DNA of 38,275 nucleotides from Gemmatimonadota bacterium (GCA_026702745.1 JAPPBT010000048.1:1-38275), one strand, 5' to 3'. Shown: positions 1 through 38,275, numbered from the stretch's first letter. Program-made: numbers and translations. The notes: a model not told the origin generated them from the letters alone.

Positions 1-1414
1 CCAGCGACAGGCCGGTGTGGATGAACGACTGGTCGCCGCAGAACACGACCACGGGATGGTCGGGCCGCGCTAGGCCGGCCCCGACGACGCCGGGCGGGCC
101 GAAGCCCATCTGGCCGAATTGCTGGTTGTTGGTCGAAAAATACGGATGTTTCAGCGTGTAGAAGGCCGGCAGGTAATTCATCACGAAGCCGGTGTCGCAG
201 ACGATGGACGTTTGCGGGTCGAACGCGTTGATCGCGTCGGAGGCATCCTTGACGAGCCGGGCATAGTGCAGCGGCGCGCGGTCGGAGGTGACGGCCGGCT
301 CGATCTCCGCGAGCCAATCGCGGCGCCAGCCGGCGATCCGGTCGAGCCAGGCCTGCCGGTCCGGCGCCTCCAGGCCTTGCGCCTTCCATCGCCCGGTCAG
401 CGCTTCGAGGCCGAGACGGGCGTCCGACACGATACCGACCGCGTTCGGATAGACCCGGCCGATCTCGCCGGGGTCGATATCGATATGGATCAGCTTCTGC
501 TTTCCGTCGAAGTCGAAGAAGCTCCAGCCGGCGGTGTTCAGGTCGTTGAAATGCGTGCCGACCCCGATCACGACATCGGCATGGGTCGCCGCGTTGACCG
601 CGTGGCCGGTGCCGGACCGGTTGCAGACGCCGAGGCTGAGCGGATGATCCTCCGGGATGCTGCCCTTGCCGCCGAAGGTCGTCGCGACCGGAATTTGCGC
701 CGTCTCGGCGAAAGTGCGCAGGGCGTCCCAGGCGCGCGCATTATGGACGCCGGTCGAAAGGTAGACGATCGGCCGTTCCGCCTGCGCGATCAGATCGACC
801 GCCCGGGCGACCGCCTGCGGATCGGGCCCCGGCGCCGCCATTTCGATCCATGCACGCGGCTCGGCCGGCAACTCGATGTCGATTTCCGTGTTCTGGACAT
901 CGAGCGGCAGATAGACGACCACCGGGCCGGGCCGCCCGGTGATGGCGGTCTTGTACGCCCGCATGACGCTCGACAGCGCGGTATCCGGCCGGATCGTCAT
1001 GACCGCATGTTTGGCGATATTCTTGAATATCTGGATGAATTCGTCCTCGCCGTTGCGGTAGACCTCCTGTATCCCGCCGCGCCCGAACCACTTGGTCGCC
1101 CCGCCGGCCATCAGGCACAGCATCGGCGTCGAATCGAAAAACGCCTCGGCGATCGCCGGAATGGTGTTGAAATTGCCCGGCCCGACCGTCGTGCAGGTCA
1201 CGGGGATCGGCAGCGTGCGCCGCATCCGCCAGTCGGTATCGGCCATATGCACGGCGTGAACCTCGTGGCGCGTGCGGATGCCCCTGATTTCGGCATCGTA
1301 TTCCAGCGCGTCGAGCAGCCCCCAGTTGGCGTGCCCGTTATAGAAGTAGTAGCGCTCGGTCCCGACCGACTTCAGGAAGCGGGCAATGGCCTGCGCGGCC
1401 GTCATCTTCGCCAT
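1..1414 (-). CDS. Thiamine diphosphate-dependent enzyme (acetolactate synthase/benzoylformate decarboxylase superfamily), C-terminus cut by window edge
   Basis: The minus-strand frame runs from an ATG at 1414 off the left edge, giving about 471 residues. It starts MAKMTAAQAIARFLKSVG and keeps the superfamily order. The N-terminal pyrimidine-binding domain has the cofactor-activating glutamate at about residue 51 (TRHEVHAVHMAD). A central domain follows (GPVVVYLPLDVQ, then the IHIDIDPGEIGRVYP stretch). The C-terminal domain reaches GDQSF, at the place of the usual GDGSF start of the diphosphate/Mg motif, and is then truncated. Substrate cannot be told: the family includes acetolactate synthases and several 2-oxo acid decarboxylases. 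An AAAGGA ribosome site sits just before the ATG. It lies 14 nt downstream of the cupin gene and is probably co-transcribed with it. Family certain, specificity unknown. Confidence 0.9.
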   Translation of the reverse strand, partial: MAKMTAAQAIARFLKSVGTERYYFYNGHANWGLLDALEYDAEIRGIRTRHEVHAVHMADTDWRMRRTLPIPVTCTTVGPGNFNTIPAIAEAFFDSTPMLCLMAGGATKWFGRGGIQEVYRNGEDEFIQIFKNIAKHAVMTIRPDTALSSVMRAYKTAITGRPGPVVVYLPLDVQNTEIDIELPAEPRAWIEMAAPGPDPQAVARAVDLIAQAERPIVYLSTGVHNARAWDALRTFAETAQIPVATTFGGKGSIPEDHPLSLGVCNRSGTGHAVNAATHADVVIGVGTHFNDLNTAGWSFFDFDGKQKLIHIDIDPGEIGRVYPNAVGIVSDARLGLEALTGRWKAQGLEAPDRQAWLDRIAGWRRDWLAEIEPAVTSDRAPLHYARLVKDASDAINAFDPQTSIVCDTGFVMNYLPAFYTLKHPYFSTNNQQFGQMGFGPPGVVGAGLARPDHPVVVFCGDQSFIHTGLSL

Positions 1415-1428
1415 TGTCGGTTCCTTTC

Positions 1429-1860
1429 TCAGGCGTCGTCGGCAAGCCGGCGGATCGCGGCCGGGGGCGTGCCGCCGTACAGCACCTTGAGCGTGCCGGT
1501 GCCGTTGTTGAATATCCGGTGTTCGGCGGCACCGACCGGCATGTAGATCGCGTCCCCGGCCGAGACCGGGACTTCGTGCCCGGCGCCGTCGGCCTCCCGC
1601 CACTGCATCAGCGCATTCCCCTCGACGACGAAATAGAATTCCTCGAAATCTTCGGCGTAGGTCAGCTCAAGGTTCCCGATCCGCTCGACGCCGTGCCGGT
1701 GGAACACATGCGGCGCCTCGCCGGGCCCGACCTCGGCGATACCGACGAACAGTTTCTGCGATCCGACGGTCTGCGGATAGATCAACCGCTTGATACTGCC
1801 TTCGCCGTGGAGGGGATGGACCTCCGCCTCCCGGCCCCGAACGATTCTCGGCTCTTCCAT
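1429..1860 (-). CDS. Cupin-domain protein
   Basis: A 143-residue single-domain cupin. The conserved barrel shows a metal-site-like HVFHRHGVE stretch (about residues 50-58), E-E-F-Y-F-V-V-E-G-N-A in the first cupin motif, and the second motif GDAIYMPVGAAEHRIFNNG with its histidine. The ATG at 1860 (MEEPRIV) is chosen because GGAGG lies 5 nt upstream; the longer open frame would need a TTG at 1899. Small cupins like this act as sugar or organic-acid isomerases, dioxygenases or ligand-binding proteins, and the exact reaction is not visible. It is the first gene of the two-gene minus-strand operon with the thiamine-diphosphate enzyme, which suggests work on the same small molecule. Confidence 0.85.
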   Translation of the reverse strand: MEEPRIVRGREAEVHPLHGEGSIKRLIYPQTVGSQKLFVGIAEVGPGEAPHVFHRHGVERIGNLELTYAEDFEEFYFVVEGNALMQWREADGAGHEVPVSAGDAIYMPVGAAEHRIFNNGTGTLKVLYGGTPPAAIRRLADDA

Positions 1861-1899
1861 CGTCGCCTCCAGCCTATGCCCGCGACGAGGTCCGGGCAA

Positions 1900-1929
1900 T
1901 TGACCAATATGTTATCATTACTTTAACAT
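1900..1929. promoter_or_regulatory. Divergent promoter with candidate operator palindrome
   Basis: The AT-rich gap between the cupin (-) and the aldehyde dehydrogenase (+) contains TTGACC, 17 nt, then TTAACA on the plus strand. An inverted repeat ATGTTA-N9-TAACAT at 1909-1929 overlaps it. The position, between two divergent transcription units, is what an autoregulated catabolic operator would occupy. No regulator gene is present in the window next to it. Confidence 0.35.
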
Positions 1930-2003
1930 TAAGACCGGCGGACGTAACAAGCGTGTTTCTCGACTTCGCCTCGGCATCGGCCCGTAACCGGAGAACACGG
2001 TCC

Positions 2004-3449
2004 ATGACCCCGACATGGCCCGACAGGCTGTTCATCGACAACGAATGGTGTGTGCCGGCATCCGGCAAATGGATGCCTGTCGTCGATCCGGCCAGCGAGG
2101 AAGAGATCGGCAGGGTCCCGCGCGCGGACGCCGACGATGTCGACCGGGCCGCGCGGTCGGCCGCGCGGGCCTTCGAAGACGGCTGGGGCCGGACGGCGCC
2201 GGAGGAACGCGGCGCGCTGCTCAACCGGATCGCCGATCTGATCGACGCCCGGAAGGATGAGATCGCCCTTGCCGAGACCCGCGACATGGGCAAGCCGCTG
2301 CGCGAATCCTACGGCAACGTCGCGCGCTCGTCGCGCACCTTCCGCTTCTACGCCGGCGCGGTCGACAAGCTGGCGGGCGAAGCGCCGCCGGTCGGCCCCG
2401 ACGGCTTCAACTTCACCCTGCACGAACCGCTCGGCGTCACCGCGCACATCACGCCCTGGAACTATCCCTTCGCCAACGCCTGCCGCTCGGTGCCGCCCGC
2501 GCTCGCCGCCGGCTGTACCGCCGTGGTGAAGCCGGCCTCGCAGACCAGCGTAACGACGCTGATGCTCGGCGAGATCTGCCGCGAGGCGGGCCTGCCGGCG
2601 GGCGTCGTGAACGTCGTGACCGGCAGCGGCGGCGAAGCCGGCGCGGCGCTGGCGCGGCATCCGCTCGTCCGAGGCATCGCCTTTACCGGCTCGATCGACA
2701 CCGGACGCCGGATCATGGGCTACGCGGCCGAGGGCATCAGGCCGGTCGTGCTCGAACTGGGCGGCAAGAACCCCCAGATCGTGTTCGCCGACTGCGATAC
2801 GGAGAAGGCCATCGCCCAGACGATGCGCGGCGCGTTCACCAATGCCGGCCAGGTCTGCACGTCCGTGTCCCGCGTCCTGGTCGAGCGGTCCCTGCACGAT
2901 GCCTATGTCGAGGCGCTGGCCGAGAAGACCGCGGCACTCACGGTCGCGCCCGGTCTGGACAATCCCGATCTCGGACCGCTGGTCAGCGCCGGCCATCTGG
3001 AACAGACCGCCGGCTTCGTCGGCGCCGGAGAGCGGGAGGGCGCGCGGCTGCTGACCGGCGGCCGGCGGCCCGAGGGGCTGGACCGCGGCTATTTCATCCG
3101 GCCCGCCCTGTTCGACCGGGTCGACCCGGCGTCCACGCTGGCGCGCGAGGAGATATTCGGCCCGGTGCTCGCCGTCATTCCGTTCGACACGGAGGCCGAG
3201 GCCGTGGCCATCGCCAACGGCCTCGAATTCGGGCTGACGTCCGGCGTGTTCACCCGCGACATCGACCGGGCGATGCGCGTGGCGCGCGACCTGAAGGCCG
3301 GCATGGTCTGGGTCAACGAATGGTTCCAGAGCCCGGTCCAGGTGCCCCATGGCGGCGTCAAGATGAGCGGCATCGGCCGGGAGCAGGGCATGGTCGCCCT
3401 GGCCAACTACACCCAGGTCAAGGACATCGCCATCCGGATCGGCGCCTGA
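2004..3449 (+). CDS. NAD(P)+-dependent aldehyde dehydrogenase (betaine-aldehyde/2-aminomuconate-semialdehyde dehydrogenase-like)
   Basis: A 481-residue classical ALDH that oxidises an aldehyde to its acid with NAD(P)+. Visible landmarks are the cofactor-domain PWNYPF motif, the VVKPAS segment, the glycine-rich FTGSIDTG turn, the general-base glutamate in LELGGKNPQ (about residue 251), and the catalytic cysteine in NAGQVCTS (about 285). EEIFGPV and the C-terminal VNEWFQSPVQVPHGGVKMSGIG region follow. The ATG at 2004 has GGAG 10 nt upstream; the open frame extends further upstream but without family similarity. It is divergent from the cupin/thiamine-enzyme pair. A thiamine-diphosphate decarboxylase making an aldehyde next to an aldehyde dehydrogenase is a sensible pathway pairing, but that is inference. 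Confidence 0.95.
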   Translation: MTPTWPDRLFIDNEWCVPASGKWMPVVDPASEEEIGRVPRADADDVDRAARSAARAFEDGWGRTAPEERGALLNRIADLIDARKDEIALAETRDMGKPLRESYGNVARSSRTFRFYAGAVDKLAGEAPPVGPDGFNFTLHEPLGVTAHITPWNYPFANACRSVPPALAAGCTAVVKPASQTSVTTLMLGEICREAGLPAGVVNVVTGSGGEAGAALARHPLVRGIAFTGSIDTGRRIMGYAAEGIRPVVLELGGKNPQIVFADCDTEKAIAQTMRGAFTNAGQVCTSVSRVLVERSLHDAYVEALAEKTAALTVAPGLDNPDLGPLVSAGHLEQTAGFVGAGEREGARLLTGGRRPEGLDRGYFIRPALFDRVDPASTLAREEIFGPVLAVIPFDTEAEAVAIANGLEFGLTSGVFTRDIDRAMRVARDLKAGMVWVNEWFQSPVQVPHGGVKMSGIGREQGMVALANYTQVKDIAIRIGA

Positions 3450-3565
3450 GTGAAGGCCGGCGTCAGTAGCCGCAGGAATCGCTCAAGCGGCGCCATTCAA
3501 CAGACGGGGCCAAATTGCCCCTTATCCGCAACCCGGCTCCTGCTCTATCACCGGCGTATGAACGG

Positions 3566-4030
3566 ATGCGGGAGACGCCGGTGACGGTTGCAGCGGAAGA
3601 GGGCTGGTACGAGACCGGCCGCGGGGTGGTGGTGCCCTGGAAGTGCGATCATTTCGGCCACATGAACGTGCGCTTCTACGCCGAGGCATTCGACGATGCG
3701 AGTTTCCACATATGGTCGGCGATCGGCGTCCCGATCCTCGAGATGGAGGAGAAGCTGGGCCTGATCGGCGTCGTGGCGTCGCTCAAGATCGATTTCCTGC
3801 AGGAGATGCGGGTCGGCCAGCTCTGGGTCGTCGAAAGCGCCATCGTCCGCGTCGGCACGAAAAGCTTTACCTACCGCGAGCGGATGCGCGACACCCACAG
3901 CGGCGTCGTCCATGCCACCGCCGACCTGGTCGAGGTGCTCTTCGACAAGGTCGAGCGCAAGGCCGCGCCGATCCCCGGTTACGTCCGCGACCTGCTGGAG
4001 GCGAAGCTGATCGCGGGCGACCCCCGATGA
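3566..4030 (+). CDS. Acyl-CoA thioesterase, hotdog fold (4-hydroxybenzoyl-CoA thioesterase-like)
   Basis: A 154-residue single hotdog domain. The signature VPWKCDHFGHMNVRFYAEAFDDASF (given here in parts: CDHFGHMN with the catalytic-type Asp, then the helix FYAEAFDDASF) sits at about residues 25-48. It is followed by the strands SLKIDFLQEM and SFTYRERM typical of the family. It should hydrolyse an acyl-CoA thioester. The ATG at 3566 is preferred to an upstream TTG at 3515, but its ribosome site is weak. The stop TGA overlaps the ATG of the next reading frame (ATGA at 4027-4030), so it was translationally coupled to an enoyl-CoA hydratase that is now only a stub. Confidence 0.85.
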   Translation: MRETPVTVAAEEGWYETGRGVVVPWKCDHFGHMNVRFYAEAFDDASFHIWSAIGVPILEMEEKLGLIGVVASLKIDFLQEMRVGQLWVVESAIVRVGTKSFTYRERMRDTHSGVVHATADLVEVLFDKVERKAAPIPGYVRDLLEAKLIAGDPR

Positions 4031-4086
4031 CTCCTGTCTGGATCGAGCGGATTGGACGGATCGCGACCGTCACCCTGGACCGCGGC
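4027..4086 (+). pseudogene. N-terminal remnant of an enoyl-CoA hydratase/isomerase gene
   Basis: The frame starting at the overlapping ATG (4027) reads MTPVWIERIGRIATVTLDRG, the usual first strand of crotonase-family proteins (V-x-x-I/V-T-L-D-R). After that the expected N-A-L segment is missing, and the frame becomes arginine/glycine-rich noise with no crotonase motif. About 60 nt are recognisable. The break lies directly upstream of the CinA-like start, so a deletion has probably joined the two. The evidence is a short match only, so this call is moderate. Confidence 0.45.
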
Positions 4087-4162
4087 CGGCAGGGCCGTCT
4101 TGCGGCCCCGGGGACGGTCCGCTACAGCAGTCCGGTTTGCGGACCGGACGGGGGACGAAGCC

Positions 4163-4510
4163 ATGGAATCGCTGCTGGCGTCGGCGCGGGACTGCGCCGC
4201 CATCCTGAAGGACAACGGCTGGACGGTCGCGGTTTCGGAATCGTCGTCGGGCGGGCTGGTGTCGGCAGCCCTGCTCGCGGTGCCGGGCGCTTCGGCGTAT
4301 TTCCGGGGCGGCGGCGTCATCTATACCCGCGACGCGCGGCGCGAACTGCTGCAACTGGCCGATGCGGAGGTCCGGGTGCGCGGCGCGACCGAAGCCTACG
4401 CCCTGATCGCGGCGGCGCAGATCCGCAGGCAGCTCGGCGCAACCTTCGGTCTCGCCGAATCCGGTGCGGCCGGGCCGGCGGACAGCCCCTACGGCCCGGC
4501 GGCGGTGATC
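4163..4510 (+). pseudogene. CinA C-terminal-like domain (nicotinamide-nucleotide amidase family), 3' end lost
   Basis: From the ATG at 4163 (GGGGGAC 7 nt upstream) the frame reads ESLLASARDCAAILKDNGW and then the family's VAVSESSSGGLVSAALLAVPGASAYFRGG region (SESSSGG is the catalytic-serine/Mg loop). It continues to VRGATEAYALIAAAQIRRQLG and GLAESGAAGPADSPYGPAA. The full domain is about 160 residues and should continue with a final strand/helix. Here similarity stops at about codon 115, and the frame runs on without sense into sequence antisense to a sigma-factor gene. The stand-alone CinA domain normally deamidates nicotinamide mononucleotide; this copy is unlikely to fold. Confidence 0.7.
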
Positions 4511-4595
4511 CATTCGTTTTTTGTGCGCCTCGATGCCCCAGGACCGAGGCGAGCAATTTTGCGGCTGCGTGGGCGCGAACGCATCAACGAATCAC
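4500..4595. other. Junction between two gene contexts
   Basis: Left of this interval the CinA-like frame loses similarity in mid-domain. Right of it the stop codon of an ECF sigma gene (4592-4594, minus strand) is reached, with no anti-sigma gene following. The roughly 80 nt between contain a 7-bp hairpin (4526-4532 with 4545-4551) but no target-site duplication, insertion sequence or tRNA that I can see. Gene families on the two sides come from different kinds of bacteria. It may be a recombination scar or an assembly join. Confidence 0.5.
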
Positions 4596-5182
4596 AAATC
4601 CCCCAGGTGCGGCCGCAGACGCCTGGCGAGATTGGTCTTGGCCCGGTGCAGCAGGGACTCCACCGCGGAGGGCGTGCAGTCCATGGTTTCGGCGATGGCC
4701 TTGTAGGACATGCGCTCGAAATGGGAGAGGATCAGGGCCGTTCGCTGCCGTTCGGGTAGCGCGTCGATGGCTTTCCCGACGATGCGCTCCCGGTCCGTCT
4801 GCTGAAGTACGTCCTCGACACCGCCGCTCCGGTTCACGGTCGATGTCGTCTCGTCGACGCCCTCGTTCCAGAAGTCCAGGGCCAGCCACTGCAGCCGGCG
4901 TTTTCGGCGCCGGACGTTGAGGCACTGGTTCACCGCGATACGGTAAAGCCACGTGCCCGGGTCGGCGTCGCCCCGGAACCGGTCGTAAGCCTGCATGGCC
5001 CGTACGAAGACGTCCTGGGTGATGTCCTCCGCCTCCTGCGGGTGTCCCATGAGCCGGAAGCAGGTCTGGTAGATGCGTCCGTGCCACGCGTCGAAAAGCC
5101 TGCGAAAGACCTCCTGACGGTCATCCGGCGCATCATCCCGTCCCGGTCCGGATCGATGGTTTTCGGCCACGGTCAACGGCAC
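4592..5182 (-). CDS. ECF-family RNA polymerase sigma factor (sigma-70 regions 2 and 4)
   Basis: A 196-residue group IV sigma factor. Region 2 covers about residues 27-97 (LFDAWHGRIYQTCFRLMG, then DITQDVFVRAMQAY and WLYRIAVNQCLNVRRRKRR, the -10 recognition/melting part). Region 4 covers about 138-192 (LPERQRTALILSHFERMSYKAIAETMDCTPSAVESLLHRAK in order, a helix-turn-helix for the -35 box). The start is a GTG at 5182 preceded by AAAGG. Such factors usually have an anti-sigma gene immediately downstream, often overlapping. None is seen here because the downstream side is the junction at about 4.5 kb. The signal and regulon are unknown. Confidence 0.92.
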   Translation of the reverse strand: MPLTVAENHRSGPGRDDAPDDRQEVFRRLFDAWHGRIYQTCFRLMGHPQEAEDITQDVFVRAMQAYDRFRGDADPGTWLYRIAVNQCLNVRRRKRRLQWLALDFWNEGVDETTSTVNRSGGVEDVLQQTDRERIVGKAIDALPERQRTALILSHFERMSYKAIAETMDCTPSAVESLLHRAKTNLARRLRPHLGDL

Positions 5183-5285
5183 CTTTCAGTCAATGCGGCG
5201 GATCGGGCATGACGCGGGCGCCGCCAACGAAAACACCGGTTGCGTTTTTATGGAACGGCTATAGGGAACCGCGAGCCATCTTCCC

Positions 5286-5314
5286 TTGCGCACGGTCCAA
5301 ACGACCGCTATAAT
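5286..5314 (+). promoter_or_regulatory. Candidate sigma-70 promoter for the PhyH gene
   Basis: TTGCGC (5286-5291), 17 nt, TATAAT (5309-5314). It lies in the 296-nt divergent gap between the sigma-factor gene (-) and the dioxygenase gene (+), leaving a leader of about 155 nt. Nothing else recognisable is in this gap. Confidence 0.45.
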
Positions 5315-5478
5315 AAGACCGGCCGACTTCACTGGCCGACATACAATATGAATAGTACAACGTCGAACCCGGTTCCACCCAGAATATACCGCTGACGCGC
5401 CGAATTCTTGTCTATATGTTGACGCGTCCTGACGCGGACGACCCGCCAGACCCTGCAAAAAGCGATAGGGAGGTTGTA

Positions 5479-6450
5479 ATGTCACCCATTTCCGACGAAC
5501 AGATGGCCTTCTTCGAAGACCAGGGTTACTTGATGGTGCGGGGCCTGCTGGACCAGGAAGAAGTGCTCGATCCCGTGATCGAGGAATACGGGACCGTGCT
5601 CGATCGGCTCGCAGACGAACTGTACCTGTCAGGAAAAATCGAATCCAGGTACGAAGACCTGCCTTTCGGCGAACGCATCACGAAAGTCTGGGGGGAAAGC
5701 GGCTCAGTCCACGCGCAGTATTTTGATTTTACCCTGCCCCAGGGCAATATCAAGGAAGATACACCCTTTTGGTGCGGTCCGGCGGTGTTCGACGTCCTGA
5801 CCAACCCGGGGCTGCTCGATGCCGTGGAGTGCTTCATTGGTCCGGAGATCTACTCCAACCCGGTCCAGCACGTGCGCATCAAGCTTCCCGAGCACCTGAC
5901 GCCGATCAACCCCAACACGGGGCGCATTCAACTCGGCATCTCGCCGTGGCACCAGGACAACGGCGTCGTCACGAAAGAGGCCGACGACACCGACATGCTG
6001 ACGGTATGGTTCTCGTTGAAAGAGGCGACCGTCGACCAGGGATGCCTGGCCGTCATCCCCGAAAGCCACCGCGACGGGCTGCTTCACCACTGCCCCGATA
6101 TCTGGGGCCTCGAAATCCCTGAGAAGGTGAAGGACCGGTCCACCGCCGTTCCCCAGCCGACAAAGCCCGGCGACGTCCTGTTCCTGCACAAGCATACCTG
6201 CCACTCGTCGCTGCCCAACAAGAGCAACGAGATCCGGTGGAGCTACGACCTGCGCTACAACCCCATCGGCCAGGCATCGGGACGGGGCGCCTTTCCCGGA
6301 TTCGTGGCCCGCAGCAAGGCCAACCCGGAGCGAATCCTGACTGATCCCGTGGCGTGGGACCAGATGTGGGTGGATGCCAGGGACGCCCTCGCCGGCCTGC
6401 CCAACCCGTCCTTCAACCGGTGGAGCAAGGACCACGAGCTCTGCGCGTAG
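5479..6450 (+). CDS. Phytanoyl-CoA dioxygenase (PhyH) family Fe(II)/2-oxoglutarate oxygenase
   Basis: A 323-residue cytosolic double-stranded beta-helix oxygenase. The iron facial triad is visible: H158-x-D160 in PWHQDN, and a distal histidine in the LHKHTCHSS segment (237-242). Arg253 in NEIRWSYDLRY is well placed to bind 2-oxoglutarate. The N-terminus EQMAFFEDQGYLMVRGLLD is the standard PhyH opening, and VWFSLKEATVDQGCLAVIPESHRDG is the family core. The ATG at 5479 follows GGGAGG by about 5 nt, so the longer frame from 5416 is not used. The bacterial members act on many substrates and this one cannot be assigned. It is convergent with the TIM-barrel gene, with 15 nt between them. Confidence 0.92.
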   Translation: MSPISDEQMAFFEDQGYLMVRGLLDQEEVLDPVIEEYGTVLDRLADELYLSGKIESRYEDLPFGERITKVWGESGSVHAQYFDFTLPQGNIKEDTPFWCGPAVFDVLTNPGLLDAVECFIGPEIYSNPVQHVRIKLPEHLTPINPNTGRIQLGISPWHQDNGVVTKEADDTDMLTVWFSLKEATVDQGCLAVIPESHRDGLLHHCPDIWGLEIPEKVKDRSTAVPQPTKPGDVLFLHKHTCHSSLPNKSNEIRWSYDLRYNPIGQASGRGAFPGFVARSKANPERILTDPVAWDQMWVDARDALAGLPNPSFNRWSKDHELCA

Positions 6451-6465
6451 GAGCAGCGCGGCCGG

Positions 6466-7320
6466 TTACTCGAACCGCGCGCCCGCCTTCTCGGCCGTTT
6501 CCACCAGGAACCGCCTCACCTCATCCACCTGCCCGTAGTCGGTAAGGTGCTCCACGACGATGCACGTCCACTCCGGCAGAGATGCCGCGCGGCGCAACAG
6601 GCGCTCGTAGTCCAGCACGCCCTGGCCGGCGGACCGTTCCTCGAGGTGTACGATGAGGGGCACGTCCCGGGCCGCCGTGTCCTTGGCATGGACGTTCACG
6701 ATGCGGCTTCCCAGGCGGTCGAAGGCGTCGTCCACGAACGCGCCGGAATCGTACATGTTGAGTGGATCGAGGATGTTTGCGGGATCGAAGTTGACCCCGA
6801 TGCCGGTGTGGCCGACTTCCGTGACGAGTGCTTCCGCGCGGGCCACAGTCGACAGGATCGTCATCAGCGACATCTCCGGCGCGATGGTTACGCCGTGGTC
6901 CCCGGCGAAGGGCGCGACCTCCTTCAACGCCGCTACGAGCCGCGCCAGCGCTTCTTCGCCGTGGTTCTGCGGGTGGGGATACCGGGCGTTCGCCGGGTGC
7001 ATGCCGCCGGCTTCCGTGAGGAGCACCCGGCAACCGAGGGCCGCGGCCAGGGGTACGCGGTTGCGCAGGTCCTGGAGATGAGTCGCGGATTCACCCCGGT
7101 CCGGTCGGACGAGGGGCGTCTCCACGCTCCAGACCTGGCCGATGGAGACGCCTTCCCCATCGAGAACCTCGCGGACCGCACGGCAGGTATTCACATCGAC
7201 CGGCAAGACCGGTTCCAGGTCCACGCCCACGACGGAGAAACCCAGCTCCCTGACCCAGCTTGCGGTCCCCTTCGTGATCCGGTCGAGGGGCGGGACGAAA
7301 CTATCCAGGCAAAGTCTCAT
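6466..7320 (-). CDS. Sugar phosphate isomerase/epimerase (xylose isomerase-like TIM barrel, AP endonuclease 2 family)
   Basis: A 284-residue single TIM barrel starting MRLCLDSFVPPLDR. Metal-site residues expected for the family are seen in order. They are the glutamate in IAPEMS (about 145), the aspartate in GVNFDPANIL (about 178), the histidine in IVNVHAKD (about 209) and the glutamate in CIVVEHL (about 257). The VLLTEAGG strand and the HPQNHGEEALARLVAAL helix are typical of the IolE/IolI/YcjR group. Such enzymes interconvert keto-sugars or keto-inositols. Bacteria rich in PhyH genes often carry many of them, but the substrate here is not identifiable. The ribosome site is weak. Confidence 0.88.
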   Translation of the reverse strand: MRLCLDSFVPPLDRITKGTASWVRELGFSVVGVDLEPVLPVDVNTCRAVREVLDGEGVSIGQVWSVETPLVRPDRGESATHLQDLRNRVPLAAALGCRVLLTEAGGMHPANARYPHPQNHGEEALARLVAALKEVAPFAGDHGVTIAPEMSLMTILSTVARAEALVTEVGHTGIGVNFDPANILDPLNMYDSGAFVDDAFDRLGSRIVNVHAKDTAARDVPLIVHLEERSAGQGVLDYERLLRRAASLPEWTCIVVEHLTDYGQVDEVRRFLVETAEKAGARFE

Positions 7321-7398
7321 GAAGGATGTAAAATGGTTAAATAACTCTTGTTTTTTAAGTCAGTTACGCGAACGACCGGGCACGGGTTCGCGAAGGAA

Positions 7399-7462
7399 TT
7401 GACACTTTCGCGTGTAATTTGATAATATATGTATATTGTATGCGTGCAATTATAATACACGC
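7399..7462 (+). promoter_or_regulatory. Promoter and candidate operator upstream of the methyltransferase
   Basis: TTGACA (7399-7404), 18 nt, TAATAT (7423-7428) forms a good sigma-70 promoter. About 14 nt downstream lies a 21-bp near-palindrome (7442-7462) with arms GCGTG and CACGC around an AT core. The left arm also occurs as GCGTGTAATT within the spacer. The placement just after the start of transcription suits a repressor site. The rest of the 279-nt gap (7321-7599) shows nothing recognisable. Confidence 0.5.
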
Positions 7463-7599
7463 CCTGTGCGTCTCCGGTGACCCCTGGGGTGTCCACTGAT
7501 GCCCGTGCCTGACGGAAGGACTCCAGGCGCGTTCCCCCATGCGTTCGCGAGAAGGCGCGCGCATGACACAAAGTTCGCCATGGCGCAAACAAGGAAAGT

Positions 7600-8238
7600 A
7601 TGCCGTTGAGCAGCAAGAACTTCTTCGATCGTGTCGCCCCGGACTGGGACGAAATGCGCGAAGGATTTTACTCCGACGACGTCCGGGTGAGCGCCCTGGC
7701 GGCGGCCGAGGTCGAAACGGGCAAAGTCGCCGCCGACATCGGCGCCGGCACGGGCTTTATCTCGCAGGGCCTGATCGAGGAAGGGCTGCGGGTGATCGCC
7801 GTCGACCAGTCCGAAGTCATCCTGAATGAAATGAGGACGAAATTCGCCCGGTACCCGGCGATCGACTACCGCATCGGCAACGCCGAAGACATTCCCATTC
7901 CCGGTGAAACGGTCGACTACGCCTTCGCCAACATGTGTCTCCATCACGTTGAATCGCCACCGGACGCCATCCGGGAGATGGCAAGAATCCTGAAACCGGA
8001 CGGTAAACTGGTGATCACGGATGCGGACGAGCACGAATTCGAGTTTCTGCGCGAAGAGCACCACGACCGCTGGCTGGGATTCAAGCGAACCGATATAAGG
8101 ACCTGGTTCGAGGCGGCGGGACTGCGGGACGTCCGCGTGGGCGACGCCGGCACCTCCTGTGAAGTGCAGTCGACCTGCTGCGACGATTTCGCCCGCATCG
8201 GGATCTTCCTGGCCTCGGGGCAGAAACCCGCGGCGTAA
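7600..8238 (+). CDS. Class I SAM-dependent methyltransferase
   Basis: A 212-residue Rossmann methyltransferase. Motif I is AADIGAGTGFIS (about residues 44-55). The acidic ribose-binding residue lies in VIAVDQSE, motif II/III in IGNAEDIPIPGETVDYAFANMCLHHV, and the post-II strand is ILKPDGKLVITDADEHE. The ATG at 7600 follows AAGGAAAG. The C-terminus contains TSCEV and STCCDD, three cysteines close together, before GIFLASGQK. Clustered cysteines are seen in arsenic and some metal(loid) methyltransferases, but the arrangement is not enough to assign that activity. It belongs to the UbiE/COQ5-like group by sequence style. It has its own promoter and is followed by a minisatellite. Confidence 0.85.
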   Translation: MPLSSKNFFDRVAPDWDEMREGFYSDDVRVSALAAAEVETGKVAADIGAGTGFISQGLIEEGLRVIAVDQSEVILNEMRTKFARYPAIDYRIGNAEDIPIPGETVDYAFANMCLHHVESPPDAIREMARILKPDGKLVITDADEHEFEFLREEHHDRWLGFKRTDIRTWFEAAGLRDVRVGDAGTSCEVQSTCCDDFARIGIFLASGQKPAA

Positions 8239-8340
8239 TCGTCGTCGCGGGGGCGTAACCGTCGTTACGGCGTAACCGTCGTCGCGGGGGTGGAACCGTC
8301 GCCAAAGGCGTAACCGTCGTTACGGCGGAACCGTCGCCAC
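8232..8340. repeat. Degenerate minisatellite containing small hairpins
   Basis: Six loosely conserved 17-22 bp units built on GCGTAACCGTCGTTACG run from the end of the methyltransferase gene towards the next start codon. Two copies (8254-8269 and 8309-8324, 55 nt apart) are exact and self-complementary (CGTAAC-CGTC-GTTACG), so the transcript can form short hairpins. There is no U-tract, so they are not ordinary terminators. There are no spacers of CRISPR type. Confidence 0.8.
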
Positions 8341-8375
8341 ACATCGTCAACGGTTTGACCGGACAGTTTAATTTC

Positions 8376-10226
8376 ATGCATCCCGACACCGAACACATAT
8401 CTGTCGCCATCTGTCCCGACCACAAGGCGCTCTCCCGGACCGTCGCCAGGGAGATCGTCGCTTACGCGCAGGCGCGCGCCAAGGCGGGGAAGACGGCCGT
8501 GCTGGGTCTCTGCACGGGTTCCACGCCCATCGACGTATACGGGGAACTGATCGCGCTGCACCGCGGCGGCATCAGTTTCGAGAACATCGTCACCTTCAAC
8601 CTCGACGAGTACTACCCCATGTCGCGGCAGTCGGCCCAGAGCTATCACCGCTACATGCACGAGTATCTCTTCGACCACGTCGACATACCCGCGGACCAGG
8701 TCCACATCCCCCTGGGCGACCTGGCCCCGGAGGAGATCGAGGATCACTGCGCGTGGTACGAGGAACGGATCCGGTCCGTGGGCGGCATCGGCATCCAGCT
8801 CCTGGGCATCGGGCGCACCGGCCACATCGGATTCAACGAACCGGGCTCCCTTCCGAACACCCGCACCCGGCTGATCCGGCTGGACGAGAGCACGCGCAAG
8901 GACGCCGCTTCCGATTTCTTCGGCGAGGACAACGTGCCCATCGAGGCGGTGACCATGGGCGTGGGGACCATCCTCGACGCGGAACGCATCATCCTCATGG
9001 CCACGGGCGAGCACAAGGCGCCCATCATCCGCCAGGCGGTGGAGGGCGAGGTCAGCCCCCTCGTGGCGGCCAGCTACCTCCAGAACCACCCGAACGCGAC
9101 GGTCTTCATCGATCCGCCCGCGTCCAGCGAGCTGACCCGGGTCAAGCGTCCCTGGCTGAACAACCATGCGGTGGATTGGACCGACCAGCTCTCGCAACGG
9201 GCCGTGCTCTGGCTGTGCGAGCAGGTGGAAAAGCCGGTTTTGCACCTGCAGCGAAGGGACTACAACGCCTGCGACCTCTACTCCCTGGTCGATACCGTCC
9301 CTTCGGTCGACGAGCTCAACCGAAAGACCTTCGACGCGGTCCGCGCCAAGATCTACGGCCGGGAGGACTTCTTCTCCAACAAGCGGTGCATCTGCTTCTC
9401 GCCCCACCCGGACGACGACGTCATCTCCATGGGCGGCACGCTGTACCGTTTGTCCGGCGCCGGGAACGACATCACCATCGCCTACATGACCAGCGGCAAC
9501 ATCGCCGTCTTCGACGAGGACGTGAAACGGCTTATCGATTTCATCGGCCTGACCTTCCGGGACCTGGGTTGCGCCCACGCGAAGTTCGACGGCATCGTGG
9601 ACAAGGTGCGGTCCTTCATCGAGACGAAGCAGGCCGGCCAGGTGGACATCCCCGAAGTCCAGGTCATAAAGACCAACATCCGCCGGTCCGAAGCCATCGC
9701 GGCGGCTTCGACGCTCGACATCCCGCCGGAAAAGACCCGGTTCCTGGACCTGCCCTTCTACAAGACCGGCCAGGTGAAGAAGCACCCCATCGGCGAAGAG
9801 GACGTGGGGATCGTCCTCGATCTGCTCAACGACATCCGTCCCGAAGTCGTCTTCGTCGCCGGAGACCTGTCCGATCCCCACGGCACCCACCGCATGTGCA
9901 AGGAGGTCATCGATCGAGCCCTCGCCGTCTACGACCGGACGGACCCGGACGTGTGGCTCTACCGGGGCGCATGGCAGGAGTGGGAAGTGGACGAGGCGGA
10001 TGTGTTCATCCCCCTGTCTTATGAAGACCTCCAGCGCAAGATCCAGGCCATCTTCCGGCACGAATCCCAGAAGGACACCGCCATGTTCCCCGGCGCGTAC
10101 GACGACCGGGAATTCTGGGAGCGGGTGCAGGACCGCAACACCCACACGGCCCGGCGTCTCGACAAGCTGGGCTTCCCCCAGTACTACGCCATGGAAGCCT
10201 TCGTACTCGAGCGCGGTGGGCGTTGA
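8376..10226 (+). CDS. nagB: Fusion of glucosamine-6-phosphate deaminase (NagB) with a PIG-L/LmbE deacetylase domain
   Basis: A 616-residue two-domain cytosolic protein. Residues about 8-265 are NagB/RpiA-type, with the phosphate loop LGLCTGSTPIDVYGEL, the acid N-L-D77-E-Y-Y, the catalytic GHIGFNEPGS (His150), and VTMGVGTILDAERIILMATG. This half would convert glucosamine 6-phosphate to fructose 6-phosphate and ammonia. Residues about 335-610 form a PIG-L domain with the zinc motif H344-P-D-D-D and a later HGTHR, typical of N-acetylglucosaminyl de-N-acetylases. The fusion could therefore deacetylate and deaminate an amino sugar in one chain. Similar two-domain NagB proteins are known in Bacteroidetes and others. 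The ATG at 8376 is preferred to a TTG at 8355. No other amino-sugar genes lie alongside. Confidence 0.9.
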   Translation: MHPDTEHISVAICPDHKALSRTVAREIVAYAQARAKAGKTAVLGLCTGSTPIDVYGELIALHRGGISFENIVTFNLDEYYPMSRQSAQSYHRYMHEYLFDHVDIPADQVHIPLGDLAPEEIEDHCAWYEERIRSVGGIGIQLLGIGRTGHIGFNEPGSLPNTRTRLIRLDESTRKDAASDFFGEDNVPIEAVTMGVGTILDAERIILMATGEHKAPIIRQAVEGEVSPLVAASYLQNHPNATVFIDPPASSELTRVKRPWLNNHAVDWTDQLSQRAVLWLCEQVEKPVLHLQRRDYNACDLYSLVDTVPSVDELNRKTFDAVRAKIYGREDFFSNKRCICFSPHPDDDVISMGGTLYRLSGAGNDITIAYMTSGNIAVFDEDVKRLIDFIGLTFRDLGCAHAKFDGIVDKVRSFIETKQAGQVDIPEVQVIKTNIRRSEAIAAASTLDIPPEKTRFLDLPFYKTGQVKKHPIGEEDVGIVLDLLNDIRPEVVFVAGDLSDPHGTHRMCKEVIDRALAVYDRTDPDVWLYRGAWQEWEVDEADVFIPLSYEDLQRKIQAIFRHESQKDTAMFPGAYDDREFWERVQDRNTHTARRLDKLGFPQYYAMEAFVLERGGR

Positions 10227-10460
10227 CGAACACGGCGGTGGGAGCGAGTTGTTCTCCGTGCGTCTCGCCGGTCGCAGTCTCTCGCCGGGTGCCTTGAAAA
10301 GCAGTTGCTCTCCCGAACTTCATTCCATTATATTGGCCTGCTTGCTTGACGGCGCCGGACCGGAGTCGAAGGTGGCTACCGACCCGGCGCGGTGTCATAG
10401 GGAAGGCGTAAAAAGGAAATCGATTCATCGACCGGGATTCCGGGACCAGCGGAGGCACAT

Positions 10461-11408
10461 GTGCGCATAGCGGTATTCGGTACGGGAGGCGTAGGCGGTT
10501 ATTACGGCGGACGGCTTGCCGAGGCGGGGGAAGAGGTCGTATTCATCGCGCGCGGCGAGCACCTGGAAGCCCTTCAGCGGGACGGTCTCCGCGTGGAAAG
10601 CACCAAGGGCGACTTTACGCTGCCTTCCATCGAGGCCATCGGCGATTCCAGGCAGGCCGGCGACGTGGACGTCGTCATGCTCTGCGTCAAGTGCTGGCAG
10701 GTACCCGACGCCCTCGACGGACTCCGGCCCCTGCTCGGACCGGATACCTGCATCCTGCCCATGGAGAACGGGGTGGAGACCCCGGAGCAACTCGCCAGGG
10801 AATTCGGCTGGCGTCACGTACTCGGCGGCGTATGCGGGATCGTCTCGTTCATCGCCGAACCGGGTCTCATCCGGCACGTCGCCTACGAGCCCTTCGTCAA
10901 TTTCGGCGAATGGGACAACCGGTCCAGCGAACGGGTCGACCGGCTCCGCCGGGCCTTCGAAGGCGCCAGGGGACTCATCGTGGACACGCCGGCGGACATT
11001 CAGGCCGCCATGTGGCGCAAGTACATCCTCATCGCCTCATGGAGCGGAATCGGCGGCGTGACCCGCGCGCCGATCGGCGTCGTCCGCAGCCAGCCCGGGA
11101 CGCGGCGGCTTCTCGAAACGGCCATGGAGGAAATCCACCAGGTGGCCACCGCCCTGGGCGTCAGCCTACCTGAAGACATCGTGGCCCAGACCCTGGCCAC
11201 CCTGGACAGCGTGGAATACGGCGGTACCGCCTCCATGCAGCGGGATATCATGGAAGAGCGCTTCTCCGAACTCGAAGCCCAGACCGGCGCGCTGGTCCGC
11301 ATGGGCAGGGAAGCGGGCGTGCCCACGCCGGTCAACGAATTCATCTACCATGCGCTTCGGCCGATGGAGTTGCGCACCCGCGAGCAGGTGTCCTTCGAGG
11401 CGCCCTGA
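10461..11408 (+). CDS. Ketopantoate reductase (ApbA/PanE) family NADPH-dependent oxidoreductase
   Basis: A 315-residue protein. The N-terminal Rossmann domain starts MRIAVFGTGGVGGYYGGRLAEAG (dinucleotide glycine motif at residues 7-15) and continues with VVMLCVKCWQ and ILPMENGVE, the canonical PanE order. The C-terminal helical domain includes MWRKYILIASWSGIGGVTRAPIG (lysine of the active site about residue 191) and the SMQRDIMEERFSELEAQTGALVRMG signature near the end. The start is a GTG at 10461 with GGAGG 5 nt upstream. It may make pantoate for coenzyme A, but PanE paralogues act on other 2-oxo acids. It opens a same-strand run leading to the corrinoid genes, 81 nt ahead of the homocysteine methyltransferase. 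Confidence 0.9.
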   Translation: MRIAVFGTGGVGGYYGGRLAEAGEEVVFIARGEHLEALQRDGLRVESTKGDFTLPSIEAIGDSRQAGDVDVVMLCVKCWQVPDALDGLRPLLGPDTCILPMENGVETPEQLAREFGWRHVLGGVCGIVSFIAEPGLIRHVAYEPFVNFGEWDNRSSERVDRLRRAFEGARGLIVDTPADIQAAMWRKYILIASWSGIGGVTRAPIGVVRSQPGTRRLLETAMEEIHQVATALGVSLPEDIVAQTLATLDSVEYGGTASMQRDIMEERFSELEAQTGALVRMGREAGVPTPVNEFIYHALRPMELRTREQVSFEAP

Positions 11409-11489
11409 GGCGCGGCGGCAGCAATGCAGGCGCCAGGCGATGTCCATTCAGTCGCCAGGTGAACGGACCGTTCTTCCGGAGTATGCAGC

Positions 11490-12506
11490 ATGATATCCTT
11501 TCTTGAACGCATCGCCGACGACCGCCCCCTCCTATACGACGGCGGTTTCGGCACCGAACTCTTCGCCCGCGGCATCGAACTGGCCAACAGCGCGCTGGCC
11601 AACGAGCTGTACCCCGACATTGTCAGGGACATCCACTTCGATTATATTGAAGCAGGCTCGGAAGCGATCGGGACGAATACGTTCGTGGCGTCTTTTCCTC
11701 ATCTCGAAATGGCCGGCAAAGACGCCTCGGAATCCGATGGACTGATCCGTCTGTCCCTGGAACATGCCCGGGCCGCTATCGAACGCAGCGGGCGGGACGT
11801 TTACCTCGCCGGTTCCATCGGTCCCCTGCCGGGCGCCATCGAGGCCGACAGCGGCGACACGGAGTTCGGCATCGCGAACAGCATCGCCCGGGACGCCCAC
11901 GAGCGTGTGGGCACGACGCTCGCGGAGGGCGGCGTTGATTTCTTCTGCGTCGAGACCATGTTCTCCGCCAACGAGGCGGCCCTGGCCGTGGACGTGTTGA
12001 GGCAGTTCGATCTACCCATTGCCGTGAACCAGACGTACAAGTATACGAAGGACCGCGCCACGGGCGAGGTCGTCTACAAGACGGACTGGGGCCACTCGGC
12101 GGCCAATCTCCTGGAGATCCTGGCGGGCGGCCTGGGTGGCGCGCAGTCCGGCGGACGCGACCTGCTTGCACACGTACAGGTCGTCGGGCTGAACTGCGGC
12201 GCTGAGTCCCGGCGCGACGAGCACACGGGGATGCCTTACGCCATCAACGGCATCGGCCAGTTGAAGCGCGCCATGGATGCCCGGGGGGAGACGCCGAAAC
12301 GCATGATGGCCTATCCCAACGCGGGCAGGGCCCGGCTGGACGATCAACACCGGACCTACTACGACAATACCCCGGAACAGATGGCCGCTTACATACCGGA
12401 ACTCCTCGAGGCCGGCGCCTATTTCATCGGCGGATGCTGCGGCACGGGGGTCGCTCATATCCGGGCCTTTCGCGAAGCGATGGACCGGGTGGACCCGTCG
12501 GCTTGA
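11490..12506 (+). CDS. Homocysteine S-methyltransferase family protein (BHMT/MetH N-domain type)
   Basis: A 338-residue zinc-dependent TIM barrel. The start PLLYDGGFGTELFARGI and the EAGSEAIGTNTFVAS strand are diagnostic. Zinc cysteines are seen in VVGLNCGAE (about residue 236) and in the C-terminal GGCCGTG pair (about 316-317). It transfers a methyl group to homocysteine to give methionine. The donor in this family can be betaine, S-methylmethionine or, as in MetH, methylcobalamin carried on a corrinoid domain. The corrinoid protein and reactivator three to four genes downstream make a cobalamin donor plausible here (inference). It ends 17 nt before the PF13769 gene. Confidence 0.9.
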   Translation: MISFLERIADDRPLLYDGGFGTELFARGIELANSALANELYPDIVRDIHFDYIEAGSEAIGTNTFVASFPHLEMAGKDASESDGLIRLSLEHARAAIERSGRDVYLAGSIGPLPGAIEADSGDTEFGIANSIARDAHERVGTTLAEGGVDFFCVETMFSANEAALAVDVLRQFDLPIAVNQTYKYTKDRATGEVVYKTDWGHSAANLLEILAGGLGGAQSGGRDLLAHVQVVGLNCGAESRRDEHTGMPYAINGIGQLKRAMDARGETPKRMMAYPNAGRARLDDQHRTYYDNTPEQMAAYIPELLEAGAYFIGGCCGTGVAHIRAFREAMDRVDPSA

Positions 12507-12523
12507 GCACAGGATCGATCACC

Positions 12524-12805
12524 ATGGCCGTGTACCAGGTACTCTACTGGCGGGACATCCCGGCGCAGGTGCGCGTCTACGGTGACCGCACCGGAGGACG
12601 CCGGCCCCTTTCGCGCCAGATGCCCGACTGGTTCCAGCAGGAAATCGACCGGGTGGCCATGCGGGACGGACTGACCGGCACCGACGCCTACCTCGACGAG
12701 TGGCAATGGTCCGGTAAGCAGGAATGGCCGGGCGAAGAAGAAGAGGTCGAATCGGTGGCGGAAGCCGTTCTGAAGCAGTTGGAAGACGGATACGAAAGGG
12801 GATAG
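12524..12805 (+). CDS. PF13769-type 'virulence factor' small protein
   Basis: A 93-residue acidic protein. The N-terminal pattern YQVLYWRDIPAQVRVYG and the later AMRDGLTGTDAYLDEW match the small family named 'virulence factor' (YWRDIPAQV... SDAYLEEW). Its biochemical role is not established; the name is historical. Members tend to sit beside methylenetetrahydrofolate reductase or corrinoid methyltransferase genes, as here, which argues for one-carbon metabolism. The C-terminus is Glu-rich. The ATG at 12524 follows AGGA by 9 nt and lies 17 nt after the preceding stop, so the genes are probably co-transcribed. Confidence 0.75.
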   Translation: MAVYQVLYWRDIPAQVRVYGDRTGGRRPLSRQMPDWFQQEIDRVAMRDGLTGTDAYLDEWQWSGKQEWPGEEEEVESVAEAVLKQLEDGYERG

Positions 12806-12892
12806 GATCGGCCGCGAACGTTGAAGAGATGGACAGCGGTATGCGGTCCGGAGATAACCGTCCGCGGCGGTGGACAGGATCGGCCGCGAACG
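12804..12892. repeat. 17-bp direct repeat, 72 bp apart
   Basis: AGGATCGGCCGCGAACG occurs at 12804-12820 and again at 12876-12892, each preceded by G-A-[T/C]. The copies bracket the region where the next gene must start, so a short tandem duplication has probably extended or re-made the 5' end of that gene. Confidence 0.75.
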
Positions 12893-13551
12893 GTCATGAG
12901 TGGAGCAGTCCTTTGGGTCAGACGGTCGACATAGGCAGGCGCATCGAACTGGTACCTCTCGATGCTCATTTCGGGGACATTTCGATCGGCCTGTACCGCC
13001 AGCAGGACGACGCGGGACCGGTCTACCAGGTATTCACCTACAGCCGGCGGGAAGGCGTCGAGGATCGGATCGCCTTCGTGGTGAAGGCCATGGAAGTCCT
13101 CGGAGGCATGGAGCCGGCCAGCGGAGGGCGCCTGCAGTTCCACTGCGGCTATGCACACCAGCGGGCGGTAAAGCGGGTGTTCCTCGAAGCCTGCAAACTG
13201 GATCCGGCCGGCCCCGTCGAACCACGGCCGCTGCAGATCCTGGACAAGAAGTCGGGCTTGCAGATCCAGGTCCTGAGCGAGGGCGACGGCGTCTACCGCG
13301 TTACAGCCCACGGCGAGGGCAAGGACCGCGAGCGTCGCATCTCCTTTATCGCCGGCGGGCTGATGAAACTGGCCGAGATGGACGAGGTAAGCGGCACGCT
13401 GGACCAGGTGGCTTTCCCCTGTGGCCAGGAACACGACGCGCTGGTCGGGCTGTTGCTGGTCCGCGCACCCAACGTCCGGGCCGTCCTGCGCGAACAGGAA
13501 GCGGTCGCGAGCCGGGGCGTCCTGGCCGCGCCCAGTCAGCAGGACGGTTAA
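12829..13551 (+). CDS. Unrecognised protein with two homologous halves, each with a C-G-x-x-H motif
   Basis: A protein of up to 240 residues that I do not recognise. Residues about 64-122 and 152-212 align with each other. Both contain V-Y-x-V, then D/E-R-I-x-F, a helix ending M/L-x-x-S-G, and then F-x-C-G-x-x-H (C106-G-Y-A-H110 and C198-G-Q-E-H202) followed by a hydrophobic helix. The repeated Cys/His pairs suggest a metal, heme or cobalamin-handling site, or a catalytic thiol. No signal peptide or membrane segment is seen. The start is uncertain: ATGs at 12829 and 12841 lie in a duplicated stretch, and conserved sequence only begins at about residue 36. It is followed 11 nt later by the MtaA-like gene, so it belongs to the corrinoid operon. 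Function unknown. Confidence 0.75.
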   Translation: MDSGMRSGDNRPRRWTGSAANGHEWSSPLGQTVDIGRRIELVPLDAHFGDISIGLYRQQDDAGPVYQVFTYSRREGVEDRIAFVVKAMEVLGGMEPASGGRLQFHCGYAHQRAVKRVFLEACKLDPAGPVEPRPLQILDKKSGLQIQVLSEGDGVYRVTAHGEGKDRERRISFIAGGLMKLAEMDEVSGTLDQVAFPCGQEHDALVGLLLVRAPNVRAVLREQEAVASRGVLAAPSQQDG

Positions 13552-13562
13552 AGGAGACCGTT

Positions 13563-14615
13563 ATGAGCGATAACACCATAAAGCAGATGAAGGGCCGGGA
13601 CCGGGTACTCGCCGCACTGAAGGGAGAGCCCGTGGACCGCACGCCCGTGTGCAATCCGACGTCGGTCGCCACGGTGGAACTGATGGATCTCGTCGACGCG
13701 CCTTTTCCGGACGCCAACCGGGACCCGGAGCTCATGGCCCGTCTGGCGGCCACGAGCTACACCGAACTTGGATTCGACACCATCATGCCGGTCTTTACCA
13801 TCATCCAGGAGTCCTCCGCACTGGGTTGCAAGATCCAGTGGGAGCAGAAGGACAACTGGCCGACCGTTCAAATGCGCGAGCCCATCTGGACGGACGTGGA
13901 CGACATCAAGCTCCCCCCGGATTTCCTGACGCACCAGGACACGAAATGCGTCCTCGAGGCCATCAAGAAGCTCAAGAAGGAATATGGCGACGAGGTGGCG
14001 GTCATCGGCAAGACCATGGGACCCTGGTCCCTGGGATACCACTGCTTCGGCGTGGAACCCTTCCTGCTCATGTCCCTCGACGACCCCGGAAGGACCCATC
14101 TCGCCCTGGACCGCATGAAGGAAGCCACGGTGGAGTTCGGCATCGCGCAGATCGAGGCCGGTGCGGACGCACTGACCCTGCCCGACCACGCCACGGGCGA
14201 CCTGGTGAGCAGCGACTACTACCGGCGGTTTCTTCGGGACCTGCACATCGAGATGGCCGAACGGATTCCCATCCCGCTGATCATGCATATCTGCGGGCGT
14301 ACCGTGGACCGCATGGGCTACATCGCGGAGACCGGCTTCGCGGCATTTCATTTCGATTCGAAAAACAAGCCCCAGGAGTCCATGGAGGCCGTCGACGGCA
14401 AGATCTCCCTCGTGGGCAACATCAACAATCCCGAGACGCTCTTCGCACGGGGACCGGAAGAGGTGTGCATGGAAGTCCACCAGAACCTGGAACACGGGAT
14501 TCATATGGTGGGACCGGAGTGCGCCGTTCCCCTGCAGGCGTCCGTCGAGAACCTGAAGGCGATTCCGCAGGCGGTGAAGGACTGGCATGTCCACCACGCG
14601 CATATCGGTCCGTGA
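13563..14615 (+). CDS. Uroporphyrinogen decarboxylase-fold methyltransferase (MtaA/MtbA-type methylcobamide methyltransferase)
   Basis: A 350-residue UroD-fold protein. It has the MtaA-type zinc site rather than heme-pathway features: H-I-C at about 241-243 in IMHICGRT and a third ligand cysteine at about 320 in VGPECAVPL. Other landmarks are GRDRVLAALKGEPVDRTPVCNPTS at the N-terminus, GKTMGPWSLGYH and GADALTLPDHATGDLVSSDYYRRF. Proteins of this type move a methyl group between a corrinoid protein and a thiol, or demethylate a substrate onto the corrinoid. Its partner corrinoid gene is next. AAAGGAG precedes the ATG. It lies 11 nt after the unknown duplicated protein gene. Confidence 0.9.
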   Translation: MSDNTIKQMKGRDRVLAALKGEPVDRTPVCNPTSVATVELMDLVDAPFPDANRDPELMARLAATSYTELGFDTIMPVFTIIQESSALGCKIQWEQKDNWPTVQMREPIWTDVDDIKLPPDFLTHQDTKCVLEAIKKLKKEYGDEVAVIGKTMGPWSLGYHCFGVEPFLLMSLDDPGRTHLALDRMKEATVEFGIAQIEAGADALTLPDHATGDLVSSDYYRRFLRDLHIEMAERIPIPLIMHICGRTVDRMGYIAETGFAAFHFDSKNKPQESMEAVDGKISLVGNINNPETLFARGPEEVCMEVHQNLEHGIHMVGPECAVPLQASVENLKAIPQAVKDWHVHHAHIGP

Positions 14616-14722
14616 GTCGCGTTCGACGACTGTATACGCCGCCCCGCGCCGCGCGGCGGACCGCCTGGCAAAAGCGGCAGGTTTCATTTCTTGCATGATC
14701 ACGGAGGACCGGACGGGAGCGC

Positions 14723-15487
14723 ATGGCAGCACTTAACGATATTGCCAACGACTTTCTGAAGGACGAGATAGAAGAGTTCATCGAAAGGCCCAACGAGCGG
14801 ACGCGGATCATCGACGCTTTCGCCCGGGCGACCCCCGCCATGCAGGAGATCTCCGCGGCCCTCATCGACGGGGACAACGGGACGGTCGACACGCTGACCA
14901 GGTCTGCGCTGGACGACGGGGTCGAGGCGCTTGAGGTGATGGACGACGGCCTGATCGCCGGCATGAGCGTCGTGGGCATCAAGTTCCGGGAGAACTTCAT
15001 CTTCGTCCCGGAAGTTCTCGCCTGCGCCCGGGCCATGAAGGCCGGGATGGCCCACATCGAGCCCATCCTCTCCGCCTCGGGCATCGAACCTGTCGGCACC
15101 GTCATCATGGGCACGGTCAAGGGCGACCTCCACGACATCGGCAAGAACCTGTGCATCATGATGTTGCGCGGCGCCGGGTTCGTGGTCCACGACCTGGGGG
15201 TGGACACCTCCGAGGACGAGTTCATGGACGCGGTGGAGGAACACGAAGCGCCCCTGCTGGGCATGTCGGCCCTGCTCACCACGACCATGCCCAACATGGG
15301 CAAGACCATCGACGCCTTCATCGACAACGACATGCGGGAGGACGTCAAGATCATGGTGGGCGGCGCGTCGGTCACCCAGGAGTTCGCTGACGACATGGGC
15401 GCCGACGGCACCGCCGAGGACGCGGTGGGCTGCGTGGAACTGGCCCAGCGTCTCCTCGTGGAACTCAAGCAGGAACAGGAAGACTGA
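14723..15487 (+). CDS. Corrinoid (methylcobamide-binding) protein, MtbC/MttC type
   Basis: A 254-residue two-domain protein. The N-terminal helical cap (about 30-115) includes ALIDGDNGTVDTLTRSALDDGVEALEVMDDGLIAGMSVVG and FIFVPEVLACARAMKAGM. The C-terminal B12-binding Rossmann domain has the lower-ligand motif G-D-x-H-D-I-G at about 133-139 (KGDLHDIGKN), MSALLTTTMPNM, and VGGASVTQEFADDMGADG. It carries the methyl group on cobalt between the methyltransferases in this cluster. The ATG at 14723 follows GGGAG. The 107-nt gap before it contains only a GC-rich 12-bp palindrome (14647-14658). The first 30 residues are an acidic extension not typical of short corrinoid proteins. Confidence 0.95.
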   Translation: MAALNDIANDFLKDEIEEFIERPNERTRIIDAFARATPAMQEISAALIDGDNGTVDTLTRSALDDGVEALEVMDDGLIAGMSVVGIKFRENFIFVPEVLACARAMKAGMAHIEPILSASGIEPVGTVIMGTVKGDLHDIGKNLCIMMLRGAGFVVHDLGVDTSEDEFMDAVEEHEAPLLGMSALLTTTMPNMGKTIDAFIDNDMREDVKIMVGGASVTQEFADDMGADGTAEDAVGCVELAQRLLVELKQEQED

Positions 15488-15517
15488 CGGTCGGCCAAGC
15501 CTCCCCTTAATTCTCCC

Positions 15518-17440
15518 ATGAAAAAGATCGACAAGGCGGCGTACCAGGAGCGGCTGGACCGCATCACGGCCATCTTCAAGGACATGATGGTCCATGCGAC
15601 CGAGCAGGCCACCTACCGCTGCCCCTACAAGAACCGATTCGACGAATGCACCGCCCGGTTCGGGTGCCGCAACCAGCGCAAGCCCCGTGAAGCCGGCGGA
15701 CTGCTTGTATGCGGCGGCGATGACAAGCTTGACTATCGCAGCGCCTGGGAGACGGAGGAAGCGCCCTTGGATCCATCCGCGGACCCGGCCGCGGACCCGG
15801 CCGGCGGACCGGTGACCGGTGGATCGGTGACCGACGGCACGACGACCCGGCCCTCGGTTATCGGCAAGTCCATCTTCGACTACGCCGACGATCTCGCCGT
15901 ACAGGTACCCACGTCCTGTTTCCGAAACGGCATCTGCCACGAGTGCATCGTGGAAATCCAGCAGGGGATGGAGGGGCTGGCGCCCCGGACGAAGCCGGAG
16001 TCCTTCCTGCGGGAAAACTACCGCCTCGCCTGCCAGGCGCGCGTCATCGACCCCAACGTGGACGTCGCCTTCGCACCCCTGCGGCGTACGCCCAAGATCC
16101 TGACTGTTACCGAAGAAAAGGAGACGGCGCTCGATCCCGTGGTTACCCGGCGGGGCGATGACGTCTTCTACGACGGCGAGCAGGTGGACCAGTACCGCGG
16201 ACACGTCTACGGGCTCGCGATCGACCTGGGCACGACCACGGTGGTCATGGACTTCGTGGATCTCGAGACCGGCAAAAGCGTCCACGTCTGTTCCTTCGAG
16301 AACCCCCAGCGCTTCGGCGGCAGCGACGTGATGCACCGCATCTCCTACGACGGCGCCTTCGAGGACGAACTCTGGAACGCCATCATCAACGCCGTCAACC
16401 ACGAGATCGTGGACTGGTGCGAACGCACGGGCACGGTGCGGCAGGAGATCTACGAGATCGTCGTGGCGGGCAACGCCACCATGCGGGACCTCTTCTTCCG
16501 GCTCGACGTGCAGAGTATCGGCCAGAAGCCTTACAAATCCATGATCGAAAACGAATACCTCGCGGGCGAGCGGGAGACCACGGCGCTCACCATCGGCACG
16601 CGCCGCCTGGGGCTCCGGGCCAATCCGAAGGCCCGGGTCTACGGTATGCCCCTCATCGCCAGCCACGTGGGCGGCGACGTGGCGGCCGACCTGGCCACCG
16701 TCGAACTGGCCGCGCAGCCGGGCGTATCCATGCTCGTGGACGTGGGCACCAACACCGAGGTGGTCGTGGCGGGCAACGGGCGCATGATCACGGCATCATG
16801 TCCCGCGGGACCCGCCTTCGAGGGCGGCGGCATCCAGTACGGCATGCCGGGCTACGAAGGCGCTATCGAATCGCTGAAGTGGGAAGATGGGCGGTTCGCC
16901 TGGAGCACCATCGGCGATACCGCGCCCCAGGGCATCTGCGGCTCCGGACTGATCGACCTGCTCGCGGAACTGCGCCGCCACGGCATGATGAGCCCGAAAG
17001 GCGTTTTTTCTGACCGGAAACAGTTCGAAGTGGACGTCGTGGCCGAGTCAGGTATCACCCTGTCCCGGCAGGACGCCAGCAACCTGGCCCAGGCCAAGGC
17101 CGCCAACTACTGCGGGCAGTATATCGTGATGCGTACGTTCGGCGTCGCGCCCGGCGACGTGGACCGCCTCTTCCTCGCCGGGGGTTTCGCCAACTACGTG
17201 GACGTGCGCAACGCCATCGACATCGGGTTCCTGGCCCCCGTGCCCGAGGAGCGCATCGTCAAGGTCGGCAACGCCGCCGTCCAGGGCGCCCGGGAGATCC
17301 TCCTGTCCCGCTCCCGCCGCGCGGAACTGGAGGCACTGGTCAAAAAGATCGAGCACGTTGAACTCGAAACCACCCCCGACTTCTTCGATGTCTTCGTCGA
17401 GGCCTGCCAGTTCAAGCCCATGCCCGGGGTGCTGGTGTAG
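15518..17440 (+). CDS. ASKHA-domain corrinoid activation protein (RACo/DUF4445 family) with [2Fe-2S] domain and extra N-terminal Cys region
   Basis: A 640-residue ATP-dependent reductive activator that returns inactive Co(II) corrinoid to Co(I). Residues about 105-185 form a ferredoxin-like [2Fe-2S] domain with C134-x5-C140-x2-C143 and C172. A linker follows, and from about 230 the ASKHA actin-like ATPase shows GLAIDLGTTTVVMDFVD, VVAGNATMRD, MLVDVGTNTEVVV, PAGPAFEGGGI, GICGSGLIDLLAEL and LAGGFANYVD. Ahead of the ferredoxin lies a segment with four more cysteines (35, 44, 50, 65) and then an Asp/Pro/Gly/Thr-rich flexible stretch (about 85-108). RACo-type proteins usually begin near the Fe-S domain, so this extension is unusual. 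It starts 30 nt after the corrinoid gene and closes the operon. Confidence 0.93.
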   Translation: MKKIDKAAYQERLDRITAIFKDMMVHATEQATYRCPYKNRFDECTARFGCRNQRKPREAGGLLVCGGDDKLDYRSAWETEEAPLDPSADPAADPAGGPVTGGSVTDGTTTRPSVIGKSIFDYADDLAVQVPTSCFRNGICHECIVEIQQGMEGLAPRTKPESFLRENYRLACQARVIDPNVDVAFAPLRRTPKILTVTEEKETALDPVVTRRGDDVFYDGEQVDQYRGHVYGLAIDLGTTTVVMDFVDLETGKSVHVCSFENPQRFGGSDVMHRISYDGAFEDELWNAIINAVNHEIVDWCERTGTVRQEIYEIVVAGNATMRDLFFRLDVQSIGQKPYKSMIENEYLAGERETTALTIGTRRLGLRANPKARVYGMPLIASHVGGDVAADLATVELAAQPGVSMLVDVGTNTEVVVAGNGRMITASCPAGPAFEGGGIQYGMPGYEGAIESLKWEDGRFAWSTIGDTAPQGICGSGLIDLLAELRRHGMMSPKGVFSDRKQFEVDVVAESGITLSRQDASNLAQAKAANYCGQYIVMRTFGVAPGDVDRLFLAGGFANYVDVRNAIDIGFLAPVPEERIVKVGNAAVQGAREILLSRSRRAELEALVKKIEHVELETTPDFFDVFVEACQFKPMPGVLV

Positions 17441-17490
17441 GGCGGCTCGCTGCAGGCTACAGGCAATAGGATCTCTACCCATCCAACCTC

Positions 17491-18438
17491 ATGTTCCGTC
17501 TCCGCCCCGCCCTTCCTTCCACCGATGAATCCGGCATCGCTTCCGTCGTTAATGCCTTCGAGCAGAATCCCGTATCCGAAGAGACCGTGCACGAGTGGTT
17601 GACCCACGACGCACCGGGCAGAATCAGCTATCGCCAGGTGGCTGTGACGGAGGTCGACGATGCCGTGGCGGGTTACGCGGTGTCGGTCCACGAAACCTGG
17701 GATCCGGAAGGACAGTTCTACGCCTGGGCCGGGGTGGCGCCGGGGTGGCGCGGACGGGGCATCGGCGCGGCACTATACTCGGACATGCTGGCGTTTCTTA
17801 AGCACCACAACGCCTGCACGGTGACCAGCGAAGTCCGTGACGACTGCGCCGTTTCACAGGCCTTCGCAATATGGCGGGGATTCGAAAATGACCGGCACCT
17901 GTTTCAGTCGAGCCTGGACCTGGATCGCTTCGACGACTCACCCCATGCGCAGTTCATCGAGGACCATGCGGCATCGGGTATACGGATATACTCCCTTGCA
18001 GATTTCGGAGATACGCCAGAAGCGCGCAGGAAACTCTACGAAGTCAATGCGATAACGGACCGGGATGTGCCGGGTTGGACGGAACCCGGGCTGTCCTTCG
18101 AGGAGTTCAACGAGTGGGTCTACGAGTCGGGCTGGTATCGTCCGGACGGCCAGTTATTCGCAGCCGACGGCGATCAATGGGTTGGGATCTGCGCCGTTCG
18201 GCTCTACCCGGAGGTACGTGAGGCATTCAACGTGCACACCGGGGTAATCCGGCCATACCGCAGGCGACATATCGCCCTGGCGCTGAAGCTCGCCGCGATA
18301 CGCTATGCCCGAAGCCAGGGCGCACGGTCGATCAGCACGCACAATGATTCGATGAACGCCCCCATGCTGGCGATCAACCGCAAGCTGGGGTACGTCCCCG
18401 AACCGGGACGGTATACCCTGCGGAAGACGATGCAGTAA
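17491..18438 (+). CDS. Tandem GNAT-domain N-acetyltransferase
   Basis: A 315-residue protein with two acetyltransferase-like halves. Residues about 40-135 hold the acetyl-CoA signature GVAPGWRGRGIGAALYSDML (Q/R-x-x-G-x-G/A at GWRGRGIG). Residues about 215-310 hold a second, weaker domain with TGVIRPYRRRHIALALKLAAI and the typical ending NDSMNAPMLAINRKLGYV. The first half probably binds the cofactor; the second has YRRRHIA in place of the glycine motif and could still be active, since the N-x-x-M-x-x-x-N-x-x-L-G-Y end is intact. The substrate is unknown. The gene is 50 nt downstream of the corrinoid operon on the same strand and convergent with hicB, 7 nt away. Confidence 0.85.
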   Translation: MFRLRPALPSTDESGIASVVNAFEQNPVSEETVHEWLTHDAPGRISYRQVAVTEVDDAVAGYAVSVHETWDPEGQFYAWAGVAPGWRGRGIGAALYSDMLAFLKHHNACTVTSEVRDDCAVSQAFAIWRGFENDRHLFQSSLDLDRFDDSPHAQFIEDHAASGIRIYSLADFGDTPEARRKLYEVNAITDRDVPGWTEPGLSFEEFNEWVYESGWYRPDGQLFAADGDQWVGICAVRLYPEVREAFNVHTGVIRPYRRRHIALALKLAAIRYARSQGARSISTHNDSMNAPMLAINRKLGYVPEPGRYTLRKTMQ

Positions 18439-18445
18439 CCTGCCT

Positions 18446-18751
18446 TTATCCACCCATCATGGCGATACGCCGCGCCATCCATTCCACGTAAGCCGTACGT
18501 GTCATTCCTCGCCGGTTCGCCTCGCTGTCTATAAAGACTGCCACGCCCTCGTTGATGGCCATATGTATGCGTACGCTTCGACCGGATTGACGGATCAGTG
18601 GGACAGCCGTCAATATCTGGCCCGGGTCAACCACGACTTCGTCCAGTTCGCATGGCTGCACAACCGCATCGCCGTCCATTTCGGTTTCGATCGCATAATC
18701 CCTAAGTGCTTCTTCCGCGTTCATCAGGGCCTCGTCTATGGTGGCTCCCAT
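18446..18751 (-). CDS. hicB: HicB-like antitoxin, N-terminally short, no HicA partner
   Basis: A 101-residue protein. GATIDEALMNAEEALRDYA matches the C-terminal helix of the HicB partial RNase H domain (G-x-T-x-E-E-A-x-x-N-A-x-E-A-L). After a linker, RSVRIHMAINEGVAVFIDSEANRRGMTRTAYVEWMARR resembles the ribbon-helix-helix DNA-binding part. The usual N-terminal strands ending in P-x-x-P-G are absent; an in-frame TAG lies 16 codons upstream of the ATG. A strong GGAGGAG is about 45 nt upstream, outside normal range, suggesting that the original start was there and the 5' end is damaged. No hicA-like toxin is next to it. It may be a remnant or a free-standing regulator. Confidence 0.6.
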   Translation of the reverse strand: MGATIDEALMNAEEALRDYAIETEMDGDAVVQPCELDEVVVDPGQILTAVPLIRQSGRSVRIHMAINEGVAVFIDSEANRRGMTRTAYVEWMARRIAMMGG

Positions 18752-18836
18752 GGCAACAGCGGAGATTCTTGTAACCGTTTTCTATTCTGTCGAGACTCCT
18801 CCAACTACCTCGACTAATCAATTAACGAACCAGGGT

Positions 18837-18861
18837 AGATACACCCATTGGTGGTGTGTCT
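18837..18861. promoter_or_regulatory. Candidate operator upstream of mazEF
   Basis: Inverted repeat with 9-nt arms (AGATACACC and GGTGTGTCT, one mismatch) and a 7-nt centre, ending 37 nt before the mazE start. A second inverted repeat, GTCGAG...CTCGAC, lies at 18789-18814, nearer the hicB side. MazE-type antitoxins repress their own promoters through such palindromes, so this is a likely autoregulatory site. Confidence 0.4.
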
Positions 18862-18898
18862 AGACGAGGTATGTACGTCGTTTACACAGGAGGCTCGC

Positions 18899-19126
18899 AT
18901 GAAATCCCGCGTTAAGAAATGGGGCAACAGCCTGGCGCTGCGCATCCCGAAACCGGTCGCCGTCCAGATGGGCGTCCGGGACGATTCGCCGGTGGTACTC
19001 GTGCTCCGGGGCAAGGAACTGACCCTGGTCCCGCTGGAACGAACCCGGTTCAAACTGCCCGACCTGCTGCCGGGCATCTCGAAACGTAACCTGCACGGCA
19101 GAATCAGCATCGGCAGCCACGGCTGA
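18899..19126 (+). CDS. mazE: MazE-type antitoxin (AbrB/SpoVT swapped-hairpin family)
   Basis: A 75-residue protein beginning MKSRVKKWGNSLALRIPKPVA, the standard MazE/PemI DNA-binding half (K-W-G-N-S-x-x-x-R-I-P). This is followed by MGVRDDSPVVLVLRGKELTLVP and a C-terminal tail (RFKLPDLLPGIS) that would wrap the toxin. The ATG at 18899 has a perfect AGGAGG 5 nt upstream. It lies 20 nt before the toxin gene, the usual antitoxin-first order, and should repress its own operon with the toxin as co-repressor. Confidence 0.9.
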   Translation: MKSRVKKWGNSLALRIPKPVAVQMGVRDDSPVVLVLRGKELTLVPLERTRFKLPDLLPGISKRNLHGRISIGSHG

Positions 19127-19146
19127 CGAGATACAAGGAGACGACA

Positions 19147-19503
19147 ATGGCTACATCAAGCTACGTACCGGTTCGGGGCGAGATCGTGTGGATCTATTCC
19201 AGGTCGGGGAAGGGCACCTACCTGCCTTCCGGACGACCCGCCGTCACGGTTTCGCCCGAGGTCTATAACCGCAGGGCCGGCCTGGCCCTCCTCTGTCCCA
19301 TTACCGACGAGGAGAAGGGCTATCCCTTCGAAGTCGCGATCCCCGCGGGGCTCCCGGCAACCGGGATCATCCTGGCCGATCAACTGGAAAGCGTGGACTG
19401 GCGGTCCGGCGGGGTGGTGCGGATCTGCGCATTGCCCGCCGAGGCCATGGATGACGTTCTTCGAAAAGCCGCGGCGCTGCTGGACGAGGAAGACCGGTCT
19501 TGA
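19147..19503 (+). CDS. mazF: MazF/PemK-type endoribonuclease toxin
   Basis: A 118-residue single-domain toxin that cleaves RNA at short sequence motifs. It shows the family order VRGEIVWIYSR, then SGRPAVTVSPEVYN, LALLCPITDEEKGYPFEV, and GIILADQLESVDWRSGGV. The conserved P-I-T near the active site and the D-Q-x-x-S-x-D-W strand are intact, so it should be functional. AAGGAG precedes the ATG by 6 nt. The usual W-V/L-x-F/L-D-P loop is here W-I-Y-S-R-S-G-K-G, a small departure that may change cleavage specificity. Confidence 0.92.
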   Translation: MATSSYVPVRGEIVWIYSRSGKGTYLPSGRPAVTVSPEVYNRRAGLALLCPITDEEKGYPFEVAIPAGLPATGIILADQLESVDWRSGGVVRICALPAEAMDDVLRKAAALLDEEDRS

Positions 19504-19530
19504 CGGACTGCCGCTTTACCGGCATTACTG

Positions 19531-19630
19531 TTCAGGAAGAATCAGGATAGTTCAGGAAGAATCCGGGTAGCACATACCGGGAGAGACTACAGGGAGAAAC
19601 TACAGGGAGAGACTACAGGGAGAAACCATA
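19531..19630. repeat. Two successive tandem repeat arrays ahead of the PH-domain gene
   Basis: Positions 19531-19550 and 19551-19570 are two 20-bp units starting TTCAGGAAGAATC, differing at a few positions. After 8 nt, four 13-bp units (19579-19630) alternate GGGAGAGACTACA and GGGAGAAACTACA, the last slightly changed. The second array runs directly into the ribosome site AGGAGG (19631-19636). The GGGAG cores resemble extra Shine-Dalgarno sequences. Confidence 0.9.
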
Positions 19631-19640
19631 AGGAGGCATT

Positions 19641-20018
19641 GTGTCGATTCTGAACGCCGTCATGGGCAACGCTTCGGAGGTCGAAGTTGAAGAGATGGAA
19701 AAGGAGTTCTCGCAGATACTGATAGAGGAAGAGAAACTGGTCCGGGTCTTCAAGCTGGTCAGAGACCTGTTCGCTTTCACGGACCGGCGGCTGATCCTGG
19801 TGGATAAACAGGGGATATCCGGCAAAAAGACGGAGTACCACTCCATCCCGTATAAGTCGATTACCCATTTCTCGTTCGAAACTGCCGGGCGGATTGACCT
19901 TGACTCCGAGATGAAGATATGGATTTCCGGAAACGAATTGCCCGTTAAGAAAGAGTTCAAGAAGGGCATTGACGTCAGCGACGTTCAAAGAACCCTGGCG
20001 AAGTTCACGCTGGATTGA
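19641..20018 (+). CDS. Bacterial PH-domain protein (bPH_1/YvbH-like)
   Basis: A 125-residue protein. After a short acidic helix (EVEVEEMEKEFSQILIEEEKLV) comes the small bacterial pleckstrin-homology fold: VFKLVRDLFAFTDRRLILVDKQGISGKKTEYHSIPYKSITHFSFETAG (read in pieces), then DLDSEMKIWISG and a last helix DVSDVQRTLAKFTLD. F-T-D-R-R-L-I-L-V-D and Y-x-S-I-P-Y-K-S-I are diagnostic of this family. Its role is unknown. The GTG at 19641 has AGGAGG 4 nt upstream and no in-frame ATG fits. Base composition is lower in GC than its neighbours, which hints at acquisition. Confidence 0.85.
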   Translation: MSILNAVMGNASEVEVEEMEKEFSQILIEEEKLVRVFKLVRDLFAFTDRRLILVDKQGISGKKTEYHSIPYKSITHFSFETAGRIDLDSEMKIWISGNELPVKKEFKKGIDVSDVQRTLAKFTLD

Positions 20019-20027
20019 TTTTCGGGT

Positions 20028-21029
20028 ATGACGAAAATGAAAACCTCAACCATGAAACGCGTCATCAAGCCCGAAGGGCTCCACCGGATCGAGCTCGAGG
20101 AGGTGCCGATTCCCGAACCCGGTCCCGGAGAGGTCCGGATCAGGGCGATGTGCAGCCTCATCAGCCGGGGTTCCGAGCTTGGCGGCCGGTACACGCGGGA
20201 ACACGCGGTGAGCCCGGACATCATGGGCTATTCCATGGCGGGTACGGTGGATGCGCTGGGGGAGGGGGTCGAACACCTTGAAACCGGCGACCGAGTCGTC
20301 GCCCTGGCACCCCATGCCCAGTACGTGGTCCGGCCGACGCGGCTCGTCTTTCCGTGGGACCAGACCATCGTCATGCCCATGCCGGCGGACCTTTCCTTCG
20401 ACCGCGCCCCGTACTACCCACTGACGGCGGGGGCGGTCACCTGGGTGGGAGTGGAGGACATCCAGCCCCAGGACACCGTGGTCGTGCTCGGCCAGGGCCT
20501 CGTGGGCAACCTGATCCTCCAGGTCATCAAGGCAAATGGCGTGGGCAGGGTGGTGGCCGTGGACGCACTGGCCAACCGGTGCGCCATGGCGGCGGAATGC
20601 GGCGCCGATACGGTGATCAACGCCCGCAAGGAAGATCCCGTCAGGGCCGTAAAGCGCCTGACCAACGGCCTCGGTGCCGATATCGTGGTCTACGCCGTGG
20701 GCGGTCCCGCGGGTCCGGCCGCCTTCGGGCAGGGACTCGACATGCTGGCCATTGGCGGGCTGATGCACCTGATCGGGCTGTACGAGGACCAGCCGCTTTC
20801 GCTGCCATCGAACAAGATCCAGGGTCGCAAACTGCTGGGTGGGTATTTCCGGACGTGCGCGGGTGCCCGCCAGTCCCGTCGCGCCATGGAACTCCTCGCA
20901 TCGGGCGCGATCCGGACCGATCGAATGACCACGCACCGTTTCCCCTGGCACCAGGCGGCAGACGCCTTCGCGCTGCTCTACCAAAAGCCGGGCGATGCGC
21001 TGGGGGTCCTGCTCGACTGGCGGGATTGA
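20028..21029 (+). CDS. Medium-chain dehydrogenase/reductase, zinc ligands lost
   Basis: A protein of about 330 residues with the MDR layout. The N-terminal GroES-like domain is IELEEVPIPEPGPGEVRIRAMCSLISRGSELGG..., and the cofactor domain is PQDTVVVLGQGLVGNLILQVIKANG (glycine motif G-x-G-x-V-G), VVAVDALANR and GADTVINARKEDPV. The catalytic-zinc G-H-E of zinc alcohol dehydrogenases is replaced by MGYSMAG, and the four structural-zinc cysteines are absent. It is therefore probably a zinc-independent NAD(P)H oxidoreductase. An ATG at 20028 is taken; ATGs at 20037 and 20052 are possible and none has a strong ribosome site. Substrate unknown. It is convergent with the DapA-type lyase gene. Confidence 0.85.
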   Translation: MTKMKTSTMKRVIKPEGLHRIELEEVPIPEPGPGEVRIRAMCSLISRGSELGGRYTREHAVSPDIMGYSMAGTVDALGEGVEHLETGDRVVALAPHAQYVVRPTRLVFPWDQTIVMPMPADLSFDRAPYYPLTAGAVTWVGVEDIQPQDTVVVLGQGLVGNLILQVIKANGVGRVVAVDALANRCAMAAECGADTVINARKEDPVRAVKRLTNGLGADIVVYAVGGPAGPAAFGQGLDMLAIGGLMHLIGLYEDQPLSLPSNKIQGRKLLGGYFRTCAGARQSRRAMELLASGAIRTDRMTTHRFPWHQAADAFALLYQKPGDALGVLLDWRD

Positions 21030-21124
21030 GCGACCGCGTTACTTGCTGGATTGAGCGCTCGTGTCGGCGCCGCCGCTTGCGCCCTCGTCCGCGCCGCTGC
21101 CCGCGCGTACCTCGCCCTTAGCGA

Positions 21125-22018
21125 TCACTCCAATCCGAGTCTCGTCAGCAGATCGTTCAGGTCCGCCAGGGTCCCGTCGTCCAGGGGGACGTAAGGCTGG
21201 CGCGCCCGTGCGGTCTTAATCGCGCCGCGCCGCTGGTAGACGTTCTTGCGGATGGACAACCCGATGCCGGTCTGGGCCTCGAAGCGGATCAGGGGACAGT
21301 ACCTGTAGAAGGTCTCGGTGGCGCCGTCGATGTCGCCGGACATGTACTTCGTGTGGATGTCCTTCAGGATATCGGGGTAGGCGAAGCCGGTCATGGTGCC
21401 CATGCAGCCGTGGCGCAGTTCCTCCAGGAGCATGACGCCGCCCAGTCCGCCGAAGATCTCCACGTCGGGATTGGCCGCGAGCACCTGGCTGGCCTTGCGC
21501 GGAGTCGGCTCTTCTTCCAGCTTGAGAAACCGGCATTGCGGAGACCGGTCGGCCACCGTCGCGATGAACTCGATGCTCATCTGGACGCCGCTGCTGGTGG
21601 GGTGGTCCTGGATCACGAGGGGTATCGATACGGCGTCGGCCACCTTGAGGTAGTGGGCGAGCAGGGCTTCGTCCGTGCCCCTGGCCAGCTTCGGCGGCGC
21701 CACCATGAGCGAGGAAGCGCCCAGTTCCTCGGCCCGCCGGCTGAGTGCGACGCATCCGTCCGTCCCCGTGTGGCTGGTTCCTGCGCAGATCGGGATCCGT
21801 CCCGCAGCGGCTTCTACCACGCCCCCGATGACCCGGTCCCGTTCGGCTTCGACCAGTTTGCTGGTCTCGCCCAGGACACCTAGGACGGTCATCCCGTCGA
21901 TCCCCAGGTCGATGAGGAAGTTGGTCAGCGTCGAGAGGCTGCCCGTATCCAGGCTGCCGTCTTCTTCGAAAGGCGTCGGCGCTATGGTGTACACGCCTTT
22001 GGGATCTGGAACTGCCAT
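21125..22018 (-). CDS. Dihydrodipicolinate synthase/N-acetylneuraminate lyase (DapA) family aldolase
   Basis: A 297-residue TIM barrel: GVYTIAPTPFEEDGSLDT, GIDGMTVLGVLGETSKL (the G-x-x-G-E-x/T-S-L-carboxylate loop), and the Schiff-base lysine K166 in FLKLEEEP. The active-site tyrosine of DapA/NanA (normally in L-Y-N-x-P) is replaced: the strand reads LVIQDHPTSSG, with Q137-D138. True DapA activity is thus unlikely; related proteins act on sugar-acid or hydroxy-keto-acid substrates. The start at 22018 (MAVPDPKG) has AAAGGA 7 nt upstream; the longer frame needs a TTG. It is last in a three-gene minus-strand operon, 68 nt after the amidohydrolase. Confidence 0.88.
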   Translation of the reverse strand: MAVPDPKGVYTIAPTPFEEDGSLDTGSLSTLTNFLIDLGIDGMTVLGVLGETSKLVEAERDRVIGGVVEAAAGRIPICAGTSHTGTDGCVALSRRAEELGASSLMVAPPKLARGTDEALLAHYLKVADAVSIPLVIQDHPTSSGVQMSIEFIATVADRSPQCRFLKLEEEPTPRKASQVLAANPDVEIFGGLGGVMLLEELRHGCMGTMTGFAYPDILKDIHTKYMSGDIDGATETFYRYCPLIRFEAQTGIGLSIRKNVYQRRGAIKTARARQPYVPLDDGTLADLNDLLTRLGLE

Positions 22019-22086
22019 GCTTTGTCCTTTCAATCAGCCGGGTTTCAGCATTCCGCCGTTTCCTGCCGTCAAACGGTTTTCTCCGG

Positions 22087-23463
22087 TCAGTTGGGTTTCA
22101 GCCACCGGCCGTAACCGGGCCGGCCCGTGATCCTGCCGTCCTCGTACACCGTCTCCCCGCGCACCATGGTACGCAGGACACGGCCCTTCATGGGCATGCC
22201 GTGCACGATGCGCATGACGTCCCTTGCCTTGGTGAAGCACTGGTTCCGGTCGAAGGTCCACCGCGCGTCCAGGTCCACGAAGGTGAGATCGGCGTCGTTT
22301 CCGATGGCGATGCGTCCCTTGCCGGGAAGCCGGAAGATCTCGGCCTGGCGGGTCGACATCAGCCGCACCAGGTCGGTGATCGACAGCCGGCCGTCGTTGA
22401 CCGCGGTCAGCATCAGGGGCGCCATGGATTCCAGGCCGGGCAGGCCGGGCGGTATGGCGAAGATGTCTTCCCCTTCCTTCTCTTCCGGCCGGAAGGGGGA
22501 ATGGTCGCTGCCGACGAACTCCAACGTGCCGTCGTGCAGATAGGACCAGAGCGCTTCGACCTCTTCGGCCGGCCGCAGGGCCGGGTTGCACTTGGCAAAG
22601 CCGCGGTGGGCGGAGAGGACCTGGTCGGTCAGGAAGAGGTACTGGGGACAGGTCTCGGCGATGACGTCGAGGCCCCGCGCCTTGGCCTCCTTCACCATCT
22701 GCGCGGCCCGGGGGCTCGAAAGGTGCACGACTTCCACGGGGCCGCCCGCCTCGGCGGCCAGGCTCATCATGATGGCGACTGAGGTGTCTTCCACGATGGA
22801 GGGCCGGCTTTCCGCATGGGCCAGACCGTCGTTGCGGCCCTGGGCGGACAGCCGGGCGATGAGCGTCTCGATCATGGGCCAGTTCTCGCAGTGGAAGCTG
22901 TGGCGCAGGCCCGTGGCGGCCGTGGCGGCCATAACGTCCCGCAGCAGCGAGTAGTCCAGGCACCAGAGGCCGAAGAACTCGCCCTCGCGATGGGTCGGCG
23001 GCGCCGTCAGGAAGGTCTTGAAGGCCACGGCGCCCGCCTCGGCCACCTCGGCGATAAGGTCCACGTTCTGATGGCCGGCCGCCCCGTAGAGACCGAAATC
23101 GATCAGCGCATGTTCGCCGATGGCCTCGCCCCGCTTGCGGAGTCCCTCGGCGGAACTGGCCGCAACCGGTGAGATGGGCATCTCGAGCAGGGTCGTGATA
23201 CCGCCGGCGGCCGCGGCGCTCGTGCCGGAGACGGGGTCTTCCCGCTCTTCATGGCCCGGCGATCGGAGGTGTACGTGGGGATCGATCAGGCCGGGCAGTA
23301 CGTGCAGGCCCTTCGCGGAAATCTGCTGTGCGCTATTGGGCCGGGCGTCGGGTTCGAGCACGCCCGCGATGCGTCCGTCCTGTACGGCGACCGTGGCGGC
23401 GGTCACGCCTTCCTGGTTGACGACCATGCCGTCGGTTACGAGGAGATCAAAGGTGGAAGCCAT
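22087..23463 (-). CDS. Dihydroorotase/allantoinase-type cyclic amidohydrolase
   Basis: A 458-residue amidohydrolase with a complete binuclear metal site: H63-V-H65 in DPHVHLRSPG, a carboxylatable lysine K149 in AVAFKTF, H191 in SFHCEN, H247 in VEVVHLSS, and D320 in VGSDHSPF. ETCPQYLFLT is the allantoinase/dihydroorotase/hydantoinase signature. It would open a cyclic amide such as allantoin, dihydroorotate, a hydantoin or a dihydropyrimidine. No urease, ureidoglycolate or pyrimidine genes are nearby, so the substrate is open. It sits between the lactonase-fold gene (19 nt upstream) and the DapA-type lyase on the same strand, hinting at a short ring-opening/C-C cleavage pathway (inference). Confidence 0.92.
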   Translation of the reverse strand: MASTFDLLVTDGMVVNQEGVTAATVAVQDGRIAGVLEPDARPNSAQQISAKGLHVLPGLIDPHVHLRSPGHEEREDPVSGTSAAAAGGITTLLEMPISPVAASSAEGLRKRGEAIGEHALIDFGLYGAAGHQNVDLIAEVAEAGAVAFKTFLTAPPTHREGEFFGLWCLDYSLLRDVMAATAATGLRHSFHCENWPMIETLIARLSAQGRNDGLAHAESRPSIVEDTSVAIMMSLAAEAGGPVEVVHLSSPRAAQMVKEAKARGLDVIAETCPQYLFLTDQVLSAHRGFAKCNPALRPAEEVEALWSYLHDGTLEFVGSDHSPFRPEEKEGEDIFAIPPGLPGLESMAPLMLTAVNDGRLSITDLVRLMSTRQAEIFRLPGKGRIAIGNDADLTFVDLDARWTFDRNQCFTKARDVMRIVHGMPMKGRVLRTMVRGETVYEDGRITGRPGYGRWLKPN

Positions 23464-23482
23464 GGTTTACTCCCGTCCGTCC

Positions 23483-24499
23483 TTAAGCATCCATGTCCAG
23501 GACCATCACCCAGGCCGGCGATGGTCCCACGTCGTACACTTCGAGCGGCGCAAGCGCGCCCGAGTCCTGGTCGATCCCGTAGGATGCCAGTTTACCCATT
23601 GCCTGGCCCGCGGCGTAGAGAAACCGGCCCTGTGGATCCAGGTTGAAGGCGCGGGGCGTCTGCTCGGTCGGCGCATGCCCGATGGCACGCAGCATCCCGG
23701 AGTCCGGGTCGATCGCGAATCCGGCAATGCTGTCGTGGCCCCGGTTGCTCACGTATATGAACCGGCCCGTTGGATGTATGTGGAACTGCGCGCAGGTGTT
23801 CTCGCCGGTGAAATCCGCGGGTAACGTCGACACCGTCTGCATCGCCTCCAGTGTTCCCCGGTCCGGATCGAAGCGGTAGGCCGTCACGCTGCTTGCCTTC
23901 TCATTGTCGACGTACAGCACATTCAGCTTGGGATGGTGGCAATAGTGCCGCGGTTCCGTATCCGGGGGCTGCTCCACCCGGGGCGGATCGTTCGGAATCA
24001 GCCTGCCGGTGTGCTCGTCGAACTTGAACTGGCAGATCGTGTTCGATTCCGACACGTGGGGCACGAAGGCGAAACGGTTCGACCGGTCGGTCTGTATGTA
24101 GTGGGCGCCCCGTGCGGTCTTTTGCCGGTCCACCGGCGGCGCCTGGACGATACCGCCCGAACCGATGGCATGGACGCCCGCCACGGCGTGCCCGTTGGAA
24201 GCCGACAGCAGAAAACGGCCGGTGTTGTCCAGGGACATGTACGTCGTGTCCCAGTCGAATGGCGTCGTACCCAGCAGCGTTATGCCGCCCGTTCTGCGAT
24301 CCAGGCTGTAGGTCTGTACCGACGGTACGCCGCGCAGTCCGGCGTACAGACGTTCAAGGCGGTCATCCGCAACCAGGGGCATCACGCCGGGGCCCGCGGC
24401 GACATCTTCATTAAAGGTCAGTGCGCCGCTGTCCGGATCCATTTCGTAAATGGCGATTTTGCCTTCGCCGGTTATGGACAGGTACATGTAAAACGCCAT
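23483..24499 (-). CDS. Lactonase-family seven-bladed beta-propeller (6-phosphogluconolactonase YbhE/Pgl-like)
   Basis: A 338-residue propeller with the repeating blade phrase D-P-D-S-G-A-L (IAIYEMDPDSGALTFNEDV, YSLDRRTGGITLLGT, FDEHTGRLIPND, FDPDRGTLEAMQTVSTLP, FAIDPDSGMLRAIGH, YGIDQDSGALAPLEVYDVG). Conserved family pieces include GRFIYVSNRGHDSIAGF and GRFLYAAGQAMG. It probably hydrolyses a sugar lactone or related ester. The ATG at 24499 (MAFYMYLS) has AAGGGG 7 nt upstream; no export signal is seen, so it should be cytosolic. It is the first gene of the operon with the amidohydrolase and the DapA-family lyase. Confidence 0.88.
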   Translation of the reverse strand: MAFYMYLSITGEGKIAIYEMDPDSGALTFNEDVAAGPGVMPLVADDRLERLYAGLRGVPSVQTYSLDRRTGGITLLGTTPFDWDTTYMSLDNTGRFLLSASNGHAVAGVHAIGSGGIVQAPPVDRQKTARGAHYIQTDRSNRFAFVPHVSESNTICQFKFDEHTGRLIPNDPPRVEQPPDTEPRHYCHHPKLNVLYVDNEKASSVTAYRFDPDRGTLEAMQTVSTLPADFTGENTCAQFHIHPTGRFIYVSNRGHDSIAGFAIDPDSGMLRAIGHAPTEQTPRAFNLDPQGRFLYAAGQAMGKLASYGIDQDSGALAPLEVYDVGPSPAWVMVLDMDA

Positions 24500-24649
24500 C
24501 AAACGCCCCTTCCCACGCAGTGGAAATCGCACCGGACCGCGGTCCAGGAATTGCACGTATTCGGGCCAACCTGTTTTCCTGATAACAGAAAGGCAATGTG
24601 CAGACCGGCCCCGATACCGTCAAGGTATCATTATCCGCGAGATCATCCG

Positions 24650-24712
24650 CTCCGGCCGCGACATCAACCACTCCGGCCGCGACATCAACCACTCCGGCCG
24701 CGACATCAGCGC
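24650..24712. repeat. Three 21-bp tandem repeats overlapping a gene end
   Basis: Units at 24650-24670, 24671-24691 and 24692-24712 start CTCCGGCCGCGACATCA; the first two are identical and the third differs at its 3' end. The third unit contains the stop codon of the DUF4382 lipoprotein gene (TCA at 24706-24708, minus strand), so the array may derive from expansion at that gene's 3' boundary. Confidence 0.92.
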
Positions 24713-25584
24713 CTGGCGAGGATGATGTCCTGGCGGGTGGTACTGGCGGTCGTCACTTCGACGATTTCCGCTGACCAGGCTTCGGTTTCTTCGGTCTGCG
24801 GAACGTACATGGCGTAAGACCCGGCCGGCATGAAGAAAGCGGAATAACGGCCCGTGTCGTTGGATCGTACCGTCACCGAATCCGTCCCGCCGGGTTGAAA
24901 GAGGGTAACCGGGTAGCCGGGCAGCGGCACATCGTCCCGGAGGACCGCGGGCGTGCCGTTATCGTGCTTGACGGTACCGGATACCTGTCCCGAACTCGCC
25001 AGGTCGACCAGGCGGACCACGGGCCGAAACCTGAAACCGGTGATGGCATGGACCTGCCGCGTGTCTCCTTCGAGGGTGATCGAACGCATGGGGTCGAAAT
25101 CGATGACCGCATCGGCCTTTCGGTTTCGCTCAACGACTACGGGGGTAGTACCCTGGACGACGATCTCCACGCTGAGCGGTGGCGAGAATACCTCGCTGAA
25201 CTGCGAACCGTTCGTCAGCGTCACGGTTACGCCGTCGAGTTTGAGCCGTGCCGCGTCGTACCTGCCTTCGGCCACGGAGAATACATCCAGGATACGGGTT
25301 TCGCTCCCACCCAGTTCGGCCAGGTCGATCGTGTGCGGCAGAGCGCCAGGGGTTCCGTACTCGCTGTTCGCGGCGGAGCGTACGGCCATCTCGGAGAATT
25401 GCAATACGATGGATTCGACGTGCCGCCGGTTCGGAGACTGCGCCGCTAGCCGGATCTGCAGTTCGCTGATAACGCTGGACGTCGGCTTGTCGCACGCGGG
25501 GGTCGTGAACGCCAGGAGCGTAAACGCCAGGAGCGCGAATGCCAGGAGAAGGATCTGACGGAAAGGACGGATTCGAGTTTTCAT
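24706..25584 (-). CDS. DUF4382-type lipoprotein
   Basis: A 292-residue exported protein. It opens MKTRIRPFRQI, then a leucine/alanine/phenylalanine signal helix, then a lipobox-like TTPAC with the modifiable cysteine at about residue 31. The mature part shows DUF4382 features: ELQIRLAAQSPN, VESIVLQFSEMAVRS, TIDLAELGGSETRILDVFSVAEGRYDAARLKLDGVTVTL (in pieces), IDFDPMRSITLEGD and GFRFRPVVRLVDLAS. It ends with a carboxypeptidase-regulatory-like beta domain (SGTVKHDNGTPAVLRDDVPLPGYPVTLFQPGG..., NDTGRYSAFFMPAGSYAMYV). It is probably anchored in the outer membrane facing the periplasm or surface. The start at 25584 is the one that gives a proper signal peptide. It is divergent from the metal-transport module. 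Confidence 0.8.
   Translation of the reverse strand: MKTRIRPFRQILLLAFALLAFTLLAFTTPACDKPTSSVISELQIRLAAQSPNRRHVESIVLQFSEMAVRSAANSEYGTPGALPHTIDLAELGGSETRILDVFSVAEGRYDAARLKLDGVTVTLTNGSQFSEVFSPPLSVEIVVQGTTPVVVERNRKADAVIDFDPMRSITLEGDTRQVHAITGFRFRPVVRLVDLASSGQVSGTVKHDNGTPAVLRDDVPLPGYPVTLFQPGGTDSVTVRSNDTGRYSAFFMPAGSYAMYVPQTEETEAWSAEIVEVTTASTTRQDIILARR
25505..25549. repeat. Three 15-bp tandem repeats encoding the lipoprotein signal helix
   Basis: Units GTGAACGCCAGGAGC (25505-25519), GTAAACGCCAGGAGC (25520-25534) and GCGAATGCCAGGAGA (25535-25549). Read on the minus strand they encode the pentapeptide phrase L-L-A-F-x three times, so the hydrophobic core of the signal peptide is itself a minisatellite and can change length in whole 5-residue steps. 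Confidence 0.9.
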
Positions 25585-25715
25585 TTCATCCGCTTGTTTC
25601 GATTTCCCGGGGTTTCGACCATCGTGATCTGCGTTGAGGGCTGGTGGTGCGCCAGGTAGCCCTCGCAGCTTCCAGGAATCTGCTCGGCATGAACCAGGAA
25701 GCATATACATTTATA

Positions 25716-25743
25716 TTGCCAATAGTTGGTTGTATGCTATATA
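25716..25743 (+). promoter_or_regulatory. Candidate promoter of the DUF3299-ABC module
   Basis: TTGCCA (25716-25721), 16 nt, TATATA (25738-25743), 35 nt before the first start codon. The same AT-rich stretch has imperfect dyad symmetry (GTTGTAT...ATATAAC), which a metal regulator might read, but it is not a standard Zur box. Confidence 0.4.
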
Positions 25744-25777
25744 TAACGAACGGACGACCTCACAACCGGAGTTTTCG

Positions 25778-26293
25778 ATGATTGGCGCCAGCCGTAGACT
25801 ACTCTTTATTGCCGCCGCCTTGTTGGTCGTGGTGTCCCTTAGTGTTGTGCATGAACCCCCGGAGGCCGCCCCGAAGCCCGTCCCTGAGCCCCCGGTCGAC
25901 GCACCTCCATACGTACAGGACAACGAACCCATCAAGGTGGGCTGGCACATACTGGCCAGCCTCGACTACCGCACCGGCAAACCGGGCAAGGAGTTGGCGG
26001 CGCTAGACGGCAAACTGGTCAAGGTCCCCGGATTTGCGGTACCTCTTGAAGACTGGGCGTCCTCGGTGACGGAATTCCTACTCGTTCCCTATGTCGGCGC
26101 CTGCATCCACACACCGCCACCCCCGCCCAACCAGCTAATCTACATCGAGATGGAAAAGGACAAATGGGCGTTTTTGAACGGGTGGAACCCGGTGTGGGTC
26201 GAAGGCGTTATCAAGATCGAGTTGACCAAGAGTGTATACGGTTATGTCGGCTTCACCATCACCGGCAAGCGGGTTTATCCTTACGAGTACTGA
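25778..26293 (+). CDS. DUF3299-domain exported protein
   Basis: A 171-residue protein. The N-terminus MIGASRRLLFIAAALLVVVSLSVVH is a signal peptide or membrane anchor (about residues 7-24), followed by a proline-rich spacer (about 27-47). The DUF3299 domain follows: GWHILASLDY, LDGKLVKVPGFAVPLE, TEFLLVPYVGACIHTPPPPPNQ and the closing VKIELTKSVYGYVGFTITGKRV-like strand. The GACIH...PPPPNQ motif is the family hallmark, with cysteine and histidine that may bind metal. The ATG at 25778 has CGGAG upstream. DUF3299 genes commonly sit with a MacB-like ATPase and permease in zinc-regulated clusters of proteobacteria, the arrangement seen here. Confidence 0.85.
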   Translation: MIGASRRLLFIAAALLVVVSLSVVHEPPEAAPKPVPEPPVDAPPYVQDNEPIKVGWHILASLDYRTGKPGKELAALDGKLVKVPGFAVPLEDWASSVTEFLLVPYVGACIHTPPPPPNQLIYIEMEKDKWAFLNGWNPVWVEGVIKIELTKSVYGYVGFTITGKRVYPYEY

Positions 26294-26412
26294 TCTCTGT
26301 AACGGATTACCGCATGTAACGACGCGGACGACTGCATGTATACAGATCGCGCACTTGCCGAACCTAGGCCGCGCGGTTTATGGAGAGATTCGCCTTACAG
26401 GAAAGGTCATAG

Positions 26413-27096
26413 TTGAGCCACACTATCGACATACGGAACCTGCGCTACCGTTACGGCGACGGCCCCTGGGTGCTGGACATCCCTGAATTGACCGTCGAGC
26501 AAGGAACGCGCGCGTTCCTGTTCGGCCCCAGCGGCAGCGGCAAGACGACACTGCTCGGCGTGCTGGCGGGGGTCCTGGAAGCGAATGAGGGAGAGGTCAG
26601 CGTACTGGGCGAGGACCTCACCTCACTTTCGGGCGCACAGCGGGACGCTTTCCGTGCGGAGCACATCGGCTATGTCTTCCAGATGTTCAACCTCATCCCC
26701 TACCTGTCGGTGCTCGACAACATCACCCTTCCTGTGCGCATGCACGCGGGGCGACGGACCCGGCTGGACGGCACGGGCGTGAAGGAGACCGCCGCGCAGC
26801 TGGCCAATCAACTCCACATTGGCGATCTGCTGAAGAAGCCGGTTACCGAACTCTCGGTGGGGCAGCAGCAACGGGTGGCGGCCTGTCGTGCGCTCATCGG
26901 GGCGCCGGAGCTCATCGTCGCCGATGAGCCGACCTCCTCCCTGGATTTTGACCGCCGCGAGGACTTCCTCGAACTGCTCTTCCAGGAATGCGAGCGTGCC
27001 GGTGCAACGCTGGTGTTCGTGAGCCACGACCGCACCCTTGAGGGCATGTTCTCCCGTACCATATCGCTCCCCGACATCAACAAGGCGGTAAACTGA
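26413..27096 (+). CDS. ABC transporter ATP-binding protein (MacB/LolD type)
   Basis: A 227-residue nucleotide-binding subunit. Walker A GPSGSGKTTLL (about 36-46), Q-loop region YVFQMFNLIPYLSVLDNI, signature LSVGQQQRVAACRALI (about 149-164), Walker B ELIVADEPTSSLD and H-loop VFVSHDRTLE are all intact. N-L-I-P-Y-L-S-V and the short length place it with MacB/LolD ATPases that drive FtsX-type permeases. The start is a TTG at 26413, supported by AGGAAAGG about 8 nt upstream and by the protein beginning SHTIDIRNLRYRYG. Its stop overlaps the permease start by one base (TGATG), so the two are translationally coupled. Confidence 0.95.
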   Translation: MSHTIDIRNLRYRYGDGPWVLDIPELTVEQGTRAFLFGPSGSGKTTLLGVLAGVLEANEGEVSVLGEDLTSLSGAQRDAFRAEHIGYVFQMFNLIPYLSVLDNITLPVRMHAGRRTRLDGTGVKETAAQLANQLHIGDLLKKPVTELSVGQQQRVAACRALIGAPELIVADEPTSSLDFDRREDFLELLFQECERAGATLVFVSHDRTLEGMFSRTISLPDINKAVN

Positions 27097-29021
27097 TGCT
27101 GGTTCTGGACCTCGCGCTCAAGTCGCTCCGCAACCGCGCCTTCAGCACCTCGCTCACGGTGGGCTCCATCGCCCTCAGCGTCGCCCTCCTGGTGGGCGTC
27201 GAGAACGTGCGCGTGGGCATGCGTGAGAGTTTCTCCAACACCATAAGCCAGACTGACCTGATCGTAGGTACCAAGGGCGGCACGATTCAGCTGCTGCTGT
27301 ATTCGGTCTTCGGCATGGGCGCGCCGACAGAGAATGTTTCGTGGGAGGCTTACCGGCAGTGGGCGGAGCACCCCGCCGTCGAATGGACCATCCCCTACAG
27401 CCTGGGGGACAGCCATAGAGGGTTCCGGGTCATCGGCACGAACGATGACTTCTATCGCCACTACCGCTACCGAGGCGGCCAGGAAGTCGCGCTGGCGGAG
27501 GGACGGGCAAGCGAGGACCTGCTCGACGTGACCCTGGGCGCAGACGTGGCGGCAGAATTGAACTACTCGCTGGGTGACGAGATCGCCGTGACGCACGGGC
27601 TCAGCGAGGTGGGTTTCCTGGTCCACGACCACATGCCCTTCACGGTCGTGGGTGTCCTCGCCAAGACGTTTACCCCCGTTGATCGCGCCCTCTACGTGAC
27701 CCTCGAAGGTATGGAGGCCATCCACCTGGAGGACGACGGGCACGACCATGAGGCGGAGGCGGCTTCGGCGGATGACGGGCACGACCACGAGGCGGAGGCG
27801 GCTTCGGCGGATGACGGGCACGACCACGAGGACGATACGGCTTCCGCGGATGACGGGCACCATCACGAGGAAGGGGAGGCGGAAGTCGACGGGCACGACC
27901 ACGACGAGGATGCGGCCGATGACCACGCAGGACACGACCATGACGATCATGCCCACGACGAGGATGCGGCCGAAGACCACGACGGACACGATCATGACGA
28001 TCATGCCCACGACGAGGATGCAGCCGACGACCACGACGGACACGACCACGAAGAGGATGCAGCCGATGACCAAGCCCATGACCACGATCACGAAGCCGAG
28101 GTAGCTGCTGCTGGCGAAGGACACGACCACGACGGACACGCGCACGAAGAGACGGAGGAAGCCCCGGCGGACGACGGACACGACCATCATGCCCGCGACG
28201 AAGATGCGGCCGAAGATCACGACGGACACGACCATGACGATCATGCCCACGACGAGGATGCGGCCGAAGATCACGACGAACACGACCATGAAGAGGATGC
28301 AGCCGATGACCAAGCCCATGACCATGATCACGAGGCCGAGGTAGCTGCTGCAGACGACGGACACGACCACGAAGAGACAGGAGCGGTCCAGACTGACGAC
28401 GGACACGCGCACGAGGACGACGGCCATGCACACGTGGAAGCGGAGTTATCGATTGAGGACGTCGAAGTCAATCAGGTGACGTCGTTCTTCGTAGGCACGA
28501 CCGACCGCAGGGACGTACTCCAGCTGCAGCGCGAAATCAACGACTTCGAGGACGAGCCGATGATGGCCGTGATCCCGGGTGTCGCCCTGAACGAGATGTG
28601 GCGCAGCCTGGGTTACGCCGAGACCGGCCTACGGTTGATCTCGATCTTCGTCGTGCTGGTAGGGTTGCTGGGTATGCTGGTCTCGCTCTACACTTCGCTC
28701 GATGAGCGTCGACGGGAGATGGCGATCCTGCGCGCTGTCGGAGCCGGGCCCAAACGGATCGTCTCCCTGCTGGTGCTCGAGTCGGTGTGCCTGGCCGCCG
28801 CGGGGGCACTCGCCGGGTTCGTGCTGGTGTATGTGCTGCTCCTGGCCGGACAGTCCCTGGTCGAGGCGCAGGTAGGGCTCTTCATCCCGATCAGCCCCCC
28901 CGGCTCGATCGAGTTACTCTTCCTGGGCGCCGTGGTGACAGCCGGGTTCCTGATCGGTTTCGTACCCGCCCTCAAAGCCTACCGCACCGCCCTCCACGAC
29001 GGGCTGACGGTGCGGACTTAA
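27096..29021 (+). CDS. FtsX/MacB-type ABC permease with a very long His/Asp-rich periplasmic insert
   Basis: A 641-residue inner-membrane permease. The first membrane helix lies at about 18-38, followed by a periplasmic MacB-PCD-like domain (about 40-205, with DLIVGTKGG and VVGVLAKTFTPVDRALYVTLEGMEAIH). Residues about 213-449 are almost only Asp, Glu, His, Ala and Gly, with about 50 histidines in phrases such as GHDHEAEA, DDHAHDEDAA and DQAHDHDHEAEV. The periplasmic domain resumes (VNQVTSFFVGTTDRRDV) and three C-terminal helices form the FtsX domain (about 520-635, with SLDERRREMAILRAVGAGPKRI). The usual family length is about 400 residues, so the insert adds about 235. A zinc- or other divalent-metal-binding loop is the likely role. 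It is the last gene of the DUF3299-ATPase-permease module. Confidence 0.93.
   Translation: MLVLDLALKSLRNRAFSTSLTVGSIALSVALLVGVENVRVGMRESFSNTISQTDLIVGTKGGTIQLLLYSVFGMGAPTENVSWEAYRQWAEHPAVEWTIPYSLGDSHRGFRVIGTNDDFYRHYRYRGGQEVALAEGRASEDLLDVTLGADVAAELNYSLGDEIAVTHGLSEVGFLVHDHMPFTVVGVLAKTFTPVDRALYVTLEGMEAIHLEDDGHDHEAEAASADDGHDHEAEAASADDGHDHEDDTASADDGHHHEEGEAEVDGHDHDEDAADDHAGHDHDDHAHDEDAAEDHDGHDHDDHAHDEDAADDHDGHDHEEDAADDQAHDHDHEAEVAAAGEGHDHDGHAHEETEEAPADDGHDHHARDEDAAEDHDGHDHDDHAHDEDAAEDHDEHDHEEDAADDQAHDHDHEAEVAAADDGHDHEETGAVQTDDGHAHEDDGHAHVEAELSIEDVEVNQVTSFFVGTTDRRDVLQLQREINDFEDEPMMAVIPGVALNEMWRSLGYAETGLRLISIFVVLVGLLGMLVSLYTSLDERRREMAILRAVGAGPKRIVSLLVLESVCLAAAGALAGFVLVYVLLLAGQSLVEAQVGLFIPISPPGSIELLFLGAVVTAGFLIGFVPALKAYRTALHDGLTVRT
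27941..28370. repeat. 240-bp imperfect tandem duplication inside the His-rich permease segment
   Basis: Sequence at about 27941-28130 recurs at about 28181-28370, offset by exactly 240 bp (80 codons), with scattered mostly third-base changes. Both copies encode DEDAAEDHDGHDHDDHAH, then EEDAADDQAHDHDHEAEV. Shorter repeats (units encoding DDGHDHEAEAASA, 39 bp) precede it at about 27732-27830. All repeat lengths are multiples of three. Confidence 0.9.
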
Positions 29022-29144
29022 TTCAGGACGTACGATGCTTCGTTAATCCTGCTCCATGAACAGGATAGACTGCGGATTTGATTGGTAGTTGCACATTCGT
29101 CCAGCCAAGGCAAACGTATTTCCTGAAGCCAATTACAACTGATC

Positions 29145-29234
29145 CTACCATAAACATCCACCGGGTTCCATGCCGGGGCTGGGCGGCGTATCAACCACCC
29201 AGCACAGTAGGCTGTCGACGACTTCGAATTCCAT
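29145..29234 (-). CDS. Candidate small ORF (29 residues)
   Basis: A minus-strand ATG at 29234 is preceded by TAAGGAGATACGG, a near-ideal ribosome site. It opens a 29-codon frame, MEFEVVDSLLCWVVDTPPSPGMEPGGCLW in two parts (MEFEVVDSLLCWVVD, TPPSPGMEPGGCLW), ending in TAG. Codon third positions are mostly G or C, as in the neighbouring genes, although the flanks are AT-rich. It occupies the 326-nt gap between the permease and the membrane-protein gene, divergent from the latter. No family is recognised. It may be a peptide, a leader, or chance. Confidence 0.4.
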   Translation of the reverse strand: MEFEVVDSLLCWVVDTPPSPGMEPGGCLW

Positions 29235-29272
29235 CCGTATCTCCTTAAATCTCAGCGTATTTTGTTTTTCTG

Positions 29273-29301
29273 TTGACATAAACGTTTTTATACTCTATAA
29301 T
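29273..29301 (+). promoter_or_regulatory. Consensus sigma-70 promoter
   Basis: TTGACA (29273-29278), exactly 17 nt, TATAAT (29296-29301): a perfect match to both hexamers and ideal spacing, 46 nt before the start codon of the membrane protein/regulator operon, with AAGGAG 7 nt ahead of that ATG. Confidence 0.85.
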
Positions 29302-29347
29302 TAAGAGTAATCACTAAATAATAGTTCTCATCAACAAGGAGTACATC

Positions 29348-29917
29348 ATGTCTGACATAGGAAAACTCAGGGAGGATCTGGCCTTTGTCCGTGACGCAGC
29401 ACACCGTTCGGACAGCGTCCCCTTCAGCTCCATCTATGTACTTTGGGCGGTCATTATACTCTTTGGCCTACCCATGTCCGATTTTGTCGACGACAAAAGT
29501 TGGATAAGGTGGTACTGGTGGGTCGCAGCTCCTGTCGGATTCCTCCTGTCCATGTGGCTCGGGTCACGGGCATGTGCACGCATCGGCCAGGCGGATATAG
29601 AAAGAGGGATGCGTTGGGTAAAGCATTGGCTGGCATACATGGTCACGGTCGTACTCGTTGGGTTATTGGTCACGGGAGGGAAGTTAACCGGCTCCGGCAT
29701 TGGCGCTCTCTCGGTGCTTGTGCTCGCCCTGGCCTATTTTTATGCGGGCCTGCATCTGGACCGGCGTCTCGTACCGGTCGGCATAGTGATAGGAATCTGT
29801 TTCCCCGTCATCCTTTATCTACCGGGGTATGGCTCGACCGCCTCGGGTGTCGTCATTGCAGGAGCTCTTTTGGTAGCAGCATGTCTCGGTAAGGAAAAAC
29901 CAGATGCCGCCGACTGA
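29348..29917 (+). CDS. Hypothetical multi-pass membrane protein paired with a winged-helix regulator
   Basis: A 189-residue integral membrane protein. After a soluble N-terminus (MSDIGKLREDLAFVRDAAHR) there are about five to six hydrophobic helices, roughly 29-45, 58-74, 94-112, 118-135, 140-158 and 163-180. Aromatic residues lie between helices 1 and 2 (SWIRWYWW). I do not recognise a named family. The next gene overlaps its 3' end by 14 nt and encodes a winged-helix regulator. Membrane protein/winged-helix pairs of this kind are common and often co-regulated, the membrane partner possibly modulating the regulator. It is driven by the consensus promoter at 29273-29301. Confidence 0.8.
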   Translation: MSDIGKLREDLAFVRDAAHRSDSVPFSSIYVLWAVIILFGLPMSDFVDDKSWIRWYWWVAAPVGFLLSMWLGSRACARIGQADIERGMRWVKHWLAYMVTVVLVGLLVTGGKLTGSGIGALSVLVLALAYFYAGLHLDRRLVPVGIVIGICFPVILYLPGYGSTASGVVIAGALLVAACLGKEKPDAAD

Positions 29918-30230
29918 TCCCGACGTTTCGTCTCTGCAGGAACTGGAGTTCCTCGCGGGACTCCTCGAACACCGTGTTCGCCTTGCCATCTGTGTCCTGC
30001 TTTCGAAGCACGAAATGATGTCATTTAGCAGGCTAAAACAGGTCCTCGATGAGAAGGACGGAAGCATCGGTACGCACCTGCGCAAGCTCGAGGATGCTGG
30101 TTACCTGTCGATCGAAAAGACGTTTCGTGACCGACGCCCCGTGACCTGGTACCAGCTCACCGAAGAGGGCAGACGTCGTCTGAAGGATCATGTGTCAAAT
30201 CTGATGCGGTTGATTGAGAGATCTGGCTAA
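29904..30230 (+). CDS. Winged-helix transcriptional regulator (HTH_34/MarR-like)
   Basis: A 108-residue DNA-binding protein made of one winged helix: LEHRVRLAICVLLSKHEMMSFSRLKQVLDEKDGSIGTHLRKLEDAGYLSIEKTF in order, then the wing RRPVTWYQLTEEGRRRLKDHVSNL. The S-F-S-R-L-K-Q-x-L...G-x-x-x-x-H-L-x-K-L-E-x-x-G-Y pattern is that of small regulators of the PF13601 group. The ATG at 29904 lies inside the upstream gene, so translation is coupled. It probably controls its own promoter, whose strength (perfect consensus) makes repression likely; the effector is unknown. Confidence 0.9.
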   Translation: MPPTDPDVSSLQELEFLAGLLEHRVRLAICVLLSKHEMMSFSRLKQVLDEKDGSIGTHLRKLEDAGYLSIEKTFRDRRPVTWYQLTEEGRRRLKDHVSNLMRLIERSG

Positions 30231-30234
30231 GCGG

Positions 30235-30250
30235 TAGAAACCAGTTTCTA
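30235..30250. terminator. Short hairpin between convergent genes
   Basis: TAGAAA-CCAG-TTTCTA, a perfect 6-bp stem just after the regulator stop codon, in the 66-nt gap between convergent genes. It lacks a clear run of T on either side, so termination is only possible, not shown. Confidence 0.3.
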
Positions 30251-30296
30251 TCGGAAGTTAGAAAACGGTTGGAGAGGAGCATCCACGACGGGGTTC

Positions 30297-31697
30297 TCAG
30301 CGTGACCGCAGGACTCCTTTCCTGATGAACACCTCGCACTCATCGGACCCGCATCGCATGCGGTAGTCATCCCTGTCGACATTCCTCCACTGCATCCCAA
30401 ACTTCTGGTGCTTCAGGTTGTAGGTGTTCTCGTCGCAGCACCGCCAGTAGGTACCGATCCTGGCGTCGATGATCCACCCCAGGTCCTGTCCGTCGACGGA
30501 CAGACGTCCCTGAATGTAGAAGTGATACAATCCGGAGTTGTGCTGTGCGCCGTCCAGCCTCCACACCTTTTCAGGGCGGTAGTGGATCTGGTCGCTGTAA
30601 GGATCGCGCGTAAAGGTGATCGCAATTTCACCGAATTCAGTACTGACGCCGATGTCGCCGGAATGACTCCGCGGCACCGTCAGCGCATGAATGAACGTCT
30701 CGGGACGCAAGTTGTTGAAAGCGGACCGCCATTCCACCCGCGATGCCGGCACTTCGTTATTGACGATCCGCAACGCGTGTATCCGGTCCGCCCGGCGCGC
30801 CAGTTCTGCCTCGATGGCCGGAACCAGTTTGTCTGAATTCGTCACCGCCACGGGAGACCAGGCCAGCCTGCAGATCTTGTTCACTTCACGCTCGACCCCC
30901 GCAACCGTCACCTGGCTTTCGATGAAATACAACGTCCTGAACAGCTTGTTAGAATAAATCCCTTCGTTCCAATCGCCGTCCGAATCCAGGAAGCGCGAGC
31001 TCCACGCCCGGAGCTTCGTATCGGGACCGATGCGCCAGTTTCCTGCCTTTGCCACATCAATGAATATCGCTTCGTTCCCAATTGTCGTCATTACGTCGAG
31101 CAGGCCCGCTCTCGCACCATGCGCATAATGACTGGCGTTTGTATCGCTGTCCCGATCGTAGAAGATAAACGCAAACTCGTCGGACACATTGATACCGACC
31201 GCGACGCCCATAACGTTCGATTCACCGCGGAAGTCCTGGATGAGCGAGAAATGGCCGTTGGCGCCGACCCCCTTTCTTCCGTCCACGTTTCTCCAGTAGG
31301 CCCGGTTCGGCTTGACTGAATTCGGAAAGTACCGGACCGTCTCGATGCCCACGTACACGTCGCTGACGCGGCGATAGTAGGGATACGCGTCGATGTACTG
31401 GTAGACATGGCGGAACCGGTTGTTCTCGAGCTTCTCACTCCAATCCCCGAAGTCGATAGACGCGATCTCCGTGTAACAGTCTTCATCACCCGGTATGGTC
31501 TCCCCGGATCTCACGCCATCCCCTGACTTCGTGCCTTCCGCCGGGAAAGAGCCGTCAGCAGAGAAAAAGCCATCCGCAACGAATAAGCCGGCCTCGCTCG
31601 TAGATACACCTGGCGAGGCGTAGTGGGAAGCAGGATACGTCGCGATAAACAGGAAGAACAGCACGAAACGGGTGACTCGCCAGATTCGCTGTTTCAT
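30297..31697 (-). CDS. Exported protein of unknown family
   Basis: A 466-residue protein with a Sec signal peptide (MKQRIWRVTRFVLFFLFIATYPASHYA, hydrophobic core at about residues 10-21). After it comes a low-complexity spacer (about 30-70) built on ADG/SGDG phrases. The rest is a mixed globular sequence rich in aromatics and aspartate with several cysteines (for example YWRCCDENTYN, RMRCGSDECEVFI), probably disulfide-bonded outside the cytoplasm. Fragments such as FSLIQDFRGESNVMGVAVG and LYHFYIQGRLSVDGQDLGWIIDARIG suggest beta-sandwich strands. I do not recognise the fold or a function. It stands alone, convergent with the regulator and divergent from the tRNA operon. Confidence 0.75.
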   Translation of the reverse strand: MKQRIWRVTRFVLFFLFIATYPASHYASPGVSTSEAGLFVADGFFSADGSFPAEGTKSGDGVRSGETIPGDEDCYTEIASIDFGDWSEKLENNRFRHVYQYIDAYPYYRRVSDVYVGIETVRYFPNSVKPNRAYWRNVDGRKGVGANGHFSLIQDFRGESNVMGVAVGINVSDEFAFIFYDRDSDTNASHYAHGARAGLLDVMTTIGNEAIFIDVAKAGNWRIGPDTKLRAWSSRFLDSDGDWNEGIYSNKLFRTLYFIESQVTVAGVEREVNKICRLAWSPVAVTNSDKLVPAIEAELARRADRIHALRIVNNEVPASRVEWRSAFNNLRPETFIHALTVPRSHSGDIGVSTEFGEIAITFTRDPYSDQIHYRPEKVWRLDGAQHNSGLYHFYIQGRLSVDGQDLGWIIDARIGTYWRCCDENTYNLKHQKFGMQWRNVDRDDYRMRCGSDECEVFIRKGVLRSR

Positions 31698-31967
31698 GGA
31701 ACTTGCCTCCAGTCACGAGCACTTCTAACGGGTACTTCACATCGGCACTTCACACGGGCTCATAGGACAGCCCGATGCGATACCGAATCCTGGACGGGTA
31801 TGGTTCTGCACGGGATTTCGTAAACGTTGCGCCGCAGACGACGACTTACCGTTGTGCAATTGGTTAAAAAGTTAAACTAAAGGACCCGTCAAACCAGGTC
31901 AAGCGCTCCGGGGAGTTGCAGGACGTTCCGTAGGGGCCCAATAGGCCATGCTGACCGCCGTTTTACG
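31698..31967. other. Intergenic region with little visible content
   Basis: The gap upstream of the exported protein (-) and the tRNA operon (+) contains a 6-bp hairpin, CGGGCT-N8-AGCCCG (31755-31774), and an AT-rich patch (31857-31880) that could hold the minus-strand promoter. I see no ORF, repeat array or known RNA. Confidence 0.5.
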
Positions 31968-31997
31968 TTGACACCTGCCTCCTTCAAAGCCTATATT
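31968..31997 (+). promoter_or_regulatory. Promoter of the tandem tRNA-Ser genes
   Basis: TTGACA (31968-31973), 18 nt, TATATT (31992-31997), ending 11 nt before the first base of tRNA-Ser(UGA), the usual short distance for stable RNA genes. Confidence 0.65.
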
Positions 31998-32008
31998 GCC
32001 GCCTGTCA

Positions 32009-32095
32009 GGTGGGGTGTCTGAGTGGCCGAAAGAGACGGTCTTGAAAACCGTTGTACCTTTGCGGGTACCGTGGGTTCGAATCCCACCCCCACCG
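32009..32095 (+). tRNA. tRNA-Ser (anticodon UGA)
   Basis: 87 nt, class II. The acceptor stem GGTGGGG (32009-32015) pairs with CCCCACC (32088-32094), and the discriminator is G. The anticodon stem ACGGT/ACCGT encloses loop CTTGAAA with TGA at 32043-32045. There is a long variable arm, and a T arm GTGGG-TTCGAAT-CCCAC. The 3' CCA is not encoded. It reads UCA and other UCN codons. Confidence 0.97.
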
Positions 32096-32118
32096 TCCAG
32101 CGACACGGAAATCTCTTG

Positions 32119-32206
32119 GGAGAGGTGCGAGAGTGGCTGAATCGGATCGCCTGCTAAGCGATTGTGGGTCAAAAACCTACCGAGGGTTCGAATCCCTCCC
32201 TCTCCG
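32119..32206 (+). tRNA. tRNA-Ser (anticodon GCU)
   Basis: 88 nt, class II. The acceptor stem GGAGAGG (32119-32125) pairs with CCTCTCC (32199-32205), and the discriminator is G. The anticodon stem ATCGC/GCGAT encloses loop CTGCTAA with GCT at 32153-32155. It has a variable arm and a T arm GAGGG-TTCGAAT-CCCTC. No encoded CCA. It reads AGC and AGU. It is 23 nt after the first serine tRNA and probably part of the same transcript. Confidence 0.97.
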
Positions 32207-32309
32207 TTCGTAGTCAAGCCGCTGTTCTTCTTCGGTTGAATGGCGGCCGCCGCCGGGTTCTGGTCCGAACCGGGAACCCTTCCACGAAATGCTACCTGGA
32301 GCACCACCT

Positions 32310-32762
32310 ATGAGGTACGAGCTGAAGCGAATCGACCCATGGTCCGCGTGCAAGATTACCTTTCTCATCGCCGGCGCCGTGGGTTTCGTGGTCGGAGCGC
32401 TATACGCCGTGATGATCACGTTGATGGCGAGTTTCATGGGTATGGTGGGGATGTCCGAAGGCATGCCCGACGAGATGGGTTATATCGTGGGAGCCACGGG
32501 ATTCATCGCGGTCATAGCCTGGATCGTGATAACCATTTTGTATGCCGTGCTCGGCGCCCTGGTGGTCTCGCTGGGCACCTGGCTGTATAATCTGCTGGCC
32601 GGCGCGATGGGCGGTGTGACCATGACCCTGGAGCCGCCGGCATCCGTCATTCCTGCAGCAACTCCCGCACCGGCGGACGCCACGCCTCCCGCTCCGCCTG
32701 AAGCCTCGAGTGCTTCGACCTCGGCGGCAGACGGCGGCGCTTCAGATCCCCAGGCATCCTGA
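32310..32762 (+). CDS. Small membrane protein (DUF3566-like)
   Basis: A 150-residue protein. A short polar start, MRYELKRIDPWSACKI, leads into two long hydrophobic segments (about residues 17-40 and 62-90). The second ends in GALVVSLGTWLYNLLAGAMGG, where the Y-N-x-x-A/S pattern resembles DUF3566 proteins. The tail from about 100 is a Pro/Ala/Thr/Ser-rich disordered region. DUF3566 members are small membrane proteins of unknown role. The ATG at 32310 has GGAG 10 nt upstream; an earlier ATG at 32289 is possible. It ends 6 nt before gltX and is probably co-transcribed with it. Confidence 0.7.
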   Translation: MRYELKRIDPWSACKITFLIAGAVGFVVGALYAVMITLMASFMGMVGMSEGMPDEMGYIVGATGFIAVIAWIVITILYAVLGALVVSLGTWLYNLLAGAMGGVTMTLEPPASVIPAATPAPADATPPAPPEASSASTSAADGGASDPQAS

Positions 32763-32768
32763 CGACCC

Positions 32769-34277
32769 ATGTCCCGGCCCGTACGCGTTCGCTTCGCCCC
32801 CAGTCCCACCGGGCTGCTCCACATCGGCAGCGCCCATACGGGCTTGTTCAACTGGCTCTTCGCCCGCAGGGAGAAGGGCCGTTTTCTCCTGCGCATCGAA
32901 GACACCGACACCGCCCGCTCCCGACCCGAGTGGGTCGATGCCATATTCGAGGTGCTGGAGTGGATGGGCATGGACTGGGACGAAGAGGTAGTCTACCAGT
33001 CCCAGCGGTTCGACCGGCATGTCGCCCGGGCCCTAGCCCTGGTCGATAGCGGCGCAGCCTACCGGTGCTACTATCTGCCCGAAGAGCTGGAAGCGAAAAA
33101 GAAGGAAGCCCTTGCGGCGGGCCGGTCCTGGCGGAACGACCGCCGCTATGCGGACATCACCGATGGCGAGGCGCAAGCCCTGGAGGCCGAGGGCCGCAAG
33201 CCGGTCATCCGGCTCAAGATCCCCGAGGGGAAGACCGTATTCCGGGACCGGATCCTGGGTGAGATCGCGGTGGAGAACGAGACCATCGACGATTTCGTCA
33301 TCGTCCGGTCCAACGGCACGCCCCTGTACCACCTGGCCGTGGTGGCCGACGACGTGGACATGAACGTGTCTCACGTAATCCGCGGCATCGACCACGTCAC
33401 CAACACCACCAAGCATATCCACCTGTTCCAGGCCCTGGGTGCCGAACTGCCGGATTTCGCCCATCTACCCAGCATCCTGGGGGAGGACAAGAAGAAGCTG
33501 TCGAAGCGTCACGGCGCCGTGTCCGTCTCCGAATACCGCGACGCCGGCTACCTGCCCGACGCCGTGGTCAACTTCCTCTCGCTGCTCGGGTGGCAGACCG
33601 GCGACGACCAGGAGTTCTTCACCCGCGCCGAACTCATGGAGCGGTTCTCCCTGGACCAGGTCCACAAGCGGGACACCGTCTTCGACCTGCGCAAATTCGA
33701 GTGGCTCAACGGCCAACACATCATGACCCGCTCCAACGAGGAGCTGTGGACGCTGGCGATGCCGTTCCTGGTACGTGCGGGACTCATCGGCGGCGGACAG
33801 CCAGGCGGGCAGGTTGACAGTCTGTCAGGCGGTCAGCCCGTAGACCACGACTACGCGATGGAAGTCGTCGGCCTGCTGCGGGAACGGTGCCGCACGCTGG
33901 CCGATTTCGCGGTGCAGGGGAGGTTTTTCTTCACGGACGACTTCGACTACAATCCCAAGGCCGTCCGGAAGCACTGGGCAAAAGAACCGGATGCCGTGGC
34001 AGCGCGGATCGGATGGCTTCGCGATGAATTCGCCGCGCTTGCACAGTTCGACACGGAGGCGGTAGAGGAGGTCGTCCGGAATCTGTCGGAACGGGAAGGA
34101 TTGAAGGCAGCCCAGTTCATCCATCCCTGCCGCGTAGCGCTGACCGGAGAAATGGCCGGACCGTCCCTGTTCCATTTGATCGCCGTCCTGGGGAAAGAGA
34201 CGTGTGTCGACCGTTTGGCAAAGGCACTGGTGCGCCTGCCGGAGGTGGTCGAAGAGGCGGCGATTGGTCAAGGATAA
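32769..34277 (+). CDS. gltX: Glutamyl-tRNA synthetase
   Basis: A 502-residue class I synthetase that charges tRNA-Glu. The start VRVRFAPSPTGLLHIGSAHTGLFNWLFARR (in pieces) carries the HIGH-type motif HIGS, and the catalytic domain has RIEDTDTARS. The KMSKS-type loop is KKLSKRHG (about 242-249), followed by GYLPDAVVNFLSLLGW and the anticodon-binding helical domain. Length is normal for the family. A Gly/Gln-rich stretch (about 339-356) between LIGGGQPGG and DHDY looks like a small insertion. It may be discriminating or non-discriminating (GluRS/Glu-Gln); the sequence read here does not decide. Neighbouring tRNA-Ser genes are unrelated in function. Confidence 0.97.
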   Translation: MSRPVRVRFAPSPTGLLHIGSAHTGLFNWLFARREKGRFLLRIEDTDTARSRPEWVDAIFEVLEWMGMDWDEEVVYQSQRFDRHVARALALVDSGAAYRCYYLPEELEAKKKEALAAGRSWRNDRRYADITDGEAQALEAEGRKPVIRLKIPEGKTVFRDRILGEIAVENETIDDFVIVRSNGTPLYHLAVVADDVDMNVSHVIRGIDHVTNTTKHIHLFQALGAELPDFAHLPSILGEDKKKLSKRHGAVSVSEYRDAGYLPDAVVNFLSLLGWQTGDDQEFFTRAELMERFSLDQVHKRDTVFDLRKFEWLNGQHIMTRSNEELWTLAMPFLVRAGLIGGGQPGGQVDSLSGGQPVDHDYAMEVVGLLRERCRTLADFAVQGRFFFTDDFDYNPKAVRKHWAKEPDAVAARIGWLRDEFAALAQFDTEAVEEVVRNLSEREGLKAAQFIHPCRVALTGEMAGPSLFHLIAVLGKETCVDRLAKALVRLPEVVEEAAIGQG

Positions 34278-34393
34278 TGCCCATGATGCAAGACGAAGCG
34301 CGAAGTGGTTGACGAAAACAGGCGTTGGAAAGTAAACAGACAAGGAAAGCAGACAGTACTGGAGAGCAACAAACCTGGAGAAGGGACAGAGCG

Positions 34394-34849
34394 ATGTCAG
34401 ATCAAAACGCCACCGAGAAACTCAGCTATTCGATTACGATAAACGCTTCGAGGGAACAGGTGTGGCAGGCCCTGTTCGAGGACGAATCTTTTCGAAGGTG
34501 GACGAGCCTTTTCGCCGAAGGGTCCTACTTTGTCGGGGACTGGAGCGAAGGCAGTGAAATTCGGTTCCTGAACGCGGGGAGCGACGGCATGATCAGCATG
34601 ATCGACGCAAACCGGCCCCACGAGTTCATGTCCATACGGCATCTCGGGTATATTGTCAATGGCGTGGAGGACACGGAAAGCGACGAGGTGAAAGCATGGA
34701 CGCCGGCGTTCGAGAACTACACGCTGAAGGACGTGGAAGGCGGCACCCACCTGACCGTTGTAACGGATACGTTCAACGACTACGTGGAGTACTTCAACGA
34801 GACCTGGCCCAAGGGGTTGGACGAGATCAAGCGGATCGCCGAAGGTTGA
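34394..34849 (+). CDS. SRPBCC (START/AHSA1-like) domain protein
   Basis: A 151-residue single-domain protein: SYSITINASREQVWQALFEDESFRRWTSLFAEGSYFVGDWSEGSEIRFL (in pieces) is the usual first half (I-x-A-x-x-x-x-V-W-x-x-L...W). Then come HEFMSIRHLGYI and the closing helix EYFNETWPKGLDEIKRIAE. These helix-grip proteins bind hydrophobic ligands; AHSA1-like members are common and mostly uncharacterised. The start at 34394 (MSDQNATEKL) has AAGGGA upstream. No partner gene is evident; gltX lies 116 nt upstream on the same strand. Confidence 0.85.
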   Translation: MSDQNATEKLSYSITINASREQVWQALFEDESFRRWTSLFAEGSYFVGDWSEGSEIRFLNAGSDGMISMIDANRPHEFMSIRHLGYIVNGVEDTESDEVKAWTPAFENYTLKDVEGGTHLTVVTDTFNDYVEYFNETWPKGLDEIKRIAEG

Positions 34850-34923
34850 CCGGCGTTTTCTATTGTCCTACTGCCCTTGGGGGCTCGTTGGTGGCCGACT
34901 CGAGGGTGGATGCTCGTGGACGA

Positions 34924-35463
34924 TCAAAGGTATTTCATCATACCGACGATCAGCGCGGACATGGTGATCATACATATCATCATCTTGTTGACGGCGCTGC
35001 TGATCTGCTTTTCCAGGTCTGATTTCATCGCAGCCATCTCGGCCCTTATAACAACCAGATCTTCCTTCGTGGCGTAGCGCTCCATCTTCGCACTTAACGA
35101 ATCAACGCGAGACTTAAGTTCCTCCAGATCCTCCTTCGTGGCGAAACGCTCCAGGTCTTCTTTCGTCGCGAATCCGGCCAAATCCTCTTTGGTCGCGAAT
35201 CGCTTCAGGTCTTCCTTCGTCGCGAACTTTTCAAGAAAGGCCTTAGTTGCGAATCGCTCCATCTTCGCGCTTAGCGCATCCAAACGAGATTTAAGTTCCT
35301 CCAGATCCTCTTTCTTCGCGAATCCCGCGAGATCTGTCTTCGTCACAAGGTCGTTCCGGCTCCACGTCATCGCCTTGACGATGGCTTCCGCCTGCCTCGT
35401 CTCGATGCCCGCGGCTTCGAATTCGCGGACCGTGGCGTGGGTATCAATGGGATAATAGGACAC
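34924..35463 (-). CDS. Coiled-coil membrane-anchored protein (DUF1640/CCDC90-like)
   Basis: A 179-residue protein. The N-terminus SYYPIDTHATVREFEAAGIETRQAEAIVKAM is the DUF1640-type opening helix. The middle is a long coiled coil with four consecutive 9-residue units F-A-T-K-E-D-L-x-x (about 80-115), flanked by two copies of E-E-L-K-S-R-[LV]-D-x-L-S-A-K-M-E-R-[FY]-A-T-K. The C-terminus KMMICMITMSALIVGMMKYL is a membrane anchor. Related eukaryotic proteins are mitochondrial regulators; bacterial ones are uncharacterised. The start is a GTG at 35463 with AGGTG upstream. The 27-bp DNA repeats mean coil length can vary. It stands alone on this strand. Confidence 0.8.
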   Translation of the reverse strand: MSYYPIDTHATVREFEAAGIETRQAEAIVKAMTWSRNDLVTKTDLAGFAKKEDLEELKSRLDALSAKMERFATKAFLEKFATKEDLKRFATKEDLAGFATKEDLERFATKEDLEELKSRVDSLSAKMERYATKEDLVVIRAEMAAMKSDLEKQISSAVNKMMICMITMSALIVGMMKYL

Positions 35464-35601
35464 GGCATCACCTGCATCTGGTGAATGTGGTAAATCGGAC
35501 TGATAATGTATTCGTCGGATTTAAGCGAAGACATCTCGGCGTTTTTTAAGTGATCGCGATTTCGGCGTACGAAGCAAGCCCCGATCCCTGAATCTCAATC
35601 G

Positions 35602-36765
35602 CTAGTCCCCGGTCCTCACTCCTTGAGTCCGCTTCCGGTACCACCGGTACTCGACGATCATACCCACGATCAGCACGAGGCAGCACAGCACGTAGGGCAT
35701 GCGCAGTCCGATGAGCTGGGCCAACAGGCCGCCGACCAGGGGACCGGATACCATGCCCATGCCGACGATCATCTCGTTGCGCGCGCCCTTTTCCCCTTTG
35801 CGTTCCTCCTGGAAAAAGGAATAGAACTGGCTGGCCGAGAAGGCGGCGCCGACCAGCAACCCGACGGTCCCGAAAGCGAAGGCCAGCACCACGGTGGCAT
35901 CCTGCGTCGCGACGACCACCATGCCGATCACGGCGGCGATCTGGGGAAGAACGAGGGGTCTGAGGCGGAACTGCCACCAGGTCGTGTACCGCGCGATGAG
36001 AAAGACCGCCATCTGCAGGACCCGCGGGATGGCGAGCAGTATACCGAGCGTATCGGCCCGGATGAGGAGTTCGGTAGCGAGCTTTGGAAACTGGTTGTTG
36101 AGCATGCCGATCATGAAGAATGCCGTGAAATTGGCCGTCCAGGCGATCCAGCGGAAGCGCGCCGTGTCCTCGCGCGTTCGTTCCTGCGGCTCTTCTTCGG
36201 GATCAGCCTCCTGCGATATGTCGGGCCGGAAGCGCAGGAACGCGATCGCCAGCGTAAGCAGGACCATGCCGATCGTGCCGGTGGCAAAGGGCACGGTTGG
36301 TCCCACGAGATAGAGATAGCCCCCCGCCAATGGGCCCAGCATGAATCCCATGGTCCAGAATATGTTGAACGTGCCGAGGGTCTTGACCAGCTGGGTACGG
36401 CTGCGGCCCTCGGCCAGCATCGCCTGCACGGACGGCCAGAAGAGGGCCAGCAGTCCCCATCCCATGGCCGTGCCCGCGAGTAGCATCCAGTAGTTCACCG
36501 CCAGAAAGAGCATGCCGAACACCAGCGCGGTCAACCCGGAGGCGATGGCCAGGATCCGGCGCCGGTCGAAGCGGTCGGCCAGTTTGCCCGTGAAGGTGCA
36601 GGCCAGGGTGAAGCTGAGCGAGCCCGCGGTGCCTATGAACCCGAGTTCCACCACAGAAGCGCCCATGTCAAGGGCCCTGAGCGGCACGGCGAAGGACACC
36701 AGGCCCGTGCAGAAGTCCATGACAAAAGCGGAAGTGAAGAGGAAGTAGTCGGAACGCTTGAGCAC
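35602..36765 (-). CDS. Major facilitator superfamily transporter
   Basis: A 387-residue permease with about twelve membrane helices. The loop 2-3 motif GKLADRFDRRRIL (G-x-x-x-D-R-x-G-R-R-like) and TLGTFNIFWTMGFMLGPLAGGYLYL are typical of drug/sugar MFS exporters. A charged cytoplasmic loop (DISQEADPEEEPQERTREDTARF, in two parts) separates the two six-helix halves. The substrate cannot be inferred. The start is a GTG at 36765. It is 61 nt downstream of the ABC permease gene on the same strand and may be read with it. Confidence 0.88.
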   Translation of the reverse strand: MLKRSDYFLFTSAFVMDFCTGLVSFAVPLRALDMGASVVELGFIGTAGSLSFTLACTFTGKLADRFDRRRILAIASGLTALVFGMLFLAVNYWMLLAGTAMGWGLLALFWPSVQAMLAEGRSRTQLVKTLGTFNIFWTMGFMLGPLAGGYLYLVGPTVPFATGTIGMVLLTLAIAFLRFRPDISQEADPEEEPQERTREDTARFRWIAWTANFTAFFMIGMLNNQFPKLATELLIRADTLGILLAIPRVLQMAVFLIARYTTWWQFRLRPLVLPQIAAVIGMVVVATQDATVVLAFAFGTVGLLVGAAFSASQFYSFFQEERKGEKGARNEMIVGMGMVSGPLVGGLLAQLIGLRMPYVLCCLVLIVGMIVEYRWYRKRTQGVRTGD

Positions 36766-36826
36766 GGGTTACTAAAAGCTCCGGATGGCATGGGTCATGG
36801 GGTCGCCTGTATGGAAGGTCAGCAGG

Positions 36827-38275
36827 TCAGGACAGGCTTCGCTGCGCCGTACCGCGGGAGAAGTAGTTGGAACCCAGCAGCACGACGGATACGAGGAGCA
36901 GTAGCAGAACGGCGTAGGCCGCGGCGCTGCCGATGTTGAACTGGCGCAGATGGGAAAGGATCTCCATGGCGATGGGCCGGTTGTCGTAGACGTAGAGCAA
37001 AATGGAGGCCACGAATTCACCCAGGGCGGTAACGAAGGCCAGCAGCGTGCCGGCGAGTACGCCCGGGCCGATGAGGGGCAGGGTGACCCGGCGGAAGGCA
37101 TAGAACCACCCCGCGCCCAGGTTGCGCGCTGCCTCCTCCAGGGAGTCGTCCAGCTGCCTGAAGGCCGCCGAGGACGCCCGGAACACGATGGGCAGGTGAC
37201 GGACGAAGTACGCGATGGGCAGGAGCCAGAAGGAACCCACCAGCACCTGTCCGAAACTGAAAGGCGTGCCCTGGCTGAAGGCGACGATCAGGTTGATGGC
37301 CACCACCGTGCCGGGCAGGGCCCAGGGCACCATCACGAGGGCATCAAGCATCTTTCGTCCCCGGAATGTACCCTTGACGACCAGGTAGGCCGCGGTGACG
37401 CCGATCGCCACGTCGGCCGCCGTGGAGACCACTGCCATGTTCAGGCTGTTCCGGATCGGTTCCCAGAAGGTGGGGTCCTGGAAGAGGCGGCCGTAGTTGT
37501 CCGACGTATAGACCTGGGGCAGGATCTGGTGGGTCCACGTGCCGTCCTGGACGAAGGACAGCAGGAGGATGGTCAGGTGGGGCAGCAGGAGCACCACCAC
37601 CATGGCGATCCCCGCGGCGCCCGCGAGCAGGCGCGCCCAGCGTCCCCGGATTTCGCGCCGGACCGTCGCCGTGCCCTTGGTGCTCATGGCGTACTGCCGC
37701 CGCCCCTCGTAACGGCGCATCCAGAACAGAAAGGCGATGGAGAAGGCGGAGAGGACCACGGTCTGCGTGACGGCCATGGCCATGTCGCCGTTCAGCTTGG
37801 ACGTGTAGATGTTGAGGCTCAGGAACCGGAATCCGCCGGCGAAGATGAAGGGCGCGCTGAAGGAGTTCATGGACGTCATGAAGACCAGGAGCGTCGCCCC
37901 CACCATGGCGGGCGTGAGCAGGGGCAGGGTGACGGTCCGGAAGCTGAACCACGACGACGCGCCCAGATTGCGGGCCGCCTCCATGACCGCGGGATCGATG
38001 CCCCGAAGCGCCGCCGAGGTGAAGAGGTAGAAGAAGACGTACATGGTGTAGCCGTGCACGAGCAGCACGGCCCACACCCCGTTCAGCGAGAAGGGTGGCC
38101 GCTCGAGTCCCAGGGCCGCCTGGATGAGGCGTGGGACCATGCCGCTTTCGCTGTAGAGAAACAGGAAGGCGAGCACGCCCACCAGGGGCGGAAGGACGAT
38201 GGGCAGGATGGCCAGCGCGGAAAACACGGACCGCCCGGGAAACTCGTAGTGGGTGAAGATAAGGGCCAGGGGGAC
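36827..38275 (-). CDS. Two-domain ABC importer permease (FbpB/ThiP-like), N-terminus cut by window edge
   Basis: The frame is open to the right edge (at least 482 residues), so the true start lies outside. It has two BPD_transp_1 domains, each with its cytoplasmic EAA loop: MEAARNLGASSWFSFRTVTLPLLTPAM in the first half and EEAARNLGAGWFYAFRRVTLPLIGPG in the second (quoted in family order). About twelve helices in total are expected for a complete protein of this kind. The fused two-permease layout is that of iron(III), thiamine, 2-aminoethylphosphonate or spermidine/putrescine-type importers. The binding protein and ATPase should lie beyond the window on the right. Confidence 0.9.
   Translation of the reverse strand, partial: VPLALIFTHYEFPGRSVFSALAILPIVLPPLVGVLAFLFLYSESGMVPRLIQAALGLERPPFSLNGVWAVLLVHGYTMYVFFYLFTSAALRGIDPAVMEAARNLGASSWFSFRTVTLPLLTPAMVGATLLVFMTSMNSFSAPFIFAGGFRFLSLNIYTSKLNGDMAMAVTQTVVLSAFSIAFLFWMRRYEGRRQYAMSTKGTATVRREIRGRWARLLAGAAGIAMVVVLLLPHLTILLLSFVQDGTWTHQILPQVYTSDNYGRLFQDPTFWEPIRNSLNMAVVSTAADVAIGVTAAYLVVKGTFRGRKMLDALVMVPWALPGTVVAINLIVAFSQGTPFSFGQVLVGSFWLLPIAYFVRHLPIVFRASSAAFRQLDDSLEEAARNLGAGWFYAFRRVTLPLIGPGVLAGTLLAFVTALGEFVASILLYVYDNRPIAMEILSHLRQFNIGSAAAYAVLLLLLVSVVLLGSNYFSRGTAQRSLS

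Follow-up and report, generated by a model that had tools for sequence, protein, structure and literature searches.

The window, that is, the whole 38,275-nucleotide stretch of DNA from a Gemmatimonadota bacterium that was analysed (GCA_026702745.1 JAPPBT010000048.1:1-38275), carries three closely spaced genes that encode a DUF3299 protein, an ABC ATPase, and a permease interrupted by a long, histidine-rich insert. The explanation that we favour, with rather more confidence than doubt, is that these genes specify a Zrg-type transporter (ZrgBC plus DUF3299) without ZrgA, in which a short periplasmic loop of the permease has been turned into a disordered His/Asp/Glu-rich array that collects metal. 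The separate pieces of such a system are already known; the recurrent His-loop variant of the Zrg system is the new part. A literature search, which covered little of the subscription literature, found no precedent for His-rich permeases of the FtsX/MacB type and no account of the recurring His-loop permease or of its exclusion with ZrgA.

Anatomy of the module and origin of the insert

All three genes lie on the plus strand. The DUF3299 gene (25778-26293; PF11736, 1.2e-33) encodes a ZrgE/PA4066-like protein that matched the solved structure of PA4066 (4hsp, 2.3e-23) and has an N-terminus that appears by eye to be hydrophobic and signal-peptide-like. It is followed by the gene for a LolD/MacB-type ATPase (26413-27096; PF00005, 1.6e-30), given a TTG start in the ORF listing, for which the best NCBIfam models (YbbA, FtsE, DevA, and LolD) all score below their cut-offs. 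The ATPase gene ends on the very base at which the permease gene (27096-29021) starts, and the 641-residue product of the latter is ZrgB/PA4065-like and of the FtsX/MacB type (FtsX, PF02687, 2.7e-16; MacB_PCD, PF12704, 3.5e-13). The open reading frames and Pfam families agree with a preliminary description of the window, which had named a DUF3299 protein, a MacB/LolD ATPase, and an FtsX-type permease in tight order.

Upstream of the DUF3299 gene, an AT-rich promoter-like stretch on the same strand (TTGCCA-16-TATATA, 25716..25743) was recognized by eye; it is well conserved in seven of nine aligned genomes and partly so in the remaining two, and was not detected by a consensus promoter scan. 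A gene for a DUF4382 and CarboxypepD_reg protein (24706-25710, minus strand), also kept by congeners, lies divergently, head to head with the module. On the other side, the interval 29273-30230 contains a perfect TTGACA-17-TATAAT promoter-like site followed by two genes that several congeners retain together, one for a membrane protein (29348-29917) and the next for a winged-helix HTH_34 regulator (29904-30230). In sister genomes, a gene with an M20 peptidase dimerisation domain is found just upstream of DUF3299 (L030:2095-3729, and similarly in L026, L027, L029, and L035), whereas this position in the window holds no such gene. Elsewhere in the genome, another DUF3299 fragment (L003:3-200), which breaks off at the end of contig C32, is followed by genes that look by eye cupin- and glyoxalase-like, with no adjoining ABC genes on the sequence present, and was rejected as a second module.

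The insert occupies residues 211-458 of the permease (27726..28469, plus strand). Its 248 residues include 51 of the 59 histidines of the whole protein, close to the 50 or so in about 235 residues first reported, together with 23 H-x-H motifs, 109 Asp and Glu residues, and a single Lys or Arg. At the DNA level it rests on repeats 39 and 54 bases long, and near-identical repeat units differ mainly in the third base of codons (230 differences, with 85 at the first position and 97 at the second), counts that are drawn from overlapping windows and are descriptive only. In an AlphaFold model of the permease the core is confidently predicted and residues 231-439 fall mostly below a pLDDT of 50, consistent with disorder. 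The predicted structure of a short-loop relative (L030) is cleaner, and the solved structures that best match it are LolCDE, MacB, a MacB-like transporter of Streptococcus pneumoniae, and YbbAP of E. coli.

The comparison set for the phylum comprised 16 genomes. Eleven members of the genus, counting the one under study, have the permease, and the N-terminal halves are 92-99% identical to that of the window. In all 10 other congeners with the permease, the same site holds an in-frame insert rich in His, Asp, and Glu; this insert is complete in nine, where it spans 68-217 residues, and truncated in G003, the contig of which ends inside the array. Copy number of such arrays is uncertain in draft genomes. 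Because the insert stands in frame at the same place in every one of these congeners, and because its repeat units differ mostly at third positions, it is more than a product of chance or a quirk of assembly.

The nearest named permeases belong to Gemmatimonadota. Since the nearest relatives outside the genus (L028-L031 and L035) have a loop of 27 residues, which in some contains a seed of HTHEE or HEHTHEE, the array was most likely expanded in place, by tandem repetition, from the permease's own loop of about 27 residues. The preliminary description had instead proposed that the His-rich component of a zrg system had moved into the permease; a ZrgA-like domain is absent from the insert, and in the short-loop sisters ZrgA is already missing beside the permease. 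A transplanted ZrgA domain was accordingly rejected as the source, the insert being built of repeats, predicted to be disordered, and unmatched by the ZrgA Pfam model. In Gemmatimonas-type relatives (L039, L050, L052, and L047) the same loop holds Pro/Met-rich repeats (PPPGTPMVMPGAE) and is nearly devoid of His, and in L044 such repeats are accompanied by an end containing His; these arrays possibly serve a different metal, or have no metal role.

Acidic residues and histidines in the periplasmic domain are strongly conserved up to the edge of the insert. The codons for D105 and H107 lie at 27408..27416, those from H167 to H177 at 27594..27626, and those from D196 to H210 at 27681..27725 (all plus strand), H210 being the residue immediately before the insert. 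In 80 core permeases, D105, H167, H177, D196, and H210 are present without exception and H107 in 77; among 21 divergent permeases, D105 and D196 are again invariant, H167, H177, and H210 are each found in 20, and H107 is mostly replaced by F or Y. Judged by this conservation, D105, H167, H177, D196, and H210 look like a putative metal site in the permease.

Kinship with Zrg systems and the distribution of ZrgA

If the insert is set aside, the permease shares about 50% identity with its counterparts in operons with the composition DUF2796(ZrgA)-ATPase-permease-DUF3299 from Pseudomonas and Rhodobacteraceae, and it groups within the tree of ZrgABCDE/PA4063-PA4066-type permeases. Vibrio has this operon type as zrgABCDE, P. 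aeruginosa as PA4063-PA4066 (PMC9820375, PMC8561739, PMC9817125), and the sequence relationships support a correspondence of the ATPase, the permease, and the DUF3299 protein to members of these operons. The Vibrio system, in which ZrgA is the binding protein, ZrgB the permease, ZrgC the ATPase, and ZrgE the DUF3299 protein, likewise combines DUF3299 with an ATPase and a four-helix MacB-like permease, and most Vibrio-like and related permeases are 42-54% identical to that of the window. The module differs from it in having no adjoining ZrgA or ZrgD, a long His-rich permease loop, another gene order, and no Zur box. The P. aeruginosa operon has the same genes with the exception of PA4063, a separate ZrgA homologue, and is Zur-regulated (PMC11481552); an operon of this type on a Pseudomonas plasmid encodes a permease with 52% identity to that of the window, and in the related copy L016 the loop has 26 residues with one His. 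In relatives from ZrgA operons the loop is mostly 22-27 residues long with 0-2 His, and the His-rich part is ZrgA (median of 15 His in 59 ZrgA neighbours, counted over whole open frames), which bears out the statement in the preliminary description that a separate His-rich periplasmic protein is present in the zrg locus.

Other ABC systems resemble the module in part. It shares its fold and ATPase family with MacB and LolCDE, neither of which is known to carry a His-rich loop. MacB is a single fused chain that acts with MacA and TolC, and LolCDE has two different permeases; in the window, ATPase and permease are encoded by two separate genes, the permease gene is the only one in the cluster, and no MacA-type adaptor was found among the immediate neighbours scanned. 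ZnuABC (cluster A-I) systems, with the His-rich loop of ZnuA, also place a disordered His-rich loop on a metal ABC system, but their permease and binding protein are unrelated, and the znu operon of this genome, with the sole ZnuA found, lies on another contig.

No separate ZrgA was found with the PF10986 model in the genome or in any congener beyond a His run in G011, a weak match that lies in an unrelated membrane protein and was rejected as ZrgA; the check suggested by the preliminary description thus turned out in its favour, with a model that scored above its cut-off in 14 of the 25 other genomes reached through the loci. Four insert-bearing genomes (G016, G017, G025, and G033) gave no match, and a fifth (G032) a sub-threshold match only. 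ZrgA was found in five of the seven nearest short-loop genomes; in L032 it lies near the permease, and the remaining four carry it at another genomic location. Two ZrgA genes lie apart from any ZrgB, one beside a ZIP-like transporter in a Glycocaulis genome (L121) and one beside a 1078-residue RND-like frame in a Gemmatimonas genome (L120), both neighbours being named by eye. ZrgA may serve several transporters.

Among 80 named loci and the plasmid loci, none of the permeases with an expanded loop has ZrgA in its locus, and nearly all short-loop proteobacterial ones do. An even sample of 399 Pseudomonadota genomes yielded 96 permease places, for which about 4.5 kb was fetched on each side; a ZrgA neighbour was found for none of the 20 permeases with at least five His in the loop and for 62 of the 76 others. 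When only close relatives are compared the counts are 0/6 and 62/67 (p 3e-6, uncorrected for ancestry). Mapped onto a tree of 101 permeases after dereplication, the His-loop state shows 15 changes, and ZrgA accompanies the closest His-poor relative of each of six His-loop permeases (L236, L237, L036, L080, L084, and L242). A strict test on independent pairs of the tree gave, on average, two pairs that changed in opposite directions, none in the same direction, and six unchanged, too few supported pairs for significance. Exceptions are provided by some ZrgA-less permeases without a His loop and by the Gemmatimonas-type relatives with Pro/Met-rich arrays. The exclusion between His loop and ZrgA is strong in counts and consistent in direction, and may in part reflect ancestry.

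Comparable loops recur in the permease survey and in the tree, so that the permease of the window is not unique. The permease of an Alisedimentitalea scapharcae plasmid (L021) and those of L036, L080, L084, L236, and L237 carry a His-rich loop at the same position and have no ZrgA neighbour; their repeat units differ from those of the window, and their origins are probably independent. By these comparisons, His-rich loops appear to have arisen many times in unrelated lineages. Because they occur only in clusters without a ZrgA gene, the loop probably takes over part of the metal-gathering job of ZrgA. The broader proposition, that there is a ZrgA-independent Zrg architecture in which a tethered His loop repeatedly replaces the zinc-binding subunit and feeds the metal site of the permease, making self-contained transporters of the MacB fold, is put forward tentatively, as a little less likely than not.

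Metal, regulation, and competing explanations

The preliminary description had linked the module to zinc-regulated clusters. Regulation of this kind is not seen at the module, since neither a Zur box within three mismatches nor a Zur-type palindrome was found before DUF3299, and control by Zur was rejected, although the same genome has a NicO-znuCBA-Fur/Zur-CobW cluster on contig C35 (L124:3106-8171; znuC, znuB, and CobW named by eye); the Zur box there (TGTTATAACATAACA) is perfect, and no other site in the genome matches the pattern exactly. Among the congeners sampled (G000-G011), znuA and the Fur-family gene were detected jointly or not at all. Both went undetected in G005, G006, G009, G011, and G012, and the first four of these genomes retain the His-loop permease. 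Inserts are 117-248 residues long in members of the genus with znuA and 68-105 in those without, a small comparison confounded by ancestry. Elsewhere, the His-loop permease of L036 is followed by genes for a Fur-family regulator, MerC, and CobW, several others adjoin Fur-, CobW-, or MerC-like genes, and that of L237 adjoins an RND pump. Given the Fur-family, CobW, and MerC neighbourhoods and the relationship to zrg operons, zinc is the likely metal by analogy.

In the mechanism that we envisage, the array would bind zinc or, less probably, another divalent metal in the periplasm, hold it next to D105, H167, H177, D196, and H210 of the MacB-like domain, and perhaps hand it over to them. The LolD-type ATPase would drive the handling step by cycling a permease of the mechanotransmission type, assisted by the DUF3299 protein, and the tethered loop, probably of low affinity and high capacity, would do the collecting that falls to a separate ZrgA in relatives. 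Uptake or periplasmic delivery seems a more likely direction than export. Support for this explanation comes from an insert that is kept in congeners, is nearly free of Lys and Arg, and is rich in H-x-H motifs, and from the invariant His and Asp residues next to it, together with the kinship to the zrg operon, the failure to find ZrgA in the genome or genus, the survey counts, the 15 state changes on the tree, and the Fur-family, CobW, and MerC genes beside other such permeases; the missing Zur box, the non-significant pair test, the ZrgA-less permeases without a His loop, and the Pro/Met-rich arrays of Gemmatimonas-type relatives count against it. The description of the module as a self-contained capture device is unproven, because V. 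cholerae can do without the His-rich loop of ZrgA but not without ZrgA itself (PMC9820375), and because PA4064/PA4065 have been argued to form an exporter linked to cobalt-pyochelin (PMC11481552), two reports that also weigh against our explanation.

Export is the strongest competing possibility, to which we give a minor but appreciable weight: a MacB-like mechanotransmission pump would clear the periplasm of metal, of a metallophore complex, or of some other cargo, gated by the His loop as a sensor or buffer that binds excess metal. The likeness in fold to MacB and LolCDE, the PA4064/PA4065 report (PMC11481552), the lack of a Zur box, and the RND pump next to the L237 permease are in keeping with such a pump; the growth defects of Vibrio zrg mutants under zinc limitation (PMC9820375, PMC9817125) and the position of other His-loop permeases beside Fur-family and CobW genes count against it. 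A low-complexity expansion, neutral or structural, that owes its His content to the seed sequence and has no role with metal is an unlikely account of the insert. Its length varies from 68 to 248 residues within one genus, Pro/Met-rich repeats fill the same loop in Gemmatimonas-type relatives, and the His-containing seed of sister species is a possible origin of the repeats; such an expansion would be hard to reconcile with the repeated rise of His-rich loops, always without a ZrgA neighbour, the near absence of Lys and Arg, and the third-position excess among repeat-unit differences. Slightly more improbable still is that the module serves another envelope process, such as LolCDE-like trafficking or the loading of periplasmic metalloenzymes, with the loop merely supplying metal. 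LolCDE is among the best structural matches, an M20 dimerisation-domain gene lies upstream in sister genomes, and the longer inserts of genomes with znuA are the opposite of what a simple back-up importer would lead one to expect; however, that comparison of lengths is small and confounded by ancestry, and the conserved association with DUF3299 and the kinship to zinc-starvation operons also speak against this reading.

How MacB-like Zrg systems handle zinc, direction included, is disputed, and the matter can be put to the test with natural forms that lack ZrgA and have a loop that can be removed, both as to whether the loop stands in for ZrgA and as to whether metal is bound at the conserved His and Asp residues. 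The reciprocal pattern of His loop and ZrgA also provides a simple rule for the annotation of poorly annotated operons of the Zrg type.
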